Part shown: positions 1 to 64,000 of the stretch, in pieces
Numbering within the stretch: position 1 is the stretch's first letter
Layout: every line of letters starts with the position of its first letter
Assembly: GCA_030586155.1 (NCBI GenBank)
Contig: CP130741.1
Location: 2,226,680 to 2,290,679 of the forward strand
Direction of reading: 5' to 3'
DNA: 64,000 bases
From: Eubacteriaceae bacterium ES3
Lineage (GTDB): Bacteria; Bacillota; Clostridia; Eubacteriales; Eubacteriaceae
Made by a program: the position numbers and the translations under genes
Notes under the pieces: model-generated
Told to the model about the DNA's origin: nothing
Database searches by the model: none
The model's input: the letters and a program-made list of their open reading frames with translations, nothing else

Positions 1-329
1 GTGTCACAACAAGCAATAACAGCGTCATACTGATAGTCAAGCATGAAATTTGTCATATCTCCAAGATAGAATGAAATATTATTGATACCCTTTTGATTAG
101 CTTTTTCATCAGCAACTGTCAGCATATCTTCTGATATATCAATTGCTGTCATCTGATAACCGCTTTCCGCCAATTTTAGAGTAATATTACCTGAACCACA
201 TCCAAATTCCAGTACTTCATTTATTTCATTTTTACTATTATAAAAAATACGTTTTAAATAATCTGTCCATTCAGAATAATTTATTTCTTTCATCAACTCA
301 TCGTAAACTTGTGAAAATTCCTGATACAT
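1..329 (-). CDS. Class I SAM-dependent methyltransferase, 3' end cut by window edge
   Basis: The frame opens with ATG at 329 and runs off the left edge after about 109 residues. It shows the glycine-rich SAM motif LEFGCGSGN followed by AIDISEDML, the usual acidic motif II of small class I methyltransferases (Methyltransf_11/25 type). The substrate cannot be told from this fragment; such genes include free-standing methyltransferases acting on small molecules or RNA. It ends upstream of the M20 peptidase with only 12 bases between them and the same strand, so the two are probably cotranscribed. Family call is firm, function open. Confidence 0.8.
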   Translation of the reverse strand, partial: MYQEFSQVYDELMKEINYSEWTDYLKRIFYNSKNEINEVLEFGCGSGNITLKLAESGYQMTAIDISEDMLTVADEKANQKGINNISFYLGDMTNFMLDYQYDAVIACCD

Positions 330-341
330 ATTTTTCTCCCA

Positions 342-1499
342 CTAATATAGATTTTTATACTCAACAAAACGGATTGAAGAAGATAAGCCTGTCAGCAAAA
401 CTTTTTCATCAAAATTAAATTCTTTAGTATGCAGATTTTTATCAAAACCTTTTTTAGAATTTCCGCTACCAATCCCAATGAAAAGGCCTGGAATTTCTTT
501 CTGATAAAAAGAAAAATCCTCTGACAACATCATTTTTTCAATCACTTTTGTTTTTTCTGGTTTATTAACTTCTTTAAAAATTTCAAATAACGTCTCGTCA
601 TTGTATACTTCCGGATACATATCTACAAACTCAAGATCAAATCTGCAGCCGCTAGTAAGCTCGCAGCCTCGTACCATCTCAGTAATCCTTTTATGCATCA
701 TCGCATGAATTGTAGAATTAAATGACCTAATCGTTCCGCATAGTTTCAATTCATCCGCAATCACGTTGATTCTAGTTCCTCCTGATATCATACCAATAGT
801 AATCACGGCACTTTTTTTAGGATCGACATCTCGACTTACAATACTTTGCATAGCCATAATCAGTTGCCCACCGGCAATCATAACATCTTTGGCCAGGTGT
901 GGTTCAGCACCGTGACCACTAACACCATGAACTCGAATAAAAAATTCACTGTTCATCGCCATCATTGGTCCTGGTCGGGTGCCTAAAACGCCTTCTTTTA
1001 TAAAGGGAAACAGATGATATCCAAAAATCGCTTTTACAGGATACTTTTCAAGAATCCCAGCTTCAATCATCGGCTTTGCCCCTCCCGGTCCCTCTTCCGC
1101 AGGCTGGAAGATCAGCAGTACACTTCTCTGAATACTTCCACTATTATCAACTAAATATTTTGCCAGTAATAGATTCATAGTCATATGTCCATCGTGACCA
1201 CAGGCGTGCATCATTCCCGGATGTTTTGAACAATAGTCTTTTTCATTTTCTTCATCAATACACAGTGCATCCATATCCGCACGAAAAGCAATGGCATTTT
1301 CTTCATCGCTGTTTCCTTTAATATAAACAATTACCCCTGATTCACAGATGATTTCCGGCGACAAGCCCAGGTTTTTCAGATATTTTAAAATATAGTCTCT
1401 GGTCTTAAAAAGAGAAAATCCTTCTTCAGGTATCTGATGCAAGTCTCTTCGGACAGTTATTGCTTCGCTCAAATAAGCGTTAAGTGCTTCCTTTAACAT
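342..1499 (-). CDS. M20 family amidohydrolase (N-acyl-amino-acid / hippurate hydrolase type)
   Basis: This 385-residue protein is a cytosolic metallo-amidohydrolase that releases the acyl group from N-acylated amino acids or related amides. Metal-binding landmarks are visible in order: AFRADMDAL near 71-79, the HACGHDGH motif near 98-105 with Cys and His ligands, QPAEEGPGGA near 132-141 with the catalytic Glu pair, and a late SEDFSFY segment. Length is normal for the M20D group (AbgA/HipO/IAA-amino acid hydrolases). The lid domain contains GVSGHGAEPH. The exact substrate is not predictable. It lies on the minus strand just upstream of the cut methyltransferase. Confidence 0.88.
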   Translation of the reverse strand: MLKEALNAYLSEAITVRRDLHQIPEEGFSLFKTRDYILKYLKNLGLSPEIICESGVIVYIKGNSDEENAIAFRADMDALCIDEENEKDYCSKHPGMMHACGHDGHMTMNLLLAKYLVDNSGSIQRSVLLIFQPAEEGPGGAKPMIEAGILEKYPVKAIFGYHLFPFIKEGVLGTRPGPMMAMNSEFFIRVHGVSGHGAEPHLAKDVMIAGGQLIMAMQSIVSRDVDPKKSAVITIGMISGGTRINVIADELKLCGTIRSFNSTIHAMMHKRITEMVRGCELTSGCRFDLEFVDMYPEVYNDETLFEIFKEVNKPEKTKVIEKMMLSEDFSFYQKEIPGLFIGIGSGNSKKGFDKNLHTKEFNFDEKVLLTGLSSSIRFVEYKNLY

Positions 1500-1519
1500 T
1501 GATTTCCTTTCTTTATGCC

Positions 1520-2584
1520 TTATTCACTAATCGAATAAGTTTCACCATAATTCTCCTTATCAAAAACGAAATAATTTTCTGCACCTGAAGACATGACAAT
1601 CTGATGATCATCTGTTATAAAAATTGCTTCAACCTGATCCAGTCCCTCAACTAGCTCAAGGCCTTGTTTAGTCCCCAGCAAAAATAATGTCGTGCTGAGG
1701 GCATCCGCATCAATCGATTTTTCAGCAATTACACTAACCTGTATAACTCCTGAATCGGCCGGGTAACCAGTATCCGGGTCAAGAATGTGATGATAGCGCA
1801 CCCCACTTGAATCCGTAAAATAGCGCTGATAATTCCCGGATGTGACTACTGACCCGTCACTAATAGAAATAACGCCAATGTATCCTTGACCAGGGTTTAA
1901 AGGATCTTCTACACCTATCCCAAAAGGCTGGCTATCAGTTTTTCCACCCATGACCAGTATATTGCCCCCCAGGTCGATAAGCGCGTGTTGCACGCCTTCA
2001 TTACGAAGCATTCCCATTATTTCATCAGCAATATAGCCTTTGGCAATTGCGCCGAAATTCACAGCCATCCCAGCTTCTTCCAAATAAACCGTTTTGTCAG
2101 TTTCGTTTAGAAACAGTTTCTGATAATCTACCAGCGATTTTGCCGCTTCAACCTCTTCCGCCGTCGGTGGTTCTTTTACTTCAGGACTTTCTATCCCCCA
2201 AAGATCAACAAGGGGTCCAATTGTTACATCAAACTTTCCATCAGAAAGCAGTGAAAACTGTAGACTTTCTTTAATAATCGCGATCGTCTCATCAGAAACT
2301 ACGACCGGAGCCACACCCGCATTTTCTTTAATTTCCTGACAGTCACTGCCCTCCTCGAAAGCAGTCAATACATCATTAAGCTCTTTAATGCGATCAAATG
2401 GTTCCTGCAGAAGTGTTTCATCTGTTTGACCAAATAAGGTGATGCTAACGAAAGTATCCAGCAAAAATCCGCTTTTCGTCACCGTTTCTACTGTTCGGTT
2501 CTGATACAAGCCAATTGTGATAACCAGTAGTATTATGACAGTAGCAATTATTGCCAGTGCTTTATTTTTTCCCAACTTCATCAA
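1520..2584 (-). CDS. apbE: FAD:protein FMN transferase (ApbE)
   Basis: ApbE covalently attaches FMN, taken from FAD, to a threonine of target proteins on the outer face of the membrane. The 354-residue chain has one N-terminal membrane segment (about 9-28) and then the ApbE fold: DVTIGPLVDLWG, NFGAIAKGYIADEI, ALIDLGGNILVMGG, HHILDPDTGYPAD and ADALSTTLFLLG, which carries the Mg-binding acidic residues. There is no clear lipobox. In Rnf-dependent anaerobes ApbE flavinylates RnfG and RnfD; linking this copy to Rnf is an inference because no rnf gene is in the window. It diverges from the NusG-II/Gx pair, a common arrangement in clostridia. Confidence 0.93.
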   Translation of the reverse strand: MMKLGKNKALAIIATVIILLVITIGLYQNRTVETVTKSGFLLDTFVSITLFGQTDETLLQEPFDRIKELNDVLTAFEEGSDCQEIKENAGVAPVVVSDETIAIIKESLQFSLLSDGKFDVTIGPLVDLWGIESPEVKEPPTAEEVEAAKSLVDYQKLFLNETDKTVYLEEAGMAVNFGAIAKGYIADEIMGMLRNEGVQHALIDLGGNILVMGGKTDSQPFGIGVEDPLNPGQGYIGVISISDGSVVTSGNYQRYFTDSSGVRYHHILDPDTGYPADSGVIQVSVIAEKSIDADALSTTLFLLGTKQGLELVEGLDQVEAIFITDDHQIVMSSGAENYFVFDKENYGETYSISE

Positions 2585-2725
2585 AAACCCCCATTTAAAG
2601 TTACAAATAAGAGTATTATACCAAACTCCATTAAAAAAATCATAAATATTTTTCCTTTACCATCACTGGTTTTTTCGATAAAATAGGTTGTACTAAACAA
2701 ACTTCTGTTATTCAAAAGAGGAAAA

Positions 2726-3070
2726 TTGATGAAAAAAAATGAAATGCTGATAATCGGCGCTCTTATTCTGATTTCTCTGCTCGGAATGGGCCTGTTTTAT
2801 CTTTTTAATATGACTGATTCCGACCTCTATGTCCGCATCTCAGTCAATGGCGAAGAAATCGCAAAATATCCCTTAAATTCTGAAATTAACGAAATTTTTG
2901 AAACGGAGAATGGATTTAATACCCTTTCAATTTCCGGCGGTCATGCCGAAATAACCGAAGCCGATTGTCCAGATCAGATTTGTGTAAGAACCTATGCCAT
3001 ATCCAGTCCAGGCGAAACCATCGTCTGTCTTCCACATAAGCTGATCGTTGAAATAGTATCCGGTGAATAA
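2726..3070 (+). CDS. NusG domain II-containing membrane-anchored protein
   Basis: A 114-residue protein with one N-terminal hydrophobic helix (about 8-27) and an outside NusG domain II. The domain is recognised by NGEEIAKYPL, the central GGHAEITEADCPDQICVRT stretch with two Cys, and the closing IVCLPHKLIVEI. Function is not established; the family sits beside ApbE and Gx-type membrane proteins in many clostridia and is thought to be tied to extracytoplasmic flavoproteins. A purine-rich ribosome site (AAAGAGGAAAATTG) precedes the ATG. Its end overlaps the ribosome site of the next gene. Confidence 0.85.
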   Translation: MMKKNEMLIIGALILISLLGMGLFYLFNMTDSDLYVRISVNGEEIAKYPLNSEINEIFETENGFNTLSISGGHAEITEADCPDQICVRTYAISSPGETIVCLPHKLIVEIVSGE

Positions 3071-3071
3071 A

Positions 3072-3596
3072 ATGCATACTAAAACCAGCCGCCTCGTGCT
3101 TTTAAGCCTTCTGTTGTCACTTGCACTGATACTTAGCTATGTTGAATCTTTTATTCCGATGCCGCTGCCCATACCAGGTGCCAAACTAGGTCTTCCTAAT
3201 ATTGTAACAATGATTTCTTTGATACTTTTAAACTGGCCGCTCACGCTGCTTCTTGTTATTGCCAGGGTAATCCTCTCAGGTTTTTTATTTGGTAATATGT
3301 TCTCTATTATTTACAGTCTGTGTGGCGGTTTACTTAGTCTTCTTATTATGACCTTATTGAACCGTCGTTCATTTTCAATTATTCTTGTCAGTGTTTTTGG
3401 ATCGATATTCCATAACTTTGGTCAACTTCTGGTTGCTGCATTGGTACTCCAGAATCTAAATCTGATTTTTTCTTATTTTCCTGTTCTAATGCTTATCGCC
3501 ATTCCCACAGGAATAGTAACAGGGACAGCTGCCAGAGGGCTACTGTCCCTGTTGAAAAAAACACCATACTTCAAAAATATCAGAGAGGAAAACTAA
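3072..3596 (+). CDS. Gx transporter family / heptaprenyl diphosphate synthase component I-like membrane protein
   Basis: About 174 residues with five or six membrane helices. The typical start of this family is visible: ALILSYVESFIPMPLPIPGAKLG, then NIVTMISLILLNW. Databases name the family Gx transporter or HepT-like; the older link to heptaprenyl diphosphate synthase is weakly founded, and an ECF-type S-component role has been suggested. I place the start at ATG 3072 because GGTGA lies at the right distance; a GTG at 3063 is possible. The 3' end overlaps the convergent histidine kinase gene by 17 bases. Confidence 0.82.
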   Translation: MHTKTSRLVLLSLLLSLALILSYVESFIPMPLPIPGAKLGLPNIVTMISLILLNWPLTLLLVIARVILSGFLFGNMFSIIYSLCGGLLSLLIMTLLNRRSFSIILVSVFGSIFHNFGQLLVAALVLQNLNLIFSYFPVLMLIAIPTGIVTGTAARGLLSLLKKTPYFKNIREEN

Positions 3597-5325
3597 TAAA
3601 AAAAGTTGTCCCTTTTCCGGCCCTGCTTTCTACTCGCACGGTTCCTTTATTATTAATAATAATATGTTTGACAATGGCCAGACCTAAACCAGTTCCGCCT
3701 TTTTCTTTTGAGCGGCTTTTATCAACTCGATAAAAACGCTCAAAAATGCGATCGATATCTTTTTCAGGAATTCCGAAACCCTGATCTTTCACTAATATCT
3801 CTATCTGACTCTCTGATTCATCTACAGAGACTTCCAGTTTTCCATTCGCTTCAGAATATTTAATCCCATTATCGACCAGATTAATCATCATCTGCCTAAA
3901 CTCATCTGGTTTAAAGCGAATTTTTGTATTGGCATTCCCACTCAGCTCCAACTGTATCTGTTTTTCCCGGGCACCAATAGCCAATAAATCAAACACCTGA
4001 TGGACTTCATCATGAATATTCAACAGCTGTTCTTCTTTTTCAAATCCTGAATTATTCTCCAGCTGAGATAAAACCAGGATATCGCTCACCAATCGACTTA
4101 AGCGGTTACTTTCTTCAAAAATAATATTATAAAACCGATCCAGCGTCTCCTGATCTTTAATATCATTTTCTTTTATGGTTTCGATAAAACCCTTTATTGT
4201 AGTAATTGGAGTTTTTAGCTCATGGGAGACATTTGCCACAAAGTCCCGTCTCATTTTTTCCAGGTTTTTTATTAAGGTAATATCTTCAAGAACGATAATA
4301 TGGCCAGTAATCTCGCTTTTATTTTCTATCATCGGATTTACGCTGACACGAATCACCTGATTATCGTTGAGCCTTGATTCAAATCGAACTTTATCGGTGC
4401 CGGTTTCATCAAGTTTTACCATCAGTTCATACATAAATGATTCTCGATACACCTCCAGAATATTCTTACCAGTAAGATCTCCCTGATCCCTGATATTCAG
4501 AAGTTTTTTCCCAGAATCATTTAAATGAACGATATAATTCTCATCGTCAATTGCAATAACTCCGTGATTCATACTGGACAATATCGAGGTCAGTTCAGAG
4601 TTCTTATGGTCCATTTCTTCAAAAAATCCTTTTAACTGCCTGGACATCTGATTCAAAGACTCAACCAGCTCTCCAATTTCATCCTCACGAATCATGGTCA
4701 TTTCATTTCCAAACTGTCCAGCAGCAATTTCTTCGGCAAATACTGAAACTTCATCTAGCGGCCTTAATTCGCGATTGACAAAAAAAGTGACCAATATCAG
4801 TGTTGCTATAATCGTGGCCAGTAAAACAAAAATGATATTATTAATCATTTCAAAAACAGCCGTATCAAGAGCATTTAGAGGCATTGCCAAACGAATTACA
4901 CCACTGATTTCACCGACATCATTATAATAAGGAGCCGCTACGTAGAGCATATCATCCAGAAGGGTATTTGAGTAACGCGCTTCACTAGAAATTTCCCCTG
5001 AAAAAGCACCAATAATCTCCGGCCGATACTGATGGTTTTCCATCTCACTGGCATCTTTAAGAGAGTCATACAAGACCGTGCCATCCCTTTCGACAATCGT
5101 CATTCGAATATAGGTACTATTCGAAAAGGCTTCCAGCTCCTCTGTCTTTCCTGTTTCCAAAAAATCAGACAATAGGCTGCCGCTGACATAATCGATATCC
5201 TGAACTAACCTTTGCTTAGTATTCTCGTAATAATTATCCCGATAACTGATGGCCGCAAAAATTCCGCAGGTTAGAATGCTGATAACACTGACAATTGTCA
5301 GCGCCAGAATTAATCGCTTTTTCAC
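3580..5325 (-). CDS. phoR: PhoR-like sensor histidine kinase
   Basis: This 581-residue membrane kinase has helix 1 near 5-27, an extracytoplasmic domain near 30-160, helix 2 near 162-183, a HAMP domain to about 238, a PAS domain near 245-350, the H-box NVSHELKTPITTIKGF with phospho-accepting His368, and an ATPase domain with N-box (LVDNGIKYS), G1 (DQGFGIPE) and G2 (GGTGLGLAIVKHI). The order matches PhoR/WalK of firmicutes. Its response regulator ends 8 bases upstream, and the promoter of the pair carries Pho-type repeats, which favours phosphate-starvation sensing over a WalK role. WalK partners such as walH/I are absent. Confidence 0.88.
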   Translation of the reverse strand: MKKRLILALTIVSVISILTCGIFAAISYRDNYYENTKQRLVQDIDYVSGSLLSDFLETGKTEELEAFSNSTYIRMTIVERDGTVLYDSLKDASEMENHQYRPEIIGAFSGEISSEARYSNTLLDDMLYVAAPYYNDVGEISGVIRLAMPLNALDTAVFEMINNIIFVLLATIIATLILVTFFVNRELRPLDEVSVFAEEIAAGQFGNEMTMIREDEIGELVESLNQMSRQLKGFFEEMDHKNSELTSILSSMNHGVIAIDDENYIVHLNDSGKKLLNIRDQGDLTGKNILEVYRESFMYELMVKLDETGTDKVRFESRLNDNQVIRVSVNPMIENKSEITGHIIVLEDITLIKNLEKMRRDFVANVSHELKTPITTIKGFIETIKENDIKDQETLDRFYNIIFEESNRLSRLVSDILVLSQLENNSGFEKEEQLLNIHDEVHQVFDLLAIGAREKQIQLELSGNANTKIRFKPDEFRQMMINLVDNGIKYSEANGKLEVSVDESESQIEILVKDQGFGIPEKDIDRIFERFYRVDKSRSKEKGGTGLGLAIVKHIIINNKGTVRVESRAGKGTTFFISFPL

Positions 5326-5333
5326 ATTTTCTC

Positions 5334-6026
5334 CTAAATCTCGATAAACCGATAACCAACACCTCGTACGGTTTCAATATAGTGTTTATCGGTCTCAGAG
5401 TCTTCAATTTTTTTACGCAGATATCTGATATGAACATCTACTGTTCTGGTTTCGCCATAATAATCAAAGCCCCAAATCTGATCCAATAGCTGGTCTCTGG
5501 TTAAAACCTGACCTCGATGTTTAGCCATGAACACCAGCAACTCATATTCTTTTAGAGTCAAACTTAATTTTTCTCCATTTTTATAGACCTCAAATGCTTT
5601 TGGCTCGATTAAAAGATCTCCGACTGCTATACTCGCCTCATCTTTTGAAAGCAACAGGTCGGTGCGTCTCAATACTGCTTTTACCCGCGCTGATAATTCT
5701 TTTACACTGAAAGGTTTTGTAATATAATCATCCGCACCAATTTCCAGTCCTAAAACCTTATCAAACTCTTCACTTTTAGCTGTCAGCATCACAATAGGAA
5801 TATAAGATACAGCTGAATTTTCCCTAATTTCCCGGCAGATGCTAATTCCATCCTTACCTGGCAGCATCAGGTCAAGAATAATCAAAGTCGGTTGAATCTC
5901 CAAAATTCTTGACATTGCTTCCATACCATCATGGACACCATACACCTCGAACCCTTGCGCTTCAAGGTTATATTTTATCAATTCAAATATATTTACTTCA
6001 TCTTCGATTACCAGAATTTTCTTCAT
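5334..6026 (-). CDS. phoP: PhoP/PhoB-like OmpR-family response regulator
   Basis: A 230-residue regulator with a receiver domain (acidic pair near residues 8-10, phospho-acceptor Asp52 in LIILDLMLPGKDG, conserved Thr-Ala-Lys near 102) and a winged-helix DNA-binding domain in the last 100 residues (LTLKEYELLVFMAKHRGQVLTRDQLLDQIWG and HIRYLRKKIE). It is the first gene of a two-gene operon with the kinase downstream. The control region just upstream holds two TTAACA repeats spaced 11 bases apart, the hallmark of PhoP binding, so autoregulation is likely. OmpR-family membership is certain; the PhoP name rests on these repeats and on the kinase type. Confidence 0.88.
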   Translation of the reverse strand: MKKILVIEDEVNIFELIKYNLEAQGFEVYGVHDGMEAMSRILEIQPTLIILDLMLPGKDGISICREIRENSAVSYIPIVMLTAKSEEFDKVLGLEIGADDYITKPFSVKELSARVKAVLRRTDLLLSKDEASIAVGDLLIEPKAFEVYKNGEKLSLTLKEYELLVFMAKHRGQVLTRDQLLDQIWGFDYYGETRTVDVHIRYLRKKIEDSETDKHYIETVRGVGYRFIEI

Positions 6027-6055
6027 TCCCAGCCTTCTTTCTCATATAATTAATA

Positions 6056-6088
6056 ATTATAACACAAGTCCTGTTAAGCAAATGTTAA
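6056..6088 (-). promoter_or_regulatory. phoPR promoter with tandem Pho-box repeats
   Basis: Reading the minus strand, TTAACA (6088-6083), five bases, TTAACA (6077-6072), then a TATAAT -10 element (6061-6056). The 11-base period of the TTAACA repeats is that of PhoP/PhoB binding sites, and they overlap the place of the -35 box. This suggests that PhoP activates its own operon from here. Confidence 0.6.
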
Positions 6089-6235
6089 TTTTAAATTAAA
6101 ATGTAAACGTTTTTTAAAATTTGCAAACGTTAAAGCAAAAATAATGATTGTATTATTCAGGTCCGTTTTCTATAATAAACATATCACATATAATCCTTTA
6201 TCCCTAAATGAATTACTCCCCTTTTTCATTTAGAA

Positions 6236-6282
6236 AAAAGAACCGTTACCGGACTTCTGAGTCTAGTAACGGTTCTTTTTTT
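6236..6282. terminator. Bidirectional hairpin terminator
   Basis: Arms AAAGAACCGTTAC and GTAACGGTTCTTT (about 13 pairs) flank a 16-base loop, with a run of seven T on the plus side and a matching A run on the other. It lies between the activase gene end and the phoP promoter. Together with the hairpin at 6302-6358 it forms tandem termination for the activase. The rest of the 379-base gap between phoP and the activase shows only the phoPR promoter and AT-rich sequence. Confidence 0.75.
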
Positions 6283-6301
6283 GCTGCATTTAGGTCTATT
6301 T

Positions 6302-6358
6302 AAAAAAGCAGTGTCACTGATTTTCAAGTATTCTTGAAACAATAGACACTGCCTTTTG
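6302..6358 (-). terminator. Terminator of the activase gene
   Basis: Arms GCAGTGTC (6307-6314) and GACACTGC (6348-6355), with an inner AAGTATTCTT hairpin; on the minus strand the stem is followed by TTTTTTAAATA. It lies 50 bases past the activase stop. Confidence 0.7.
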
Positions 6359-6405
6359 TATTTATTTAATTCTTTTTATATCGATAATTTTTGAATAATT
6401 AATCC

Positions 6406-9400
6406 TTATTTTTCTTTGGACAGATTTTTCCTCGCGGTTTCCATCATCAACTTAATTCGATTTAGCTGATTCACTTCGCTGGCACCTGGATCATAATCGA
6501 TGGGGGCTATGTTCGAACGCGGATATTTCTCCCGAATCGGCTTAATCATCCCCTTCCCCATTACGTGATTAGGCAGACAGGCAAAAGGCTGAACACAGAC
6601 AATATTTTCAACTCCTTCTTCAATCAGTTCCATCATTTCAGCCGTTAAGAACCAACCTTCACCACCCTGGTTTCCAAGCGAAATCAACTCACTTGCTTTA
6701 GCAGCCTTCTTCTCAATTGTTGATGGTGCATAAAAATGTTCACTGTTGTTTAGTGCTTTTTTCATTTCTTTACGGAAGCGCTCCAAACTGTGAATAACAA
6801 AGCGGGAGATTTTCATGGAACGTCTTGAACCTGATAATTCCTCATATTTAAAAACCTGATTATAAGCACAATACAAGAAGAAGTCCATTAGTTCCGGCAT
6901 AATAACTTCCGCCCCTTCATCTTCCAGTACTTTTTGAAGATTATTGTTAGCGGTCGGATGATACTTAACCAGAATTTCGCCAACAATTGCCACCTTAGGC
7001 AGATTTTTGGGGATTCTCGGGAGTTGATCAAATTCTTCGACTATCTGAACAACATTTCTTTTGAATCGACTAACATTCCCATCCTGAATATTTTTCTTTG
7101 CTTTCTTTCTCCAGTAATGATAAAGCGCAAGTGTCGATCCACTATATCGTTCATAGGGACGAGTCGCGCTCACAACCCGCTGAAACAAATCACCATATAC
7201 GACACCAATCAGCAATTTTTTAAGTAGAGGTAAAGAAATCTTAAATCCAGGGTTTTTTTCGATACCGGTAGCAGAAAGCGCAATCACCGGCACCTGGGAC
7301 ATACCTGCTGAATCCAATGCTTTTCTAATGAAGGACACATAATTGGAAGCCCGGCAGGGACCACCTGTCTGGGTCATCATAACTGAAACATGATCAAGAT
7401 CGTAATTACCCGATTTTAAAGCCGCCATGATCTGACCTGTTGTAATAATTGTCGGATAACAGGCATCATTGTTGACATACATCAGCCCTTCATTAATAGC
7501 CGCGTTGTCAACACTGGGCATTATTTCGACATTGTATCCTGAGCTTTCCATGGCATCCTGAATCAGGTCAAAATGCACCGGTGACATCTGAGGGACCAGT
7601 AAGGTATGGGTTTTTTTCATTTTTCGGGTGAAAATCACCCGTTTATGAAGTGCTTTAGGGGTAACCGGATGATTACTAACTTCTCTTTCGCTCATTGCTG
7701 CTTTTAATGAACGCAGTCTTATTCTGATTGCCCCAAGATTATTAACCTCATCAATTTTTATTAAGGTATATATATTACCTTTGCTCTCAAGAATTTCCTG
7801 AGTTTGTTCTGAGGTAACCGCATCCAGCCCACAGCCAAAGGAAGTCAGCTGAACCAGTTCCAGGAAAGGACTGTCATTCACCACCATTGCGGCCCGATAT
7901 AGACGGCTATGGTATTTCCACTGATCCAGCACCCGTAAACGGTCATCTTTTTCTTCTTGCGCCAGGTGAGCGATGGAATCCTCTGTCAGGACCGCCATAC
8001 CCAGGGACGTGATGATATTATCAAGGCCATGATTGACTTCAGGATCAAGATGATATGGGCGACCAGCAAGAACGATTCCTTTTTTACCGGTTTGTTTTAG
8101 AAAAGCCATGGTCTCTTCGCCTTTTCTTTTTATATCCTCTTTGAACCGCTCTTTCTCTGCCAAAGCAACCGCCATTGCGGTAACTACCTCCTGCTTATCA
8201 ACACCTAAATCCTTAAATACCTCAATCAGACGCTCTTCTAATCGGACTGGATGATTAAGCGGCAGAAAAGGATTCAGATAGGTAACTCGGTTTAAATCGT
8301 CCTGATTATGTTTTATTGTCTCTGGATAAGACATAACAATAGGGCAATTATATGTATTGTCTGCTTTTTCAAATTCTTCCTCTTCATAAGGAATACATGG
8401 ATAGAAAATAAGCGAAACACCAGCATTAATCAATTCCTGAATATGTCCATGAGCCAATTTAGCCGGATAGCAAACGGATTCTGATGGAATGCTTTCCATT
8501 CCTTTTTCATAGACCCGTCGGTTGGATTCTGGTGATAAAACCACCTGATAACCCAGTTTTGTGAAAAAAGTATGCCAGAAAGGATAATTTTCGTAGAGAT
8601 TCAGAACTCTAGGAATTCCAATTTTCCCTCTTTCAGCCATATTTTCGTCTAATGAAACGTAATCAAACAAACGCTTATACTTATATTCAAATAGATTGGG
8701 TAATTCCTTATTTTTAGCCCCAGATCCTTCACCAATTTCACAACGATTCCCAGTAATGTGGCGGGATTTATCATTAAAACGGTTTATGGTTAAAAGACAA
8801 TTATTGGTACATCCACCGCAACGACGATGACTGACATCTACCTGAAAACCCTCAAGCTGTTTATTTGACAAAAGGCTTGTCGTTTCGCCAGGTAAATAAG
8901 CTTCTCTGGCAATCAGTGCCGCACCAAAAGCGCCCATCAAACCGGCAATATCAGGACGAACTACTTCTTTTCCCGTTATTTTTTCAAAGGCTCTAAGTAC
9001 CGCCTGATTATTAAAAGTCCCTCCCTGGACCACAATCGATTGTCCCAATTCCTTAGGATCATGAATTTTAATAACTTTCTGTAACGCATTTTTAATCACC
9101 GAGTAGGACAAGCCAGCGGAAATTTCTCCCACCTCAGCCCCTTCTTTCTGAGACTGTTTGACTTTTGAATTCATAAAAACAGTACAACGCGTCCCTAAAT
9201 CCACCGGATGTTTTGCCATTAATGCTTCATTCACAAATTCATCCATGGAAAGGTCCAGTGATCTGGCAAAAGTTTCTAGAAATGAACCGCAGCCAGATGA
9301 ACATGCCTCATTGAGAATAATGCTATCAATTGTACCGTTTTTAATCCTCAGACACTTCATATCCTGACCACCGATATCCAGAATAAAATCAACCTCAGGT

Positions 9401-10635
9401 TCGAAAAAACGTGCACCTTTATAATGAGCAATGGTTTCAATTTCTCCAATATCTACTTTAAGGGCTTTCTTAACCAAAGATTCACCATAGCCAGTCACAG
9501 TCGCCTTGCCGATTTTAACGTCAGAAGGCAACATTTCATAAAGTTTCTTGAGAATAACAATGGATTGTGTTAATGGGCTTCCTTCATTGCTGCCATAATA
9601 ATCGAATAACAGTTCTCCATTCTCACCAATCAATACCGCTTTTGTCGTTGTCGAACCAACATCGATTCCCAGAAAAGCAATTCCCTGGTATTCAGACAAT
9701 TCTTTTCGTTTTACTGCCCGAGATGCATGACGCGCTTTAAAAGCTTCCAGGTCATCAATGTCAGAAAAAAGCGGTTCCAGGCGGTCCACTTCATTTTCAA
9801 TACTTACGTCAAGCTGACTCACGGCCGATACCAAATCCGAAAAAGCCGTCGGATTAATATCCTTAGCCAGAAAAGCAGCACCCATAGCAACAAACAAATT
9901 TGAATTTTCCGGAAACAAAACTTCTTTATCCGTTAATTTAAGTGTTTTAATAAACCGCTCACGTAGTTCTGAAAGAAAATAGAGAGGGCCTCCAAGAAAG
10001 GCAATATTTCCGCGAATAGGCCTGCCACAGGCGAGTCCACTAATCGTCTGGTTCACCACAGCCTGAAAAATTGAAGCAGCAATATCCGATTTCTCTGCCC
10101 CCTCATTGATTAAGGGCTGAATATCAGTTTTAGAGAAAACTCCACACCTAGAGGCGATCGGGTAAATTGTTGAATGTGTTTTTGCCAACTCATTCAAACC
10201 CTGTGCATCTGTTTTTAGAAGTGTTGCCATCTGATCGATAAACGCTCCGGTTCCTCCGGCACAGGTTCCATTCATTCTTTGTTCGATATTGCCATTAAAA
10301 AAAGTAATCTTGGCATCTTCTCCACCAAGCTCAATGGCTACATCAGTCTGAGGAATCAGCTCCTCTACTGCTCGAGTTCCAGCTACCACTTCCTGTACAA
10401 ACTCTATTCCCAGCCACTGGGAAATCATCAATCCGCCTGAACCGGTTACGCAAACTCGAGCCGATAAATCTCCCATTTCTTTATATGCTTCATTAAGAAG
10501 TCCAACTATAGTGTTTTTTATGTTTGACAAATGTCGTCTGTAGGCTTGATAAACAATTGTTTCCTCTTTATTGAGAATTACCATTTTAATCGTTGTGGAA
10601 CCAATATCAATACCCATTTTATAATTATTTTTCAT
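6406..10635 (-). CDS. Giant 2-hydroxyacyl-CoA dehydratase activase (tandem BadF/HgdC ATPase domains + DUF2229)
   Basis: A 1409-residue cytosolic protein. Two ASKHA-type activase domains follow each other: the first (about 5-260) has GIDIGSTT, and C125 ([10 protein letters not shown]) and C164 (SRCGVFS), at positions like the cysteines that hold the bridging 4Fe-4S cluster in HgdC; the second (about 320-580) has [21 protein letters not shown] and [11 protein letters not shown] Cys cluster [10 protein letters not shown] comes near 608, then a DUF2229 dehydratase-like region ([20 protein letters not shown]-type turn). The family drives ATP-dependent electron delivery to difficult reductions or dehydrations. 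No dehydratase A/B subunits or CoA-transferase lie beside it, so the substrate is unknown. Same-strand neighbour upstream is the FGGY kinase, 119 bases away; linkage is uncertain. Confidence 0.85.
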
Positions 10636-10754
10636 GTATTAAATGACCTCTTCTTATTGAAAGACACATCGTCTTATTTGTATATGAATATAAATTCTTG
10701 TTTAACGCTTCTGATTCGATCTTTTCCTCGAAAATCTATAATACCCTTATTTTC

Positions 10755-12278
10755 TTAAATTTTTATCAATTTAAATAACGGTTTTAAACGACCGTACATT
10801 TTTTTATAAATATCATTATATATTTTACCATATAATGCATTAATATTAGCATCGGGATAGAAAATATCTTTTTTTCTTACCATTCCAGCAGATGCTTCAT
10901 CTAGTGTTTTATAAACACCTAAACCCACAAAAGCCGCTATCGAAGCACCCAAACCCGTTGTTTCACGAGTCTGCACCCGATAGACCGGACGATTAAAAAT
11001 ATTCGCCATAATCTGCATAATTTCATCACTTGATGAGCCTCCGCCAGATAGCCCAATCTCAGTAATAGCTACCCTGGTTTTTCCTTCAATTCGCTCAATT
11101 CCCTGCAGCAGGGCAAAGCCAAGGCCTTCAATAATTGCCCGATAAATATGCCTGCGGTCATGTCCCTCTGTCATCCCAATCAGTGCGCCTCTAGCTTCAG
11201 GATGAAAGGCCTCACGACCCCAATAGGGTTGATGAATTATGCCCCCAGCTCCAGGTTTCGTCTCTTGTAAATACCCTTCAAGCTGCACAAAAGCGTCCTT
11301 CTGATTTAGATGAGATAAAAAGTTTTTGACAAACCAGTCAACCATCCAAAAGCCGTGATAGATGGTAACCTCAGGGTTATAAGCTTGTTTTGAAACTGCC
11401 GGGAAGGAAGGGTAAAAAGGATAAATTTCCACGTAGCGGTCAGTTGTCACTTCAATTGTTGCCTGAGTCCCGAGAGAAACACTGGCAGTTTCCGGTGTTA
11501 GTGCCCCAATCCCCAGGGTTTCACACCCCTTATCGGTGCCGGAGGCAATGACTTGGCAAGGCTTTTCGAATCCCAGTTCCTTTGAAACTTCGTCGGTGAG
11601 AAGCCCGATAACCTGACACGAATCAATCAGATCAAAGCGCATATCAGGTTCAATATTGAGAATAGCTGCCTTAACATCTGTTTTTTTGCACCATTCTTTT
11701 TTCTTGGTATTAAAAGGAACATGACCAGCTACGGATGAACGGCTCTCAACTATCCGTCCAGTTAAACGGCTGATAAAATAAGTAGAAAGAAAGACAAGTT
11801 TATCAGCTTTCTCCCAGATTTCAGGCTCGCATACTTTAATCCAGTGAGCATGACAGGTCCGACTAAAAGAGTTTGCTGTAGCTGTAAATCCAATCACTTT
11901 AAAAAGCAGAGCATAAGGCCAGGGAAAAGGAAGTGGCTTAGTGAGTTTCCGACGATCAAGCCAACTGATAAAATCCCTTAACGGCCTGCCTGTTTTATCA
12001 ACTACGGTGATAACATCACGCTGACAGGCAATAGTTAACGCTTTGATTTTCGAAAAGGCTTCAGGTTTAGTTTCTTTCATTTGGCGAACCACTGAAACCA
12101 GGGCATTCCAAAACATATCTGGTGCAGCTTCCCTGAAACTTTCTTTTAGCGAATAGTATCCAGAAAATATGGCATTTGTCTTTCCTAGTTCATTTCCTAA
12201 AGCATCAAACACTATTGCTCGTATTCCACCAGTTCCGCAATCAATTGCTAGTACCAGCTGTTCTTTCTTTTCTTCCAA
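10755..12278 (-). CDS. FGGY-family carbohydrate kinase, TTG start
   Basis: About 507 residues. The N-terminal phosphate loop LAIDCGTGGIRAIVFD and the C-terminal ATP-binding segment ITEIGLSGGGSSSDEIMQIMANIF are those of FGGY sugar/polyol kinases (xylulokinase-like group); the middle has ASGTDKGCETLG. The substrate cannot be read from sequence. An upstream in-frame ATG at 12326 cannot be the start because a -10 box (12309-12314) lies downstream of it; TTG at 12278 has GGGAG seven bases ahead. It sits next to the TIM-barrel and Tm-1-like genes but behind a terminator and with its own promoter. Confidence 0.86.
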   Translation of the reverse strand: MEEKKEQLVLAIDCGTGGIRAIVFDALGNELGKTNAIFSGYYSLKESFREAAPDMFWNALVSVVRQMKETKPEAFSKIKALTIACQRDVITVVDKTGRPLRDFISWLDRRKLTKPLPFPWPYALLFKVIGFTATANSFSRTCHAHWIKVCEPEIWEKADKLVFLSTYFISRLTGRIVESRSSVAGHVPFNTKKKEWCKKTDVKAAILNIEPDMRFDLIDSCQVIGLLTDEVSKELGFEKPCQVIASGTDKGCETLGIGALTPETASVSLGTQATIEVTTDRYVEIYPFYPSFPAVSKQAYNPEVTIYHGFWMVDWFVKNFLSHLNQKDAFVQLEGYLQETKPGAGGIIHQPYWGREAFHPEARGALIGMTEGHDRRHIYRAIIEGLGFALLQGIERIEGKTRVAITEIGLSGGGSSSDEIMQIMANIFNRPVYRVQTRETTGLGASIAAFVGLGVYKTLDEASAGMVRKKDIFYPDANINALYGKIYNDIYKKMYGRLKPLFKLIKI

Positions 12279-12308
12279 TTTGTTTCTCCCGTCCACAAAG
12301 TCTTCATT

Positions 12309-12336
12309 ATTATAACAAAACATCACTTACAAGCAA
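12309..12336 (-). promoter_or_regulatory. Sigma-A type promoter of the FGGY kinase
   Basis: On the minus strand TTGCTT (12336-12331), a 16-base spacer and TATAAT (12314-12309). Predicted transcription starts near 12302, 24 bases ahead of the TTG codon, which fixes the kinase start. Confidence 0.6.
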
Positions 12337-12367
12337 ATCTAAAAAATCATCCTTTACCGATTTTTAA

Positions 12368-12398
12368 ATAAAAAAAGACCCCCGTTTTGGAGGTCTTA
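12368..12398 (-). terminator. Terminator of the Tm-1-like/TIM-barrel operon
   Basis: On the minus strand AAGACCTCC, loop CAAAA-type, GGGGGTCTT and then seven T. It comes 16 bases after the TIM-barrel gene stop and separates that operon from the FGGY kinase. Confidence 0.8.
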
Positions 12399-12413
12399 AT
12401 ATTTAATAGAATT

Positions 12414-13233
12414 TTATTTGATGTTAATCTTTTTGAAATCTTCAACCTGTTTAGTAATGGCGACTTCTGTTGGGAGACGTTCAATACTTGAAGCACCAAA
12501 GAAACCGCAAACGCCGGTGGTACGATCCAATACATATTCGGCATCCTCTGGTTCAGCAACCGGCCCACCGTGGACAATGACCAGTACATCAGGATTTACT
12601 GCTTTTCCGGCATCGCAGATTTCCTGTGTAAGCTTAACGCAGTCATCAAGGGTTTTAGCAGATTCTGCACCAATACTTCCTTTAGTTGTTAACCCCATAT
12701 GGGCAACCAGAACATCTGCACCGGCTTCTGCCATTTTTTTTGCATCCTCCACATTAAATACGTATGGAGTCGTCACCATATCCAGCTCATGAGCTTTTCG
12801 AATCATTTCAACTTCCAGATCATATCCCATATTGGTTTCTTCAAGATTTTGTCTGAAGACGCCATCAATCAGACCAACTGTCGGGAAATTCTGTACTCCT
12901 GAAAATCCTACTTCTTTCAACTGTTTTAAAAATACATCCATATCACGGAAAGGATCAGTTCCACAAACTCCCGCCATCACTGGCGTATCTTTAACTATGG
13001 TCAGCACTTCTTTGGACATATCCATTACTATTGCGTTAGCATCGCCATATGAAAGCAGTCCTGCTAATGATCCTCTTCCAGCCATCCGATAACGTCCTGA
13101 ATTATAAATAATTATCAGGTCTACTCCACCAGCCTCTGCACATTTAGCAGATATACCAGTCCCAGCGCCAAGAAACGCCTTTTTCAGCCTGTTCTTTTAG
13201 TCGTCTCAATACTTCTTCACGTTTAATTGCCAT
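12414..13233 (-). pseudogene. Phosphoenolpyruvate hydrolase family TIM-barrel protein, frameshifted
   Basis: Translation from ATG 13233 gives [18 protein letters not shown] and then falls out of frame at a run of five A (13180-13184) and stops at TGC TAA. Dropping one A restores [19 protein letters not shown] and joins the long frame that begins [11 protein letters not shown] at 13085, for 272 residues in all. The family motifs are intact: [32 protein letters not shown] and [11 protein letters not shown]. The family (also called TIM-barrel signal transduction domain) has no proven bacterial substrate and usually sits beside a Tm-1-like gene, as here. The lesion may be real or a base-calling error in a homopolymer. 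Starting at 13085 would lose the first strand of the barrel. Confidence 0.85.
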
Positions 13234-13304
13234 CTTTTTCTCCTTTATATTTGGACCTAAAATTTAAAATATTAATATCTTTTGAATTATGCAGCCACAT
13301 AATT

Positions 13305-14513
13305 CTATTTTTCCAGAAGGTCTAATAATTTTTTTGCCATCGCAATAGCAAACGATTCATCATTGATATCCGTATCCATTTCAATCAGTTCAACATTAGA
13401 AGCAATATTTTCTTTAAGTTGTTTAAAAAGTTCCGCATCTTCGTTTGGGCCATAGAAAGGTGCACCTTCAACGTCAATAGCGGATACTCCTTTTAAAGGT
13501 AGAAACAGGGCTGTCGGACCAGTTGCCAAACTCAGTTTATCAGCAATGATTTTTCCCATTTCCGAACACTCTTGAACAGTTGTTCTCATCAAAGTTACAT
13601 TTGCATTATGTTTATAGAGATTTCTATTTTTATATTTTTCCGGTACCGTTTCAATCGCCCCAAAGTTAACCATATCCAAAGCGCCAACTGAAACGACTTG
13701 TGGAATGCCCGCTTTTCCCGCAGCCTCAAGTCGGTGAGGACCCGCTGAAAATACACCACCGGCAACTTCATCACACCATTCTGTCGTTGTTGCATCAAAG
13801 ACACCCTTGATAAAGCCTGATTCTACCAGACTTTCCATTGCCATCCCACCAGCTCCGGTAGCATGAAAAACCAGTACTTCATAACCTTGAGACTCCAGAT
13901 ACTCTCTGGCTGCTGTCACACATGGAGTGGTCACACCAAACATCGTTGCTGCCAATAAAGGTTTTTCTTCTTTTAATTCCGGCACTTCAAAAGAAACCAT
14001 TCCAGCAATCGCATGGGCTGCGTTGGCAAGTATTTGATTAGAAATCCCATTTATTCCAGAAATATCTACCACAGAATACATCATTGTGATATCTTTTTCG
14101 CCAACATAGGATCTGGTGTCACCAGATGCAACTGTTGAAACCATTATCTTCGGAAATCCTACTGGCAATGCCCGCATTACATAGGTTCCAATGGTTGTTC
14201 CTGCAGAACCTCCAAGACTGATAATTCCCTGAATTTTATTTTCTTCCAAAAGTTTTAGCACTTTTTTTCTGGCTCCGGCCATCATCACATCGATACCCAT
14301 TCCACGATCGTGCTGTTCATTCAAAGCCGCCAGTGAAGATCCTCCTGCCTCAGCTACTTCTTCAGCCGAAATATCTGGCGTAAAATAAGGCTCACCAATA
14401 ACTCCACAATTTACGGTAGTCGTTGTTAAACCCTGTTTTTCAATCAGCTCTTTGACAAATTGAAATTCCTGTCCTTTTGTGTCAAAAGTTCCCACAAGTA
14501 CAACATTTTTCAT
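13305..14513 (-). CDS. Tm-1-like ATP-binding domain protein (UPF0261)
   Basis: A 402-residue cytosolic protein with two Rossmann-like halves. ATP-binding landmarks are VVLVGTFDTKGQEF at the N-terminus, SLGGSAGTTIGT near 115, and VFHATGAGGMAMESLVESG in the second half, as in the N-terminal domain of the tomato Tm-1 virus-resistance protein. The start is ATG 14513, preceded by AGGGGGA; an ATG at 14561 lies within the sigma-54 promoter and cannot be used. It is the first gene of an operon with the TIM-barrel gene, 71 bases downstream. The biochemical role of bacterial members is unknown. Confidence 0.9.
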   Translation of the reverse strand: MKNVVLVGTFDTKGQEFQFVKELIEKQGLTTTTVNCGVIGEPYFTPDISAEEVAEAGGSSLAALNEQHDRGMGIDVMMAGARKKVLKLLEENKIQGIISLGGSAGTTIGTYVMRALPVGFPKIMVSTVASGDTRSYVGEKDITMMYSVVDISGINGISNQILANAAHAIAGMVSFEVPELKEEKPLLAATMFGVTTPCVTAAREYLESQGYEVLVFHATGAGGMAMESLVESGFIKGVFDATTTEWCDEVAGGVFSAGPHRLEAAGKAGIPQVVSVGALDMVNFGAIETVPEKYKNRNLYKHNANVTLMRTTVQECSEMGKIIADKLSLATGPTALFLPLKGVSAIDVEGAPFYGPNEDAELFKQLKENIASNVELIEMDTDINDESFAIAMAKKLLDLLEK

Positions 14514-14548
14514 AAATATTCCCCCTGTTCCTTTGATGACAACAATAA

Positions 14549-14566
14549 ATGCAAGTTCCATGCCAA
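14549..14566 (-). promoter_or_regulatory. Sigma-54 (-24/-12) promoter of the Tm-1-like operon
   Basis: The minus strand reads TTGGCATGGAACTTGCAT, matching YTGGCAC-N5-TTGC with one difference. The GG (14564-14563) and GC (14552-14551) are ten bases apart, as RpoN requires. Predicted start is near 14539, giving a leader of about 25 bases. Confidence 0.85.
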
Positions 14567-14614
14567 CATCTCAGAACTACAAAAGGGCTATTTAATAACA
14601 TTGATATTGAATGA

Positions 14615-14677
14615 GTGAGAAAACGTTTTCTCAAAGCCTTTCTCACTGAGTAATATTTTCCCAATACGGGAAAATAT
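14615..14677. promoter_or_regulatory. Probable upstream activator sites for the sigma-54 regulator
   Basis: An 18-base perfect palindrome TGAGAAAACGTTTTCTCA (14616-14633) is followed by an inverted copy of its arm, TTTCTCAC (14640-14647). A second inverted repeat, ATATTTTCCC-N5-GGGAAAATAT, occupies 14653-14677. They lie roughly 75-140 bases ahead of the predicted start of the Tm-1-like operon, the usual place for enhancer sites. The second repeat could instead be an inefficient terminator of the regulator gene. Confidence 0.55.
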
Positions 14678-14683
14678 AATTAG

Positions 14684-14911
14684 CTAGCTTTGCAGTTCAT
14701 ATTTCTTAATCTTATTATAGAGAGTACGACGAGATATTCCCATTCGCTTAGCAGCCATTGACCTATTCCACTGGCAGGCATCTAAAATCTCCATAATATA
14801 GGCACATTCCACCTCTTCTTTGCTGCCAACAACTTCTGTCAGAGACATATTTTTGTTAGGCTTTGCCTGAACCGCTGTTTGTTGTATTTCAAGATCTTCC
14901 GGTCTGATGAA
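14684..14911 (-). pseudogene. Fis-type HTH tail of the sigma-54 activator, behind an amber codon
   Basis: Directly after the TAG at 14914-14912 the same frame stays open for 75 codons to TAG 14684. It begins FIRPEDLEIQQ and ends with a Fis-like helix-turn-helix (CQWNRSMAAKRMGISRRTLYNKIKKYEL). No ribosome site and start suited to separate translation is obvious; an internal ATG in the linker lacks a good Shine-Dalgarno. The tail is therefore expressed only by read-through, if at all. Confidence 0.85.
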
Positions 14912-16498
14912 CTACCCATCACTTAAAATAAAGGCCCGTTCAATAATATGCTTAAGTTCTCTTACATTCCCCGGCCAATTGTAGCACATTAAATTATCTA
15001 CTGCATCAGGTGTCAGTCTTTTAGTTTCAGACTGATATTTGTCTTGAAACTCTTTCAAAAACTCCCGACATAACAAAGGTATATCTTCCGGATGATGCCG
15101 TAATGGTGGAGTATTGATTTCAATAACATTCAGACGATAATACAGATCTTCACGAAAATGATTTTGTGCTACTGCTGTTTTTAAATCAAGGTTAGTTGCG
15201 CAGATAATACGCACATCAACGTAAATTGTCTTTTCTCCGCCAACCCGCTCAAATTCCTGCTGTTGGATAATTCTTAAAACTTTCGACTGCAGTTCAAGCT
15301 CCATTTCGCCGATCTCATCAAGAAACAGCGTTCCATGATTGGCTAATTCAAATTTCCCAATTCTTCTTTTATCAGCCCCTGTGAAAGCCCCCTTCTCATG
15401 ACCAAATAATTCACTTTCCAGAAGGTTAGGTGGAAGCGCCGCACAATTTACCTTAATTAAAGGCCCGAGGTAACGTTTACTGTTAAAATGCAAGGCTTTC
15501 ACCACTAATTCTTTGCCAGTACCACTTTCCCCCTGAACCAGGACATTCACATCCTTATTGGCAACTTTATTGATAACCTCATACATATTTTGCATCAGGC
15601 TGGATTGGCCGACAATTTCATCAAAGCCCCTTTTCCGCTGTAATTCTTTTTTTAAATGCTTATTTTCCTGTTTTAATTTATAATAGTTTTTAAATTTATC
15701 GGTGGTCTCTGAAATTGCCAGTTCAGTGGGAATTCGTTCAAAACTTGACCCACCGATATATCCGATGGCTTGGGAATTCTTGTAAAAATAATAGGCGTCC
15801 TCGGGTGAATTAATCGGTCCACCATAAATCATCTTAAAGCAGCTTGGATTGATACGATCCGCTTCTAAAAATATTTCATCGGCCATTTCCAGACACTCAT
15901 TTATGCTTGAAAATACTTTTCCGGATTTTTCTCCTCCTCTTGTCCAGCCAAAATGAGCGCAGATCACATCGACCCCAATTTTTGCCATTCTATTGGCCTG
16001 TTCTCGTGAAAAAACAAAAGCAATTGTAAAAAAGTCAGCTGCCACCGCTTTTTGCATAAATGCTATCTCTTGCTCATATCCAAATCCATTTTCTTCCAGA
16101 TATTGTCTGAAAACACCATCTATCAAACCGACTGTGGGAAAGTTAGTTACCCCGCCAAATCCTTTAGAAACTACTTTTTTAAGTAGCTCCTCATGAGTGT
16201 AATTAGGATCAGTAGCATTAATGCCGGCAATCACTGACTGTTCCTTGAAGCGAGGTAGAATTTCTTTACCTGAAAATTCAAAGACCAGTTCATTACTATT
16301 TACAAAAGAAAGCATACAGCCAATTGATGGCTGGCCAGCCACCCGAAATCTTCCGGCACTTAAGGCCAGCAGAAAATCTGCCCCTCCTTTAATTGCCTGA
16401 TTGGCAAAGAGACCTGATCCTACTGCTACACCAATCACCGGTTTATTCATCTTCAAACTGTTTCTGATTTTTTTTAGAATCTTTTCCCGTTTATTCAT
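14912..16498 (-). CDS. Sigma-54-dependent activator with enzyme-like TIM-barrel sensor, truncated before its HTH
   Basis: 528 residues from ATG 16498 (AGGAG ten bases ahead). Residues 1-270 form a TIM-barrel of the phosphoenolpyruvate hydrolase family, with [14 protein letters not shown] near 119-132, IYGGPI and GGSSFERIPTE, the same motifs as the enzyme gene at 12.4-13.2 kb. A charged helical linker (272-290) leads to an AAA+ domain with Walker A GESGTGKE (323-330), the sigma-54 loop GAFTGA (370-375), Walker B LFLDEIGE and WPGNVREL. A TAG at codon 529 cuts it off right after FILSDG, where DNA-binding tails normally follow. It faces the sigma-54 promoter of the Tm-1-like operon, its probable target. 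Either a nonsense mutation, a sequencing error or a decoded amber; DNA-free activators of this class can act in other bacteria. Confidence 0.88.
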   Translation of the reverse strand: MNKREKILKKIRNSLKMNKPVIGVAVGSGLFANQAIKGGADFLLALSAGRFRVAGQPSIGCMLSFVNSNELVFEFSGKEILPRFKEQSVIAGINATDPNYTHEELLKKVVSKGFGGVTNFPTVGLIDGVFRQYLEENGFGYEQEIAFMQKAVAADFFTIAFVFSREQANRMAKIGVDVICAHFGWTRGGEKSGKVFSSINECLEMADEIFLEADRINPSCFKMIYGGPINSPEDAYYFYKNSQAIGYIGGSSFERIPTELAISETTDKFKNYYKLKQENKHLKKELQRKRGFDEIVGQSSLMQNMYEVINKVANKDVNVLVQGESGTGKELVVKALHFNSKRYLGPLIKVNCAALPPNLLESELFGHEKGAFTGADKRRIGKFELANHGTLFLDEIGEMELELQSKVLRIIQQQEFERVGGEKTIYVDVRIICATNLDLKTAVAQNHFREDLYYRLNVIEINTPPLRHHPEDIPLLCREFLKEFQDKYQSETKRLTPDAVDNLMCYNWPGNVRELKHIIERAFILSDG

Positions 16499-16515
16499 TT
16501 TAAGGTTGCTCCTAT

Positions 16516-16543
16516 AAAAAAAAGCATTGTGCCAACACAATGC
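16516..16543 (-). terminator. rnpB terminator
   Basis: On the minus strand GCATTGTG, loop TTGG, CACAATGC and eight T. It ends three bases before the AGGAG ribosome site of the sigma-54 activator, so that gene depends on read-through from rnpB or on a promoter inside this short span. Confidence 0.88.
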
Positions 16544-16558
16544 CTTGTTTTCAAAAAC

Positions 16559-16894
16559 GATTTACTAAATCTATAAGCCGAGTTCTGTTTAAATAGTCAT
16601 CTATCTCGATTTATTGTCGCCAATAAATTCCAGCGACCTACCATAGGACAGCGACGAGCCATCGCCTTTTAACATCCGTTCTTGGTCTTGCTCCAGGTGG
16701 GGTTTACATAGCCGGTATGTTACCATACCGCTGGTGAGCTCTTACCTCACCCTTTCATCCTTACCATTGCTGGCGGTATACTTTCTGTTGCACTGGCCTT
16801 GGAGTCGCCTCCACCGGGCGTTACCCGGCACCCTGCTCTGCGGAGCTCGGACTTTCCTCAATCATAAGATTGCGACTATATGATTTACTAAATC
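16559..16894 (-). ncRNA. rnpB: RNase P RNA (class A/B catalytic RNA)
   Basis: The RNA component of RNase P, which matures the 5' ends of tRNAs. The universal 5' core GAGGAAAGUCCGAGCUCC and the GCAGGGUGCCGGGUAACGCCCGG stem follow the start, and the conserved 3' element ACAGAACUCGGCUUAUAG is near the end. Both ends carry the same 13-base segment GATTTAGTAAATC (16882-16894 and 16559-16571), which pairs to make helix P1. Length of about 336 is normal. It follows nif3 by 39 bases and has its own promoter and terminator. Confidence 0.95.
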
Positions 16895-16899
16895 AATTA

Positions 16900-16928
16900 A
16901 TTATACGCTTTTTTGAATTTACAGTAAA
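16900..16928 (-). promoter_or_regulatory. rnpB promoter
   Basis: TTTACT (16928-16923), 17-base spacer, TATAAT (16905-16900). The -10 box ends six bases before the predicted 5' end of RNase P RNA at 16894, in good agreement. Confidence 0.65.
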
Positions 16929-16933
16929 GCACT

Positions 16934-18046
16934 TTAAATAAATTTCAGAAAACCCTCCATACTGTTCGCCTTTATTATAGCCGGACAATCCACTGAAAGT
17001 TGCTCATTTAATATTTTTTCTAAACAGTCCGGGGCGAATTTTTCTGTTTCAAAATGACCAGCATCCAGAACCCAAATCCCCAATTCCTCAGCCCTTTGAC
17101 CGTCGTGATATTTGAGATCTCCGGTCACAAACACATCAGCTTTTAATGCTTTGGCTATCGATAAAAGATCAGCACCAGCACCAGTACAAAGGGCAACTTT
17201 TTTGATTCTTGCTGGCCTTTTTCCCGCTTCACGTAAAATTTTAATGTTCAAAGCTTTTTTTAGCTGTTCAATCCATATATCAGAATTGCAGGAATCTTGG
17301 AGTTCACCAATCCTCCCCAGGCCGTGGATCGCTTCCATTTTTGTTTTTAGCGGATAAACATCATAAGCCATGGTTTCATAGGGATGCATTTTTTTAACCT
17401 GATTAATAGTTTTTTCAAGTGACCTTTCATGAACTATTGCTTCAATGCGTAGCTCTTTTACAGCCTCAAACTCGTTAACTGTTCCGATAAAGGGATCTGC
17501 CCCCGTCAGCGGACGAAAACGTCCTGTACCAGAACATGAAAAACTGCATGAATCATAATTGCCAATTGCACCGGCACCAGTTTTTCCCAACGCATTTAGT
17601 ATTTCTTTTTCATGGGTTGCAGGAACAAATACTGCCAATTTAACATAATTTTCGACAAAATTTTCCAGCGGTTTCATGCTTTTTAATCCCAGTTTATTGC
17701 CAACAAAATCGTTAAGACCAAATCTTGCCAAATCCAGATTAGTGTGAGCTGAGTAAACACTGATATTATTCTGAATTAACCTTCTGATCATTCGGCCTTT
17801 TAAAGTGTCACAAGACAGCGTTTTGAGTCCGCTGAAAATAAAAGGATGATGACTGATAATCAAGTCGACTTGTTCTTCTATCGCTTCTTCAATCACTGCT
17901 TCAGTAACATCAAGAGTCAGTATAATCTTCTCAATCATCTGACTGCGTTCACCCAGCATCAATCCCACGTTATCCCATGATTCTTGAAGATACCGCGGCG
18001 CAACTGTTTCAATCCCTTTTATAATTTGTTCAAGTCTGACAGCCAT
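16934..18046 (-). CDS. Nif3-like dinuclear metal-center protein (GTP cyclohydrolase I type 2 homologue)
   Basis: 370 residues, the long form of the Nif3/YqfO family with a PII-like domain inserted in the middle (about 135-245, containing HPYETMAYDVYPL). Metal ligands are seen in DLIISHHPFIFSG (His-His near 64) and in the C-terminal HFETEKFAP motif with GDLKYHDGQ. The family forms hexameric rings; its reaction is uncertain. It overlaps trmK by 28 bases and is the last gene of the dnaG-rpoD-trmK-nif3 operon. Confidence 0.92.
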   Translation of the reverse strand: MAVRLEQIIKGIETVAPRYLQESWDNVGLMLGERSQMIEKIILTLDVTEAVIEEAIEEQVDLIISHHPFIFSGLKTLSCDTLKGRMIRRLIQNNISVYSAHTNLDLARFGLNDFVGNKLGLKSMKPLENFVENYVKLAVFVPATHEKEILNALGKTGAGAIGNYDSCSFSCSGTGRFRPLTGADPFIGTVNEFEAVKELRIEAIVHERSLEKTINQVKKMHPYETMAYDVYPLKTKMEAIHGLGRIGELQDSCNSDIWIEQLKKALNIKILREAGKRPARIKKVALCTGAGADLLSIAKALKADVFVTGDLKYHDGQRAEELGIWVLDAGHFETEKFAPDCLEKILNEQLSVDCPAIIKANSMEGFLKFI

Positions 18047-18732
18047 CTCTTCACCTCATTGAGTTTTTCAATATAATCCTTGCTCTTTTTATACTGTTCT
18101 TTTGCAACTGGAGTAATTTTATCCTCTGTTGCTGCAATAATCCGCATTTCAAGTTCCAGTTTTCTGTCAATCAAATCAATCAGTAGCGGATCTAACCGTT
18201 TTTGATAATCAATGCCAAGTTCGTATTCAAGTTCATTTCTGACCTTCATTTTTCCGACCTGAACAATCAGAATTTCATAAACACGTTTTCCTTCTTTTGC
18301 CAGCGCTTCGCCAACAATATTATATCCGTTATCCTCAAGGTAATGCCGTAAAACATTTTGTGCATTCATCGGTTGAAGAATCAGGGTATTCACCGATTTA
18401 GCGACTTTTTCAGAAGCTTCAAGAATATCCGAAATCAGAACCCCACCCATTCCGGCAATAACGACCAGGTCTGCTTCGTTTTCTTCAAGCACAGAAAGAC
18501 CCGAACCAAGTCGGGTCTTAATTTTATCGGACAAGTGATTCGCCTGAATCAAATCTTCTGCTTTCTGAAGCGGCATTCTGTTGATATCGCAGGCGATAGC
18601 GCCCTTAACACGGCCTTCCTGAATCATCTTAACCGGTATATATCCATGATCCGTGCCGATATCAGCCAGCGTCTGAAAACCGCTTGCACATTCCGCTATT
18701 CTTTTTAGTCTAGGGGGCAACTTTATGCTCAT
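18019..18732 (-). CDS. trmK: tRNA (adenine(22)-N1)-methyltransferase TrmK
   Basis: 237 residues. A SAM-binding Rossmann fold with ADIGTDHGYIPV near 22-33, ACDINRMPLQKA, and the family's VIAGMGGVLISDIL motif, then a C-terminal coiled-coil region. TrmK methylates N1 of A22 in the D-loop of tRNAs in Gram-positive bacteria. It starts one base after the rpoD stop and overlaps the nif3 start, indicating tight coupling. The family call is very secure because rpoD-trmK-nif3 order is conserved in firmicutes. Confidence 0.93.
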   Translation of the reverse strand: MSIKLPPRLKRIAECASGFQTLADIGTDHGYIPVKMIQEGRVKGAIACDINRMPLQKAEDLIQANHLSDKIKTRLGSGLSVLEENEADLVVIAGMGGVLISDILEASEKVAKSVNTLILQPMNAQNVLRHYLEDNGYNIVGEALAKEGKRVYEILIVQVGKMKVRNELEYELGIDYQKRLDPLLIDLIDRKLELEMRIIAATEDKITPVAKEQYKKSKDYIEKLNEVKRWLSDLNKL

Positions 18733-18733
18733 T

Positions 18734-19897
18734 TTAGGTTAAATAGTCTTTCAATTTTTTGCTGCGGCTAGGATGTCGAAGTTTTCTTAGCGCTTTGGCC
18801 TCAATCTGGCGAATTCGCTCTCTAGTGACATTGAACTCCTTACCGACTTCCTCCAGCGTTCGGGCTCTGCCATCATCCAAACCAAAGCGAAGTCTTAGCA
18901 CTTTTTCCTCACGGTCAGTCAGGGTGTTTAATACTTCAATCAGCTGCTCTTTTAGAAGCGCATAAGACGCAGCTTCAGCTGGAGCTGGTGCATCATCATC
19001 GGGGATAAAGTCACCCAGATGACTGTCTTCTTCCTCCCCAATCGGAGTTTCCAATGATACCGGATCCTGAGCAATTTTTTGAATCTCTCTGACCTTTTCT
19101 TCTGAAAAATCCATTTCCTTGCCGATTTCGGCTGGAGTAGGTTCACGCCCTAATTCCTGGAGTAACTGACGAGATACTCGAATCAGTTTATTGATCGTTT
19201 CTACCATATGAACAGGAATTCGGATAGTTCGCGCCTGATCAGCAATGGCTCGGGTAATTGCCTGACGAATCCACCAGGTTGCATAGGTAGAAAATTTAAA
19301 CCCTTTCGTGTAGTCAAACTTCTCTACTGCTTTAATTAACCCCAGATTCCCTTCCTGGATCAGATCAAGAAATGACATACCTCGTCCAACATAGCGTTTA
19401 GCAATACTGACAACCAGTCTTAAGTTAGCTTCTGCCAGTTCTTTTTTTGCTGATTCATCGCCTTCTTCCATTCGCTTAGCCAGTTTCATTTCTTGATCCC
19501 CGGTTAAAAGGGGAACCTTTCCAATTTCTTTCAGGTATAAACGAACCGGATCATTAACGCTCACTGCATCAGCCAGGTCAATCTCTTTTTGATTTTCTTC
19601 TTCCAGCTTTTCAATTTCTTCATCAGATAAATCAATATCATCATCATCCATATCAAGATCTGCCAAGGAAATTTCAACGCCATCTTTTTGAAGTTGAGCA
19701 TAGATCACTTCGATATCTTCCGCTTCTATTTCAAGCTTCTCAACAACTTTCTCCATTTCAGCATTGTCAAGGGTTCCGGCTTTTTTTGCCGCTTCCATAA
19801 GCAGTTTGATCTCCGGCAGTTCTTTTATATCAAACTTTTCAGATTCAACCGCTGCCTGTTCCCCCTCAGCAGCTTTTTTATTTTTTTCATTGGCCAT
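18734..19897 (-). CDS. rpoD: Primary sigma factor RpoD (SigA)
   Basis: 387 residues. An acidic N-terminal region (1.1 and linker, to about 115) is followed by region 1.2 ([17 protein letters not shown]), region 2 with the -10 reading helix ([22 protein letters not shown]), region 3, and region 4 with the -35 reading HTH ([33 protein letters not shown]). This is the housekeeping factor. It follows dnaG by two bases and precedes trmK by one, the classic macromolecular synthesis order of firmicutes. Confidence 0.97.
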
Positions 19898-19899
19898 AC

Positions 19900-21648
19900 T
19901 TAACGCCTCCCGTTTTCCTTTTTCAATTTAATTAACTCTTCCATAAGCTCTGCAACTCTTTCTTCCTGTCCATTTTGTGTTGCAATCTGGATTTCTCCAG
20001 TAATCTTTTCCAATTGACTCTCATTATAAAATCGTCTGCAGATTTTTAAGGCATCTTCAAAATCAGTTCGTAAAACTGATTCTTCAGCCATTAATAAACC
20101 TGACAGCCTTTTAATCTTTGAAGACTCCGGAAAATGGCTCAATATTCCAGACACTTTAGTTTCCGGATTTTCTTTTAGTACCCGGATAAATTCCCGATAT
20201 TCACTCAATGTCAGGATTTCTGTTGAAAACTCATTAATTGCCTCACGATTTTCAAGCACATATCTGACAACCAAATCCTGAGCAAGATAATAGGCCTTCG
20301 GAATATCATTATCGCTTACCCCTTTGACTTCAGTCTCAATTATATTTGCTGATTCTCTTCCCGATCGAGCCCTAATAATTTCTGACCGGATTACATTTTT
20401 GTTGATGCCTGTCTCTTGTGCAATTCTTTGACTGTAAAAGTCAATCTCGACTGCTGTGGAGCACTCCTTCAGCACTTTTATGGCTGCTGTTCCATAACTA
20501 ATTTTCCCGTCAGTATGAGATAAATCAAATTGCTTTTTCAATAACATCAACTCATATTCTATCACTGTCATTGCATTTTTCGTTAACGCCTCAAAAGCCT
20601 CCAGTCCATTCTTTTGAATAAAAGAATCAGGATCTTCATCATCAGCGAGAACTATAATTTTAACATTAATATCTGATTTTTTCAAGACATTCATTGCTTT
20701 TTCTGTAGCTGACTGTCCTGCCGAATCTCCATCAAATAGAAGAATCACTTCCTTAACATACCGTTCAAGAATTTTTCCGTGATACGCTGTAAAAGCTGTT
20801 CCCAATGCGGCTACAGCATTTTTAATGCCTTTTTCATAAAGTGAAACCACATCCATATAGCCTTCGACCAGATAAATTCGACCATTCGCCAAATGTCTTT
20901 TAGCATCATTCAAATTATAGAGTTCATAACTTTTTGAAAAAATAAGTGTTTCCGGTGAATTAAGATATTTAGGCCCCTGAGCCGCTTTACTTATAATACG
21001 ACCACCAAATCCGACAATCTGACCCCGAGGATTGATAATCGGAAACATGATTCTTCCCCGAAAACGATCATATGTACGTCCACTTTCAGATCGCATCACA
21101 AGACCTGAATCAATCATTTCGTTTTCTGTAAACCCCTGCTCTTTGAGATAAGAACCAAGGTCATTCCACTCATCTCTTGAGTAGCCTAGCCCAAATTGTT
21201 TCACCGTGGACGCTGAAATACCACGATTAAAAAGATAAGCTAAAGCAGTATGGTCTGATTTTAAATGCTTATAAAAATAATTTCCAGTTAAACGGTGCAA
21301 TTCATAAAGTCGTTTCTTCTGTTCAAAACTATCACTGTCAGCTTCAGTCTTTTCTGGCAAACGAACGTTACCACGATCTGCCAGGAGCTTTAAAGCATCC
21401 ATAAAAGGCAATTTTTCCATTTCCATAATGAAAGTAATTGCATTCCCTCCAGCCCCACAACCAAAGCAGTGATAAAGCTGCTTTTCCTGGGAAACAGAAA
21501 ATGAAGGGGTTTTCTCATTGTGAAAAGGGCACTTCCCTTTATAAGAATTACCCGTTCGCTTTAAAGTCAGATAGCCCGAAATAATATCTACAATATCGTT
21601 AGCTTCGATGACTGATTGAATCACTTCATCAGAATAATAATTTGCCAT
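19900..21648 (-). CDS. dnaG: DNA primase DnaG
   Basis: 582 residues, usual length. The N-terminal zinc finger reads [11 protein letters not shown]...[10 protein letters not shown] (about 40-65), the RNA polymerase core contains GFGGRII and the TOPRIM motifs [12 protein letters not shown] and [12 protein letters not shown], and the C-terminal helicase-binding region completes the chain. It makes RNA primers at the replication fork together with DnaB. It is the first gene of the dnaG-rpoD-trmK-nif3 block. The 180-base gap upstream holds no gene and is shared with the divergent small gene at 21829. Confidence 0.96.
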
Positions 21649-21828
21649 TCAATTCCCCATCTTCCTTTAATTTATCCTTATATACTAATATTCTGTTTTT
21701 TTGTTCATTCTCCTTCTTTTTATTTGCTTTTTTTTAAAATTTAATCAGATTTTATTTTAAAAGCTGTGATTATTTATAGAAGAAGGGTATATATCTAATA
21801 ATCATTATAATAAGAAAGAGGTGTTTTT

Positions 21829-22086
21829 ATGGAAAAAATGAGAATAATTGAAATGATTCGTGAAAAAATTGATTCAGCAGGTTTTAATGACAACGGACTT
21901 GCAAGCATCTCAGTAGGTGACATGGGCGATAGTGATCAAATTGTCGGAGCGATTGAAGTTTTGAAATCTGAAACTCCTTTCGAATTTGATTTTGATGTCG
22001 ATGCTATGTTATTAAAAGTTTATAATCAGGATGATGATCTGGATGGGTTTATCAAACGAAATCCTTCTCCTCAAAAATGCCAGTAA
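21829..22086 (+). CDS. Small acidic protein of unknown function
   Basis: 85 residues, not recognised. It has a good ribosome site (AAGAGGTG, seven bases ahead of ATG), a TATAAT box at 21806-21811, and a strong terminator nine bases after its stop, so it is very probably a real single-gene unit. The chain is acidic (many Asp, with DFDFDVDAM and QDDDLDGF) and has no membrane segment or Cys pair; the only Cys is next to last. It looks like a small alpha/beta domain with helices at both ends. It diverges from dnaG and converges on ppdK. Confidence 0.7.
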   Translation: MEKMRIIEMIREKIDSAGFNDNGLASISVGDMGDSDQIVGAIEVLKSETPFEFDFDVDAMLLKVYNQDDDLDGFIKRNPSPQKCQ

Positions 22087-22094
22087 AAAGTTTA

Positions 22095-22138
22095 AAAGCG
22101 TTGCATCAGTCATTCTGCTGATGCAACGCTTTATTTTT
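22095..22138. terminator. Bidirectional terminator between the small acidic gene and ppdK
   Basis: Arms AAAGCGTTGCATCAG and CTGATGCAACGCTTT (15 pairs) around a 7-8-base loop, then TATTTTTT on the plus strand; the minus strand also reads into T-rich sequence. It serves both convergent genes. Confidence 0.88.
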
Positions 22139-22167
22139 TGAGTCATTTAGTTTCTATTCTAGATCTT

Positions 22168-24789
22168 TTATTTTTTAAGGGCGGCCTGAGCTGCTGCCAG
22201 TCTGGCAATTGGCACTCTAAATGGTGAACAAGATACATAATCAAGGCCTGCCTGATGGAAGAAAGCAATCGATTTAGGATCTCCACCATGCTCTCCACAA
22301 ACACCGATTTTTAAATCCGGTTTAGTTTTTCGACCTAAGTTAACACCTGTTTTTACCAATTGTCCTACACCTTCTACATCAATGCTCTGGAATGGATCAC
22401 TGGTCATAACGCCTTTTTCCTTGTAATCAGCAATAAATTTACCAGCATCATCACGAGAGAATCCAAAAGTCATCTGAGTTAAGTCGTTCGTACCGAAAGA
22501 AAAGAATTCTGCTTTTTCAGCAATCTGATCGGCAATCAAAGTGGCTCTTGGAATTTCCATCATTGTTCCAACCAGGTAAGAGATATCTGAATCTCTCTCT
22601 GCCTTTACCTCTTCAGCAACTTTTCTGACAACTTTTTCCAGGTACATCAGCTCTTCTTTAATCCCAACCAATGGAATCATGATTTCTGGAACTATATCAA
22701 AGCTTTCTGCGGTAGAAACCTCAATCGCTGCTTCCATAATCGCCCGAGTCTGCATTTCGGCAATTTCCGGATAGGTAATAGCCAGTCGACACCCACGGTG
22801 ACCGAGCATCGGATTGAACTCTTCCAGGCTGTTAATCACAACCACCATATCTTCGTAACTGATTTTCATATCTTCTGCTAATGCTTTGATATCCTTTTCC
22901 TCAGTTGGTAAAAATTCATGCAGTGGCGGATCTAAAAGTCTGACTGTAACTGGTCGGCCTTCCATTGCTTTGTAAATACCGATGAAATCTTCCTTCTGCA
23001 TCGGAAGTATTTCAGTAAGAGCAACTTCTCGCTGTTCTTTCGTTTCTGAAAGAATCATCTTTCGTACACTTGGAATTCTATCTTCATCAAAGAACATATG
23101 CTCAGTTCGGCAAAGCCCGATTCCTTCAGCCCCAAAAGCCACTGCAGCGGCGGCATCTCTTGGTGTATCGGCATTTGTTCTCACCTTTAAGGTTCTAACA
23201 CTATCAGCCCATTCCATAATCGTTCCAAAATGTCCGGATAGTTCAGGTGTAACGGTTTTAATACTTCCTTCATAAACAGTTCCAGTAGAGCCGTCCAAGG
23301 ATATATAATCGCCTTCTTTAAAGGTTTGACCGTCTACAATGAATTGTTTATTTTGTTCCTCTACCTTGATGGTTTCACATCCAGCTACGCAGCATTTACC
23401 CATGCCTCTGGCAACTACTGCCGCATGAGAAGTCATCCCGCCTCTGGCAGTCATAATTCCATTAGCAGCATACATCCCTTCAATATCTTCGGGTGATGTT
23501 TCTTTTCTGACAAGAATTGTTTCTTCACCATTGGCAACTGCCTGGCAAACCGCTTCTGCTGTAAAGTATACACGCCCGGTTGCTGCTCCTGGTGATGCCG
23601 GTAGGCCAGTTGCTAATACTGACGCTGTACTCAAGGCTTCTGCTTCGAATGTTGGGTGTAAAAGCTGGTCCAGAGAGACTGGATCTAGTCGTAAAATTGC
23701 CTCTTCTTTACTGATTAAGCCTTCTTCAACCATTTCGACCGCAGCTCTTAAAGCTGCTGCTGCTGTTCGTTTACCTGTACGGGTCTGAAGCATATAAAGT
23801 CTGTCTTTTTCGATCGTAAACTCAATATCCTGCATATCTTTATAATGATTTTCCAGGCGCTCTGCGGTTTCTAAAAACTGCTTATAAACTTCTGGCATAA
23901 TCTCTTCCAGCTCGTCAATATGTTTTGGTGTTCTAATACCAGCAACTACATCTTCTCCCTGAGCATTAATCAGAAATTCGCCAAACAATTTCTTTTCACC
24001 GGTAGCAGGGTTTCGGGTAAAGGCAACGCCTGTCCCACTGTCATTACCCATATTTCCATAAACCATTGACTGAACATTAACAGCTGTACCAATATCATGG
24101 GGAATATCATTGAGATTTCGGTAAGTAATAGCGCGATTGTTGTTCCATGATCTAAAAACTGCTTCGACAGCCATTATCAACTGTTCCTGAGGATCTTGCG
24201 GAAAATCTTTCCCTGTTTCCGCTTTAACTATCGCTTTGTATTCGGCAACTACATTTTTTAAGTCATCAGCGGATAATTGCGTATCATCTTTATAGCCATT
24301 TTCTTCTTTAATGCGATCAAGAACTTCTTCAAATTTATTTTTATCAATTTCCTGAACCACATCACCAAACATCTGGATGAAGCGTCTGTAAGAATCATAG
24401 GCAAAACGTTTATTGCCTGTATTTTCGGCAATTCCCAGCACAGTATCATCATTGAGACCAAGATTTAATACTGTATCCATCATTCCTGGCATTGAAATTT
24501 TAGCACCAGACCGAACTGAAACCAGTAACGGATTATCTCTTAAACCTAACTGCTTTCCTGTCTGACTTTCAATGATTTTTAAATTTACTGCAATCTGTGA
24601 CAAAATCTCCTGGGATAATTTTTTATTTTGATTATAATACTCGGAACATGCTTCCGTTGTTACTGTAAACCCTTGTGGAACTGGCAACCCAATTTTTGAC
24701 ATTTCCGCAAGATTTGCACCTTTTCCTCCCAGTAATGCTTTCATTGAAGCATTACCTTCTTTGAACAGATAAACCCATTTTTTAGTCAT
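22168..24789 (-). CDS. ppdK: Pyruvate, phosphate dikinase
   Basis: 873 residues, full length. PPDK interconverts pyruvate, ATP and phosphate with PEP, AMP and pyrophosphate. The N-terminal ATP-grasp domain has GGKGANLAEM; the central swivelling domain has the phospho-His motif GGMTSHAAVVARGMGKCCV; the C-terminal TIM barrel has GIGLCRTEHMFF, FSFGTNDLTQMTFG and the catalytic CGEHGG. Direct neighbours upstream are its bifunctional regulatory protein (overlap of eight bases) and a CcpN-like repressor, forming a PEP/pyruvate control operon. In acetogens it supports gluconeogenic PEP formation. Confidence 0.97.
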   Translation of the reverse strand: MTKKWVYLFKEGNASMKALLGGKGANLAEMSKIGLPVPQGFTVTTEACSEYYNQNKKLSQEILSQIAVNLKIIESQTGKQLGLRDNPLLVSVRSGAKISMPGMMDTVLNLGLNDDTVLGIAENTGNKRFAYDSYRRFIQMFGDVVQEIDKNKFEEVLDRIKEENGYKDDTQLSADDLKNVVAEYKAIVKAETGKDFPQDPQEQLIMAVEAVFRSWNNNRAITYRNLNDIPHDIGTAVNVQSMVYGNMGNDSGTGVAFTRNPATGEKKLFGEFLINAQGEDVVAGIRTPKHIDELEEIMPEVYKQFLETAERLENHYKDMQDIEFTIEKDRLYMLQTRTGKRTAAAALRAAVEMVEEGLISKEEAILRLDPVSLDQLLHPTFEAEALSTASVLATGLPASPGAATGRVYFTAEAVCQAVANGEETILVRKETSPEDIEGMYAANGIMTARGGMTSHAAVVARGMGKCCVAGCETIKVEEQNKQFIVDGQTFKEGDYISLDGSTGTVYEGSIKTVTPELSGHFGTIMEWADSVRTLKVRTNADTPRDAAAAVAFGAEGIGLCRTEHMFFDEDRIPSVRKMILSETKEQREVALTEILPMQKEDFIGIYKAMEGRPVTVRLLDPPLHEFLPTEEKDIKALAEDMKISYEDMVVVINSLEEFNPMLGHRGCRLAITYPEIAEMQTRAIMEAAIEVSTAESFDIVPEIMIPLVGIKEELMYLEKVVRKVAEEVKAERDSDISYLVGTMMEIPRATLIADQIAEKAEFFSFGTNDLTQMTFGFSRDDAGKFIADYKEKGVMTSDPFQSIDVEGVGQLVKTGVNLGRKTKPDLKIGVCGEHGGDPKSIAFFHQAGLDYVSCSPFRVPIARLAAAQAALKK

Positions 24790-25597
24790 TTAGACCCCTC
24801 CTCGTAACATTAGCAAGTATTATCGCCGCAATTTCCTCAATTGCTTTGGATGTCACATCTATGACCGTACATCCAATTTTATCAAAAAGCTCCTGAGCTC
24901 TTTGTAACTCTGTAATAACCCGTTCATGACTGCCATAGAAAGACTGCCCTTCTATGCCCATTGATCTGATTCGCTCAGAGCGAATACTGACCAAACGGTC
25001 CGGATCAAGGATTAAACCAAAAATTTTTTCCCTTGGAATCATAAATAGTTCTTTTGGAGGCTCAATCTCCGGCATTAATGGGATGTTTGCCACCTTATAT
25101 TGTTTATTTGCCAGATATATACTAATCGGAGTTTTTGATGTTCTCGAAACCCCAATCAAGATAATATCCGCATCGATTAGTTCTTCTGTATTTTTACCAT
25201 CATCACATCGAATAGCAAATTCAATTGCTTCGACTTTTTTTGCATATTCCGGATCCAATAAAATATCTGAGATATTATTGGCAACCGGCTTCTCACCAGT
25301 AATCCCCCTTAAGGTCTCAACCAGGGAGCCTCTTGCATCATAGATGGGAATTTGGATTCTTTTAGCTTCCAGTTCAAAATAGTTTCTTAACTCTTCTGAG
25401 AAAAAATGATAAACAATCAGACCGTTTTTGCTTGCTGCCCGCTCTAGCATTGAATCAATACCAATTTTATCATCGACAAAGGGGTGAAGCCGAACTTCGC
25501 GGATCGATTTTTCAAAAACGCTAATACCGGCTCTAACAAGCATTTCTCCAATGTCATTAGGCTTATCAGAGACTACATAAATGATGATGGATTTCAT
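24782..25597 (-). CDS. Pyruvate, phosphate dikinase regulatory protein (bifunctional kinase/phosphorylase, DUF299)
   Basis: About 271 residues. The family phosphorylates a threonine next to the catalytic His of PPDK with ADP and removes it with phosphate, switching PPDK off and on. The P-loop-like GVSRTSKTPISIYLA (near residue 150) and the closing SKAIEEIAAIIL are typical. I place the start at ATG 25597, preceded by GGGGGA; the upstream ATG at 25609 lies within the ribosome site. The end overlaps ppdK, its substrate protein, by eight bases, and the target motif GGMTSHA is present there. Confidence 0.94.
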   Translation of the reverse strand: MKSIIIYVVSDKPNDIGEMLVRAGISVFEKSIREVRLHPFVDDKIGIDSMLERAASKNGLIVYHFFSEELRNYFELEAKRIQIPIYDARGSLVETLRGITGEKPVANNISDILLDPEYAKKVEAIEFAIRCDDGKNTEELIDADIILIGVSRTSKTPISIYLANKQYKVANIPLMPEIEPPKELFMIPREKIFGLILDPDRLVSIRSERIRSMGIEGQSFYGSHERVITELQRAQELFDKIGCTVIDVTSKAIEEIAAIILANVTRRGLND

Positions 25598-25609
25598 GAC
25601 TTCCCCCAA

Positions 25610-26248
25610 TCACTCAGCACTATTTCCCATGTTCACAACATATCTGGATATGTTGGTCCGGGATACTTTACCTATGAGGACCAGTCGTTCCTTACCGTTT
25701 TCGTCTTTTTCCTTAACGACTATTGGAAGAGATTCAACTTCATAATACATCGTTTTGAAGGCTGCATCATAAACAGATTCTTCTGGTTCCAGATAGATTA
25801 TATTCGGCATCCTTGTCATAATCAGAGGTATAGGAAGGGTATCCATTTCCTTTCGACCAATCATCGCTTTGATAAAATCTTTCCGCGAAACGATTCCTGA
25901 AAGATACTTACCATCAACTACATAAAGGGTTCCAGCATTTTTGGTGAACATTGTAATTATGCCATCATATATCGATGTATTTTCTTCTACCGTAGTCGGT
26001 TCTGACTGGATATCCATTACGCTAATGGTTTTGATATAAGACCCTAACATATGAAGAAGCGAACGGCCCGTATAAAAATAACCGACTTTTCTTTTAGCTT
26101 CAAGAATCCCCAGCATCGTCAACACTTTCAGATCCGGCCTTAAGGTTGCTCGGTTTATATTTAACAGCTCTGAAATTTCATTGCTCTTAATAGGTTGTTT
26201 TTCTTTAACAATATCAACAATTTCCTGTTGTCTTTCTGTGAGTTGCAT
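25610..26248 (-). CDS. ccpN: CcpN-like repressor: HTH plus two CBS domains
   Basis: 212 residues. An N-terminal HTH (QQEIVDIVKEKQPIKSNEISELLNINRATLRPDLKVL, about 5-45) is followed by a CBS pair (about 80-205; NAGTLYVVDGKYLSGIVSRKDFIKA and ESLPIVV...LIGKVSRTNI). CcpN of Bacillus represses gluconeogenic genes in response to nucleotide levels and is paired with the same PPDK regulator homologue, as here. The stop is 12 bases ahead of the regulator start, indicating cotranscription with it and ppdK. CBS domains likely read the adenylate state. Confidence 0.9.
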   Translation of the reverse strand: MQLTERQQEIVDIVKEKQPIKSNEISELLNINRATLRPDLKVLTMLGILEAKRKVGYFYTGRSLLHMLGSYIKTISVMDIQSEPTTVEENTSIYDGIITMFTKNAGTLYVVDGKYLSGIVSRKDFIKAMIGRKEMDTLPIPLIMTRMPNIIYLEPEESVYDAAFKTMYYEVESLPIVVKEKDENGKERLVLIGKVSRTNISRYVVNMGNSAE

Positions 26249-26371
26249 ATCTTACTCCTAAGCTCTAAGTTGATATTAAGTATAACACATATATTTCATT
26301 TGTAAACATTAATGTTAAATATTTTTAACAGATAATAATTTATTATCATTTTAGTTTGTATATAACCTTCT

Positions 26372-26947
26372 TTATAGTGTTATTGATTCAAATATATTCT
26401 CATATGTTTTCTCACCAATTCGATTAACATTCATCAATTCTTCCAACTGTGTAAAATTTCCATTGGCTTCCCGATAATCGATAATACTCTGGGCAATCAC
26501 ATCTCCAATTCCTGGTAGACTTTTTAATTCCTCAAGACTTGCTGTATTGATATTGATTCGACCATCAGCTTGAACTCCTGAATTTTGCTCGACTTGACCA
26601 ATTATTGGTATTACAAGCTGCTCTTCATCATTAACTTTTCGAGCCAGATTCACAGCATCCGGATCGGCAGTTTCCGTAAATCCGCCGGCCTCTGTAACTG
26701 CATCCATCAAGCGAGCTCCATTGGGCAGGGTCACTAGACCGGGCTTATTAACGGCACCCGTTATATGAACCATAATCATTTCTCCCGAAGTATCAGCTTC
26801 CTCTTGAACTTCTGCCTCTCCAGTTAATTTTATTTCACTTTCATTTGAATTCTGATTCAGGTACCAAATCCAAAAAACGCCCAAAAAAACAAGCACGACG
26901 AGAACGTATAGAAGTTTATTTCGGTATTTTTCCATACTATACTCCAA
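26372..26947 (-). CDS. comEA: ComEA-family helix-hairpin-helix DNA-binding protein
   Basis: 191 residues. One N-terminal membrane helix (about 10-27), a SLBB-type domain (MVHITGAVNKPGLVTLPNGARLMDAV, about 55-115) and a C-terminal double HhH DNA-binding region (INTASLEELKSLPGIGDVIAQSIIDYR and MNVNRIGEKTYENI, about 130-190). ComEA binds incoming DNA outside the membrane during transformation. No comEB/comEC partner lies beside it in the window, so competence is possible but not shown. Its start overlaps the end of the PHP gene by 11 bases. Confidence 0.9.
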   Translation of the reverse strand: MEYSMEKYRNKLLYVLVVLVFLGVFWIWYLNQNSNESEIKLTGEAEVQEEADTSGEMIMVHITGAVNKPGLVTLPNGARLMDAVTEAGGFTETADPDAVNLARKVNDEEQLVIPIIGQVEQNSGVQADGRININTASLEELKSLPGIGDVIAQSIIDYREANGNFTQLEELMNVNRIGEKTYENIFESITL

Positions 26948-27788
26948 GGGGTTGAGCTTCCCATCGGCCTTTTTTGAGCATCCAGTATTCAGTATACCCG
27001 CAATTCAAAAGATAGTTTTCTGCTGCTTCGAATCCAAACACAATCCCATTATCAAAATGGGTATCTCCACCAATCGTTATTGGGATATTTCTATTTTTCA
27101 TTTCCGGGATAATCCAATCAGAGGGATATCTTCCCACACCCGGAACACGCATATCTGCGCCGGTATTAATTTCAATCATCGTTTTTGTTTTAGCAATTCG
27201 ATCCAGACAGACTTTAACAATATCTTGATACCAATCATCACGGTCATCAAAAAAACACTGATTTTGATTGAATTTTTTTATCAAATCAAGGTGTCCAAGA
27301 ATTTCCGGCTGGTAGGTCGTAACCATATCGCCGATAGCCTGATAGTATTCCTGTATGAAAGATTTAAAATCTCCTGCATAGAAGTTGGTAATTGCATTGG
27401 CAAAGTTTTCCCGGCTTTCATCGATATAGCCGATTACATCAGCATTGACAGTCTTAATCGTATGGATTGACATAATCACATAATCCAGGTCTTTTAACAA
27501 ACCCTTCGCCTGTTGGCTAATAGACTTTCTGTCCATAAAATAGTCTACTTCAAGACTTTTATATATCTCTATCTGGTCCTTATATAAGTTAATCAGACGT
27601 TCAACTTCAGCAAAATAAGCTGTTAGATTTTCTTCTTGAATGGTCCAGTCATTTTCAAAAGGTAGTGGCATATGTCCAGTGAGACCGATGCTTCTAAGTC
27701 CAGCCTTTATAGCTGCTAAAACCATTTCCTCTAAGCTATTCTTACCATCACAAAAATTCGAATGAATATGATAATTTGCCTGTATCAA
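26937..27788 (-). CDS. PHP-domain histidinol-phosphatase (HisK/HisJ family), TTG start
   Basis: About 283 residues of the polymerase-and-histidinol-phosphatase fold. Metal-binding residues are in NYHIHSNFCDGK, SIGLTGHMPLPFE, SLEVDYF, MSIHTIK, GHLDLIKK, INTG and GGDTHF. The family dephosphorylates L-histidinol phosphate in histidine synthesis; no other his gene is near, so another phosphoester substrate cannot be excluded. I choose TTG at 27788, which follows GGAGGG with six bases between, over ATG 27812, which has no suitable ribosome site. Confidence 0.83.
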   Translation of the reverse strand: MIQANYHIHSNFCDGKNSLEEMVLAAIKAGLRSIGLTGHMPLPFENDWTIQEENLTAYFAEVERLINLYKDQIEIYKSLEVDYFMDRKSISQQAKGLLKDLDYVIMSIHTIKTVNADVIGYIDESRENFANAITNFYAGDFKSFIQEYYQAIGDMVTTYQPEILGHLDLIKKFNQNQCFFDDRDDWYQDIVKVCLDRIAKTKTMIEINTGADMRVPGVGRYPSDWIIPEMKNRNIPITIGGDTHFDNGIVFGFEAAENYLLNCGYTEYWMLKKGRWEAQPLGV

Positions 27789-28002
27789 TTTGTTCCCTCC
27801 AAAACTTTGCATGAGCTGATTGTATCATGCTATGTACTTTAAGTAAATAAAAAAATGAAAATTTAAGGCCTGCAAACGTTTCTATAAATGAATTTTATGG
27901 ATAAACTCCCTCTTGCTCACCTATTTTCTCTTATGCAACATTAAAATTAAGCCCTGCATTTTGTATCATTACTGGGTAAGTTCTCCATTTGGTTCAATCT
28001 CT

Positions 28003-28066
28003 ACAGAAAAAGAGCCAAAAGAAAATGCTTAGCTAAACTTGCAATTTCTTTTGGCTCTTTTTCTGT
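28003..28066. terminator. Perfect 22-bp inverted repeat, bidirectional terminator
   Basis: Arms at 28003-28024 and 28045-28066 are exact complements (core AAAAAGAGCCAAAAGAAA) with a 20-base loop. A and T runs inside the arms make it a terminator for the ABC importer operon on the minus strand. The 325-base gap between that operon and the PHP gene holds nothing else I can identify. Confidence 0.75.
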
Positions 28067-28113
28067 GCGCGGCTTTATTTTTTGTCCATAGGACCGCCCA
28101 ACAATGTTTTTCA

Positions 28114-28872
28114 TTATAATATTTTGTTTAAAAAGCTCTTTGTCCGATCTTCTTTCGGATTTAAAATGACTTCTTCTGGCGTGCCCTGCTCGCAGATCAC
28201 ACCGCCATCCATAAAAATTACCCGATCAGCTACTTCGCGGGCAAAACCAATCTCGTGGGTTACTACCATCATGGTCATTCCTTCTTCCGCCAGTTTACGC
28301 ATCGTTGCCAGTACTTCTCCTACCAGCTCAGGGTCTAAAGCTGATGTCGGTTCATCAAACATCATTATTTTAGGTTCCATAGCTAATGCTCTGGCAATCG
28401 CAACACGCTGCTGCTGACCACCGGAAAGTCTTGAAGGGTACTGCGCTGCTTTGTCCGATAAACCGACCATTTCCAAAAGATCTAATGCTTTTTTTTGAAT
28501 TTCTTTTTTATCGGCTTTCTTAACAATAATCGGTGAAATCGTAATGTTTTCAAGAACCGTTAAATGGGGAAATAAATTAAAGTTCTGAAATACCATCCCC
28601 AACTCCGCACACATTTGCTGTACCTTTTGTGGATCTATGCGCATCATATCTTTATTGTTTTCACGTTTGTCGGTTAACTCCCCTTCAATATAAATTTCAC
28701 CGCTGGAAATTCGTTCAAGGTGATTTAAACACCGCAAAAGAGTACTTTTTCCGGAACCGCTGGCTCCTAAGATACAAACCACTTCACCTGGTTCAATCTC
28801 AAGATTGACCCCTTTTAAGACCTCGAGATCACCAAATGATTTTCTAATATCAACTAATTTTACCATACTCAT
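28114..28872 (-). CDS. glnQ: Polar amino acid ABC transporter, ATP-binding protein
   Basis: 252 residues, an ABC ATPase of the GlnQ/HisP group. Walker [11 protein letters not shown] (about 34-43), Q-loop [10 protein letters not shown], signature [15 protein letters not shown], Walker [15 protein letters not shown] and H-loop VVTHEIGFA are all intact. Last gene of a three-gene importer operon (binding protein, permease, ATPase), nine bases after the permease. The transported amino acid is not deducible; glutamine or a related polar amino acid is the family norm. Confidence 0.93.
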
Positions 28873-28881
28873 ATCATCACC

Positions 28882-29547
28882 CTATCTTTTTTCATAAACT
28901 CCCAGTTTCTTCTCCATCCTATCGAATGCAACCTGAATAACCGTTGTCAGAAATAGATAGATCGCGGCAGCATAAATATAATAAATCCAGCTTCCCGTAG
29001 AACTGGCCATGGTTTTTGTCGTTCGAAGCAAATCAAAAAGGGCTATGGTCGAAACCAGAGAAGTATCTTTTAATAAAATAATCAGTTCGTTTCCTACCGG
29101 CGCTACCATCCGTTTGTAGGTCTGAGGAATAATGATTTTAGTCATCGCTTGACGATAACTCATTCCCAAGGCTTTAGCAGCCTCCATTTGACCACCGTCG
29201 ATAGATTCTATGGCTGCGCGGATTATTTCTGCCAGATAAGCCGTTGAGTTCAGTGAGAAAGCAATAAAAGCACACAGCATCTGATTAATAATCAGAGAAT
29301 TACCTGTAACATCCAGATAAATAATCGGTATTGCATAATAAATCATAAATAATTGCAATAATAGCGGCGTTCCCCGAAAAAACCAGATATAAAACCAGGA
29401 AATAGCGTTTGCAATACGATTATTGGAAATCCTCCCCAGTGCAACTACCACACCAAAAAGAACCCCAAAAACAATCGATACCAATGCAATTTCAATTGTT
29501 ACAACGGTTCCATCAAAAATCGCCCATAATTGGGTTTCATTTAACAC
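28882..29547 (-). CDS. Polar amino acid ABC transporter, permease
   Basis: 221 residues with about five membrane helices. The HisM/GlnP family signature is present: the N-terminal GTVVTIEIALVSIVFGVLFGVVVALGRIS and the EAA loop EAAKALGMSYRQAMTKIIIPQT (about 130-150) that docks the ATPase. It lies between the ATPase gene and the binding-protein gene. A single permease gene is present, so the channel is probably a homodimer. Confidence 0.92.
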   Translation of the reverse strand: MLNETQLWAIFDGTVVTIEIALVSIVFGVLFGVVVALGRISNNRIANAISWFYIWFFRGTPLLLQLFMIYYAIPIIYLDVTGNSLIINQMLCAFIAFSLNSTAYLAEIIRAAIESIDGGQMEAAKALGMSYRQAMTKIIIPQTYKRMVAPVGNELIILLKDTSLVSTIALFDLLRTTKTMASSTGSWIYYIYAAAIYLFLTTVIQVAFDRMEKKLGVYEKR

Positions 29548-29588
29548 GTTAGTATTTTTCCCTTCGTCAATAATTTAAAACAAGGACA

Positions 29589-29613
29589 GGACTTGTCCAA
29601 AATGGACAAGTCC
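29589..29613 (-). other. Intercistronic hairpin after the binding-protein gene
   Basis: Perfect 11-bp stem GGACTTGTCCA / TGGACAAGTCC with a three-base loop, between the binding-protein and permease genes, without a T run right after it. Such hairpins stabilise the upstream message or partly terminate, raising binding protein over permease. Function here is inferred. Confidence 0.65.
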
Positions 29614-29626
29614 CAGTAACTTTTTA

Positions 29627-30466
29627 CTACTCAATAACAATCAGTTCAGTATTGATATCAGTTGTCATATCTTTACCAAACCAAACATCAGAAATTTCTG
29701 TCAGAGTTCCATTTTCCTGTAAAGTCATAATTGCTGTATTAAGCGTTTCAACCAAAGCAGTATCTTCAGCTCGACAGGTAATTCCAATCGGTTCATTTGT
29801 CAGTACATCAGAGCTGATCACAAATGTATCAGGATCTTCAGAGACATAATACATAGCTACGCCAATATCAGTGATAACATTATCAATCTGCATTCCCTGA
29901 AGGGCAGCAAAAGCGTCCAACATTCCATCAAATTTCTGGATATCCACATTAACGCCTTCCTGTACTTTAAGAGCTTCTGCTGCAATATCGGCGGTTGTTT
30001 CAATCTGTGCTCCCAGAACTTTTCCTTCTAACTGAGAGAATTCAGTAACAGGTTCAGCGTCAGTTCGGGAAACAATAACAATCCCATTAGCAACGTAAGG
30101 ATCGGTCATCCCAAAGTTTTCCTGTCGTTCAGGAGTAATACTGGTACTGGAAATAATGACATCATACTGTTTTGCATTTAATCCATTGAAGATACCATCC
30201 CAGGCAACTGTACTGAATTCTACTTCAACACCCAGTTCTTCAGCCAGAGCATTGGCAAAATCGATATCAAAACCGACTAATTCGTTCTGATCATCACGGA
30301 ATTCCATTGGCAGATAGGTATCATCCACACCAATCGTTAAAACGCCATCAGCCAACGGATCATCAGCAGCTGCTGAATCATCAGTTGAGCTTGATGAACA
30401 ACCGGTCAGAACCACTGCAAATACCATTGTCACAACAACAAATAAAGCTAACAATTTTTTCTTCAT
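29627..30466 (-). CDS. Polar amino acid ABC transporter, substrate-binding lipoprotein
   Basis: 279 residues. A lipoprotein signal peptide ends in the lipobox VLTGC with Cys23 as the anchor, followed by a Ser-rich linker. The bilobed SBP_bac_3 fold begins at LTIGVDDTYLPMEFRDDQNELVGFDIDFANALAEEL, with the family's typical motifs, and includes FNGLNAKQYDVIISSTSITPER and GMQIDNVITDIGVAMYY. It captures the amino acid outside the membrane for the permease and ATPase downstream. It has its own strong promoter. Confidence 0.93.
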   Translation of the reverse strand: MKKKLLALFVVVTMVFAVVLTGCSSSSTDDSAAADDPLADGVLTIGVDDTYLPMEFRDDQNELVGFDIDFANALAEELGVEVEFSTVAWDGIFNGLNAKQYDVIISSTSITPERQENFGMTDPYVANGIVIVSRTDAEPVTEFSQLEGKVLGAQIETTADIAAEALKVQEGVNVDIQKFDGMLDAFAALQGMQIDNVITDIGVAMYYVSEDPDTFVISSDVLTNEPIGITCRAEDTALVETLNTAIMTLQENGTLTEISDVWFGKDMTTDINTELIVIE

Positions 30467-30499
30467 TTTCTTCTCCTTTTCATCTTCCTAATGTGATTA

Positions 30500-30528
30500 A
30501 TTATATATTAATTCTGCCTAATTCTCAA
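30500..30528 (-). promoter_or_regulatory. Promoter of the amino-acid ABC importer operon
   Basis: TTGAGA (30528-30523), 17-base spacer, TATAAT (30505-30500) on the minus strand; ATG follows 34 bases later with AAGGAGAAG as ribosome site. Confidence 0.7.
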
Positions 30529-30596
30529 GTTTTTTTCAAACTGCCCAAATTCACAGCTCTTAAAACCAGCTTAAGCAAAACAATCAAAATGACGAT

Positions 30597-31766
30597 TCAG
30601 GAAAAAACATCCATAAAAATGCCAAGTATATTGAACCCGCTAATCCAAGTACCAAGGACACTGCCCAAGTTGGCAAAAACAACGACCATCAGAACTTTAG
30701 TGACCTTATTTCGCCACAAACCTTTAACCGAAGAAAGATCACTAGCTAACGATTCGAAATCCTCAACCTTGGGCTTTCTGAAATGCGCTTCAACGATTCC
30801 AGCAAACCATCCCGCCGCCAGCAAGGGGTTCAAAGACGTGATAGGCGCCATCACCAAAGCGGTCAAAACAGATAGGATATGTCCACCAGCTATCAAGGTC
30901 CCCAGTGCAGAGAGCAAACCATTCCAAATAATCCAGCTTTTAGCCTGCTCAAGGCCAGATTGAGGGTTGACAAAAAAAGTAGCCAGGATGATTAAGAGAA
31001 TAATCGCCGGTATCGACCAACCGATAACTTTTGATGCCGAAGATTTTTTAGGGATCGTCTCCAGCTCTTTAATATCCTGCTCTTTATAAACCTCTTCTTT
31101 AATTCCCGGAACATGGGCAGCTCCCAGAACAGCGACAATTTTTTTTCCAGGCGCATTTTTAATCTTGTAGGCCAGATACTGGTCTCGCTCATCGACCAGG
31201 TATCTTTTTACCCCTTTGAATGCCGTTCCCATCTCAGCCAGTGCGGCACTCAGCATATCTTCGGATTTAAGGTTTTCCAGTTCTTCTTCTGTTATCTCTT
31301 CATTATCAACAACACTTATTGCGATTGAAAAAATCAGTTTTAGCTTCTCCCAAAAACCTGAACCTCTCCAGATACGATTAAAGGTAATCTGAATGTTTCG
31401 GTCCGCCAATACCAGTTTTGAGCCCATTTCTTTTGCACAGGCTATCCCTTCCAGCATTTCCTGACCAGTCTCAATTCCAAACTGATCAGCCATTTTTCGC
31501 TGATAATTGGAGAGCAGAATATTGATAAACATAAAGCCAGCTCGTCCACTTTTAATGACTTTAACAATATCTGTATTGGACCATTTCTCTTTTTGGGAGA
31601 TCGAATCATATCGCTGCTGATCCAGTTCAATACAGACAGTATCAGGTTTTTCTGACTCAATCAGCTGCCGTACCTCGATTGCACTGTTTTTTGAAACATG
31701 AGCGGTACCAATCAGTATGAGCTCCTTACCTTCATATTCCAGTCTAGTTATATTGTTAGATTCCAA
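30597..31766 (-). CDS. TraB/PrgY-family membrane protein
   Basis: About 389 residues. The soluble TraB/GumN-like part (about 10-215) has ELILIGTAHVSKNSAIEVRQLIE, VCIELDQQRYDSI and AVLGAAHVPGI; the C-terminal part has four or more membrane helices including PITSLNPLLAAGWFAGIVEA. Relatives include enterococcal PrgY/TraB, which dampens peptide-pheromone activity, and proteins of unknown role in many archaea and bacteria; the conserved His and Glu residues suggest a metalloprotease-like site. Start choice: TTG 31766 has AAAGGA six bases ahead; ATG 31772 or GTG 31787 are alternatives. It follows lplA directly. Confidence 0.82.
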   Translation of the reverse strand: MESNNITRLEYEGKELILIGTAHVSKNSAIEVRQLIESEKPDTVCIELDQQRYDSISQKEKWSNTDIVKVIKSGRAGFMFINILLSNYQRKMADQFGIETGQEMLEGIACAKEMGSKLVLADRNIQITFNRIWRGSGFWEKLKLIFSIAISVVDNEEITEEELENLKSEDMLSAALAEMGTAFKGVKRYLVDERDQYLAYKIKNAPGKKIVAVLGAAHVPGIKEEVYKEQDIKELETIPKKSSASKVIGWSIPAIILLIILATFFVNPQSGLEQAKSWIIWNGLLSALGTLIAGGHILSVLTALVMAPITSLNPLLAAGWFAGIVEAHFRKPKVEDFESLASDLSSVKGLWRNKVTKVLMVVVFANLGSVLGTWISGFNILGIFMDVFS

Positions 31767-31790
31767 TGCCATTCCTTTCTTTGACACAAT

Positions 31791-32777
31791 TTACATAAGA
31801 ATCATATCAAGGAGAGTCTCACGATCCAAGCCATTTATGTAGGCTGCCGGCTCGATATTTTTTAATACTTCATTTAGCGCCTGCTTTTCAGGTGAAATTC
31901 CAGTTAGAACCGTCTCCAGTTCTTTGATGTCGCCATTACCAAAATAATCGCCGAAAAAGTTAATATCGGTAATCAGGCCTTTTTCAACCTGCATCAGAAT
32001 CGTCACCAGTCCAAAGTCATATTTTCGTTCTTTTCTAATATTATATTGTGGAGAACGTCCATAATTCCATTCCCAGGTCCCATATTTTTCATCACGCAGT
32101 TTCTTTACAGCTTCGAACTCTTCCGCACTCAATTCTATTTCTTCAAGCTCTCCATTGGAAAACATTCGCTCAATCAGGGCTTTTTTAAAGTCTTCGAGGC
32201 TATAACCCGGATCCATATATTCAGAAATATTAGTCACACGGGCTTTCACCGATTTAACCCCTTTAGACTCTATCTTATCGGCTTTAACATTCAAAGCCCC
32301 TTGTATCGTAGAAAGTTTTGAATTAAACAATAAGGTTCCATGATGAAGAATTCTTGGCTTTCTAGCATATTGGGAATTACCGGAGAATTTTTTGCCATCA
32401 ATGGCGATATCGTTACGGCTGTTAAATTCAGCCTTTACGCCCAGTGAATTTAGGGCATCAACCACCGGTTTAGTGAAACTCTTAAAATCAAAGTCTTCCG
32501 TGTTATTGTCATTTACAATAAAGGTGAAATTGAGATTTCCCATATCGTGATAGACTGCCCCACCACCGGTTAATCTTCTAACCACCTTAATATTATTTTC
32601 CTTAACATATTCCTGATTAATTTCTTCGATCGTGTTCTGGTGTTTTCCGACAATTATGGCATTATCATTCTGCCATAATAAAAAATAACTTTCGTTCTGA
32701 TCCATATTGTTAAAGACGTATTCTTCAAACGCCAGATTAATTTCCGGATCGGTTTCTTTCCAATCAATGTATTTCAT
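31791..32777 (-). CDS. lplA: Lipoate-protein ligase A
   Basis: 328 residues. The biotin/lipoate ligase fold shows LLWQNDNAIIVGKHQNTIEEIN, RRLTGGGAVYHDMGNLNFTFI (about 67-90), the lysine-bearing DGKKFSGNSQYARK and the family's C-terminal accessory domain. It activates free lipoate with ATP and loads it on lipoyl domains such as GcvH or 2-oxoacid dehydrogenase E2; none is encoded in the window. It lies between the LacI regulator (nine bases) and the TraB-like gene. Confidence 0.92.
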   Translation of the reverse strand: MKYIDWKETDPEINLAFEEYVFNNMDQNESYFLLWQNDNAIIVGKHQNTIEEINQEYVKENNIKVVRRLTGGGAVYHDMGNLNFTFIVNDNNTEDFDFKSFTKPVVDALNSLGVKAEFNSRNDIAIDGKKFSGNSQYARKPRILHHGTLLFNSKLSTIQGALNVKADKIESKGVKSVKARVTNISEYMDPGYSLEDFKKALIERMFSNGELEEIELSAEEFEAVKKLRDEKYGTWEWNYGRSPQYNIRKERKYDFGLVTILMQVEKGLITDINFFGDYFGNGDIKELETVLTGISPEKQALNEVLKNIEPAAYINGLDRETLLDMILM

Positions 32778-32786
32778 GGTTGACCC

Positions 32787-33794
32787 TTAAATTTCCTTTA
32801 CCGAATCCCTAATCATTACTTCATGTGGAACATAGACATTACTGACATTACGATCTCCGTCTTTTTCACATAGTTTAATCAGCATGCGCATCGCAATCGC
32901 ACCAATATCATACATCGGCTGGGCGACAGTGGTAATCTGAGGTCTTGTCCATTCTGCAATCCAGAAATTGTTGAATCCACAAATACTTATATCTTCAGGG
33001 ATTTTCTTACCCATTTCCTCAGCACAACGAATCGCACCCAAAGCTGTCTGATCGTTAAAACAGAACACACAGGTAAATTCCATTCCGGAATTGATCGCTT
33101 TCTCCATCATATTATAACCGCCAGAAAGACTTAATTTTTCTTCTAAGACACGGTCATCAGAAAAATCTATGTTCTTTTCTTCAAAAGCCCGCAGGAATCC
33201 TTTTTTACGTTCCTGATAGATAAAGCCTTCTTCCAGCTCATCAAAAAACAGCATAAACTTGGTATGTCCTTTGTCAATAATTTCCATAGCTAATTCATAT
33301 GCCGCTTTTTCATTATTGATTAGAACGCCACTCATCTCTCCACTGTTATCCGGTACACAACCTAAGACTACTTCACTTGGAGCAGAAATCAGTTCTTCCT
33401 GCATTTCTTTACTCAGATCTTTTCCAACATAAATAATACCATCGCACTGTTTTTCAACCAGAACGTTCAGTGATTTTTTTTCTTTTTCAGGATCAAAATC
33501 AGTATTACTTAAAATGATATTATAATTGTATATACCACATACATCCTCTGCACCACGAACAATTTCAGTATAATAGGGGTTAGTGATATCTGGAATCATA
33601 ATCCCCATTGTATGGGTTTTCTGAATTTTCAAACTTCTGGCAATGGCATTCGGCTTATATCCCGTTTTCTTGATGGCTTCAAGTACCCGCTCACGTGTTT
33701 CTTCATTAACCAGAGGGATATTATTGACGACCCGGGAAACTGTGGCAACGGAAACATTAGCTTCACGTGCAACATCCACAATTTTTACTTTCAT
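32787..33794 (-). CDS. LacI-family transcriptional regulator
   Basis: 335 residues. N-terminal HTH and hinge helix (KIVDVAREANVSVATVSRVVNNIP...ETRERVLEAIKKTGYKPNAIARSLK, 1-60) and a periplasmic-binding-protein-like effector domain (HTMGIMIPDITNPYYTEIVRGAED onward; C-terminal ISICGFNNFWIAEWTRPQITTV). The effector is not evident; the closing contains no sugar-transport neighbour. Genes around it (aminotransferase and fumarase upstream, lplA downstream) suggest control of a C4-dicarboxylate/amino-acid step instead of a sugar operon, which is inference. Confidence 0.9.
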   Translation of the reverse strand: MKVKIVDVAREANVSVATVSRVVNNIPLVNEETRERVLEAIKKTGYKPNAIARSLKIQKTHTMGIMIPDITNPYYTEIVRGAEDVCGIYNYNIILSNTDFDPEKEKKSLNVLVEKQCDGIIYVGKDLSKEMQEELISAPSEVVLGCVPDNSGEMSGVLINNEKAAYELAMEIIDKGHTKFMLFFDELEEGFIYQERKKGFLRAFEEKNIDFSDDRVLEEKLSLSGGYNMMEKAINSGMEFTCVFCFNDQTALGAIRCAEEMGKKIPEDISICGFNNFWIAEWTRPQITTVAQPMYDIGAIAMRMLIKLCEKDGDRNVSNVYVPHEVMIRDSVKEI

Positions 33795-33828
33795 TTGATT
33801 ACCTCTTCTTTTTCTTTAAATTATATTA

Positions 33829-35094
33829 TTACGCTTTAGCACTAAGAACTTCATTCATGGCTTCAAGGATTAAAGCTGGCGAGCGCCGACATTTCTCTTC
33901 AGAGACTGCACACGGGGCGAAGCGAAGGCCTTTGGCAAGCCCAACAACAAAGACATTTTTTTCCATTAAACGATCACTGATTTCTCGGGAATGTTCACAT
34001 GGAATACTGATGAAAAAGCCATCTGAATAAGTAACAATTTTTAATCCTACTTTTTCAGCCTCATCCACAAAAGCCTTGGCCCGTGCTCTTAAAATACCCT
34101 TATAATGATTTTGTTCAGCAATCATCTGGTTATAAAGTTCGGGTTCCGAATATATTTTGCTGATTGTCTCCATGGCACCTCTGGTTCCGTTTGACCAGCT
34201 TCCCCGGTTTGAATATGTACAGGCATTGGCAAACTCTTCTGCAATCGACAAGGTGGGGGCAACACAAATAATGGCGCCATTTCTGAGTCCATACATAGTA
34301 TAGCCTTTTGAACAGCTAAAGGCATATAGCGTTAAAACATTATGAGGCATCCCAGTAAGCTTTCTCATGAATGCTCTGGCTTCATCCCCTTCACCCGAAA
34401 AATCAATATAGGCCAGATCTACCAGTAGAATGATTTTAAATTCCGGATTATCATTGGCTTCTTTTGTCACAAAAGCAATAATTTCGTCCCATTCGCTGTC
34501 AGTTATAGTATATCCGGTGGGATTATGGGCCGGTGTATTAAGAACTGACAGCACTCTTTTCTGTTTTTTAAGAAGCGCTTTCATGCTTTCTTTATAGGCT
34601 TCCATATTAAAACTGCCCTGTTCATTATAAAGCGGGAATGTGACAATTGAGCGTCTGTTTTCGTCAGCAATGGTATGATAAGCAGCCCAGTACCAGTCAG
34701 TCAAGAGAATCTGATCCCCTGGTTCCGTGTAATTAGCGAAAGCATGGCGAATTGCGCCTGTACCACCTGGTGTTGCCACTGCCTTGATGAAACCTTCATC
34801 CGGTTTGTAATCTTTAAAGCAGGCATTCACAACATCCTCGAGATAATCCGGTTGACCAGCTAAGCCAGAATAACCGGCTATCAATTCATTTGGCAGATTT
34901 TTCAAGGTATCATATACTGACTTCATTGTAATCAGTTTTCCTTCATCATCCATCAACGCCCCAATTGTTGAATTAATAACCGCTTCAGGACCCAGTTCGC
35001 TCGTTTTCTTCGCTGCTTCACCAGCAATTCGGAAAATAGGATCTGTGCCACCTTCCCGCAATGATGACTCAATAACCATTTCTGCTTGTTTCAT
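33829..35094 (-). CDS. Class I/II PLP-dependent aminotransferase
   Basis: 421 residues of fold type I. The PLP-binding lysine is in LYAFSCSKGYTMYGLRNG, with AHNPTGYTITDSEWDEII (Asn contacting substrate), LLVDLAYIDF (Asp pairing the pyridine nitrogen), GGTGAIRHAF and a C-terminal Arg in GLRFAPCAVS. It is longer than typical AspC and resembles the clostridial aspartate/aromatic aminotransferase group. Neighbouring fumarase genes 27 bases upstream make an aspartate-oxaloacetate exchange plausible, but substrate is not proven. Confidence 0.88.
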   Translation of the reverse strand: MKQAEMVIESSLREGGTDPIFRIAGEAAKKTSELGPEAVINSTIGALMDDEGKLITMKSVYDTLKNLPNELIAGYSGLAGQPDYLEDVVNACFKDYKPDEGFIKAVATPGGTGAIRHAFANYTEPGDQILLTDWYWAAYHTIADENRRSIVTFPLYNEQGSFNMEAYKESMKALLKKQKRVLSVLNTPAHNPTGYTITDSEWDEIIAFVTKEANDNPEFKIILLVDLAYIDFSGEGDEARAFMRKLTGMPHNVLTLYAFSCSKGYTMYGLRNGAIICVAPTLSIAEEFANACTYSNRGSWSNGTRGAMETISKIYSEPELYNQMIAEQNHYKGILRARAKAFVDEAEKVGLKIVTYSDGFFISIPCEHSREISDRLMEKNVFVVGLAKGLRFAPCAVSEEKCRRSPALILEAMNEVLSAKA

Positions 35095-35121
35095 TTTTCA
35101 ATCTCCTCAATTTTTCTTAAT

Positions 35122-35673
35122 TTATCTTGAATATTTTTTTCTTTCTGTTTCATATAAATTGTTGCCCTGGGCATCAATTACCACAATAGCCGGAAAATCC
35201 TCAACCACCAGTTTTCGGATCGCTTCGGTTCCCAAATCTTCGTATGCCAGGACTTCAGATGACTTGATCAGACTCTGAAACAAGGCTCCAGCACCACCAA
35301 CGCAGCCAAGATAGACCGCATGATGACTAATCATTGCATTAATGACGCGTTCGCTGCGATTGCCTTTTCCCATCATTACTCCCAGACCATGTTCAAGAAG
35401 TTCTGGGGTGAACAAATCCATTCGTCCACTCGTTGTCGGACCGGCAGAACCGATGATTTCACCCGGTTTTGCCGGACAAGGTCCAACATAATAAATCAGC
35501 TGATCTTTCAAATCAACGGGCAGGGAAATCCCCTTTTCAAGGTTTTCAATCATTCTTTTATGGGCTGCATCTCTAGCTGTATAAATAACACCGGAAATTC
35601 GCACATGATCTCCGGCTTTCAATTTATTTCTAACTTCCTGTGTGATTGGCGTTTTTATCTGAATAATTCCCAT
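35122..35673 (-). CDS. fumB: Fumarate hydratase, beta subunit (Fe-S hydro-lyase)
   Basis: 183 residues, the C-terminal-type subunit of two-part class I fumarase/tartrate dehydratase. Visible motifs are GDHVRISGVIYTARDAAHKRM, YYVGPCPAKPGEIIGSAGPTTSGRMD and MMGKGNRS, then AVYLGCVGGAGAL and EDFPAIVVIDAQGNNLY. It interconverts fumarate and malate together with the alpha subunit encoded immediately upstream; the ATG shares a base with the alpha stop. L-tartrate dehydratase is the alternative activity, but the context favours fumarase. Confidence 0.92.
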   Translation of the reverse strand: MGIIQIKTPITQEVRNKLKAGDHVRISGVIYTARDAAHKRMIENLEKGISLPVDLKDQLIYYVGPCPAKPGEIIGSAGPTTSGRMDLFTPELLEHGLGVMMGKGNRSERVINAMISHHAVYLGCVGGAGALFQSLIKSSEVLAYEDLGTEAIRKLVVEDFPAIVVIDAQGNNLYETERKKYSR

Positions 35674-36515
35674 TAAAGCTCCCTCTCAACGTGGCGGTTG
35701 ACATAACATCCCATATTTACAGCAACCGGAAGTCCGGCAATATGGGTCGGATAGGTTAATATATTAATACCCAGAACCGTATTCACACCACCCAGACCCA
35801 TGGGACCTATTCCAAGTTTATTAGCGGCTTCCAGAAGATATTCTTCTAAAGCCCTGATATGTTCTTCAGGATGATGACTCCCAACTGATCGAGCCAACGC
35901 TTCTTTGGCCATTAATGCGGCTTTGTCCATAGTTCCGCCAATTCCAACCCCTACAACAACTGGTGCGCAGGCATTGGGACTCCCATTTTCAATGGTTTCA
36001 AGAATAAAATTTCTGACACCTGAAATTCCCTCAGCTGGCTTAAGCATTTTCAGTGCACTTGTATTTTCACTGCCAAATCCTTTTGGCAGTAATTTAATCA
36101 TCAGACCGTCGCCGGCTACTACCTTATAATGAATAATCGCCGGCGTATTCGTCTGTGTATTTTTTCTTAAAAGTGGATCAGAAACGACTGATTTTCTTAA
36201 AAAGCCTTCTTTATAGCCTTTTTCCACACCTTTTTGCAAGGCGTTTTCAAGGGTTTCCCCTTCAATCGATAAGTTTTGTCCCAGGCTTACAAACATTACC
36301 ACCATCCCAGTATCCTGACAAATTGGTATGTTTTTTTCGGCTGCCACTTCCAGATTTTTTTTCATTGTATTAAGAATTTCGATTCCATTTTCAGAAATCT
36401 CCTGCTGCATAGCATTATCCAGTGCTGCTTCCATGTCTGCTCCCAAATGTATATTGGCTTCAATACACATTTCAGAGACCGCCTGGATGATTGTATCGGT
36501 ATGAATTACTCTCAA
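35673..36515 (-). CDS. fumA: Fumarate hydratase, alpha subunit (Fe-S hydro-lyase), TTG start
   Basis: About 280 residues. The alpha subunit carries the 4Fe-4S cluster; its Cys ligands are in IPICQDTGMVVMF, NACAPVVVGVGIGGT and VNMGCYVNRH, with FGSENTSALKML in the substrate loop. Start at TTG 36515 is preferred: GGGA lies six bases ahead, and no ATG is available near the N-terminus. Fumarate made by argininosuccinate lyase in this genome could be recycled here. Cluster subunit order alpha-beta is the normal one. Confidence 0.92.
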   Translation of the reverse strand: MRVIHTDTIIQAVSEMCIEANIHLGADMEAALDNAMQQEISENGIEILNTMKKNLEVAAEKNIPICQDTGMVVMFVSLGQNLSIEGETLENALQKGVEKGYKEGFLRKSVVSDPLLRKNTQTNTPAIIHYKVVAGDGLMIKLLPKGFGSENTSALKMLKPAEGISGVRNFILETIENGSPNACAPVVVGVGIGGTMDKAALMAKEALARSVGSHHPEEHIRALEEYLLEAANKLGIGPMGLGGVNTVLGINILTYPTHIAGLPVAVNMGCYVNRHVEREL

Positions 36516-36632
36516 ATCTGTTCCCTTTCTCAAATCAATAACTTGTTCCCTAATTATCCCTCATTATAACACAGACTGAAAACAATATCACAAAATTTTC
36601 ATTGTTTTTCATAGTGTTTTCAGGCATTTTGT

Positions 36633-37097
36633 TTAGATTAAGTCAACGAAATCATGTTGTCTCAAAGCCTCATACAATACGATATTAACGGAATTGGAAA
36701 GATTAAGAGAACGCGCCTTTTCATGATTACGCATGGGGATACGAAAACGGCCCTCTTGATAACGTTCATGGACGTTATCTGGAACACCAGCCGTTTCTTT
36801 TCCAAACATAATAAATGCATCCTCATCAAATTCTATTTGATGGTAGTATTTTGTTGCTTTAGTCGTCGCAATACACAAATGTCTGCCGTCCAGAAATTTT
36901 TCAAAGGCAGCCAGATCATCATGGATTGTAAGCGGCACCAGATCCCAATAATCAAGTCCTGCCCGTTTTAAGTGTTTTTCTGAAAGAGAAAAGCCCAAGG
37001 GCTTAATCAAATGCAGGCAAGTATTGGTTAATGCACAGGTTCTGGCAATATTTCCAGTGTTTTGGGGAATCTCCGGCTGATATAGTACGATGTTCAT
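36633..37097 (-). CDS. trmL: tRNA (cytidine(34)-2'-O)-methyltransferase TrmL
   Basis: 154 residues of the SPOUT superfamily. The knot motifs are all present: YQPEIPQNTGNIARTCALT, LIKPLGFSLSEKHLKRAGLDYW, FGKETAGVPD and IPMRNHEKARSLNLSNSVNIVLYEALRQ. TrmL 2'-O-methylates the wobble base of tRNA-Leu isoacceptors. It stands alone, about 100 bases upstream of the fumarase operon on the same strand. Confidence 0.95.
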   Translation of the reverse strand: MNIVLYQPEIPQNTGNIARTCALTNTCLHLIKPLGFSLSEKHLKRAGLDYWDLVPLTIHDDLAAFEKFLDGRHLCIATTKATKYYHQIEFDEDAFIMFGKETAGVPDNVHERYQEGRFRIPMRNHEKARSLNLSNSVNIVLYEALRQHDFVDLI

Positions 37098-37171
37098 TTT
37101 TTCCTCTTTTCAATTAAATATAGCTTTCATAATACCTGTTTCAGCCCTGATTGTCGAATACTTTCTTAACC

Positions 37172-37217
37172 AAAAAAAGTTTAAAGCTTACTTCACTGTA
37201 AGTTTTAAACTCTTTTG
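37172..37217. terminator. Terminator downstream of the second sensor kinase
   Basis: Arms AGTTTAAAGCTTAC (178-191 of the 37 kb block) and GTAAGTTTTAAACT with one mismatch, A run on one side and TCTTTT on the other. On the minus strand it follows the kinase stop by a few bases. Confidence 0.7.
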
Positions 37218-37219
37218 GA

Positions 37220-38533
37220 TTATTCAATTGTGAAGTCGTCAGATGCCTGTTCAATTTTTTGACCGTTTTTTCTTGTTTCCGGTTTACTGCTGTTCTTTGG
37301 CAGAACAATTGAAAAAACGCTACCCACATTGGGAGTTGAATCAATTTTAATTTTCCCACCATGACTTTTAACGATGTAATCAGCAATATTGAGGCCAAGC
37401 CCAACACCGCCAGTCGCCCGGTTTCGGCCATCATCAACTCGGTAGAAACGGCTGAATACTTTAGCTTTTTCTTCCTCAGTCAAACCTATTCCAGTATCTC
37501 TTACGGCAATCACAACATGTCTTTTTTCCTGACTCAGGCACAGTTCAACTTGACCTTCTTCTTTCGTATACTTGATAGCATTATCAAGAAGTATGCGTAC
37601 AGCCTGTTTCAGCCGTTGTTCATCGCCTTTAAAATAAATTTCATCATCCACTGAATCCGTCAGTGTAATCAACTTATCATGTGCCAGGGTTTCCATTAGA
37701 TCCACTAACTGATGACACATGGCTGACAAATCAAAGTTGTCCACATCCATTTCCAGGCTCTGATTTTCAGCCTGAGCAAGCAATAGAAGTTCAGAAATCA
37801 GTTGAGCCATCGTCTCGCTTTCACTGGCAATATTATCAAGCCACTTGGCATTATTACAAATTGTATCTTCTTCTTTTAACTTCAGTACTTCAATATTAGT
37901 CTGGATAACGGTTAATGGTGTTCTCAATTCATGTGATGCATTGGCAATGAATTTTTTCTGATCCTCAAAGGTCTCCTTGATCGGTTGCAAAGATTTACCA
38001 GCCAGAAAATAAGAGATTGGTATCAAGACTGCCACTGAACCCACACCAATTAGAAATAAAAACGAAATAACATAAGTAACAATGGATCGCTCCGTACTGA
38101 CCTGTTGAAAAACCTGCAAGATGTAATCTCCGGAATTGTTGGAATATTTTATAGTATATCCCCTGTATTCCAGGGCTTCTGTAGCAAAAGTATTAAACCT
38201 GGGAAATTCAGAGTTTTCCAGAATAATCTCATACCCTTTAGTAATCAGATTACGATCTTCAAGTTTCATATTTTTCACTGTATTACTGGAATTCCAGAGG
38301 ATATACTGATAGCCAAATTTCTCATGTACGGAATCTAATGATTCCACGGATTCAGTAACGCTTCCGCCTTCTTCCTTAATAATTTCCTTGGCCACATCGG
38401 TCAGATACATTTCTCCCGATAGGTTCAGACTCCATTTTACCAGAAAAGCCAGAAGGAAAATAAACATAAACATAAAGATAATTAAAATCAGCGTATTAAA
38501 CACTGTGATTTTTCGTTTGATTTCAGCAAACAT
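37220..38533 (-). CDS. OmpR-type two-component sensor histidine kinase
   Basis: 437 residues. Two membrane helices (about 10-35 and 150-172) flank an extracytoplasmic domain of about 115 residues; then a short HAMP-like linker, H-box FIANASHELRTPLTVIQTNIE, N-box LLDNAIKYTKE, G1 DTGIGLTEEEKAKVFSRFYR and G2 GGVGLGLNIADYIV. The type resembles CusS/ArlS-like kinases. The signal is unknown. The partner regulator ends 14 bases upstream. No transporter or resistance gene is adjacent that would reveal the stimulus. Confidence 0.9.
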   Translation of the reverse strand: MFAEIKRKITVFNTLILIIFMFMFIFLLAFLVKWSLNLSGEMYLTDVAKEIIKEEGGSVTESVESLDSVHEKFGYQYILWNSSNTVKNMKLEDRNLITKGYEIILENSEFPRFNTFATEALEYRGYTIKYSNNSGDYILQVFQQVSTERSIVTYVISFLFLIGVGSVAVLIPISYFLAGKSLQPIKETFEDQKKFIANASHELRTPLTVIQTNIEVLKLKEEDTICNNAKWLDNIASESETMAQLISELLLLAQAENQSLEMDVDNFDLSAMCHQLVDLMETLAHDKLITLTDSVDDEIYFKGDEQRLKQAVRILLDNAIKYTKEEGQVELCLSQEKRHVVIAVRDTGIGLTEEEKAKVFSRFYRVDDGRNRATGGVGLGLNIADYIVKSHGGKIKIDSTPNVGSVFSIVLPKNSSKPETRKNGQKIEQASDDFTIE

Positions 38534-38547
38534 TCAGTTCACCTGTT

Positions 38548-39216
38548 TTATTTTTTACCAAGCGTATACCCCACTCCGCGAATGGTATCAATTTTAACCT
38601 GAGTATTGGCAATTTTCTTGCGTAGATTATGTACATAAATTTCAATATTATTTTCGTTAACTTCCTTGTCAAATCCCCAAACCCGATCCAGTATTTGTTC
38701 TCTGGTAAACACCTGGTTTGGTCTTTTCAAGAGCATTTCAAGAATTTTAGCTTCCTTCACCGAAAGTTTGAATTCCTGCTCTTCTGTCTGCAAAACGTTT
38801 TTCTTAGTATTAAAGCTTACATCTTCAAAAACGATTGTTTCTCCCTTTATGCCATGATCCGGACGACGTCCCAATGCACGAATTCTGGCAAAGAGCTCCT
38901 TAGCTGAAAATGGCTTGACAAGATAATCATCAGCCCCCATATCCAAGCCCTTCACCTTATCATCAATGGTCCCCTTGGCGGTTAACATTAAAACCGGGGT
39001 AGAAATGCCCTGATCACGAATTTGCTGAAGAATTTCTGTTCCACTTTTTAAAGGCAGCATAATATCCAGAACGATCACATCGTAAATAGGATTTAAAGCA
39101 AATAAAAGTCCTTCCTCGCCATCATTAGCGATATCACAATCGATATTCTGTATCCTGCACAACTCCTGAAGTGCATCGGTTATCTTTTTTTCGTCTTCTA
39201 CAAACAGTATACGCAT
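38548..39216 (-). CDS. OmpR-family response regulator
   Basis: 222 residues. The receiver has the acidic pair in LFVEDEKKI, phospho-acceptor Asp51 in DVIVLDIMLPLKSG and the switch LTAKG; the C-terminal winged helix has LSVKEAKILEMLLKRPNQVFTREQILDRVWG and VHNLRKKIANT...IRGVGYTLG. It forms an operon with the kinase downstream. Targets are unknown. Confidence 0.92.
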   Translation of the reverse strand: MRILFVEDEKKITDALQELCRIQNIDCDIANDGEEGLLFALNPIYDVIVLDIMLPLKSGTEILQQIRDQGISTPVLMLTAKGTIDDKVKGLDMGADDYLVKPFSAKELFARIRALGRRPDHGIKGETIVFEDVSFNTKKNVLQTEEQEFKLSVKEAKILEMLLKRPNQVFTREQILDRVWGFDKEVNENNIEIYVHNLRKKIANTQVKIDTIRGVGYTLGKK

Positions 39217-39293
39217 TAAATAACTCCTTCCAGATTAATATCCAATTTATTCCTTAGCTTTTTATTATATTTAAGAATCCTTAAACCTGCATG

Positions 39294-39316
39294 AAAAAAG
39301 CGCTTTATAGCGCTTT
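39294..39316 (-). terminator. argCJBD operon terminator overlapping the argD stop
   Basis: On the minus strand AAAGCGC-TATA-AGCGCTTTTTT; the stop codon of argD (39307-39305) lies in the loop. A short stem but with six T. Confidence 0.6.
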
Positions 39317-40471
39317 CTCAAAAATTTCAACAGCCTGATCGATTTCGGCTTTTGTTACTACCAGTGGCGGCACAAAACGAATTGCTGAATCACCAGCCCC
39401 GACTAAAAGCAGTCCGTCTTCCATTGCTTTGGCAACAATTTCACCTGGTGCTTTATCAACTTCTACCCCGATCATCAGTCCCATTCCACGCACATCTTTA
39501 ATACAATCATATTTTTCTTTTAGCGCCAATAATTTTCCCTTAAGATAATCCCCCTTATCCTGGACCTCTGCTAAAAAGCCATCAGCCATCAGGGTTTCTA
39601 TCACGAAAAGTCCACCTGCACAAACTAAAGGATTGCCACCAAAAGTGGAAGCATGAGTACCTGGTGTAAAGACCGATGCCATCTTATCCTTGGCAATAAT
39701 TCCGCCGATTGGCAGACCGCCGCCAAGACCTTTAGCCATCGTCACCACATCCGGTGTAACACCATATTTCTGATAGGCAAACAGCTCACCCGTTCGGCCA
39801 ATCCCAGTTTGTACCTCATCAAATATCAGGACAATATTTTCACGATCACAAATCTCTCGCACTTCTTTTAAATATTCTGCATCCGCTGGATTGATTCCGC
39901 CTTCGCCCTGAATTGCTTCCAGAATAATCCCACAGGTTTTTGGAGAAATCTGCTTTTTCAAAGCCTCGATATCGTTAAAGGGAACATGATAAATCTCAGG
40001 CATCAGCGGTTCCAGATTTTTCTGATATTTCTTTTGACCGGTAGCGGTGATAGCTGCATAGGTACGGCCATGAAAAGACTGGTCCATTGAAATAATTTCA
40101 ACAGCATCTTCACTTTTATTAAGCTTGCCGTAAACCCGACAAAGCTTTAAAGCAGCTTCGCAGGCTTCAGCCCCACTGTTACAGTAAAAAACCTTATCCA
40201 GTCCACTATATTTTACCAGCGCCTCTGCAAGTGCTATAGCCGGTTCAGTCCAATACAGGTTTGATACATGAATCAGGCTGTCAAGTTGCTCTTTAACTAC
40301 TTTGCTAAAGCCAGGATGGCAATGTCCCAAAGAGTTTACGGCAATTCCAGCCACAAAATCCAAATATTTTTTTCCTTCGCTGTCGGTCAGTGTACAACCA
40401 GATCCACTGACAAATTCAATTGGAAATCGTTTATAGGTTTCCATAATAACTTTATTTCCTCGTTCAACCAT
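39305..40471 (-). CDS. argD: Acetylornithine aminotransferase
   Basis: 388 residues, class III PLP aminotransferase. FCNSGAEACEAALKLCR, FHGRTYAAITATGQKKY, the Asp motif LIFDEVQTGIGRTGELFAYQ and the Schiff-base lysine in MAKGLGGGLPIG are seen. It converts N-acetylglutamate semialdehyde to N-acetylornithine with glutamate as amino donor. It is the last gene of argC-argJ-argB-argD, nine bases after argB. Confidence 0.94.
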   Translation of the reverse strand: MVERGNKVIMETYKRFPIEFVSGSGCTLTDSEGKKYLDFVAGIAVNSLGHCHPGFSKVVKEQLDSLIHVSNLYWTEPAIALAEALVKYSGLDKVFYCNSGAEACEAALKLCRVYGKLNKSEDAVEIISMDQSFHGRTYAAITATGQKKYQKNLEPLMPEIYHVPFNDIEALKKQISPKTCGIILEAIQGEGGINPADAEYLKEVREICDRENIVLIFDEVQTGIGRTGELFAYQKYGVTPDVVTMAKGLGGGLPIGGIIAKDKMASVFTPGTHASTFGGNPLVCAGGLFVIETLMADGFLAEVQDKGDYLKGKLLALKEKYDCIKDVRGMGLMIGVEVDKAPGEIVAKAMEDGLLLVGAGDSAIRFVPPLVVTKAEIDQAVEIFEKAL

Positions 40472-40480
40472 AAAATCCTC

Positions 40481-41350
40481 CTAGACAATCGATTCTCGAA
40501 TCATTGTGCCGACACCGGCGGCTGTAAACAATTCTAAAAGCAGCGAGTGTTCCACTTTTCCATCCAAGATATGTACTGAATTAACCCCTGCATTTAAAGC
40601 CTCAACACTGCTTTCAACTTTAGGTATCATACCACCCGAGATAATCCCCTCTTCAATCAGTTTTGGCACATTATCGGTAAACAGACGATGAATAATAGAA
40701 TCCTGATTTTCCGGATCCATATACACCCCATCTGTATCAGTTAAGTAAATCAGTTTTTCAGCTTTCAAATGGGCAGCAATTGCGCAAGCCACATGATCAG
40801 CATTGATATTGTAACTCTGTCCCGTTTTATCGGTCCCAATCGGAGCAATAACTGGCAGAAAATCTTCCTTTAATACAGCTTTCAGGATTTTATCATCAAT
40901 ATGGAAAATTTCCCCCACATATCCGATATCAAGATCGTTGACGAATTTTTTCTTAACCTTGATCATACCGCCGTCTTTTCCCGAAAGACCCACTGCTGAT
41001 ATCTCACGGTCTTGCAGCAGCTGCACCAACTCCTTGTTTATTTTACCTGATAAAACCATTTCGGCCACTTCCACTACTTTTTCATTGGTGACACGCAAAC
41101 CTTCGACAAACTCAGTCTGGATATCCAGATCATTGAGCAGACCGGAAATATCTTTACCACCACCATGAACGATGATGGGACGAATACCGACCAGACACAT
41201 CAGTGAAATATCATCCATCACCGACTGTTTAATCTGCTCGTCGTACATGAAGCTTCCACCATATTTAATGACCATTATTTTCTTTTTAAACTGTTGAATA
41301 TAGGGTAGTGCTTCAATTAAAATCTTAGCCTTTTCAATATACTTTTCCAT
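40481..41350 (-). CDS. argB: Acetylglutamate kinase
   Basis: 289 residues from ATG 41350, which has GTGG as weak ribosome site; a longer reading to 41389 would add 13 basic residues with no family support. Amino-acid kinase motifs: IMVIKYGGSFM, RPIIVHGGGKDISGLL, and LTDTDGVY, with ISGGMIPKVES. It phosphorylates N-acetylglutamate. The N-terminal helix (EKYIEKAKILIEALPYIQQF) is that of hexameric arginine-sensitive enzymes, so feedback inhibition by arginine is likely. Confidence 0.94.
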   Translation of the reverse strand: MEKYIEKAKILIEALPYIQQFKKKIMVIKYGGSFMYDEQIKQSVMDDISLMCLVGIRPIIVHGGGKDISGLLNDLDIQTEFVEGLRVTNEKVVEVAEMVLSGKINKELVQLLQDREISAVGLSGKDGGMIKVKKKFVNDLDIGYVGEIFHIDDKILKAVLKEDFLPVIAPIGTDKTGQSYNINADHVACAIAAHLKAEKLIYLTDTDGVYMDPENQDSIIHRLFTDNVPKLIEEGIISGGMIPKVESSVEALNAGVNSVHILDGKVEHSLLLELFTAAGVGTMIRESIV

Positions 41351-41391
41351 TTTACCACGCTTTCTTTTTTTTAAACCGTTCGGTGACAACT

Positions 41392-42606
41392 TTAACTACG
41401 ATAGTCACCATTAATTTTAACATACTCATAGGATAAATCACATCCCCAGGCAATAGCCTTTTCCGAACCTTCTTCCAGTTCTACATCGATATGCAAATCC
41501 GTTTCCTTGAGGACCGCCAATGCTTCTTCTTCATCAAAAGCGATTGGCATCCCATCGTTTAAAAGCGTTACCATCCCAGCAGAGCTGGAAAAGACCAAAG
41601 ATACTTTTAATGGATCAAATTTTACTCCCGAATATCCTAAAGCACAAAGTGCCCGTCCCCAGTTGGCATCTTCACCGAACATTGCCGCTTTGAAAAGATT
41701 CGAGGTGATTACTGATTTTGCCAAAGTCCGAGCGTCTGCTTTAGTCTTTGCGCCACGCACCTCAACCTCCACAAATTTTGTAGCCCCTTCTCCATCACGG
41801 ACGATTTTCTTTGCTAAGGTTTTATGTACATATAAAAAGGCTTCCTTAAAAGTCTCCAGATCCGGATCATTTTCGCAAAGACAATCATTGCCAGCCATTC
41901 CATTTGCCAGTACAGTCACCATATCATTGGTAGAAGTATCACCATCCACTGAAATCATATTGTAGGTTTCCTGAGTTACCTCGGTCAGTAATGAATCCAG
42001 TAATTTTTCATCAATACAGATATCGGTGGTCACAAAAGACAGCATGGTTGCCATATTGGGATGAATCATTCCCGAACCCTTAGCCATTCCACCAATTTTT
42101 ACAGTTTTTCCTTTTATTTCAATTTCAACTCCGACTGTTTTAATTCCGGTGTCCGTCGTCAAAATCGCTTCTGCTGCTTCCACACCCGCTTCAGGGGAAT
42201 CATTCAGGCTGATCTGTTCGAGTCCTGTCAGGATTTTTTTAACTGGCAACGGAACGCCGATTACACCAGTCGAGGCAATAAGGACTGCTTCTTTATCAAC
42301 ATCAAAAATAGCCGCTGCTTTTTCTGCCGTCTTTAAAACCGCTTGAGAACCTTGAGTTCCAGTACAGGCATTGGCATTGCCACTGTTGACTACTATCACC
42401 TGTTTTTTTGAACTTTTCATAACCTCGTTACACCAAAGTATTGGTGCTGCTTTAACGCAATTGGTAGTGGTTTTTACTGCAGCTGTTGCCGGTTTTTCCG
42501 ACACTAAGACAGCTAAATCGAGTTTATCTTTCTTGATGCCGCAATGCAATCCGCCCAGTTTAAAACCTTGAGCCAATCCGGCATTTCCATCATTTATAAT
42601 TTTCAT
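41392..42606 (-). CDS. argJ: Glutamate N-acetyltransferase / ornithine acetyltransferase
   Basis: 404 residues, an Ntn-fold enzyme that cleaves itself before the nucleophile Thr in the motif MIHPNMATMLSF (near 180-190). It moves the acetyl group from N-acetylornithine to glutamate, so the pathway cycles acetyl groups and needs no argE. Other landmarks are GFKLGGLHCGIKK-type N-terminus, NSGNANACTGTQG and GDTSTNDMV. Whether it also uses acetyl-CoA (bifunctional) cannot be told from sequence. Follows argC by 15 bases. Confidence 0.95.
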   Translation of the reverse strand: MKIINDGNAGLAQGFKLGGLHCGIKKDKLDLAVLVSEKPATAAVKTTTNCVKAAPILWCNEVMKSSKKQVIVVNSGNANACTGTQGSQAVLKTAEKAAAIFDVDKEAVLIASTGVIGVPLPVKKILTGLEQISLNDSPEAGVEAAEAILTTDTGIKTVGVEIEIKGKTVKIGGMAKGSGMIHPNMATMLSFVTTDICIDEKLLDSLLTEVTQETYNMISVDGDTSTNDMVTVLANGMAGNDCLCENDPDLETFKEAFLYVHKTLAKKIVRDGEGATKFVEVEVRGAKTKADARTLAKSVITSNLFKAAMFGEDANWGRALCALGYSGVKFDPLKVSLVFSSSAGMVTLLNDGMPIAFDEEEALAVLKETDLHIDVELEEGSEKAIAWGCDLSYEYVKINGDYRS

Positions 42607-42621
42607 TTTCTTCTCCTGTTA

Positions 42622-43662
42622 TTAAATCGGAAAATCGGCAATCATATCAATCCCGGCTTTTTCCTCAATATCAAATACAATATTCATGTTCTGCACAGCC
42701 TGTCCCGCTGCCCCCTTAATCAAATTGTCAATGGCACCAACTGCCACAACTCGATTGGTTCTGGGATTCATTTTAAAGCCAATATCCACAAAGTTTGTAC
42801 CACGGGCCCATCGGGTTTCCGGCATTTTTTCGCCTGTGAGGCGAATAAAGTATTCCTTCTGATACATTTTCTCGTAGGCATCTTTAATCTCAAGCTCTGT
42901 GACTCCTGGCTTCAAGCTGGCGTAGGATACTGCTAAAATTCCCCGGTTCATGGGTACCAAATGCGGTGTGAACAGGACGTTAAATTTCTTTTTGTTAAGT
43001 GCCTGCAGTTCCTGTTCAATTTCCGGTGTGTGCCGGTGATCACCAATTTTATAGGCCTTAATGGACTCATTGACCTCGGCAAACATGGAATCCTGTAAAA
43101 CACTTCTACCTGCACCCGATACTCCTGATTTAGCATCTATTATAATAGAATGCTCATCGATCAGACCTTCCTGAATTAACGGAGCCAGACTTAAAATACT
43201 GCAGGTAGTATAACAACCGGGATTGGCAATCAACCTGGCCCTTTTTATCTCCTCCCGATGCAGTTCACACAAACCATAAACAGCCTGCGACAGAAGCTCC
43301 TGACTGCCATGTTCAGTTTTATACCATTCATTATATATATTAATATCATTAAGCCGATAATCTGCGCCAAGATCAATAACCACTGTCTTTTCTAAAATCT
43401 CCGGCGAGACCATTTTGGATGCAATTCCGTGTGGCATAGCCAGAAAAACTACATCAGACTGTTCTGCAAGAACCTCCATGTCTCCGGCTTCGCATATTAG
43501 ATTGGTTAAATCTCTGAAATTATTGTAGATCTCCGAATACTTCTGACCCGAATAACTTCTAGAACCTAAAGATACCAGTTCAACTTCAGGATGTCTCATT
43601 AACAACCTGACCAGTTCCTGTCCTGCGTATCCTGTTGCGCCGATTACTGATGCTTTAATCAT
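42622..43662 (-). CDS. argC: N-acetyl-gamma-glutamyl-phosphate reductase
   Basis: 346 residues. NADP-binding ASVIGATGYAGQELVRLL at the N-terminus, the catalytic Cys in IANPGCYTTCSILSLAPLI (about 148), and HRHTPEIEQEL with the active-site His. First gene of the ornithine branch. I place the start at ATG 43662 (AGAGAG eight bases ahead) and not at 43692, since the extra ten residues lie outside the conserved fold. Confidence 0.94.
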   Translation of the reverse strand: MIKASVIGATGYAGQELVRLLMRHPEVELVSLGSRSYSGQKYSEIYNNFRDLTNLICEAGDMEVLAEQSDVVFLAMPHGIASKMVSPEILEKTVVIDLGADYRLNDINIYNEWYKTEHGSQELLSQAVYGLCELHREEIKRARLIANPGCYTTCSILSLAPLIQEGLIDEHSIIIDAKSGVSGAGRSVLQDSMFAEVNESIKAYKIGDHRHTPEIEQELQALNKKKFNVLFTPHLVPMNRGILAVSYASLKPGVTELEIKDAYEKMYQKEYFIRLTGEKMPETRWARGTNFVDIGFKMNPRTNRVVAVGAIDNLIKGAAGQAVQNMNIVFDIEEKAGIDMIADFPI

Positions 43663-44028
43663 TTTAATTCTCTCTTTCCCTGTTTCCTTCATTAATCTTA
43701 ATTTTCCTTAAGATTTTAACTGACTGAATTTTCATTATTCTGATACCAACGGTTATACTAATACAATAAGTATCAGATAGCTCATCTTTTGTGACATATT
43801 TACATACTTTCTCTATTTTATTCTATCAAATATGTCTTTTTCTGTCCTGGTTTTGTTTGTTTTTTGATTATTACCGTATTATAATCCTTTCTCACTGAAT
43901 AATCAAGCGCATTGCTGAATATTTATTTATTTTTTTAAACTTTTTTCATTTTTTGCTTGCTCTTTTATTCAAACCCATGTATAATCATTCATGTAAAATA
44001 AACTGTTCAAAACAGGAGGATAGATATT
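43663..44028. promoter_or_regulatory. Divergent arginine control region with probable ARG boxes
   Basis: This 366-base span separates argCJBD from argGH and holds no gene. For argG there is TTGCTC (43957-43962), 17 bases, TATAAT (43980-43985), and an upstream candidate TATAAT at 43880-43885. TGAAT-type half sites as used by ArgR occur at 43725 (TGAATTTTCATTATTC), 43897 and 43917, and inverted ATTCA copies surround the argG promoter (43966-43970, 43987-43991). ArgR itself is not encoded here. The ARG-box assignment is by motif resemblance. Confidence 0.5.
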
Positions 44029-45246
44029 ATGAATAAAAAAGTAATTCTTGCCTATTCAGGCGGATTGGATACAACCACGATTATACCTTGGCTGAAAAAC
44101 ACCTATGATTATGAAGTCATCGCTGTCTGCGTCGATGTGGGACAGGGTACTGAACTTGAGGGCCTTGAGGAACGTGCTCTTTCATCTGGTGCCAGCAAAC
44201 TATATATTGAAGATGTTACCGATGAATTTGTTGAAGACTACGTCTGGCCTGCGCTTAAAGCTGACGCCGTCTACGAGAAAAAATATCTTTTAGGTACTTC
44301 ACTGGCCCGACCTTTGATTGCTAAAGTTCTGGTCAAATATGCGCTTTTAGAAGGCGCCGAAGCAATCTGTCATGGCGCTACCGGTAAAGGAAACGATCAG
44401 GTCCGATTTGAATTAACAATTGGTGCCCTGGCTCCACAGCTTAAAATTATTGCTCCCTGGCGAATCTGGGATATCAAATCTCGTGAAGATGCCATGAACT
44501 ATTGTATCATGCATGATATTAAAGTTCCCATGACAATCAGCAACAGCTACAGCCGTGATAAAAACATCTTACATATGAGCCACGAAGGCCTGGAGCTTGA
44601 AGATCCCACTCTGGAACCACAATATAAAAAACTGTTACAGATGACTACTCCCGTCGAAGATGCACCTGATGAAGCCGAAGTTGTCAAAATCGATTTTGAA
44701 CAGGGAATTCCAGTCAAATTAAACGGCAAGGAAATGAGTGGTCGTGAACTTCTATCTGAACTCAATACCATCGGTGGACGTCATGGCGTTGGTATCGTTG
44801 ATTTGATTGAAAACCGCGTCGTCGGTATGAAATCCCGTGGTATTTATGAAACACCAGGTGGTTCAATTTTATATAAAGCCCACGAAGAACTGGAACATAT
44901 GTGTCTGGATCGCCAGACTTTTGGTTTTAAACAGCAGGCGGCAGTTAAGTTTGCTGAACTTGCCTACAATGGCGAATGGTTTACTCCGCTTCGCGAGGCT
45001 TTAACCGCTTTTGTTGATGAAACTCAGAAAACAGTCACTGGAAGTGTTGAGTTAAAACTCTACAAAGGAAATATCATTTTGACCGGTGTTTCTTCACCCT
45101 ATTCATTATATAATGCAGAAATTGCCAGCTTTACAACTGGTGATCTTTACGACCATAAAGATGCTGAAGGATTCATCCATTTGTTTGGACTGCCTCTTAA
45201 AGTCCGAGCACTTATGCGTATGAGTCAGGAAGAACAGGAAAAATAG
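44029..45246 (+). CDS. argG: Argininosuccinate synthase
   Basis: 405 residues. PP-loop [18 protein letters not shown] at the N-terminus, [16 protein letters not shown] in the middle and the citrulline/aspartate-binding [18 protein letters not shown]. It joins citrulline and aspartate with ATP. A good ribosome site (AGGAGG) precedes ATG 44029. Three bases separate it from argH, so the two are translated from one message, divergent from argCJBD. Confidence 0.96.
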
Positions 45247-45249
45247 AAA

Positions 45250-46641
45250 ATGTCTAAAAAAATGTGGGGAGGTCGGTTTTCTAAAAGCACCGACCTTTTA
45301 ACAGACGACTTTAATTCGTCTATTTCATTCGATCAGCGGTTATATAAACAGGATATTCAGGGCAGCATCGCTCACGCTCAAATGCTTGGACAGCAGGGAA
45401 TTATCCCTGCCGACGAGGCTGAGATCATCGTAAAAACTTTAAAAGACATTCTGTCTGACATTGAAGCCGGGCAAATTGAATTCTCAATTGCTATGGAAGA
45501 TATTCATATGAATATTGAGTCGATTTTGACCGAACGAATCGGTGATATCGGAAAAAAACTTCATACCGGTCGTAGCCGAAACGACCAGGTCGCAACCGAT
45601 ATGCGCCTTTTTGTCAAAGAAATCGCCGGTGAATCAGCAACTCTGGTCAGAGATCTGATTCAGACGCTTTTAAATCTGTCTGAAACCCATACTCAAACGA
45701 TCATGCCAGGATATACCCATCTACAAAGGGCTCAACCCATTACTTTTGCCCACCACCTGATGGCTTATACAGAAATGTTCAAACGTGATATTATCCGGTT
45801 TAAACAAGTCATAGAAATGGCTGATGTTCTCCCCCTGGGTTCAGCAGCAATGGCAACCACCACTTATCCGCTTGATCGCGAAATGGTTGCAAAGACACTG
45901 GATTTCTCGGCTATCAGTTTAAACAGTCTGGATGCAGTGGCCGATCGGGATTTCTGCATTGATTTTCTGGAAGCCGCTTCAGTTCTGATGATGCATTTAA
46001 GCCGTTTCTCTGAAGAAATTATTCTCTGGTGCAGCAGTGAATTTGGTTTCATTACCCTGGATGACGCCTTCAGCACCGGTTCCAGCATTATGCCGCAAAA
46101 GAAAAACCCCGATATTGCTGAACTGGTTCGCGGTAAAACCGGTCGCGTTTATGGTGATCTGATGGGACTTTTAACTACCATGAAAGGCATCCCCCTGGCA
46201 TATAACAAAGATATGCAGGAAGACAAGGAACCGGTCTTTGATGCCTGGGATACCATTAAAATTTGTGTCATTACCTTTACTAAAATGATCGCTACCATCA
46301 AGGTCAATCACGAATCAATGAAAAAGGCGGCTGCCGGCGGTTTTACAAATGCAACTGACGCCGCAGATTGGCTGGTTAAACAGGGTGTTGCTTTTCGTGA
46401 TGCTCATGAGATTATCGGGAAACTGGTTTTCTATGCACTTGAAAACAACAAAAGCCTGGATGATCTGACACTTTTAGAATATCAGCAGATTTCACCAGTA
46501 TTTAACGAAACTATTTTTTCTGCAATTGATTTAAGCACTTGCGTCAATCAACGTAATCTCACTGGGGGTCCAGCTGAAGAACAAGTGAAAAAAGCGATAT
46601 CTCTTAATCGCAGTTGGCTGGCACAGTACTGCTGCCAATAA
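45250..46641 (+). CDS. argH: Argininosuccinate lyase
   Basis: 463 residues of the fumarase/aspartase superfamily. N-terminal MWGGRFSKSTD, DIHMNIESILTERIG, HTGRSRNDQVATDMRLF, MPGYTHLQRAQPITFAHH and the signature SSIMPQKKNPDIAELVRGK are all intact. It splits argininosuccinate to arginine and fumarate. The fumarate can be hydrated by the fumarase encoded at 35.1-36.5 kb. Last gene of the operon, followed by a strong terminator. Confidence 0.96.
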   Translation: MSKKMWGGRFSKSTDLLTDDFNSSISFDQRLYKQDIQGSIAHAQMLGQQGIIPADEAEIIVKTLKDILSDIEAGQIEFSIAMEDIHMNIESILTERIGDIGKKLHTGRSRNDQVATDMRLFVKEIAGESATLVRDLIQTLLNLSETHTQTIMPGYTHLQRAQPITFAHHLMAYTEMFKRDIIRFKQVIEMADVLPLGSAAMATTTYPLDREMVAKTLDFSAISLNSLDAVADRDFCIDFLEAASVLMMHLSRFSEEIILWCSSEFGFITLDDAFSTGSSIMPQKKNPDIAELVRGKTGRVYGDLMGLLTTMKGIPLAYNKDMQEDKEPVFDAWDTIKICVITFTKMIATIKVNHESMKKAAAGGFTNATDAADWLVKQGVAFRDAHEIIGKLVFYALENNKSLDDLTLLEYQQISPVFNETIFSAIDLSTCVNQRNLTGGPAEEQVKKAISLNRSWLAQYCCQ

Positions 46642-46675
46642 GTCCTTTAGTAACTGTAAGTCTTATGTCCTTATC

Positions 46676-46711
46676 AATAATGCGTTAATGCCTAATTAAC
46701 GCATTATTTTT
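46676..46711. terminator. argGH terminator
   Basis: Perfect 14-bp arms AATAATGCGTTAAT / ATTAACGCATTATT around a 5-base loop, then TTT; it can act in both directions. Confidence 0.85.
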
Positions 46712-46832
46712 AAATTCAGTACAATTATGTATCTTGAATTTTATACTAAATTGTGATAAGCTGAAATAAAACTTAAACGACAAGAAATTAAGGGATAATT
46801 TCCCTGACAGCAAATATAGAAGGAAGTGAAGT

Positions 46833-47495
46833 ATGGGGAAATATAAAGTCGGGATTGAAACAAAAGAAAAAATTTTTGAAACCTCAAAAAGTCTTTTTTA
46901 TGAGAAAGGTTATACCAATACGACCTGTGCCCAAATTGCTAAGAGTTCAAGCAGCAATGTCGGTCTGATTAATTATTATTTTGGTGCTAAAAGCGGTTTG
47001 GGAATAGAAGTCAACAATCAGCTGATGCGTGATTTCAAAGAAGCTATTCTAACCAAGCTTAATCAGGCAGGCATCGAAACGACGCTCCTTTTGCAGACCA
47101 CAGTTGAAATGCGTTTTTTAAACCAGGCACTGCGTCAGAATAAAAACTATGCCCGCTTTTATTTTAATTTACTGGAAGAAAATGTGATTTATAAACAGCA
47201 AAGTATCATGCTTGATTTCTATGATAATCTGGTTAAGAGCTGTTCCCTTGATCTGGAACCATATGAAATCGAATATATAACCTATGCCAATATGGGATCC
47301 ACCCAGGGTGTCAGCCTTGCTTACGATGCCGGCCTGATCGACTGTTCCCCCAGTGAATTTGTAAACATGAACATTCGGATGTGTTTATCCAATATGCACC
47401 TGGATGCTAAGCTGATTGATCAGACGGTTGAAGAATCTCTGGAAATCTCAAAAATCATCAACGTACAAATCGTCAAAAATTTCAAAGTTGAATAA
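46833..47495 (+). CDS. TetR-family transcriptional regulator
   Basis: 220 residues. The N-terminal HTH reads FYEKGYTNTTCAQIAKSSSSNVGLINYYFGAKSGL (about 20-55). The C-terminal ligand domain is not like any subgroup I can name. A single gene between terminators; the convergent EamA transporter is the only close neighbour and could be a target, but the two do not share a promoter region, so nothing in the sequence shows it. Confidence 0.87.
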   Translation: MGKYKVGIETKEKIFETSKSLFYEKGYTNTTCAQIAKSSSSNVGLINYYFGAKSGLGIEVNNQLMRDFKEAILTKLNQAGIETTLLLQTTVEMRFLNQALRQNKNYARFYFNLLEENVIYKQQSIMLDFYDNLVKSCSLDLEPYEIEYITYANMGSTQGVSLAYDAGLIDCSPSEFVNMNIRMCLSNMHLDAKLIDQTVEESLEISKIINVQIVKNFKVE

Positions 47496-47521
47496 ATGTA
47501 GAAACTAATATTTCTTAAGCT

Positions 47522-47556
47522 AAAAAAACCGGACAATTGTCCGGTTATTTTTTTTG
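47522..47556. terminator. Bidirectional terminator between the tetR-type gene and the EamA gene
   Basis: Palindromic stem AACCGGACAATTGTCCGGTT (47527-47546) flanked by seven A and eight T. It overlaps the stop codon of the EamA gene. Confidence 0.88.
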
Positions 47557-48393
47557 TGGCAGAGCTGAACGTAAGTTAACTGGAACCATCGCCCAGACAA
47601 TTCCTGACAGAATCAAAGCAAATCCCAGAAACGAAAGGGCCGATGGGACTTCTCCAACAAAAATCATCACAAAAATCGGATTTAGAATCGGCTCCAAAAG
47701 GGCTATCATTGAAGATTTAAGCGCCGAAACCCGTTTTACACCTTTTAAAAACACCAGATAGGCTACCCCAATCTGGAAAACGCCCAGATAGAGAAGAGCA
47801 ATCCAGCCAGGGATATTAATCGTATTAAAGGTAAACTGCCGATTAAAAAGCACAATACAGACAAAAGCCAAAACCAGATTATTTAAGCCTGTTACCGTTA
47901 CATCCGAATAGGAATATTCTTTATCCATATAATATTGGACAAAAGCGTAAGCAATCCCATTACTTAAAGCCAGCAGATCCCCGACCATATTCCCGCCGGT
48001 GGAATCAGAAAAAATAGTCACAATCCCAATTAGAATTAAAATTCTGGGCATTAGTTCCCGGCCTTCAATTTTCTTCCCCCGCAAAACATAGTAGGCATAC
48101 AACCATAAAGGGGCTGTGCATTGAAATATAATCGCGTTTGCCGCTGTAGTCATTTTGGTTGTCAGGACAAATACAATACTTAAAAAAGAATATGCCAGGG
48201 CCAGGATGATGGCATTACTACTTATTTTTAATTTTTTCCACTGCATAAAGGGCATAAACATCAAACAGGCAATAATCGCTCGAACAAAGGTAATGGTCGT
48301 TGCACTGGTATCAATGAGTTTAATAAAAAAACCACCAGTAGAAAAGAGTATCATAGCCAGTGCTACCAGAAAAATTCCTTTTTCTTCTTTCAT
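47545..48393 (-). CDS. EamA/DMT-family transporter
   Basis: 282 residues with about ten membrane helices in two EamA repeats (about 5-135 and 145-275). Typical features are the N-terminal GIFLVALAMILFSTGGFFIKLI and the second-repeat close ALLEPILNPIFVMIFVGEVPSALSFLGFALILSGIV. The family exports amino acids, nucleosides or other metabolites; this substrate is unknown. Single gene, convergent with the TetR-type gene and divergent from yifB. Confidence 0.88.
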   Translation of the reverse strand: MKEEKGIFLVALAMILFSTGGFFIKLIDTSATTITFVRAIIACLMFMPFMQWKKLKISSNAIILALAYSFLSIVFVLTTKMTTAANAIIFQCTAPLWLYAYYVLRGKKIEGRELMPRILILIGIVTIFSDSTGGNMVGDLLALSNGIAYAFVQYYMDKEYSYSDVTVTGLNNLVLAFVCIVLFNRQFTFNTINIPGWIALLYLGVFQIGVAYLVFLKGVKRVSALKSSMIALLEPILNPIFVMIFVGEVPSALSFLGFALILSGIVWAMVPVNLRSALPQKK

Positions 48394-48483
48394 CTATTTC
48401 TCCAAATAAAAATTTTCTCTGTTCCAAACAGAACTTTTAGCATATAATTTTAATAATTATACTTATAAATCTGGGAGGGCATC

Positions 48484-50013
48484 ATGTTATCAAAAATATT
48501 CAGCTGTGGACTTATGGGCATTGACGGGTTCCCCGTCACCGTTGAAATCGATATCTCACGGGGACTCCCCGGTTTTTCACTTGTCGGTTTGCCCGATGCC
48601 GGAATTCGCGAAGCCAAGGATAGGGTTTTTTCGGCGATAAAAAATTCCGGCTTCCAATATCCCATGGAGCGTATCACCATTAACCTGGCGCCCGCAGACC
48701 TAAAAAAAGAAGGTTCTGCCTATGATTTGCCTATCGCCCTAGGGATTCTTTGTGCCTCCGGTCAACTGGAAACTGATTTGCTTAACGATTGTATGATTAT
48801 TGGTGAACTTTCTCTAAGCGGTGAAATTCACCAGGTCAACGGAGTTCTGCCAATGATTTTGGCTGCCAAAAAAAATGGTTTTAAAAGCGTTTTGGTCCCA
48901 GAAAAAAACCGCTATGAAGCAGCTGTTGTCCATGACATTGATGTTTATCCGATGCCAAATCTTTGTGACTGCGTCGATTTTCTAAAAGGCGAACTGCTGC
49001 CAGATTCCTTCTCTTTAAATGTTCAGACCCTTCTCAATCAGCAAAATGGCGATTATAGTACTGATTTTTGTGATATCCGCGGTCAGGAACAGGCCAAGCG
49101 AGCCCTTGAAATTGCTGCTGCCGGTTCCCATAACGTCATGATGTCAGGGGCTCCTGGAGCTGGAAAAACTATGCTGGCCAAAGCCTTTCCCGGGATTCTT
49201 CCCGATCTGACCCTGGATGAAGCTCTGGAAATCACAAAAATCCATAGCATTTCCGGTCTTTTAAATAGTCAGGCCCTGATCTGCAAGCGCCCTTTTCGTG
49301 CTCCCCACCATACCATTTCCACGTCATCGCTGGTTGGCGGCGGACGGATCCCCAAACCAGGCGAAGTTTCACTGGCCCATTTGGGGGTTTTATTTCTAGA
49401 CGAATTGCCGGAATTTAAAAAGTCTGCTTTAGAAGTATTAAGACAACCCATCGAAGATGAATCCGTTTCGATTTCCCGGGTTCATGCCTCGTTGACCTTC
49501 CCGGCTAAATTTACGCTGATTGCCTCGCTCAATCCCTGTCCTTGCGGTTATCTTACTGATCCCCATCACCAGTGCACCTGCACACCGGCCCAGGTCAGGT
49601 CCTATCAGGGTAAAATTTCCGGGCCTTTGATGGATCGGATGGATATTTTTATCCATATCCCTTCCTCAACCTATGAAGAAATTCAGACCCGCCCCAAAGG
49701 TGAAAGCTCTAAAACCATTAAAGAACGCGTTGACCAGGCTCGAATGATACAGAATAATCGCTACCAGAACTCCGGAATTTTCTTTAATTCACAATTGACC
49801 CCAAAGCTGCTTGAGAAGCACTGTGCATTGGGAAAAATGGAGCAGAGCATGATGGAGAAATGTTATCAGAAAATGAAACTAAGCGCAAGGGGCTATCATC
49901 GTATTTTAAAACTTTCTCGAACTATTGCTGATCTTTCTAATTCAGATCATATTACCACTACTCACCTGGCAGAAGCTATTCAGTACCGGGATATGCAGAT
50001 ATTTACGCCTTGA
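48484..50013 (+). CDS. YifB/ComM-family Mg-chelatase-like AAA+ ATPase
   Basis: 509 residues. The N-terminal ChlI/Lon-protease-like domain (DISRGLPGFSLVGLPDAGIREAKDRVFSAIKNSG) leads to the AAA+ core with Walker A SGAPGAGKTM (about 220), Walker B LGVLFLDELPEF and a zinc-like CPCGYLTDPHHQCTC, and a C-terminal helical domain (SARGYHRILKLSRTIADL). ComM is a branch-migration helicase aiding integration of transformed DNA in Gram-negatives; a similar role with comEA here is possible but unproven. Usually next to dprA in clostridia, which is not the case here. Confidence 0.92.
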   Translation: MLSKIFSCGLMGIDGFPVTVEIDISRGLPGFSLVGLPDAGIREAKDRVFSAIKNSGFQYPMERITINLAPADLKKEGSAYDLPIALGILCASGQLETDLLNDCMIIGELSLSGEIHQVNGVLPMILAAKKNGFKSVLVPEKNRYEAAVVHDIDVYPMPNLCDCVDFLKGELLPDSFSLNVQTLLNQQNGDYSTDFCDIRGQEQAKRALEIAAAGSHNVMMSGAPGAGKTMLAKAFPGILPDLTLDEALEITKIHSISGLLNSQALICKRPFRAPHHTISTSSLVGGGRIPKPGEVSLAHLGVLFLDELPEFKKSALEVLRQPIEDESVSISRVHASLTFPAKFTLIASLNPCPCGYLTDPHHQCTCTPAQVRSYQGKISGPLMDRMDIFIHIPSSTYEEIQTRPKGESSKTIKERVDQARMIQNNRYQNSGIFFNSQLTPKLLEKHCALGKMEQSMMEKCYQKMKLSARGYHRILKLSRTIADLSNSDHITTTHLAEAIQYRDMQIFTP

Positions 50014-50061
50014 TTGTTTCATTCACAAAAAAAGTCTGCTCCTTGGTTTCAGCGCACAGAC

Positions 50062-50100
50062 AAACCCGATTACAGAACAGAAAATCTGTAATCGGGTTTT
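50062..50100. terminator. Terminator between yifB and glpK
   Basis: Arms AAACCCGATTACAGA (50062-50075) and TCTGTAATCGGGTTTT (50085-50100), perfect 14-15 bp stem, T run on both strands. Shared by the convergent genes. Confidence 0.85.
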
Positions 50101-50209
50101 AGTATTGACTAAAAAAGAATGATGGGAATTTTCGCTTGGTTTGCTCTCTTCCGTATATTTATAATGTAGTTCCATGCATCTTTAAGTAGCATGAATGTTT
50201 AAACATTAC

Positions 50210-51697
50210 TTATACATTCCAATTCATCGAGCGCTTAATCGCTTCTTTCCAGCCACTATAGGCTCTGGTTCTTTTTTCTTCTGATATTTCCGGTTGAAAG
50301 CTGGCATCAATTGTCAAGGCTGTATCAAAATCTTCTTCCTTCCAAAGACCAATAAATAAACCCGCCATTTCAGCTGCTCCCAAACTGGTTGCTTCAACCG
50401 AGAAAGGCCGATCCACCTGGACATTCATCATATCTGCCATAATCTGCGCCAGTAAATTGTTTTTTGATGCACCACCATCGATTCGCACAGTTTTCATTGT
50501 GATGCCCGCTTCATTACTGACAACATCCATAATATCTTTTAGTCTGAATGCAATCCCCTCCAATGTTGCTCTGACCAGATGCGCTTTTGTAGCTCCCCGG
50601 GTTATTCCTAAAATAGTACCTCTGGCGTAAGGATCATGATAAGGGGCGCTCAGTCCAGCCAACGCAGGAACAAAATATACCCCGTTGGTATCTTCAACAG
50701 ACCGGGCTAGAGCTTCTGTCTCGCTGGAGGCGGCAATGATTCCAAGTCCATCCCTTAACCACTGGATTGATGATCCGGTAACCGCTTCATAGCCTTCAAG
50801 CGCATAATACATCTCATCTCCAATTTTCCAGGCAATCACAGTATTCAGTCCTTCATCTGAAATAACACATTCTTTTCCGACATTAATATCCAGAAAAGAT
50901 CCTGTCCCATTGGTGATTTTACCGGTTCCGGAAGTACGGCATCCCTGTGCATATAAAGCCGCATGCTGATCTGCAATGTCTCCAGTAATAGGAATTTCTG
51001 CTCCAAAAATGTCTTTTGTCGTTTTACCGTAATCGCCGGAGTCAGCAAGAATCTCCGGATAAATTTTGGTATCAATTCCCAAGAAGGTTAAGAATTCTTC
51101 ATACCATTTTCCAGTTTTTAAATCAAGACTTCCCATTACAGAAGCATTTGAATAGCTGACCGCATGTTTCTGGCCACCGGTTAATTTCCAGATCAGCCAT
51201 GTATCAATCGTCCCAAAGAGGACTTCGTCCTTTTCGATTTTTTCTTTGATCCCCGGAACATTTTCAAGATACCAATTAAGCATTAAAGACGAATAAACAG
51301 GAGCCACTGTCCAGCCTGTCGTTTTTCTCGCCTTTTCACCCCATTCACCGGCATTTAATTCCTGGCAGAAATCAGCCGTTCGGTTATCCTGCCAGACAAT
51401 CGCATTATAAAGCGGCTCGCCAGTTGATTTATCCCACAACAAACAGGTTGCGCGCTGGTTGGTAATTCCTAAGCAGGCAATTTCTTCCGGAGAAATCATT
51501 GCCTCACCAATCGCTTTTTTACACATCTTAATACTTTTATCATAAATTTCAACGGCATCATGCTCGACCTTATCTTCACTTGGCGTATATTGTGTGAATT
51601 CTTCATAACTTTGAGCTACGATTTGTAATTTCTGATTGAAAATCAAAGCCCTGGTTCCAGTTGTTCCTTCATCAATAACAAGTACATATTTTCCCAT
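50210..51697 (-). CDS. glpK: Glycerol kinase
   Basis: 495 residues, normal GlpK length. FGGY motifs: LVIDEGTTGTRALIF, ITNQRATCLLWD, ADQHAALYAQGC, NGTGSFLDINVG, and IDGGASKNNLLAQIMADMMNVQV. Some residues near the phosphoryl loop differ from textbook GlpK (TRALIF in place of SRAIVF), but the overall pattern fits glycerol kinase better than other FGGY kinases. It has its own promoter with a cre-like site. Neither glpF nor glpD is adjacent; a methyltransferase cluster lies upstream on the same strand. Confidence 0.88.
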   Translation of the reverse strand: MGKYVLVIDEGTTGTRALIFNQKLQIVAQSYEEFTQYTPSEDKVEHDAVEIYDKSIKMCKKAIGEAMISPEEIACLGITNQRATCLLWDKSTGEPLYNAIVWQDNRTADFCQELNAGEWGEKARKTTGWTVAPVYSSLMLNWYLENVPGIKEKIEKDEVLFGTIDTWLIWKLTGGQKHAVSYSNASVMGSLDLKTGKWYEEFLTFLGIDTKIYPEILADSGDYGKTTKDIFGAEIPITGDIADQHAALYAQGCRTSGTGKITNGTGSFLDINVGKECVISDEGLNTVIAWKIGDEMYYALEGYEAVTGSSIQWLRDGLGIIAASSETEALARSVEDTNGVYFVPALAGLSAPYHDPYARGTILGITRGATKAHLVRATLEGIAFRLKDIMDVVSNEAGITMKTVRIDGGASKNNLLAQIMADMMNVQVDRPFSVEATSLGAAEMAGLFIGLWKEEDFDTALTIDASFQPEISEEKRTRAYSGWKEAIKRSMNWNV

Positions 51698-51712
51698 TTT
51701 TTACTCCTTTAA

Positions 51713-51754
51713 ATTATAAATTCTTTTAATCAAATATTCAATATAACGTTTACA
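51713..51754 (-). promoter_or_regulatory. glpK promoter with adjoining cre-like operator
   Basis: TTGAAT (51741-51736), 17 bases, TATAAT (51718-51713) on the minus strand. Directly upstream TGTAAACGTTATAT (51754-51741) matches 12 of 14 positions of the CcpA cre consensus and touches the -35 box. Catabolite repression of glycerol use is therefore plausible. The rest of the 237-base gap to the methyltransferase gene is AT-rich and featureless. Confidence 0.55.
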
Positions 51755-51934
51755 TTCTTTGTGAAAAATGTGGATTCGATTTTAAATCAGTCCCTGCAGT
51801 TGCCTTAGAATAAAAACTGAATCTCAAAACTGCAAAATAGGGTATACAATTTATCTGTGGAAGTTACCGTGTTGCTCACTTTTAAATTACTCCAAGACAA
51901 CTTCAGAGACTGACAATTATTTTTATTGAGGAAA

Positions 51935-52741
51935 CTATTTCTTTTTGGTGCCAATGATCCCGGCTCGAAAAGCCTTGCTGTATTTTCGGCAATTTCGGTC
52001 TTTACCGAGTAAAGCATAGGTCGCATAAATGGTTCCCATCATATCTTTGTTGGTCGGATCCATAACGGCAGAGTCCATTCCAGCTTGTATCGCAAGCGCC
52101 ATAAAGGTCTTGTTGACCAGCGCTCGTCCAGGCAATCCAAATGAAATATTGCTTAATCCTGAAGTAATGTGGATGTCTGGGTACAATGCCCTGATTTGTT
52201 CAATTTCATTTGTGAAATTTGTAAATGAATCATTTTTCGTTGCCAAAGCAAGTAAACATGGATCGATATGAATTCGCTCTGTAGTCACCCCATATTTCGA
52301 TGCTTTTTCAACCATTTGTTTGGTTATTCTTATCTTTGTGTCAACGTCTCGCGGGATTCCATTATCATCACAGGTCAACCCCACAACCTCCCAGGTATTT
52401 CCTGACAGTAAGGGCAAAAGTACTTCGCATTTATCCCCTTCCCCTGAAATTGAATTGAGCAAACCAGGACGTCTAGCATCTTTAAAAACGGCTTCTATGA
52501 CTCTGGGGTTAGGACTGTCAATACAAAGCGGTGTGTCTGTAACATCCTGCACCACATTCATCAGCCATTTTAAAGCGTCGATCTCAAGTTCCGGTGATGT
52601 GCTGGCACAAACATCAATATAATCAGCGCCCGCTTCAGCTTGCATGATTGCCCTTTTGGCAATAAATTCTTCATCTCTTTTTTCAATGGCTTCTTTGACA
52701 ACTGGAATCGTACCATTGATTTTTTCTCCAATTATTATCAT
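51935..52741 (-). CDS. Methyltetrahydrofolate:corrinoid methyltransferase (MtvA/AcsE type)
   Basis: 268 residues of the pterin-binding TIM-barrel family. IIGEKINGTI, AEAGADYIDVCAS (Asp for pterin), PLCIDSPNP, LLNSISGE and ITSGLSNISFGLPGR are as in the AcsE/MtvA group. It moves the methyl group from methyl-cobalamin protein to tetrahydrofolate (or back) in methyl uptake by acetogens. The partner corrinoid protein and the substrate-specific methyltransferase are encoded directly upstream, making a three-component methyl transfer system. The 84 bases to the corrinoid gene hold no convincing gene. Confidence 0.92.
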   Translation of the reverse strand: MIIIGEKINGTIPVVKEAIEKRDEEFIAKRAIMQAEAGADYIDVCASTSPELEIDALKWLMNVVQDVTDTPLCIDSPNPRVIEAVFKDARRPGLLNSISGEGDKCEVLLPLLSGNTWEVVGLTCDDNGIPRDVDTKIRITKQMVEKASKYGVTTERIHIDPCLLALATKNDSFTNFTNEIEQIRALYPDIHITSGLSNISFGLPGRALVNKTFMALAIQAGMDSAVMDPTNKDMMGTIYATYALLGKDRNCRKYSKAFRAGIIGTKKK

Positions 52742-52825
52742 GCCTACTCCTTAGAAGGATGCTGCAAGACTTCATCGTTTACAATAAATTCCACAACAAC
52801 CGTAATAATATTATATCCAAGCAGC

Positions 52826-53461
52826 TTATTTATTTTCACATATTTTGACAGCCAGTGCTGCCGCCCCGCCAGCATCTTTTGCAAATGCATCGCAGCCGGT
52901 TTTGTCGCAAAAATCCTGAGTAATTGGTGCGCCACCGATCATAATTTTTACATTATCACGAATTCCGGCATCAATAAAAGCTTTAACAACTTTTGGCGTT
53001 TCCGGCATGGTCGTAGTCAGCAGGATTGAACAGGCGACGATATCTGCATCATGTTTAATGGCTGCTTCAACAAATTTCTCAGCCGGTACATCGATACCGA
53101 TATCGATAACTTTGAGTCCGCGACCTTCAAGCATCATGCCAACCAGGTTTTTACCGATGTCATGCATATCACCCTGAACACTGCCAAGGATAACGGTTCC
53201 CAGTGATTTTGAATCTTGGTCTGTTAACAATGGTTTTAAAACCTTTGAACCTTCCATCATGGCATGACAGGAGCAAAGTACTTCAGGAATATATAACTCA
53301 TCGCGACTGAATTCTTCGCCGACGACAGCCATCCCTTCCATCATGGCATCCAGCACTTCCTGAGCGCTGCATCCAGCATCTATGGCTTCTTGGACTAAGG
53401 CAGGCATTGCAAATTCATCCCCATCATAAAGGGTGTCTGATATCTTTTTTAAGATTTCCAT
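52826..53461 (-). CDS. Corrinoid protein (B12-binding methyl carrier)
   Basis: 211 residues. Helical cap domain (1-85, with FAMPALVQEAIDAGCSAQEVLDAM) and B12-binding Rossmann domain holding the DxHxxG motif as GDMHDIGKNLVG (His100), then LLTTTMPETPKVV and IGGAPITQDFC. The cobalamin is bound base-off with His as lower ligand; the protein shuttles methyl groups between the two methyltransferases of this operon. Both neighbours are on the same strand, 21 bases from the upstream gene. Confidence 0.95.
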   Translation of the reverse strand: MEILKKISDTLYDGDEFAMPALVQEAIDAGCSAQEVLDAMMEGMAVVGEEFSRDELYIPEVLCSCHAMMEGSKVLKPLLTDQDSKSLGTVILGSVQGDMHDIGKNLVGMMLEGRGLKVIDIGIDVPAEKFVEAAIKHDADIVACSILLTTTMPETPKVVKAFIDAGIRDNVKIMIGGAPITQDFCDKTGCDAFAKDAGGAAALAVKICENK

Positions 53462-53482
53462 TTTGTTCTCCGTTTCTAAATT

Positions 53483-54634
53483 TCAATCCAAATTAATGGG
53501 ATACTTTCCGAATTTATGGGCACAATCTATCATGTGAATCAGGTTCTCGGCGCTGACATCCCCCTGGACATTATGCGCTGGTGATAGTAAATATCCGCCG
53601 CCAGGTGCCAATGCCTTAATCGCTTCATGCACTTCGTAGGTAATTTCTTCTTTCGTTCCGAAAGGCAAGATATTTTGAATATCAATATTGCCATGAAATA
53701 CAATATCATCGCCAAACTCTTTCTTTAATTCATATCGATTCATATTGGCAGCAGCAGGCTGAACAGGATCGAGTACATCTACTCCACATTCAACCAGGTC
53801 AGCAATAAAAGGCTTAATAGCTCCACAGGAATGCAACATGATTTTCGCTTCCGGATTATATTGATGCAGGGTTTTCTTGGCATGTTCAAAATGTTCCTTT
53901 AAATGCGGTTTGACAACTTTTTTGAAAGTTCTAGGAGACATTAAAGGACGATCCTGCATGCCCAGATCTTCACCACTGAGTCTCAAAATGTCGACATATT
54001 TCCCAACTTCGGCCATAATGACTTCATTCGTCCTTTTTTGGATCTGACATATTTTGTCCATCAGCGCATGGGCGAATTCCTGGTTATTAATAATATCTCT
54101 ATACCACTGTTCATGACCGCGCATATAGGTTGCCAATTCAAATACAGCGCCGGCAAATTTTGCCAATATAGCCAGGTCGGTGGTTTCCCGAACTTCTTTC
54201 ATTTCTTCATTCAATCCGGCATACCTTAAAGGGTCTTCCGGATCAGGCCATTGATACGTTTCCAGATCTTCAATTGTAGCATTTGCCAGCGGCGGATTAA
54301 CCAGCTCAAAGTAGAAATGGCCGCCATCAATAGCTGTTTTTTTCCAGTAACATCCCCATTCGTCGGTGAAACTTCCATCGTCAAATTTTTTTGTATGTAC
54401 TGAGACCCCGGAACGTGGCGAAATATAATACATATCCAGTTCCAGCTTTTTGATCATTTCAATCGGCATCTGGACCTCGGTCCATCGTCCCATTCTCGGA
54501 CTGTCCGGTAAATAATCCATATTTAATACTTTTTTCATATCGCGGTATACATCAATGGTAAGTACCATATCGACTGGTACTCGATCAGGTTCCTGATGAT
54601 TGGCTGCTGCCATCACTCTTTCTCGTGAATTCAT
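53483..54634 (-). CDS. Uroporphyrinogen-decarboxylase-fold methyltransferase (methyltransferase I, MtvB-like)
   Basis: About 383 residues from ATG 54634 (GAGG five bases ahead; ATG 54664 has no ribosome site). The UroD fold includes NSRERVMAAANHQEPDRVPVD, GGHFYFELVNPPL, HYNPEAKIMLHSCGAIKPFIADLVECGVDVLDPVQPAA-type motif with the zinc-binding His-x-Cys, and FHGNIDIQNILPFG. Enzymes of this class demethylate methoxylated aromatics or other methyl donors and pass the methyl to a corrinoid protein. The donor is unknown. First gene of the methyltransferase operon under probable control of the DeoR-type regulator. True heme-pathway HemE is unlikely, given the partners. Confidence 0.88.
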   Translation of the reverse strand: MNSRERVMAAANHQEPDRVPVDMVLTIDVYRDMKKVLNMDYLPDSPRMGRWTEVQMPIEMIKKLELDMYYISPRSGVSVHTKKFDDGSFTDEWGCYWKKTAIDGGHFYFELVNPPLANATIEDLETYQWPDPEDPLRYAGLNEEMKEVRETTDLAILAKFAGAVFELATYMRGHEQWYRDIINNQEFAHALMDKICQIQKRTNEVIMAEVGKYVDILRLSGEDLGMQDRPLMSPRTFKKVVKPHLKEHFEHAKKTLHQYNPEAKIMLHSCGAIKPFIADLVECGVDVLDPVQPAAANMNRYELKKEFGDDIVFHGNIDIQNILPFGTKEEITYEVHEAIKALAPGGGYLLSPAHNVQGDVSAENLIHMIDCAHKFGKYPINLD

Positions 54635-54779
54635 TTTATCCTCGCTTTCTGAACAATAAAACATCTGAATTACCCGTGGCCACGAGTTATTTCGTAAATA
54701 TAAAGTATTTACTACTGATTACAACTACAATATACCATCATATTATCGTAATGTCAACAGTCGAATAGCAACTTTATAT

Positions 54780-54799
54780 CTACTTTATGATAATATTAT
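54780..54799 (-). promoter_or_regulatory. Candidate DeoR-regulator operator ahead of the methyltransferase operon
   Basis: CTACTTTATGATAATATTAT shares CTACTTTATGA with the site at 55782-55810 ahead of the regulator gene itself. Nearby AACTTTATA (54770) and AACTTTGTG (54803) are looser copies. The 328-base gap between the operon and the regulator holds this repeat cluster and the terminator of the regulator gene. Confidence 0.45.
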
Positions 54800-54920
54800 G
54801 GCAACTTTGTGTTCGATATTTGATAGTAAGATGTATTTATGAATAAATTCCACGATACCTCAGAGTTGTAAAATCGTATAATAATGTAATATACTAAAAT
54901 GATATTGATTTTAATTACAT

Positions 54921-54950
54921 AAAAAAAACGCTTCAAACAAAGAAGCGCTG
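54921..54950 (-). terminator. Terminator of the DeoR-type regulator gene
   Basis: On the minus strand CGCTTC-TTTGTTT-GAAGCG followed by eight T (arms 54947-54942 and 54934-54929). Confidence 0.75.
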
Positions 54951-54962
54951 TAAAAAAATTTT

Positions 54963-55730
54963 TTAAATTATTTCGATATCATTAGTTCTGCAGTATTCCC
55001 GGTAAATCTCTGGCGTTTTATCATCCAGTATAAAACCATCAAATTCAGTTAAATCAACAATTTTCGTCAAAGAGACTTGATCAAATTTTGTGTAATCAGC
55101 CAGCAGATAGCATTTACTGCTGACTTCGTAAATAATTTGATTGATTTCCACTTCTTCGAAGGCACCATGAGTAACCCCTTTATTAATGGATACTGCCATA
55201 ACGCCCATAAACGCTTTATCAATATTAAAGCTTCTTAAAAACTCATTCGCCTCTTTTCCATAGAAAGCACCTGAAAAACTCCTAAGTTTTCCACCAGGCA
55301 TATAGACGGTGATGCCTGGTATTGTTGAGGCTTTTAAAGCCACATTCAAAGAAAGTGTGATCAGATTAATATCTTTTACATCTTCCAGATAATCTAAGAT
55401 CAGTTCAACTGTACTGCCGGCATTTAAAGCAATCGTGTCACCAGTTTCAATTAATTTAGCGGCCTTTTGAGCTATAAACTGTTTTTCTTCGATGTTCTGG
55501 GTCCTTTTTTTAAAGATATCCAGTTCAATCGTTGTATGAGAATTAATATTTTCTCGTCGATAAGCACCACCATAAGACAGGGTGATGCCATATTCATCGG
55601 CAAGATATTTCAAATCACGACGAATCGTTGCTTCGCCGACCTCATATTTTTGAGCAAGGTTTGACACTTTTACAGAACCCTTTTCTAATATTGTATTAAA
55701 TATTTCTTTTCTTCGATCGATATATAACAT
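54963..55730 (-). CDS. DeoR/GlpR-family transcriptional regulator
   Basis: About 255 residues. N-terminal winged HTH (RRKEIFNTILEKGSVKVSNLAQKYEVGEATIRRDLKYL) and a DeoRC ribose-isomerase-like sensor domain with GDTIALNAGSTVELILDYL and FMGVMAVSINKGVTH. Members sense phosphorylated sugars or glycerol phosphate. I place the start at ATG 55730 (AAAGGTG ahead); the upstream ATG at 55760 lacks a ribosome site. Neighbours are the methyltransferase operon downstream (same strand) and glpK beyond, its likely regulon. Confidence 0.9.
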   Translation of the reverse strand: MLYIDRRKEIFNTILEKGSVKVSNLAQKYEVGEATIRRDLKYLADEYGITLSYGGAYRRENINSHTTIELDIFKKRTQNIEEKQFIAQKAAKLIETGDTIALNAGSTVELILDYLEDVKDINLITLSLNVALKASTIPGITVYMPGGKLRSFSGAFYGKEANEFLRSFNIDKAFMGVMAVSINKGVTHGAFEEVEINQIIYEVSSKCYLLADYTKFDQVSLTKIVDLTEFDGFILDDKTPEIYREYCRTNDIEII

Positions 55731-55781
55731 TCGTTCACCTTTTAAATAGTATTCACGCATTTATTCTTATCTAGATTGTAC

Positions 55782-55810
55782 CTACTTTATGACTATATTG
55801 TCAATAAAGT
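55782..55810. promoter_or_regulatory. Inverted-repeat operator ahead of the DeoR-type regulator
   Basis: CTACTTTATGACTATATTGTCAATAAAGT contains the arms ACTTTAT and ATAAAGT 13 bases apart. The left half recurs at 54780-54799 ahead of the methyltransferase operon, so it is a good candidate for the regulator's own binding site. Confidence 0.5.
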
Positions 55811-55976
55811 AATAAAAACCTCAGAAATCATATTAACATTGAGCAAAATTCTCCAGTGGCTTATCTGCTTTTATGATCGAGCAAATTGATCCCTAAAAAA
55901 TTCTATACAGTCGATTACCACTAACCATTTAGTCAGTTACCTAGATATTTATATTATTACCTCCAGGGAGAATAAA

Positions 55977-57737
55977 TTACTGATACTGGGCCTGATAAAG
56001 CCGCCAGTACATCCCCTGTTTGTCAAGAAGTTCCTGGTGTCTGCCTTCTTCAACAATTTTTCCTTCGTCAACGACAAGAATAAGATCGGCATTTTCGATC
56101 GTCGATAGGCGGTGAGCAATGACAAAACAGGTCTTGTCTTTCATCAGGTCGCGCATGGCGGCCTGAATTTTTTTCTCAGTCCGGGTATCCACGTTGGAAG
56201 TCGCTTCATCAAGAATCAGCATCCGAGCATCCAGAAGCATGGCCCGGGCTATAGTTAAGAGCTGTTTCTGCCCTTTAGAGATATTAGTTCCCTCTTCACT
56301 TAAAATTGTGTCGTAACCATTTGGCAAATGTTCGATGAAAGAATGAATCCGGGCTGCTTTTGCTGCTTCAATCACCTGGTCTTTCGTAACCTGATCATTT
56401 CCATATACGAGATTTTCATAAATGCTTCCATTAAACAGCCAGGTATCCTGAAGGACCATGGCAAAGGCACTTCGCAGACTGTCCCTTTTTAACTCCCTTA
56501 CTTCCTGTCCATCAATATAAATAAATCCATCATCGGCATCATAAAACCGCATCAGAAGATTAATAATCGTCGTTTTTCCTGCTCCGGTAGGACCAACAAT
56601 GGCCACCAGATGGCCGGGTTTTATTTTTAAGCTTAAATCCTGAATAATAACCTGTTCCGGTTCATATCCAAACTGAAGATTTGTAAACTTCACACTTCCT
56701 GAAACATCGGTCAGCTCAATGGCGGTTTGGCCGTCTTCCTTTTCCGGCAATTCATCAAGCAGGTTAAAAACCCTTTCTGCGGCAGCCAAAGCCGATTGAA
56801 TATCATTGCTTAAATTCGCCATCTCATTAATCGGTCCGGAAAACTTTCGGGAATACAAAATGAATGAAGAAATCATCCCAATTGTCATGCTGCCATTAAG
56901 AAAGAACACCGCTCCCAATACCGCTATCAGTGACAAGGAAATATTATTGATCAGATTGACCGCTGGAAAAACCATAGAACCATGATATTCGGCCTGATAG
57001 TAGGCATCCACTGCTTCTTTATTTTTCGAATCATAATTGCTGATCGTCCTGTTTTCCTGACCGTAAACTCTAAGAGCATGAATTCCAGATATCATTTCTT
57101 CACCATAGGCATTTAAGAGACCCAGCTTTTTTGAACGCTTTGAAAATAGCGGACGGTTCCTCTTTACCAATCTCCGGGATACCAAGAGTGAAATGGGTAC
57201 TGTTATAACAAAAATTCCGATCAATTTTAGAGAAATTGACATCATCATGGCCAGGGAACCAACAACAATAATAAATGCTGATCCCATTGAGACAAGATCA
57301 CTGGCCAATGACGAATTCACCGTATCGATGTCGTATGAAATGCGACTGATAACGTCTCCCGTCGCATGGGAATCAAAATATCCTACCGGCAAATCCATCA
57401 TCTGGTTAAAAACCTTCTGCCGCATAAGATAAGATACTTTACGACTGATATATATCATCAATAGCTCCAGCAGATAAATCAATATTGCTGAAAACAGGTA
57501 AAAAACCACCATCAGACCAGCGTAGAAAAATACCTCTGGAAAATCGACTGCCCCGGGTTTAATCGCGTCAATGGCATAACCAGCCAGCATCGGCCCAACC
57601 AGGACTAAAATATTTGAAGCCAACATCAGAATAAAGGCTAGTACCAGCGGCCATTTAAAGGGCAGAAGATAATCTACAAGCCGTTTAAGAGCCTGTTTTC
57701 GATCTTTAGGTTTATCCGTTTTTACTGATTGACGCAT
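55977..57737 (-). CDS. ABC exporter subunit B (permease-ATPase half-transporter)
   Basis: 586 residues: six-helix membrane domain (to about 320) and an ATPase domain with Walker A IVGPTGAGKTT, Walker B MLILDEATSNVD (catalytic Glu present) and H-loop VIAHRLS. The ABC signature is non-canonical, ISKGQKQ, where most have LSGGQ. It overlaps the upstream half-transporter by 16 bases, so the two form a heterodimeric exporter of the LmrCD/BmrCD type, commonly for drugs or lipids. Substrate unknown. Confidence 0.9.
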   Translation of the reverse strand: MRQSVKTDKPKDRKQALKRLVDYLLPFKWPLVLAFILMLASNILVLVGPMLAGYAIDAIKPGAVDFPEVFFYAGLMVVFYLFSAILIYLLELLMIYISRKVSYLMRQKVFNQMMDLPVGYFDSHATGDVISRISYDIDTVNSSLASDLVSMGSAFIIVVGSLAMMMSISLKLIGIFVITVPISLLVSRRLVKRNRPLFSKRSKKLGLLNAYGEEMISGIHALRVYGQENRTISNYDSKNKEAVDAYYQAEYHGSMVFPAVNLINNISLSLIAVLGAVFFLNGSMTIGMISSFILYSRKFSGPINEMANLSNDIQSALAAAERVFNLLDELPEKEDGQTAIELTDVSGSVKFTNLQFGYEPEQVIIQDLSLKIKPGHLVAIVGPTGAGKTTIINLLMRFYDADDGFIYIDGQEVRELKRDSLRSAFAMVLQDTWLFNGSIYENLVYGNDQVTKDQVIEAAKAARIHSFIEHLPNGYDTILSEEGTNISKGQKQLLTIARAMLLDARMLILDEATSNVDTRTEKKIQAAMRDLMKDKTCFVIAHRLSTIENADLILVVDEGKIVEEGRHQELLDKQGMYWRLYQAQYQ

Positions 57738-59473
57738 AAGTCCACCCCCATTTGAGACGCTGCAATTTCGCGATAAATTGCACAGGACGCCATCAACTCA
57801 TCATGGCTTCCCCAGGCAATTTTATGTCCGTCTTCCAAAACAAGAATATGATCTGCCGACATAATGGAACTGATTCGCTGGGCGACAATAACCCTGGTTG
57901 TCTGTCGGTAATCCTCTTGCAGTGCTTTTCTAAAATCAGCATCCGTCTGATAATCCAGGGCACTTGAGGCATCGTCAAGAATTAGAATCTCCGGATTTCC
58001 GGCCAAAGCCCTGGCAATCAGGATTCTTTGTTTCTGACCACCACTAAGATTGGCACCTCTTATTTTTAGTTTATCAAGACCCTCATGTTCTTTTTTGTCA
58101 ACAAATTCCCGTGCCCCGGCATGATCAATGGCCTGATTAAACACTTCTTGACTAATTTCTCGGCCAAACTGAACATTAGCAAAAATGCTGTCTTCAAAAA
58201 TCATATCGTTCTGAAAAACCACGCCAAATTTCTGGTAAAGGTCTTTTTTATCGATCGCTCTGATATCCTGGCCTTCAATTAATACTCGACCGCTATCAAC
58301 ATCATAAAAACGCAATAATAAATTAATTAAAGTTGTCTTTCCTGCACCTGTCTCCCCAATAATCCCCAGGGTTTCTCCTTTCTTAAGGGAAAATGAGATG
58401 TTTTTCAGATTGTCATCCTTTTTATTATAGGAAAATGAAACATTTTCGAATTCAATATAGGCTTCAGTATTCCCTTCAGGCAGCTGCTTTACCGCTAGTT
58501 CCTCGGTAAAGTTTAAAACAGCTGTGATACGATTAGCTGAGGACGTCGCTTTGGTAATAATCTCAAAGAGCCTTGTAATAGCCATAAAGGTATTTAATAT
58601 AATGGTAAAATAAGTCATAAAAGCCAGAATTTTCCCTACTTCCGACTGGCCGGCATTGACCAGATATGCACCGACAACAATGACCGCCACCAAGCCCAAA
58701 TTCAGTGAAATGTTTAAAAGTGGCTTAAGCGCCGCAACATTACGTCTGGCTTTATTTTCCTGACTGTTCAGGTTTTTATTGATTTCATCAAACCGCTTTT
58801 TTTCGTGACTCGTTTTTGACAGTGCCTTTATAACCCGAATGCCTGAAATGTCTTCCCTGACAATCCGGACAAAATGATCAGTAGTTTTTTGCAATTGTGC
58901 AAACAATGGGATACTTTTTCTGGTAACAATAAACATAAAAAAAAGCATGACGGGCATGGTTGCCACTAAAATGGAAGCCAGCATCGGATCCATCATCATG
59001 GTAATAATAATCCCTCCGATAATCATAATCGGAGCCCTTATCCCTAAGCGCTGGATTCTTGTGATCATAATATGAATATTATAGGTATCGCTGGTCAATC
59101 GCGAAATCACTGATGCCCGACTGATTTGATCCAGTTGATGACTGGATAAAAACAAAATTTTCTTAAACAGATCATGTCTCAATCCTCTTGTTGTTTCACG
59201 CCCCACCTCTGCCGCTACCCGGTTGGCAATGACGTTAAACAAAAATCCGGCTATCGAACAAAGGATCATCAATCCGCCCCAGATAAAAATCAATGATTGA
59301 TCCTTTAATGGTATCACCTGGTCAATAATATGGGCCAGGATGTAAGGGATCAGCAAATCCATCAGCGATCCGGTAAATTTAAAAAATATTCCGACACTCA
59401 TCTTCCCCATATTGGGTTTTAAATAGGTCGCAAGAATTTGTTTCAAAACCATCAACTCCTCTTGTATGTCCAT
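57722..59473 (-). CDS. ABC exporter subunit A (permease-ATPase half-transporter)
   Basis: 583 residues: six-helix membrane domain and an ATPase with Walker A IGETGAGKTT, canonical signature LSGGQKQ, and Walker B ILILDDASSALD, in which Asp stands where the catalytic Glu belongs; the H-loop reads VAQRIS, with Gln for His. This is the degenerate-site partner in a heterodimeric exporter. First gene of the pair; a TATAAT lies at 59512-59517 region upstream. Start is uncertain among ATG 59473, ATG 59452 and TTG 59446; the AGAGGAG ribosome site fits the last best. Confidence 0.9.
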   Translation of the reverse strand: MDIQEELMVLKQILATYLKPNMGKMSVGIFFKFTGSLMDLLIPYILAHIIDQVIPLKDQSLIFIWGGLMILCSIAGFLFNVIANRVAAEVGRETTRGLRHDLFKKILFLSSHQLDQISRASVISRLTSDTYNIHIMITRIQRLGIRAPIMIIGGIIITMMMDPMLASILVATMPVMLFFMFIVTRKSIPLFAQLQKTTDHFVRIVREDISGIRVIKALSKTSHEKKRFDEINKNLNSQENKARRNVAALKPLLNISLNLGLVAVIVVGAYLVNAGQSEVGKILAFMTYFTIILNTFMAITRLFEIITKATSSANRITAVLNFTEELAVKQLPEGNTEAYIEFENVSFSYNKKDDNLKNISFSLKKGETLGIIGETGAGKTTLINLLLRFYDVDSGRVLIEGQDIRAIDKKDLYQKFGVVFQNDMIFEDSIFANVQFGREISQEVFNQAIDHAGAREFVDKKEHEGLDKLKIRGANLSGGQKQRILIARALAGNPEILILDDASSALDYQTDADFRKALQEDYRQTTRVIVAQRISSIMSADHILVLEDGHKIAWGSHDELMASCAIYREIAASQMGVDLCVNQ

Positions 59474-59901
59474 CCTGTTTTGTTTCAGAATAAACTTATC
59501 TTTGTTTTAACATTATACCGCAAATGATCTACTATGCCGATAATTTTTTATTCATTGGGAATTAAGTTTCATATCAAAATACTGATTGAGCAATAACGAT
59601 CCAGTTAATTTTTTTGTTTTCTTTTTTATACTGAAAAAACAATTTATTCAGACTTTTCAGATTGCACGTCAACTTATTCTTTTTTTACCTGCCTGAAAAA
59701 ACAATGTCATTACCTCTTTAAGTTAACTTTTTATGCACATAAAAAGACACACACAACAGGAAATCATTAACCTGGTTGTATATGCCTTTAACTTTTTTCT
59801 TTCGTTTAGGTGGTGCAATTTTTCATTATTTGAATTACTATGTATAATTTATAAAACTAATTCTGCTAAGCATCAGATTCTCACAACTATAGCATCTATT
59901 T
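59474..59901. other. Long AT-rich intergenic region without a gene
   Basis: No convincing gene. It contains a direct repeat CTGAAAAAACAAT (59631-59643 and 59693-59705), a near-perfect palindrome TTTTTATGCACATAAAAA around 59737, and the -10 box of the exporter operon. A 68-codon open frame on the plus strand lacks a ribosome site and reads as low-complexity protein. Confidence 0.5.
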
Positions 59902-61287
59902 CTAAAACATCAATCCGGCTACTGGTAACCAAATTGTAGCCAATAATACAAACGCCACTTGTAGCCAAATCGTCGCTTTTGGCATCTCTGTCATTTTATA
60001 ATAACCCGCAGTATAGGTAATTAACGGAATCGTATCAATGGGAAACAGATAACAGTTACCAGCACATAGTCCTAGCGTGACAATTAGAAACTCCGGGTTG
60101 ATGCCCATAGTTTCCGCCAAGACTATAATTACCGGTGTTAAAACCCCAATAAGTGCAGGTGCTACAGGTACAATCAACATAATCAGAAAAATCATCGAGG
60201 CTACAAAGAAAACACCTCCCCTTAGCGACAACGATAGCGAACTGGGTAGCACATAGGTTACAAACCACTCACTGACGCCGTTGGCGACAATTGTATTAGC
60301 TATACATAAAACAGACCCGATTAAAATATAGGAAGTCCAACTGACCGCTTTCATATACTGTTTCCAGGAAATAACCTCGATTCCTGGCATAAAGAAGAGA
60401 ACGCAACCAAATAATGAAACGACCGCCACTTCGATAAATGGGAAAAATGAGCTGATTACCCAGAAAAACATCATTGCCGTTGCAATGGTGATTACCTTCC
60501 ATTCACGACTGCTGACGTTTTCTTTTACTTCAATCTGTTCCATAAACTCACTAATTTCTGACACATCTATTTCCGCAGGCGGAAAAACTTTTGTCAGGAC
60601 AAACCAGGATAGGGGCACCATAATAATAGCGATTGGAATGGAACAAACCATCCACTGAAGAAATGTTACTTGGATTCCTGCAATACTCTGTAATAGACCG
60701 ACTGTTAAGATATTGATTCCGCTGCCAGCCAACGTCATCAAACCACCCAGCATTACGGCAATGGGAATCCCCATCATCAATGACTTGGCAGTCTGCTTCC
60801 GGTCTTCTTCATTTTTAAACAATTGCAGAAAACCTTCGCCGATTCCCATAAATACCACGACGCTGGGAACATCGGTGATGATTGACGAGACTACAGCGGC
60901 CGCAATCATTATAGCCAGTACACATGTTTTGACATTTTTGCCAAATTTTTTAAGCAGTGCGTGAAGTACCCTATTAACAATCGGGGTTGAAGTAACCGCT
61001 TCCGCCAGACCGAAGGAAGCCAAAACAAAAAACAAAATTGTATTGGTAAATCCGCTTAAGGCTGAACCCAGATTCTTTGTAATCCCTAAAGTCGGCAGCA
61101 AGGCCAAACAGAGAAAACAGGTGACGCCAACTGGTAGGGCTTCAGTTATCAGCATAATTAGGAAGAAAAGCAGAAGACCTACGGTAATCATTCCATTGCT
61201 GGTTAAACCTTCCGGAACCGGCAACAAATAAAACGCGATCAATACAATAATTCCAAGAGCCATTCCCAAGATCTGTTTTTTACTCAT
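59902..61287 (-). CDS. SLC13/DASS-family anion permease
   Basis: 461 residues with about 11-12 membrane helices. The N-terminal ALLPTLGITKNLGSALSGFTNTILFFVLASFGLAEAV and the C-terminal VPVAPALIGVLTPVIIVLAETMGINPEFLIVTLGLCAGNCYLFPIDTIPLITYTAG match the two repeats of divalent anion:sodium symporters (dicarboxylates, citrate, sulfate). The Na-binding Ser-Asn-Thr pattern appears altered (NTILF, CAGNCYLF), so ion coupling is uncertain. A single gene upstream of no obvious partner; the chemotaxis receptor follows upstream on the same strand. Confidence 0.87.
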   Translation of the reverse strand: MSKKQILGMALGIIVLIAFYLLPVPEGLTSNGMITVGLLLFFLIMLITEALPVGVTCFLCLALLPTLGITKNLGSALSGFTNTILFFVLASFGLAEAVTSTPIVNRVLHALLKKFGKNVKTCVLAIMIAAAVVSSIITDVPSVVVFMGIGEGFLQLFKNEEDRKQTAKSLMMGIPIAVMLGGLMTLAGSGINILTVGLLQSIAGIQVTFLQWMVCSIPIAIIMVPLSWFVLTKVFPPAEIDVSEISEFMEQIEVKENVSSREWKVITIATAMMFFWVISSFFPFIEVAVVSLFGCVLFFMPGIEVISWKQYMKAVSWTSYILIGSVLCIANTIVANGVSEWFVTYVLPSSLSLSLRGGVFFVASMIFLIMLIVPVAPALIGVLTPVIIVLAETMGINPEFLIVTLGLCAGNCYLFPIDTIPLITYTAGYYKMTEMPKATIWLQVAFVLLATIWLPVAGLMF

Positions 61288-61330
61288 CTCATCACCTCAT
61301 CAATTTTTTAGCAAAAGCTGGTTTGAATAT

Positions 61331-63604
61331 TTATGTTCTTAATTTAAACATCTGCAACTTTTCTTTAAGCAGCTCGGCCTGGGCTGATAACTCCTCACTG
61401 GCTGCAGCACTTTCTTCAGCAGTTGCTGAATTCTGGTGAACAACCTGTGCCACCTGTTCAATTCCCTGACTAATCTGAAAAATCTCTGTTGCCTGTTCAC
61501 TGGAAGCGGCTGCAATAGATTGATTAATCGCGGCGATCTCTTCAATTCCCGTTACCATACTTTGAAGTGATTCTGCCGTATCGTCAGCGATTTGGGTACC
61601 CACCTTGACCTTGCCAATCGTACCTTCAATTAGAGCAGTTGTCTCTCTGGCCGCATCAGCACTTCGAGCGGCAAGTGTTCTTACTTCTTCAGCCACGACT
61701 GCAAAACCCTTACCGTGTTCTCCTGCCCGAGCGGCTTCAACAGCCGCATTTAAGGCCAGAATATTGGTCTGGAAGGCAATATCATCAATTACCTTAATAA
61801 TTTTTGAAATATCCACTGACGACTGGTTGATCTCTTTCATCGCATCCTGCATCGAAGACATTTGACGATTACCCTCTTCCGCACCAAAGTGTACTTTTTG
61901 TGACAAACCTTTAGCCTGTTCCGAAGCACTGGCATTATTTCTGGTTTGACCGGTAAGCTCATTGATTGAGGCCGTCAATTCTTCAACCGAACTTGCCTGT
62001 TCCGTTGATCCCTGGGCCAGCGACTGACTACCACTAGATACCTGACTGGTACCTGAGGAAACCTGACTGGCGGTGTTCAATATTTCTCTGAGTAATTCAT
62101 TTAAAATCTCAGTAATATGGTTCAGTGAATCTGAGATCTCATAAAAATCACCTTCAAACTGGCTCATTTCAGGCATTGATAAGTTTTTACAACTGATCTC
62201 TCTGGTGAAACCTTTTATCTTCCCAATGATCTGACTTAAAGAAATATTTGTATTATTTACTGCTTGCTTTAAACGTTCAAAGTCTCCCTGATAATCCCCT
62301 TTAATTGAATTGTTTAAATCACCTTGTGAAATCGCACTCATAACAGATATAACTTCATCAAGGGGTTCTCTGGTTTTTCTGACAATCTCATTGAGTCCGC
62401 TAATCATCGTCGCCCAGGCACCCTGATAACCATCTGTCTTTACAGAAGCATTTAGATTCCCACAGATGATTTCTTCAGTCATCCAGCTGGTATTATCAAT
62501 CATCCGGCCAATATTTTCTCCAACCTTTTTCATCATTGTTCGAATCAAATCAAACTGTTCATATACTTCTTTAGTATATTCACCTGCTTCACCCAGTTCC
62601 GTATCAAAGTTTAAATCTCCATTCGATAAACGCTCAAGGTTTTCATGTAGCCTTTTAATTTCCTGCCGATTATAGACATTTATACTGACTACATCCGTCT
62701 GATTGAGGGTAAATTCCAAAATGTCTGATGTAGGATTTCCATCTTTATCCAAAAGATAGGCTATATCTTCCTTATAATAATTGCCATGTGAGGAGAATTT
62801 CGTAACCGTGGTACCATTATTAATCAGTTGATGACGGGCACAGTTTTCGTTCCCACACATATTCGAACCAGAAACTTCGCAATCCATCCCAATAGCCACT
62901 TCCCGACTTTTGGCTATTCCCTTGTTTTTTAAAAAACTAGCCATATTCTTATTAATATACTTATATTTAAAATTCTCATCGGAAACCAGTAATGAGTATG
63001 GTAATGCATCAAGGATAGACCCCAGAAAATCTCTTTCTTCTGCAATCCTTTTGTACTGCTCACGATAATTTTTGTCAATTAGCCGAAAACTACCCATCAA
63101 TTGGTCCTCGAAATCATTATTGTCAATATAATTCTGTGCGATTGAAAGACTCCCCTCTTCCAAAAGCTTCAACTGTTTACTCAATTTTTGTAAGTTATAA
63201 TCTTTTATCTGTATTTTTTTCGTCCCTGCTTCGATATCGAAAATACCTTCACTAAACATTTCTTCGGTTTGAGATATGTTTCTAAGATATTCGCAAAGTG
63301 CTTCCACTTCTTTTTTAAAAAATTGGAGACTCCATTGGAAGTCGCTTTTAATTTGATCAATCCCCAAATCAGCTAACTGTTCATGAACAACCCTTTCAGC
63401 TTCTATAATTTTTTGACCTATCTTAAATTGATTTATTATAAAAATGATAACTGTTATAATTGCAGCTAAACCGACTATTAATGCCAAACTGTGTGTTATC
63501 AATTGAAAGCCTATAATCATTCCAACTACCATAGTTGCCGTCAAAATGACTGGGATTCCCTGCAAAAAAAACAGTTTCTTAAATGTTCTTTCAAATTCTT
63601 CCAT
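61331..63604 (-). CDS. Methyl-accepting chemotaxis protein with cytoplasmic PAS sensor
   Basis: 757 residues. Two adjacent membrane helices (about 14-36 and 38-58) leave almost no outside domain. A PAS domain (about 190-310) carries a Cys cluster, C242-x7-C250-x4-C255 with His258. HAMP-like repeats fill about 310-500, and the signalling domain (about 500-757) has the hairpin tip [40 protein letters not shown]. It should sense an intracellular redox or metal-linked cue rather than an outside ligand. No che genes are next to it. Confidence 0.93.
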
Positions 63605-63688
63605 TTAAAACTCCTAAATACACATTATTGCTGAATGATGAGATCCTGCATTATGGCCGGATTATTCTCACATTTAAATAATTAAAAA

Positions 63689-63735
63689 AGGTTCCGTTCA
63701 GTCAAAAATACCGATTGAACAGAACCTGTTTTTTT
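63689..63735. terminator. Terminator of the GPH symporter gene
   Basis: Arms AGGTTCCGTTCAGTC and GATTGAACAGAACCT with two mismatches, and T/A runs on both sides. It follows the symporter stop on the minus strand by 11 bases. Confidence 0.78.
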
Positions 63736-63745
63736 AATTTATTGT

Positions 63746-64000
63746 TTAAGCATTTGCTTTTTTACGTTCTTCAATCGCCTTTCGCATCTCGCCGATGTCA
63801 CTGTCATTTAATTTCATCATCATCATTGGAATGATAGCAATGGCAATTAGGGCAGCCGGGATTAAAAAGAATCCTTTAGACATATTGCTGATAACCTGTT
63901 CGGTTACTTCCATTTCGAAGCTGTAACCGATAAAAGCAAGAACCCCTGTGATAATCAGACCACGAATAAAGATAGCTCCTTTGATCGAGAAAGATAAAAG
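63746..64000 (-). CDS. GPH-family (MelB/YicJ-like) symporter, N-terminal part beyond the window
   Basis: The last 84 residues of a membrane transporter. Two helices (about GAIFIRGLIITGVLAFIGYSF and GFFLIPAALIAIAIIPMMMM) are followed by the cytoplasmic tail LNDSDIGEMRKAIEERKKANA, typical of glycoside-pentoside-hexuronide:cation symporters in the MFS. The substrate cannot be told from this part. Confidence 0.75.
   Translation of the reverse strand, partial: LLSFSIKGAIFIRGLIITGVLAFIGYSFEMEVTEQVISNMSKGFFLIPAALIAIAIIPMMMMKLNDSDIGEMRKAIEERKKANA

Follow-up and report, generated by a model that had tools for sequence, protein, structure and literature searches.

Among the closest described counterparts of the locus analysed here is the Tm-1-like pair, which combines UPF0261 with the TIM-barrel signal transduction (TBST) family (PEP_hydrolase-like, Pfam ID PF09370). 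The two families are described as fused in plants, mostly encoded by separate genes in bacteria and co-evolving (PMC5028733). The main text of that paper uses none of the words sigma, AraC and HTH. In the 64-kb window, by which we mean the whole stretch of DNA that was analysed, UPF0261 and TBST genes likewise adjoin each other. The host genome belongs to the genus Acetobacterium, and the pair is part of a three-gene cassette, in which a sigma-54 activator with a PF09370 sensor accompanies an operon encoding UPF0261 and a PF09370 TIM barrel (Table 1). Most of the TIM-barrel gene can be recognised with ease, its remainder matching the Mll9387 structure (PDB ID 2p10) at an E value of 3.3e-92 and positions 48 to 267 of the 267 positions of the PF09370 profile, with a score above the curated cut-off (365.1 bits versus 33.8). 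Set against the TBST family and 2p10, the gene of the window has a damaged start region and a broken frame.

Table 1. Features of the cassette and its surroundings, in coordinates of the window
Feature	Coordinates	Strand	Remarks
Acyl-CoA dehydratase activase-like protein	6406..10635	-	Intact flank; used for the tree
FGGY kinase	10755..12326	-	Open frame intact; remains in genomes without the cassette
Terminator-like hairpin with T tail	12375..12397	-	3' of the TIM-barrel gene; pattern match only
TIM-barrel remainder, 251 codons (13169 to 12417) and stop	12414..13169	-	PF09370 PEP_hydrolase-like; frame differs from that of the start
Lesion where the two frames meet	13169..13171	-	11 bases net missing; 12 intact congeners compared
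Five-A run (five T on the plus strand)	13180..13184	-	Native in-frame sequence (E-K), codons 17-18
TIM-barrel gene, first 21 codons	13171..13233	-	Original frame; 18 of 21 residues (85.7%) as in G010
UPF0261 / Tm-1-like gene	13305..14516	-	Open frame intact; PF06792 (1.9e-68), PF23189 (1.4e-97)
Sigma-54 type -24/-12 promoter-like site TGGCATGGAACTTGCA	14550..14565	-	Upstream of the UPF0261 gene; looks intact
Perfect 9+9 palindrome	14616..14633	-	Candidate activator-binding site; same 18 bases in G010
10+10 inverted repeat, 5-base loop	14653..14677	-	Second candidate site; unlike the GGGCAATATT type of the relatives
Severed regulator end	14693..14911	-	Frame open; Fis-type HTH recognisable, HTH_8 (5.2e-17)
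Amber TAG in the regulator	14912..14914	-	Sense codon in 12/12 congeners: K in 11, D in G009
Regulator up to the amber, 528 residues	14912..16498	-	PF09370 sensor, sigma-54 AAA+, most of the AAA+ lid
DUF34/NIF3 gene	16934..18046	-	Intact flank on the opposite side

The TIM-barrel gene starts with an ATG at 13233 on the minus strand, and the frame opened by this codon closes after 29 codons with a TAA (13146-13144). The break between the frames is found at 13170/13171, nine bases past a run of five A, where codons 22 to 25 less one base are missing. Frame 0 matches the protein of the congener G010 through residue 21, which is past the A run; from residue 26 on, it is the other frame that matches. 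Pairwise alignments with the 12 intact congeners give a net difference of 11 bases every time, placed as a single gap of 11 in five congeners, split into a gap of 5 and one of 6 in another five, and scattered in two (G001 and G003). The missing part belongs to the region before and within the glycine-rich loop. Behind the lesion, the remainder is 91.6% identical to G010 and PF09370 is recognised in 12414-13085 with an E value of 2.4e-109; a six-frame search extends the match to positions 19 to 267. A complete PF09370 domain is not encoded by any one open frame, with frame 0 ending at 29 codons and 11 bases net missing.

A preliminary description of this DNA had attributed the break to the A run itself, reading five A in place of four. 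The five A are present on the coding strand in codons 17 and 18, as described, in the context GAA AAA GGC (E-K-G), but two of the 12 intact congeners have the same five A in frame, namely G009 (A. bakii) and G010, which makes the run native. What holds of the earlier claim is that the frame is broken, and broken near the place named; its position has to be moved to the 11-base lesion. In the same way, skipping one A does give a product of 272 residues, but the claim that this product is perfectly conserved does not hold: it falls short of the 275 residues of the intact G010 and G012 proteins and would mismatch them ahead of the GAGTG loop.

The second lesion is the amber codon of the regulator, which was already noted in the preliminary description and which we confirm. 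The start position of the regulator was set by alignment with G010. The regulators of 12 congeners align along its length (that of G018 from residue 88), and none of the 12 has a stop in the aligned stretch around the amber position. The sigma-54 interaction domain of the AAA+ type is clearly present (PF00158, 1.5e-72), together with a GAFTGA loop. The C-terminal DNA-binding domain does not follow in the same frame without a stop, the HTH_8 match being located behind the amber. The two lesions lie within 1.8 kb of each other, and each is disabling when compared with the intact orthologues of the 12 congeners that have the gene, and the TIM-barrel gene and the regulator are probably both pseudogenes. 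The open frames agree with the earlier statement that two of the three cassette genes are damaged and the Tm-1-like gene is intact, the UPF0261 protein showing 81.6 to 83.8% identity to those of G010, G012 and G009.

The first 21.7 kb of the window are collinear with G010 and include 18 ORFs with a match. Two of these are antisense to a longer matched gene and were dropped; among the 16 retained, one of which is cut by the end of the window, only the TIM-barrel gene and the regulator are broken. Collinearity with G010 and G012 seems to end at about 21.7 kb. From there to 64 kb, no ORF matches were seen in the adjoining stretches fetched from these two genomes, apart from hits to paralogues. 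Terminator-like hairpin patterns such as the one 3' of the TIM-barrel gene are found seven times in the stretch, compared with 4.7 in shuffled sequence, and are weak evidence on their own.

The region upstream of the UPF0261 gene looks like that of an operon under sigma-54 control. The promoter-like site is the sole exact match in the window to the -24/-12 consensus TGGCAYNNNNNTTGCW, where 0.13 matches are expected. The promoter comparison covered 12 loci, G011 being left out; one locus (L031) ends before the UPF0261 gene, and in all 11 congener loci holding the site it is found in the orthologous place with no mismatch or one. With this conserved orthologous site, the operon is a candidate for sigma-54 dependence, and the gene for sigma-54 (rpoN) is present in the genome. 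The perfect palindrome is probably an activator-binding site, and the inverted repeat farther upstream is probably a second one.

Outside the genus, the same sensor barrel was seen with a different output. In all four regulators scanned, PF09370 is combined with an AraC-type HTH; these are found in Clostridium mobile (L047:3309-4541), in G022, a genome of the same family (L024:1339-2526), in Listeria aquatica (L049:3369-4496) and in Paenibacillus elgii (L068:6694-7917). The regulator of the window has the same sensor with a sigma-54 AAA+ domain and a Fis-type HTH as the output. The input module is retained and the output domain exchanged between Acetobacterium and the outside genera. Such an exchange of AraC-type and sigma-54 output is not mentioned in the literature found on these families and on sigma-54 with this domain, including the main text of PMC5028733. 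Among the papers listed in literature searches on the families, on Acetobacterium pseudogenes and on sigma-54 with the domain, none dealt with the cassette in Acetobacterium, as judged by title.

We compared the locus with 18 other Acetobacterium genomes. Twelve of them contain both a full TIM barrel and the sensor-type paralogue (cut by a contig end in G018), and a full TIM barrel is missing in six (G004, G006, G007, G014, G016, and G017), among which G007 retains a scrap. A search for UPF0261 covered 15 of the 18 genomes and found it in 11; the four genomes without it (G004, G006, G007, and G014) are exactly those of the six TIM-barrel-less genomes that were tested for it. Since its genes are missing together in sister species, the cassette is probably one functional unit. 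In G004, G014, G016, and G017, the locus consists of NIF3, 0.56 to 0.58 kb between the matches, the FGGY kinase and the activase, without a match to any of the three genes. The presence of the FGGY kinase in genomes that have no cassette means that it is not part of it. In G007, a 2.2-Mb congener, what remains between NIF3 and the activase is a scrap each of TIM barrel and FGGY kinase (L018 / L181), which represents an advanced stage of the same loss. G006 is the closest relative by activase identity (88.5%) and has the kinase and the activase preceded by other ORFs, with no NIF3 in the 9 kb fetched. The ORFs preceding kinase and activase in G006 (L176) look like a transporter, a nitroreductase and a regulator, as judged from their translations alone. 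The absences in G004 and G006 have to be read with genome completeness of 87% and 85%, respectively, and the G006 locus was seen without its NIF3 side.

On a tree of the activase, rooted with G025, the absences fall in four places, namely G004, the group of G014, G016, and G017, G007, and G006, and the genome of the window is a fifth and ongoing case of loss. Support is 1.0 for the grouping of this genome with G006, 0.99 for G014, G016, and G017, and 0.87 for G007 with G009. G004 is grouped with nine cassette-bearing genomes at 0.957, its exact place being weak (0.15), and G022, which belongs to another genus, branches between the pair of this genome with G006 and the remaining congeners (0.975). 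Being based on a single gene, with G002 left out, the tree is a guide only. As an alternative to repeated loss, the cassette could have been gained several times at this one place, but the scrap in G007 argues for loss. The natural absences also mark the borders of the cassette, with the regulator, UPF0261 and PF09370 inside and the kinase and the activase outside.

The damage amounts to one lesion per broken gene with little beyond it, and the partner gene UPF0261 is intact, which fits an early stage of decay. In comparisons of the TIM-barrel remainder with G009, G010 and G012, dN is 0.049 to 0.056 and dS is either 2.7, which is saturated, or undefined. Because dS is saturated, the recency of the damage is based on the small number of lesions and the low dN rather than on a dated test. 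Of 230 residues that are invariant in the relatives, 13 are changed in the remainder, mostly to similar residues. We also calculated the divergence between window and relatives divided by that among the relatives, which is 3.36 for the TIM-barrel remainder and 3.14 for the regulator before the stop; the 72 regulator residues behind the stop have the lowest ratio (1.37). The values for the other genes are 2.35 (UPF0261), 2.34 (kinase), 2.87 (activase), 2.61 (NIF3) and 2.91 (response regulator, two relatives only). The ratios of the broken genes before the stop, 3.36 and 3.14 against 2.34 to 2.91, are the highest of the set but too close to the others to give a clear signal of relaxed selection. 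The genome being a deep branch accounts for the lack of a clear acceleration.

Broken genes were also surveyed across the genome, with 20 stretches of 20 kb and the window compared against the ORFs of 45 stretches each from G010 and G012. Ten of these 90 reference stretches were picked beside the counterpart of the window, which is over-represented as a result. A strict filter flagged 3 of 75 places in this genome, and 3 of 114 and 4 of 114 in the controls between G010 and G012. The three flags are the TIM-barrel gene, a 23S rRNA read as protein (L104) and a match in L113, and the same 23S rRNA reference ORF accounts for one of the three flags in the first control. The regulator amber escaped the strict filter, whose sensitivity is therefore incomplete. 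The match at L113:18455-18805 is a second candidate broken gene, with 61.5% identity to a 150-residue ORF of G010 and an internal stop. In a cruder survey, 8 of 77 places were flagged here, compared with 16 of 116 and 10 of 119 for the two controls; many of these flags probably stem from natural ends being scored as stops. A survey with fewer references flagged 5 of 44. General genome decay or poor assembly was rejected as an explanation, broken genes in the sampled survey being no commoner than in the controls. A hypergeometric calculation gives about 0.003 for two broken genes among the three of the cassette, a rough and post hoc figure that is not used as a test.

The best reading of these observations is that a dispensable cassette, repeatedly lost in the genus, is in a recent and early stage of pseudogenisation. 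The preliminary description had suggested recent decay of a dispensable pathway, and the six of 18 congeners lacking a full TIM barrel, one of them with a scrap, and the single lesion per gene bear this out. In the intact state, the activator would sense a ligand through its own PF09370 barrel, and its HTH would bind the upstream repeats and drive the operon of UPF0261 and TIM barrel. The TIM-barrel lesion is predicted to leave a 29-residue product and to remove the first strand of the barrel along with part of the glycine loop. The amber would take the DNA-binding domain from the regulator, and an activator with no HTH would presumably no longer bind upstream, leaving the operon silent or nearly so. 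Selection on the operon would have stopped, and the cassette would be bound for full loss as in the sister species. We hold it to be very likely that the cassette is on its way to full loss in this manner, with two recent pseudogenes, an activator that is off the DNA, an operon silent or nearly silent, and selection ceased. The UPF0261 gene and the promoter-like site, which are still intact, count against the decay reading.

If a single extra A in the run, whether real or a homopolymer miscall, had broken the TIM-barrel gene, the frame would change near the run and skipping one A would rejoin the frames, as is the case; the alignments of G001 and G003, and only these, also put a gap of two bases in the run, with one of three bases in the opposite direction close by, and the score for G003 rises by 0.5 when one A is deleted (141.5 versus 141.0). 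The native state of the run in two intact orthologues speaks against this, as does the original frame, which continues beyond the run to residue 21; the removal of one A lowers the alignment score for the other 11 of the 12 relatives and still leaves a further deletion to be explained. We give an extra A next to no credence. Slippage or a miscall at the run, which had been named as points to check, is unsupported for the same reason, the run being native and the lesion a net 11-base deletion beside it, and since what is missing precedes and enters the glycine-rich loop, slippage at the run would yield no normal protein. Recoding of both genes, by ribosomal frameshifting and by stop readthrough, for example with pyrrolysine, could account for downstream parts that are well conserved or recognisable. 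No other orthologue in the start-region comparison changes frame there, however, the amber position is a sense codon in all 12 congeners, and a frameshifted product would still be short of the residues before the loop, which makes continued production of both proteins hardly believable. Pyrrolysine at the amber was tried and rejected, as the genome has no PylS above the cut-off (26.7 bits versus 178.15); in 14 control genomes the PylS model matches weakly in 13, and one match is above the cut-off.

Errors of assembly, or mutations fixed in one laboratory culture, would be consistent with two lesions within so short a distance that are known from one assembly of one strain, and clustered assembly errors had been offered as an alternative in the preliminary description. 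The lesions differ in kind, though, one being a net loss of 11 bases and the other a substitution to TAG, and neither has the form of a homopolymer length error; the 75 sampled places contain one other candidate, no more than the controls, and the absence of the cassette in several congeners makes real decay likely beforehand. An artefact thus appears improbable, if less so than the other alternatives. It is also very unlikely that a truncated product still functions. The regulator does keep its sensor and most of the AAA+ part, and an internal ATG at 13085 of the TIM-barrel gene would give 223 residues, but this piece is without the first 47 of the 267 profile positions, and sigma-54 activators normally need their HTH. 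Recent pseudogenisation remains the preferred reading, and with the position of the lesion corrected, slippage and homopolymer errors need not be sought at an A run that is native.

More tentatively, and with rather less than even confidence, we propose that the cassette forms a self-contained switch, the activator of the operon using a relative of the operon's own TIM-barrel enzyme as its sensor, with sigma-54 output in Acetobacterium and AraC-type output in the four outside regulators. Repeated loss would then mark a niche-dependent substrate, and the loss in this genome would have been caught in mid-course, with the activator and the enzyme going first. Acetobacterium species with and without the cassette offer a natural comparison for finding the role of the widespread Tm-1-like pair of UPF0261 and PF09370.

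Compared with the Tm-1-like pair, then, the window has one partner as a pseudogene and, in addition, a sigma-54 regulator with a TIM barrel. With the sigma-54 activators, or bacterial enhancer-binding proteins, the locus shares the PF00158 AAA+ domain, an encoded Fis-type HTH, and the -24/-12 site with upstream palindromes, whereas its sensor is a PF09370 barrel and its HTH is severed by the amber. In early-stage bacterial pseudogenes, each gene carries a single disabling lesion, further damage is slight and sister species have intact orthologues. The broken genes of the window agree with this in every respect, without a difference in kind, and the pseudogenisation seen here is of an ordinary kind.
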